DNA of 6,063 nucleotides from Candidatus Omnitrophota bacterium (GTDB taxonomy: Bacteria; Omnitrophota; Gorgyraeia; Duberdicusellales; 4484-171), in assembly GCA_014728785.1 (NCBI GenBank), contig WJKZ01000025.1, forward strand, positions 1-6,063, read 5' to 3'. Made by a program: the position numbers and the translations under genes. Positions 1 to 6,063 of this stretch are shown piece by piece. Positions within the stretch are counted from its first letter, which is position 1. Each line of letters begins with the position of its first letter. The notes beneath the pieces are model-generated. The model was not told the origin of the DNA. It saw nothing but the letters and a program-made list of their open reading frames with translations, and did not search any database.

Positions 1-1737
1 CTTAAAAACAACATCGATAAACCGGTCATAAAATCTGTTACTTTGACCGAAAACCTCCTTAAGGGTGAGTTTACCGAGGGCGCCGGCGGAGGTGAATTTT
101 ATCTCTATATACCCCCGGAAGATAAGGAATTACTTTCTCTTTTAAGAAAAAATGTCGCTGATTTCGAGGTAGAACCTGCCAGGACTATGTGGGTCAATAT
201 ATTCTATTCTCTGGGCCCCATGCTTCTTTTTATCTTATTCTTATGGTATTTTTCCTACCGGGGGAGCCAGATGGGTTCCCGTGTCTGGGGATTTGGGAAA
301 TCCCGGGCGGTGGCAATGGATAAAGAGCGCTCTACCAAGATTACCTTTAACGATGTTGCTGGTATAAATGAGGCTAAAGAAGAGCTGCAGGAGGTTGTGG
401 AATTCTTAAAAGACCCCAGAAAGTTTCAGAGGTTAGGGGGGAGGTTTCCTAAGGGGATTTTGCTGGTAGGTCCTCCGGGCTGCGGAAAGACACTTTTAGC
501 CAAGGCGGTCTCCGGCGAAGCCGCTGCTCCTTTTTTCATCATAAGCGGTTCTGATTTTGTGGAGATGTTTGTGGGGGTAGGTGCCTCCAGGGTAAGAGAT
601 TTGTTCGGCCAGGCTAAGAAAGCGGCAAAGGTTGAAAATAAAGGAGCTATAATTTTTATCGACGAGATAGATGCCGTCGGCAGGCAACGTTTTTCCGGAT
701 TAGGAGGAGGGCATGATGAGAGAGAGCAGACCTTAAACCAGCTTCTTACTGAGATGGATGGTTTTCAGACGGAGCTGGGCATAATAGTAATGGCTGCTAC
801 CAACCGGCCCGATGTTTTAGACCCTGCACTTCTGCGCCCGGGGCGTTTCGACAGACATATAGTGATTTATGCCCCTGACATAAAGGGGAGAGAGGAAATT
901 TTAAGGGTCCATGTAAAGAATTTAACCATTAGCGACGAAGTGGATTTTACCGAGGTTGCCAAAAGGACTCCCGGTTTTTCCGGGGCGGACCTGGAGAATT
1001 TATGTAATGAGGCGGCTTTGCTTGCAGCAAGAAGAAATAAGGAATCTGTTACCCAGAAAGAGATGGAGGAAGCTATCGAAAGAGTGATAATGGGCCCGGA
1101 GAAAAAAGGGAGGATAATTTCAAAGCGTGAGAAGGAGCTCACTGCTTATCATGAATCAGGGCACGCTTTACTTTCTCTTCTGGTTGAAGAAGTAGATTCA
1201 ATGGCCAAAGTTTCTATAATACCCCGCGGTATGGCCGGTGGTTATACTTTCATACCCCCGGTAGAGGACAGGCGTTACAAATCCAAAAAGGAGCTTTTGG
1301 GAGAAATAGTAGTGGCTCTGGGAGGACGGGCATCCGAGGAGGTGAACCTTAAAGATGTAACTACAGGAGCCATGAATGATTTAGCCGCTGTCACAAAGAT
1401 AGCAAGACAGATGGTTTGTGATTACGGCATGAGTAGCCGTTTGGGCAATTATGCTCTAGGTAAGACCCACGGCCCTGTCTTTTTAGGACGTGATATGATG
1501 CGGGAAAAAGACTACAGTGAACATACTGCACGGTTAGTCGATGAGGAAGTGAAGAACATCATCGATAGTTGTTACAAGAGGGCAAAAGACTTAATTACGG
1601 AAAATCAAGATAAATTGAAAATAATGGCGAATGCTCTACTGGAAAAAGAGGTTCTCGATGTGGAAGAGGTAAAGCGGCTGATCGGTTTTACTGATTCTGA
1701 AACTTCTAAAAACACTCCGACTGACAAGCCACAATAA
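1..1737 (+). CDS. ftsH: ATP-dependent zinc metalloprotease FtsH, 5' end outside the window
   Basis: FtsH is a membrane-anchored hexameric AAA+ protease that unfolds and degrades misfolded membrane proteins and some short-lived cytosolic ones. The frame is open from base 1, and the codons before the TTG at 43 already read as FtsH periplasmic domain, so that TTG is internal and the true start lies upstream. Counting codons from base 1: end of the periplasmic domain, then the second membrane helix (about 63-86), then the FGKS linker. Walker A GPPGCGKT is at 157-164 (469-492), the pore-loop FVG motif follows, and Walker B IIFIDEID starts at 217 (649). The second region of homology has arginine fingers at 282 and 285. 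The peptidase has HESGH at 384-388 (1150-1164), with the third zinc ligand Asp probably at 460. The C-tail is short and polar. The Cys in Walker A replaces the commoner Thr. It is probably active. The missing part should be the first membrane helix and roughly 50 residues. Confidence 0.97.
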   Translation, partial: LKNNIDKPVIKSVTLTENLLKGEFTEGAGGGEFYLYIPPEDKELLSLLRKNVADFEVEPARTMWVNIFYSLGPMLLFILFLWYFSYRGSQMGSRVWGFGKSRAVAMDKERSTKITFNDVAGINEAKEELQEVVEFLKDPRKFQRLGGRFPKGILLVGPPGCGKTLLAKAVSGEAAAPFFIISGSDFVEMFVGVGASRVRDLFGQAKKAAKVENKGAIIFIDEIDAVGRQRFSGLGGGHDEREQTLNQLLTEMDGFQTELGIIVMAATNRPDVLDPALLRPGRFDRHIVIYAPDIKGREEILRVHVKNLTISDEVDFTEVAKRTPGFSGADLENLCNEAALLAARRNKESVTQKEMEEAIERVIMGPEKKGRIISKREKELTAYHESGHALLSLLVEEVDSMAKVSIIPRGMAGGYTFIPPVEDRRYKSKKELLGEIVVALGGRASEEVNLKDVTTGAMNDLAAVTKIARQMVCDYGMSSRLGNYALGKTHGPVFLGRDMMREKDYSEHTARLVDEEVKNIIDSCYKRAKDLITENQDKLKIMANALLEKEVLDVEEVKRLIGFTDSETSKNTPTDKPQ

Positions 1738-1768
1738 GCCGCATTTGTGAGGTATCTATTACCCGCTT

Positions 1769-2977
1769 ATGAAAATTGTTCCTGTAAGAACAGAGAAGAA
1801 AAAAGAATTTTTAGAACTTCTTCTTTCTCTGGGTGTCAGTAAAGAGGGGGCAAAGATACTCCTTCCGAAAGGCTTAAATTCGGCTTTCAAGATAGAAGAT
1901 ATAAAATCCCGGGAAGCTAATATCATAAAACAACATCTTCTTTCTTTGGGGAGTGACGCAGGCATAGAGCGGAAAGCTTTAGTCAAGGATGTGTTGACTT
2001 CCATGGTAATTTTTGGCAATTTGAGTCAGTTAAATAAGTTGTGCGAGAAGCTTAAGGGGCAGCCTTTCGGCTTAAGGGAAGTCGCCGGGAAGCTAAAAAC
2101 CTGCCTGCAAAATAAAGCCAGAGAAGAGTTTGTCTTGGAGGCCAGAGATAAGATTTTAAGAATAAAAAAATGCGTAATTTGCGGTATAATAAATACCACA
2201 CCGGATTCTTTTTCCGGTGATGGTTTATTGACAGACAGAGAAAGATTAGAAGAAAAAGATTTGCTTAACAGAGCCGAATCTATGATTAAGGCCGGAGCTA
2301 AAATAATCGATATCGGAGGAGAATCAACCCGGCCCTTTTCTAAGAAAATAGACGAAAAAGAAGAAAAAAGGAGAGTCATTCCGGCCCTGAGGATTTTAAG
2401 AAAAAAATTCCCCCGGGTTGTTTTGTCCGTAGATACTTATAAGTATCCTGTAGCCAGAGCAGCGGTAAATGAGGGAGTGGATATGATTAACGACATAACT
2501 GCTCTTAAAGGTTCCTCTAAAATGGCCGATTTGGTAGAACGTTTCGGTTTGGGATGCGTGCTTATGCACATGAAGGGTACTCCCCGGAATATGCAAAAGA
2601 ACCCTTCTTACCGTGATGTAGTTTCAGAATTGGTTGATTTTTTTGAATCAAGGCTTGCGTATTGTCAGAGTAAACGGATAGACAGAAAAAAAATTATGGT
2701 TGATCCGGGTATAGGTTTTGGAAAAAGATTTAAAGATAACACCGAAATAATCAAAAACCTGGATGCCTTGCGTATATTCGGATTGCCTGTTTTTATAGGT
2801 ATGTCACGCAAGTCTTTTATAGGAGAAATACTTAAAAATCCGGCGGAAGACAGGTTGACCGGTTCCTTAGCCGCTTGCGCTGTTGCCCTGGCCAGAGGCG
2901 CAAATGTTTTAAGGGTCCATGATGTAAAAGAAAGCAGTGAGTTTATAAAAGTTTTTCTTCAAATATTAAATAGCTGA
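1769..2977 (+). CDS. folP: Dihydropteroate synthase with N-terminal extension
   Basis: Condenses 6-hydroxymethyl-dihydropterin diphosphate with p-aminobenzoate to give dihydropteroate, in the cytosolic folate pathway (the sulfonamide target). The catalytic TIM barrel covers about residues 135-402. Visible motifs are GIINTTPDSF (139-148), DIGGESTRP (181-189), the DTYK strand (222-225), NDI (241-243), MHMKGTP (266-272), VDPGIGFGK (311-319), GMSRKSF (344-350) and RVHDV (382-386), so all main substrate loops are present. Classical enzymes have about 270-280 residues. The extra ~130 N-terminal residues carry an ANIIKQHLLSLG stretch that resembles an extension I recall in some clostridial and deep-branching homologues; its role is unknown to me. 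An in-frame TGA at 1748 rules out a longer protein. ATG 1769 is the first usable start, with GAGGT at 1749-1753 as a rather distant ribosome site (15 nt). It lies 31 nt after ftsH and shares one base with cdaA. Confidence 0.95.
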   Translation: MKIVPVRTEKKKEFLELLLSLGVSKEGAKILLPKGLNSAFKIEDIKSREANIIKQHLLSLGSDAGIERKALVKDVLTSMVIFGNLSQLNKLCEKLKGQPFGLREVAGKLKTCLQNKAREEFVLEARDKILRIKKCVICGIINTTPDSFSGDGLLTDRERLEEKDLLNRAESMIKAGAKIIDIGGESTRPFSKKIDEKEEKRRVIPALRILRKKFPRVVLSVDTYKYPVARAAVNEGVDMINDITALKGSSKMADLVERFGLGCVLMHMKGTPRNMQKNPSYRDVVSELVDFFESRLAYCQSKRIDRKKIMVDPGIGFGKRFKDNTEIIKNLDALRIFGLPVFIGMSRKSFIGEILKNPAEDRLTGSLAACAVALARGANVLRVHDVKESSEFIKVFLQILNS

Positions 2978-3732
2978 TGGATTTAGTAAGATTATTAAAC
3001 TGGAAGGTTATTCTGGAGATATTAATCCTTTGGATAGTTATCTACCGTATCTTTCTCTTTCTGAAAGGTACCAAGGCAGTATACCTGCTTAGAGGAATCA
3101 TCATTCTTGTGATATCATTACTTCTTTTTCAGATGTTCGGGTTACCGGTTCTCACCCGTATACTTACTTACCTTTTTGCTTTTTTTCTGATACTGATAGT
3201 TATTATTTTTCAGCCCGAGCTAAGAGAAGGTCTTACTCGCCTGGGCCAGAGGCACATTTTTCACATAGAGCTGAAAAAAGAAGATATTGAAAAAAGTCTT
3301 AGAGAAATAGTATCTGGCGTGGGCGTTTTGTCCCGGAAGAAAATTGGAGCACTTATAGCGATAAAAAGAGAGATGGGGCTTAAAAAATTTATTGAGAGCG
3401 GGTTGATAGTAAATGCGGAGCTAAGCTCAGAATTGCTCCAGAATATTTTTTATCCTTCCGCGCCTTTGCATGACGGAGGTGTGATAGTGGAAGGTACCAA
3501 GATTGTGGCTACTTCCTGTCTTTTCCCTCTGAGCGATAATCCCGGTCTCGGTAGAACGCTGGGGATGAGGCACCGGGCTGCCGTAGGGCTTTCCGAAAAC
3601 ACCGATGCGCTAGTAATAATAGTTTCGGAAGAGAATGGTTTTATATCTTTAGCCATAAACGGCCAGCTGACCCGCAACCTTACCCCTAATGATTTATTTA
3701 CTATTTTAAAGGGGCAGTTGACGAAACCTTAG
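2977..3732 (+). CDS. cdaA: Membrane diadenylate cyclase CdaA (DisA_N domain)
   Basis: Makes cyclic di-AMP from two ATP molecules. This messenger controls potassium and osmolyte transport and cell-wall homeostasis in many bacteria. Residues about 8-29, 34-55 and 60-78 form three hydrophobic helices, the CdaA-type anchor. The cytosolic cyclase domain follows, with GALIAIKRE (124-132), the signature LHDGG (164-168), and MRHRAAVGLSE (197-207) containing the RHR nucleotide-binding motif, then SEENG (217-221). Both active-site motifs are intact; the third DGG position is Ala (DGA) in Bacillus. At 251 residues it is slightly shorter than the usual ~270. ATG 2977 overlaps the folP stop as TGATG and has no good Shine-Dalgarno sequence, so translation is probably coupled to folP. 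The next gene encodes a YbbR/CdaR-like anchor, the expected partner in shortened form. The normal third member, glmM, is absent from this position. Confidence 0.96.
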   Translation: MDLVRLLNWKVILEILILWIVIYRIFLFLKGTKAVYLLRGIIILVISLLLFQMFGLPVLTRILTYLFAFFLILIVIIFQPELREGLTRLGQRHIFHIELKKEDIEKSLREIVSGVGVLSRKKIGALIAIKREMGLKKFIESGLIVNAELSSELLQNIFYPSAPLHDGGVIVEGTKIVATSCLFPLSDNPGLGRTLGMRHRAAVGLSENTDALVIIVSEENGFISLAINGQLTRNLTPNDLFTILKGQLTKP

Positions 3733-3736
3733 GTAG
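3731..3736 (+). promoter_or_regulatory. Ribosome binding site of the anchor-only YbbR-like gene
   Basis: AGGTAG begins inside the cdaA stop codon (3730-3732). Its AGG core ends 8 nt before ATG 3742, which is a normal Shine-Dalgarno distance. It is short and of moderate strength. Its position supports reading the small downstream frame as a translated gene coupled to cdaA. Confidence 0.5.
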
Positions 3737-3741
3737 TATAT

Positions 3742-3879
3742 ATGTTAAGGTTTTTAAAAAAAATAAACATAAAAAAAGCTATTACTTACAACTTCTGGTT
3801 GAAGCTTATATCTTTGATTATTGCCATTATTACCTGGGTTTATGTAAGCGGTGAGATAACCGAAGGTATAAGGATATAA
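3742..3879 (+). CDS. 45-residue membrane microprotein, CdaR/YbbR N-terminal anchor only
   Basis: This short frame fills the gap between cdaA and pdxJ and encodes 45 residues. A basic start (KKINIKK) is followed by a single membrane helix at about residues 18-36, with NFWLKLISLIIAI and then TWVYVSGE. The pattern N-x-x-LKL-x-SL-x-x-A-x-x-x-W-x-YV is the hallmark of the N-terminal anchor of YbbR-family proteins. One of these, CdaR, is encoded beside CdaA in Firmicutes and modulates its activity. Family members usually continue with several extracytoplasmic YbbR repeats (about 300-400 residues in all). Here the frame stops right after the anchor, and only 13 nt separate it from pdxJ, so the repeats are absent rather than frameshifted. 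By homology the N-terminus should face the cytosol, with a tail of about ten residues outside. It may be a functional minimal CdaA partner, or a remnant kept for coupling or RNA reasons. The YbbR relation rests on recognised motif and context, not on a search. Confidence 0.72.
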   Translation: MLRFLKKINIKKAITYNFWLKLISLIIAIITWVYVSGEITEGIRI

Positions 3880-3886
3880 AGGAGAT
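3878..3886 (+). promoter_or_regulatory. Strong Shine-Dalgarno of pdxJ
   Basis: AAAGGAGAT is nearly complementary to the 16S rRNA 3' end and lies 6 nt before ATG 3893 (AGGAG core 8 nt away). It is the best ribosome site in the window and overlaps the stop codon of the microprotein gene (3877-3879). It fixes the pdxJ start and should give translation independent of the upstream genes. Confidence 0.8.
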
Positions 3887-3892
3887 CCGGAT

Positions 3893-4606
3893 ATGAAGTT
3901 AGGAGTGAATGTTGACCATACTGCTACCTTGAGGGAATCCCGGGGAACCAACTATCCCGATCCGGTCGTTGCCGCAATGCTTGCAGAGTACGCCGGATGT
4001 GATTCGGTTGTTGTTCATTTGAGAGAAGACAGGCGTCACATAAAAGAAAGAGATGTTTTTCTGCTGAAAGAATCAGTAGGCCTTCCTCTTAATCTCGAGA
4101 TGTCTACGAATCGGGATATTGTTGATTTTGCGTTAATGGTTAAACCCAACCAGGCTACGCTGGTTCCCGAGAGACGCAGAGAAGTTACTACCGAAGGCGG
4201 TTTAGATGTTGTGAAGAATTATAAAAAAATAGAAAGAGTTGTAAAAAAGCTTAAAAGTTCCCAGATAAGAGTTAGTTTGTTCATTGACCCTTTAATAAAG
4301 CAGATAAAGGCAGCCGGAAAAATAGGGGCCGATAGTGTAGAAATAAATACCGGCAGTTTCGCCGAAGCAAAGACCTCCGCCAAAAAGAAAAGAGAGGTGG
4401 AAAAGATAAAAAAGGCGGTCAGTTTTGCCGTCAAAAAAGGTTTTTTTGTTGCGGCCGGACACGGCTTGGATTTTGAGAATGTGTTGCCAATAGCCCGGAT
4501 AAAGGGGATAGAAGAGCTGAATATAGGACATTCGATAATTTGTCGTTCTGTTTTTGTCGGTATAGTATCGGCAGTCGAGGAGATGGTATCTCTTATTAAA
4601 AGATAA
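3893..4606 (+). CDS. pdxJ: Pyridoxine 5'-phosphate synthase
   Basis: Closes the pyridine ring of vitamin B6 by condensing 3-amino-1-hydroxyacetone 1-phosphate with 1-deoxyxylulose 5-phosphate, the last ring-forming step of the DXP-dependent route. The 237 residues match the family length. Visible motifs are LGVNVDHTATLRESRGT (3-19), VHLREDRRHI (41-50), LNLEMS (66-71), LVPERRREVTTEGGLDV (90-106), VSLFID (127-132), AGHGL (188-192) and ELNIGH (208-213). His42, Glu69 and His190 align with the catalytic His45, Glu72 and His193 of the E. coli enzyme. The usual E-[IL]-HTG segment reads EINTG (150-154), a His-to-Asn change near the phosphate-binding side of the barrel. The start is set by the strong ribosome site just upstream. 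The gene sits 13 nt after the microprotein frame and 20 nt before acpS; the pdxJ-acpS pair is widely conserved. Confidence 0.97.
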   Translation: MKLGVNVDHTATLRESRGTNYPDPVVAAMLAEYAGCDSVVVHLREDRRHIKERDVFLLKESVGLPLNLEMSTNRDIVDFALMVKPNQATLVPERRREVTTEGGLDVVKNYKKIERVVKKLKSSQIRVSLFIDPLIKQIKAAGKIGADSVEINTGSFAEAKTSAKKKREVEKIKKAVSFAVKKGFFVAAGHGLDFENVLPIARIKGIEELNIGHSIICRSVFVGIVSAVEEMVSLIKR

Positions 4607-4626
4607 TTCAGGACCGGAGCAGGAAA

Positions 4627-4983
4627 ATGGTAGTTTTAGGTATAGGTATAGATATGGTAAAAACAGAGAAATTCTCTTCCGCTATAAAAAAGTGGGGAGA
4701 TGCCTTTTTAAGCAGGGTCTTTGAAGAAAAAGAGTTAAGCGGCATACCCGAAGGGAAAATGTATTACCAGCGTCTTGCTGCCAGATTTGCGGCTAAAGAG
4801 GCAGTTATAAAAGCCGTATCCAAAAGTTTCCCTCTGGCTCTTAAAGACATACATGTCCTTAACCGTTCCAACGGGGCTCCTTATTGTATGTTTAAAGATA
4901 ATATGGATTTGGAAATTTTTCTTTCCATTACTCATATAGAAGATTATGCGGTTGCCTGCGCAGTTGCTCAAAAGAAAACCTGA
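4627..4983 (+). CDS. acpS: Holo-[acyl-carrier-protein] synthase
   Basis: Transfers 4'-phosphopantetheine from coenzyme A to the active serine of apo-acyl carrier protein, which activates fatty-acid synthesis. It is a small cytosolic, usually trimeric enzyme, and 118 residues is the normal length. GIGIDMV (5-11) provides the magnesium ligand Asp9. ARFAAKEAVIKA (52-63) provides Glu58 and the CoA-contacting Lys62. DIHVLN (74-79) and LSITH (99-103) complete the fold. The usual glycine-rich KA-LGTG loop after the helix is replaced by a glycine-free stretch, VSKSFPLALK (64-73), which looks about two residues shorter. ATG 4627 has GGAG at 4616-4619, 7 nt upstream. The last 38 nt overlap nnrD in another frame, so translation is probably coupled. 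It may be a slightly divergent but active enzyme. Confidence 0.93.
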   Translation: MVVLGIGIDMVKTEKFSSAIKKWGDAFLSRVFEEKELSGIPEGKMYYQRLAARFAAKEAVIKAVSKSFPLALKDIHVLNRSNGAPYCMFKDNMDLEIFLSITHIEDYAVACAVAQKKT

Positions 4984-5794
4984 TACCCATAAAGGTTCTT
5001 ACGGCCACGTCCTTGTATTGGGGGGTTCGCCGGGGCTTACGGGAGCGGTGTGCCTTTGCGGCCAGGCTGCTTTAAGAAGCGGGGCGGGAATGATAACCGC
5101 AGGGGTTCCTTCTTCTCTAAACCATATATTTGAGTGTAAACTTACCGAGATAATGAGCTTGCCCCTTCCGGATAGACAGGGGTATTTGTCTTCCAGAGGG
5201 TTCAAGCAGGCAAAGGATTTTGCTGATAAAGCAGATGTTGTGGTGGTGGGGGGAGGCGCTTCGTGTAATCTTTCAGCCAGAAATTTTATACTGAAGGTGG
5301 TAAGGCACATAGAAAAACCGCTTATAATAGACGCGGATGGCCTGAATGCTCTGGCCGGGAATCCGGATTATTTGATGAAGAGAGCTTCTGAGAATGTAAT
5401 TATTACTCCTCATCCCAAAGAGTTCAGCAGATTAACAAAAAAATCTGTCTCCGAAATAAAGCAGAACAGAAAAGAACTTGCCAAAAAGTTTGCTCTCAGA
5501 TATAATTTAACTCTTGTTCTCAAAGGTAATCATACTATAATAACAAACGGAAAAAGCTGTTTTGAAAATTCTACCGGCAACCCCGGCCTGGCTACTGCCG
5601 GGACAGGAGATGTTCTTTGCGGCATAATAGCCGGTTTGCTGGTCCAGAATTTGAATACTCTGGATGCAGCCAGATTAGGTGTCTATATACACGGTCTGGC
5701 CGCCGACACAGCAGTGAAAGATAAGACCCAGGTCTGTTTAATCGCGAGTGATTTAATTGAATATTTGCCCGGCGTATTCAAAAAATTCAGATAA
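4946..5794 (+). CDS. nnrD: ADP/ATP-dependent NAD(P)H-hydrate dehydratase (YjeF C-terminal domain type)
   Basis: Repairs hydrated, inactive NADH and NADPH by nucleotide-driven dehydration; it belongs to the ribokinase-like carbohydrate kinase fold. Motifs in order: HKGSYGHVLVLGGSPG (15-30), AALRSGAG (41-48), VVVGGGAS (99-106, where most homologues have a GPGLG-type loop), DADGLNAL (129-136), TPHPKEF (154-160), LKGNHTIIT (192-200) and NPGLATAGTGD (212-222). The last contains the nucleotide-binding GTGD with the probable catalytic Asp222. At 282 residues it is the dehydratase domain alone; the epimerase (NnrE) half found in many bacterial fusions is missing and is not elsewhere in the window. 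ATG 4946 lies inside acpS (38-nt overlap) and has only a weak ribosome site, but the family alignment (LPxxLLKRKPDTHKG) begins right there, which supports it. It ends 11 nt before tRNA-Thr, with no terminator between. Confidence 0.94.
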   Translation: MRLPAQLLKRKPDTHKGSYGHVLVLGGSPGLTGAVCLCGQAALRSGAGMITAGVPSSLNHIFECKLTEIMSLPLPDRQGYLSSRGFKQAKDFADKADVVVVGGGASCNLSARNFILKVVRHIEKPLIIDADGLNALAGNPDYLMKRASENVIITPHPKEFSRLTKKSVSEIKQNRKELAKKFALRYNLTLVLKGNHTIITNGKSCFENSTGNPGLATAGTGDVLCGIIAGLLVQNLNTLDAARLGVYIHGLAADTAVKDKTQVCLIASDLIEYLPGVFKKFR

Positions 5795-5805
5795 CTTTAT
5801 AATAT

Positions 5806-5881
5806 GCCCAGGTAGCTCAATCGGCAGAGCAGGGGTTTTGTAAACCTCAGGTTGGAGGTTCGATTCCTCTCCTGGGCTCCA
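5806..5881 (+). tRNA. tRNA-Thr (anticodon UGU), CCA encoded
   Basis: A full cloverleaf can be drawn. The acceptor stem GCCCAGG (5806-5812) pairs perfectly with CCTGGGC (5871-5877). The D stem is GCTC (5815-5818) with GAGC (5827-5830). The anticodon stem GGGGT/ACCTC (5832-5836/5844-5848) has one G-T pair. The loop TTTGTAA carries TGT at 5839-5841, which reads ACA (Thr), with wobble to ACG possible. The T arm is GGAGG-TTCGATT-CCTCT (5854-5870). The discriminator is T5878 and CCA is genome-encoded at 5879-5881. G1-C72 and C2-G71, the known bacterial ThrRS identity pairs, are present. It lies directly behind nnrD and is probably released from the operon transcript by RNase P. Confidence 0.97.
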
Positions 5882-5884
5882 TAA

Positions 5885-5912
5885 TGGCATACAGCTGATG
5901 GCATATAGCTGG
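5885..5912 (+). repeat. Two tandem 14-nt repeats after tRNA-Thr
   Basis: TGGCATACAGCTGA (5885-5898) is followed immediately by TGGCATATAGCTGG (5899-5912), identical at 12 of 14 positions. It is the first part of an AGCTATA-flavoured low-complexity spacer between the two tRNAs. I see no protein-coding or promoter signal in it. Confidence 0.6.
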
Positions 5913-5914
5913 CT

Positions 5915-5996
5915 ATTTATTGCTGATTTAGAATAAAGCATAGAATACATTTATCATTAGCTATAGGCTATAAGTCATTAGCCATAAGCAATAAAT
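5915..5996 (+). repeat. Inverted and direct repeats in the tRNA-Thr/tRNA-Tyr spacer
   Basis: ATTTATTGCT (5915-5924) and AGCAATAAAT (5987-5996) are perfect reverse complements separated by 62 nt. The right arm abuts the first base of tRNA-Tyr. Between them, TCATTAGCTATA (5954-5965) recurs as TCATTAGCCATA (5975-5986) with 11 of 12 matches, and AGCTATAGGCTATAAG links the two copies. The arms could hold the spacer as a long-range stem in the precursor RNA, but the pairing is AT-rich and weak. Degenerate repeat decay is an equally good explanation. Confidence 0.5.
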
Positions 5997-6032
5997 GGGT
6001 AGGTTCCCGAGTGGCCAAAGGGGACAGACTGT
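5997..6032 (+). tRNA. tRNA-Tyr 5' half, interrupted in the anticodon
   Basis: GGGTAGG (5997-6003) forms a 5' acceptor strand, TT follows, then a D arm CCC-GAGTGGCCAAA-GGG (6006-6022). The anticodon-stem strand ACAGA (6024-6028) and the loop start CTGT (6029-6032) come next. This is characteristic of bacterial tRNA-Tyr, whose anticodon loop normally continues CTGTAAA with anticodon GTA. Here G34 and U35 are present, but the expected AAATCTGT is replaced by a GC-rich palindrome that runs to the window end. The 3' half (long variable arm, T arm, acceptor 3' strand) is not visible. Its place behind tRNA-Thr(UGU) fits the common Thr-Tyr-Gly-Thr cluster. It could be an interrupted gene, an inactivated copy, or an intact gene whose assembly ends wrongly. 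Confidence 0.75.
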
Positions 6033-6063
6033 TCCGCCGAAGGCGGATCCGCCTTCAGCGGAA
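6032..6063 (+). repeat. 32-nt near-perfect palindrome at the window end
   Basis: The left arm TTCCGCCGAAGGCGG (6032-6046) and right arm CCGCCTTCAGCGGAA (6049-6063) pair at 14 of 15 positions, with one C-A mismatch and a two-base centre (AT). The middle contains GGCGGATCCGCC, a perfect 12-nt palindrome. Its GC content is far above the flanking spacer. It looks like a dispersed REP-like palindromic unit, but no second copy lies in this window. No T-tract is visible, so I do not call a terminator. The first T may belong to the tRNA or to the repeat. Confidence 0.75.

Follow-up and report, generated by a model that had tools for sequence, protein, structure and literature searches.

A conserved microprotein gene corresponding to the membrane anchor of CdaR follows cdaA in Omnitrophota

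The protein CdaR (YbbR) of the Bacillota, the regulator of the cyclase CdaA, which synthesizes the bacterial signal c-di-AMP, is described in print as having extracytoplasmic YbbR domains, and in the Firmicutes it meets CdaA through transmembrane segments, according to two papers (PMC10243994, PMC6368335). The first of these reports that some streptococci have large CdaA-CdaR fusion proteins (PMC10243994). The mode by which CdaR regulates CdaA is called unclear in a further paper (PMC8573169). The literature searched, mostly without subscription papers, provided no paper combining YbbR with Omnitrophota, and its accessible text gave no description of an anchor-only CdaR. The available portions of PMC8316131, PMC12974146 and PMC13289029 mention ordinary CdaR only, and a term search of PMC10066038 found neither c-di-AMP nor YbbR.

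We have analyzed a stretch of 6,063 nucleotides of Omnitrophota DNA, referred to as the window, in which the genes lie in the order ftsH, folP, cdaA, a frame of 45 codons, pdxJ, acpS and nnrD (Table 1). The CdaA of the window is 78% identical to that of a contig named 'Candidatus Omnitrophota bacterium', its top named match, and it is canonical, with the membrane domain (PF19293), the DAC domain (PF02457) and the RHR motif all present. Residues 165-168 of this protein (3469-3480) read HDGG rather than HDGA, the form of the motif described in the accessible part of PMC12974146, and the G at this position is nearly invariant across 16 Omnitrophota CdaA proteins. Some other features of the window were observed in passing. 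FolP (1769-2977) has approximately 137 residues before its pterin-binding domain, which spans residues 138-384 of 402. A tRNA-Thr gene (tgt) lies downstream of the operon at 5806-5881, and a near-perfect palindrome of 28 bases occupies 6034-6061 at the contig end. By eye the palindrome sits within what resembles the beginning of a tRNA gene, near 5999, where ARAGORN reports no tRNA, and it has no second copy in its own genome when up to two mismatches are allowed.

Table 1. Coordinates of the features in and around the slot after cdaA in the window
Feature	Position	Strand	Basis
cdaA, membrane diadenylate cyclase, presumed partner	2977..3732	+	TIGR00159 6.2e-69; PF02457 2.7e-39; PF19293 3.1e-05
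AGG, candidate ribosome site (weak) of the microprotein; overlaps the cdaA stop codon	3731..3733	+	sequence
Anchor-only CdaR microprotein, 45 aa + stop	3742..3879	+	ORF, homologs, slot conservation, profile match to YbbR N-terminus, pN/pS
Predicted transmembrane helix and flanks, residues 17-38	3790..3855	+	face K21, S24, L25, A28, W32, nearby Y34
AAAGGAG, pdxJ ribosome site; overlaps the microprotein stop	3878..3884	+	sequence
pdxJ, downstream neighbor marking the slot	3893..4606	+	PF03740 5.6e-93

The 45-codon frame begins with an ATG that lies nine bases beyond the cdaA stop on the same strand, and encodes the 45-aa sequence MLRFLKKINIKKAITYNFWLKLISLIIAIITWVYVSGEITEGIRI. It ends with a TAA at 3877-3879 that runs into the ribosome site preceding the pdxJ ATG at 3893. 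A sequence-only reading of this DNA had remarked upon the 45 codons, the AGG before the ATG and the interlocking of the stop with the pdxJ ribosome site, and all are found in the sequence as it described them. It had also stated that the YbbR repeats are absent, and this is borne out. Only 13 bases lie between the stop and pdxJ, and the YbbR repeat family PF07949 has no match at E ≤ 10 in the window's own genome (an assembly that is 68.6% complete), so that no YbbR repeat can follow the frame. Nor did PF07949 match the microprotein itself at E ≤ 1 or, at E ≤ 0.1, any member of a set of 36 short forms, and no Pfam or NCBIfam family matched the microprotein above its cut-off. A search of database proteins returned 12 further matches of 43-51 aa, with E values from 6e-13 to 9e-6. 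All of them except P0013 have a C-terminal tail of the type GEITxGIxI, and one carries the source name 'YbbR domain-containing protein'.

When the profile of the 36 short forms was compared by hhalign with that of 10 one-repeat YbbR proteins, 34 columns aligned with a probability of 98.5 and E = 2e-15. Judged from these profiles, the short anchor and the N-terminus of the one-repeat proteins are homologous. The one-repeat proteins come from the same class of Omnitrophota and are like the microprotein in their slot and anchor, differing in their length of 134-172 aa and in the presence of one YbbR-like domain; PF07949 detects eight of the ten in the 58-genome set. Within the predicted helix the conserved positions are K21 (106 of 107 short forms), serine or alanine at 24 (all 107), L25 (102), A28 (104) and W32 (105), with Y34 (104) nearby. 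The helical moment of conservation was compared with that of shuffled positions, giving p = 0.005 for 105 short forms, 0.012 for 24 one-repeat proteins and 0.006 for a set from named contigs (54 rows, four of them short and the majority long CdaR proteins). The Elusimicrobiota alone gave a weaker moment, with p = 0.058 for 13 rows. Small residues occupy positions 24 and 28 in 92-100% of the rows of each of the four sets. On these alignments a one-sided conserved helix face is common to the short forms and the long CdaR proteins. The charge on the N side of the helix is above that on the C side in 76 of the 107 short forms and below it in 10, and a more positive N side fits an N-in helix.

The microprotein thus resembles the CdaR of Bacillota in its slot straight after cdaA, its N-terminal anchor, its small residues at 24 and 28 and its conserved face. 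It differs in having just 45 aa, no repeat and about eight residues past the helix, where the slot in Bacillota contigs mostly holds long CdaR proteins of about 310-515 aa, and in that no glmM adjoins it in the window. Since the downstream position and the homologous N-terminal anchor are both found and the PF07949 domain is not, we regard it as an anchor-only variant of CdaR rather than as a YbbR-domain protein. It probably works like the membrane part of CdaR.

We have examined how far the slot is conserved in 58 genomes, 55 of which (the window's own counted) contain a CdaA match. An anchor frame occupies the slot in every one of the 52 canonical loci whose sequence extends beyond cdaA (numbered from L001, the window, to L052), comprising 42 anchor-only frames of 27-60 aa and 10 one-repeat YbbR proteins of 134-154 aa. 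The window's own family contributes 32 loci, all short (39-51 aa), and the sister family five, again all short (37-38 aa). Fifteen further families with one genome each divide into five with short forms (27-60 aa) and ten with one-repeat proteins (134-154 aa). The sequence-only reading had held that a full-length ybbR in relatives would mark the frame as a decaying remnant; such genes were looked for, and instead all 37 loci read in the window's family and order, its own locus counted, proved to be anchor-only, with 37-51 aa.

Six loci stand outside the 52. L053 ends inside cdaA, and L054-L058 are divergent cyclase genes. The divergent cyclase is the sole one found in G032 and G049, and a second copy in G020, G025 and G053. 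In L054 (G025:C2), L056 (G032:C198), L057 (G020:C135) and L055 (G049:C54) the DAC domain is followed in-frame by an anchor-like segment and YbbR-like sequence. The open frames of these four are 408-513 aa in length, except for L055 at a contig end, which is cut at 356. PF07949 is above its cut-off in L054 and L056 only and below it in two others, and both G025 and G020 have an anchor-only locus besides. Within the own family PF07949 had no match over its cut-off apart from the divergent cyclases of G025 and G032, with several weaker matches below. YbbR frames of 487-502 aa in G082, G107, G130, G153, G214, G307, G313 and G317 are alike by length alone.

Across the class, the anchor profile matched 300 of 384 sampled genomes (E ≤ 0.01) and canonical CdaA matched 307 (E ≤ 1e-60). 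An anchor match is present in 294 of the 307 genomes with canonical CdaA, compared with 6 of the 77 without; the two lists were matched by eye, and 300 less 6 agrees with 307 less 13. The 13 genomes with CdaA only include G033, where a contig end cuts the sequence, and the six with the anchor only include G017, in which cdaA is at a contig edge. Eighty further loci, drawn from anchor matches and therefore biased towards presence of the anchor, comprise 66 short forms, 13 one-repeat proteins (142-172 aa) and one fusion. Excluding the fused L088, and L129 for which a start codon was not found, there are 107 short frames of 27-74 aa. They include the 36-aa gene of L108 (G311), where an open frame of 140 aa extends upstream; L160 likewise has a short frame, of 40 aa. 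The start site lies at the end of cdaA or within it in 62 of the 107, with a four-base overlap in 42 of these. pdxJ comes next in 102 of the 107. Distances to pdxJ range from an overlap to 235 bases. The gene after the anchor-only frame is glmM, not pdxJ, in family f25 (L059, L060, L061), and miaA in L039.

The slot is similarly filled in a second phylum. Among 16 genomes of the phylum of contig L216 ('Elusimicrobia bacterium'), its own included, all 15 that bear CdaA have an anchor frame of 26-32 aa after cdaA, some of these frames starting with TTG. pdxJ is next in 14 of the 15 loci, and in L228 it was not found in the available DNA after the anchor frame. Elsewhere, no anchor frame was found within the first 700 bases after cdaA in L188 and L203 (both Gemmatimonadota), L163, L204 and some others.

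The substitution pattern in the frame is not neutral; a neutral one would, according to the sequence-only reading, have marked decay. Pooled over 17 close pairs, pN/pS is 0.25 (pN 0.142, pS 0.575), with a bootstrap range over pairs of 0.17-0.32, and cdaA gives 0.15 in the same 17 pairs. The shifted forward frames of the same DNA give 0.90 and 1.53, with stop codons left out. Between the window and L003 alone there are 10 nonsynonymous and 23 synonymous changes in the short frame. The microprotein frame is under purifying selection. A frame arising by chance is ruled out by the protein homologs, the conservation of the slot and the value of pN/pS taken together.

We have also asked how the short form arose. 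In a sample of the phylum, 107 of 285 genomes have a PF07949 match (E ≤ 0.001). In the other Omnitrophota classes the frames picked out by PF07949 match are mostly of about 310-380 aa with one to three matched repeats, and in the named Omnitrophota contigs L143 and L195 the slot after cdaA holds a repeat protein of 339 and 312 aa, respectively. On a careful CdaA tree of 59 rows rooted on Bacillota, which includes 29 short Omnitrophota rows from the loci read together with L146, the short form needs six changes, at least three of them forced by starred branches. A quick tree of 142 rows needs nine changes, with at least five forced. Holding the short rows as one clade was rejected (AU p = 0.0006, in a test run after the tree had been seen). 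The multi-repeat rows lie beside the large short clade in the quick tree, with weak support (82), and outside the class in the careful tree. Sister loci may differ in form. L050 (49 aa) retains the anchor and stalk of its sister L064 (149 aa) and ends ahead of the repeat; another such pair is L118 (53 aa) with L117 (142 aa). The CdaA tree thus rejects a single origin of the short form, and it is therefore most likely that the repeats were lost several times while the anchor was retained. Taking the direction of change from the outgroups, the ancestor would have had YbbR repeats.

We consider, with a probability of roughly 0.77, that the frame represents a gene that is conserved and kept by purifying selection, that its product is a homolog of the CdaR anchor without YbbR repeats, and that this is likely to be an in-membrane partner of CdaA. 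The partnership is suggested by the slot, the co-occurrence with CdaA, the shared helix face, the starts at or within the end of cdaA, the published membrane contact and a natural fusion. In the fusion (L088, identical to L140, JAMWCK010000012.1), which comes from a single MAG, CdaA and the anchor lie in one frame of 300 aa with pdxJ directly after. It is comparable to the streptococcal CdaA-CdaR fusions in having anchor and cyclase in one chain, although those join CdaA to CdaR whereas L088 adds the anchor alone. A search for further CdaA-anchor fusions recovered just this one. The microprotein helix would insert with its N-terminus inside and its C-terminus outside, and a face formed by the small-xxx-small residues 24 and 28 together with K21 and W32 may pack against the membrane domain of CdaA. 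Such packing could help to set how the cyclase assembles or how active it is, with no outside domain involved. The proposal of the sequence-only reading, a minimal CdaA partner acting through the membrane, fits the findings.

The structural model and the coupling analysis add no support for such a contact. An AlphaFold model of a read-through chain of CdaA and the microprotein (300 aa) places a helix at 273-299, corresponding to microprotein residues 18-44. The helix has moderate confidence, with block means of 70-76, a last block of 55 and a pTM of 0.64, as read from the confidence values of a run whose alignment covered the anchor in two rows only. That alignment was built without the short anchors because a first version had put them on the N-terminus of CdaA. 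Mean-field coupling across 196 CdaA-anchor pairs (effective number 173) gave a top inter-protein score of 1.38, within the range of 20 shuffles (1.14-1.67), and the membrane region of CdaA was not enriched, with 5 of the top 20 compared with 6.5 expected. The anchor profile matched no solved structure chain at E ≤ 10, and Bacillus CdaR matched four chains, none spanning the anchor. No solved CdaA-CdaR structure was found; the only long CdaA match is 9g69, which according to the accessible part of its paper is the CdaA-DAC of L. lactis with GlmM (PMC12637823).

Three other explanations have been weighed. The best of them, which we nevertheless think unlikely, is that a membrane microprotein has drifted to another partner, leaving a link to CdaA that is historical only. 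This would agree with the frequency of pdxJ as the next gene and with the absence of a CdaA signal in the coupling analysis, but presence of the anchor tracks canonical CdaA and its conserved face is the same as that in the long CdaR proteins. PdxJ is a soluble enzyme, and among the loci read there is one natural fusion to CdaA and none to PdxJ. Rather less probable is a leader, in which translation and not the product matters, coupling ribosomes from cdaA to pdxJ. While the overlap of the microprotein stop with the pdxJ ribosome site and the four-base overlaps with the cdaA stop are what a leader might show, the amino acids are under selection with their conservation on one helix face, the distance to pdxJ is variable, and the anchor is retained where glmM or miaA comes next. 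Finally, it is highly improbable that the frame is what is left, without function, of a full-length ybbR in decay. Its lack of any repeat would agree with this, as would the forms with one or several repeats in other lineages, which suggest earlier repeats. However, the short form is present in all 37 loci read in the same family and order, its C-terminal tail recurs in much of the family, it arises again on at least three forced branches of the CdaA tree, and the slot conservation and low pN/pS lead us to reject decay of a full-length gene.

Returning to the microprotein as an in-membrane partner of CdaA, the sequence-only reading had further argued that the anchor and not the repeats makes the contact with the cyclase. 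That inference is already known from the Firmicutes, and what is new is a natural form stripped down to the anchor. In a wider view, to which we give an even chance, a detachable transmembrane helix belonging to the c-di-AMP cyclase would form the core of CdaR, and this subunit of 26-50 residues would be one that CdaA cannot easily lose. The YbbR repeats would be an optional outside sensor in some lineages, and the Omnitrophota and Elusimicrobiota would use the subunit alone. If this is true, the anchor subunit is among the smallest conserved signaling partners. In the sources consulted, the conserved gene of 26-50 aa mostly has no name or is labeled 'hypothetical'. Evolution appears to have truncated CdaR repeatedly, from multi-repeat to one-repeat to none, keeping the anchor and its face. 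The anchor-only form offers a minimal partner in which a specific face can be mutated, along with natural pairs of long and short forms for comparison. The microprotein would thereby serve as an experiment of nature on which portion of CdaR is important.
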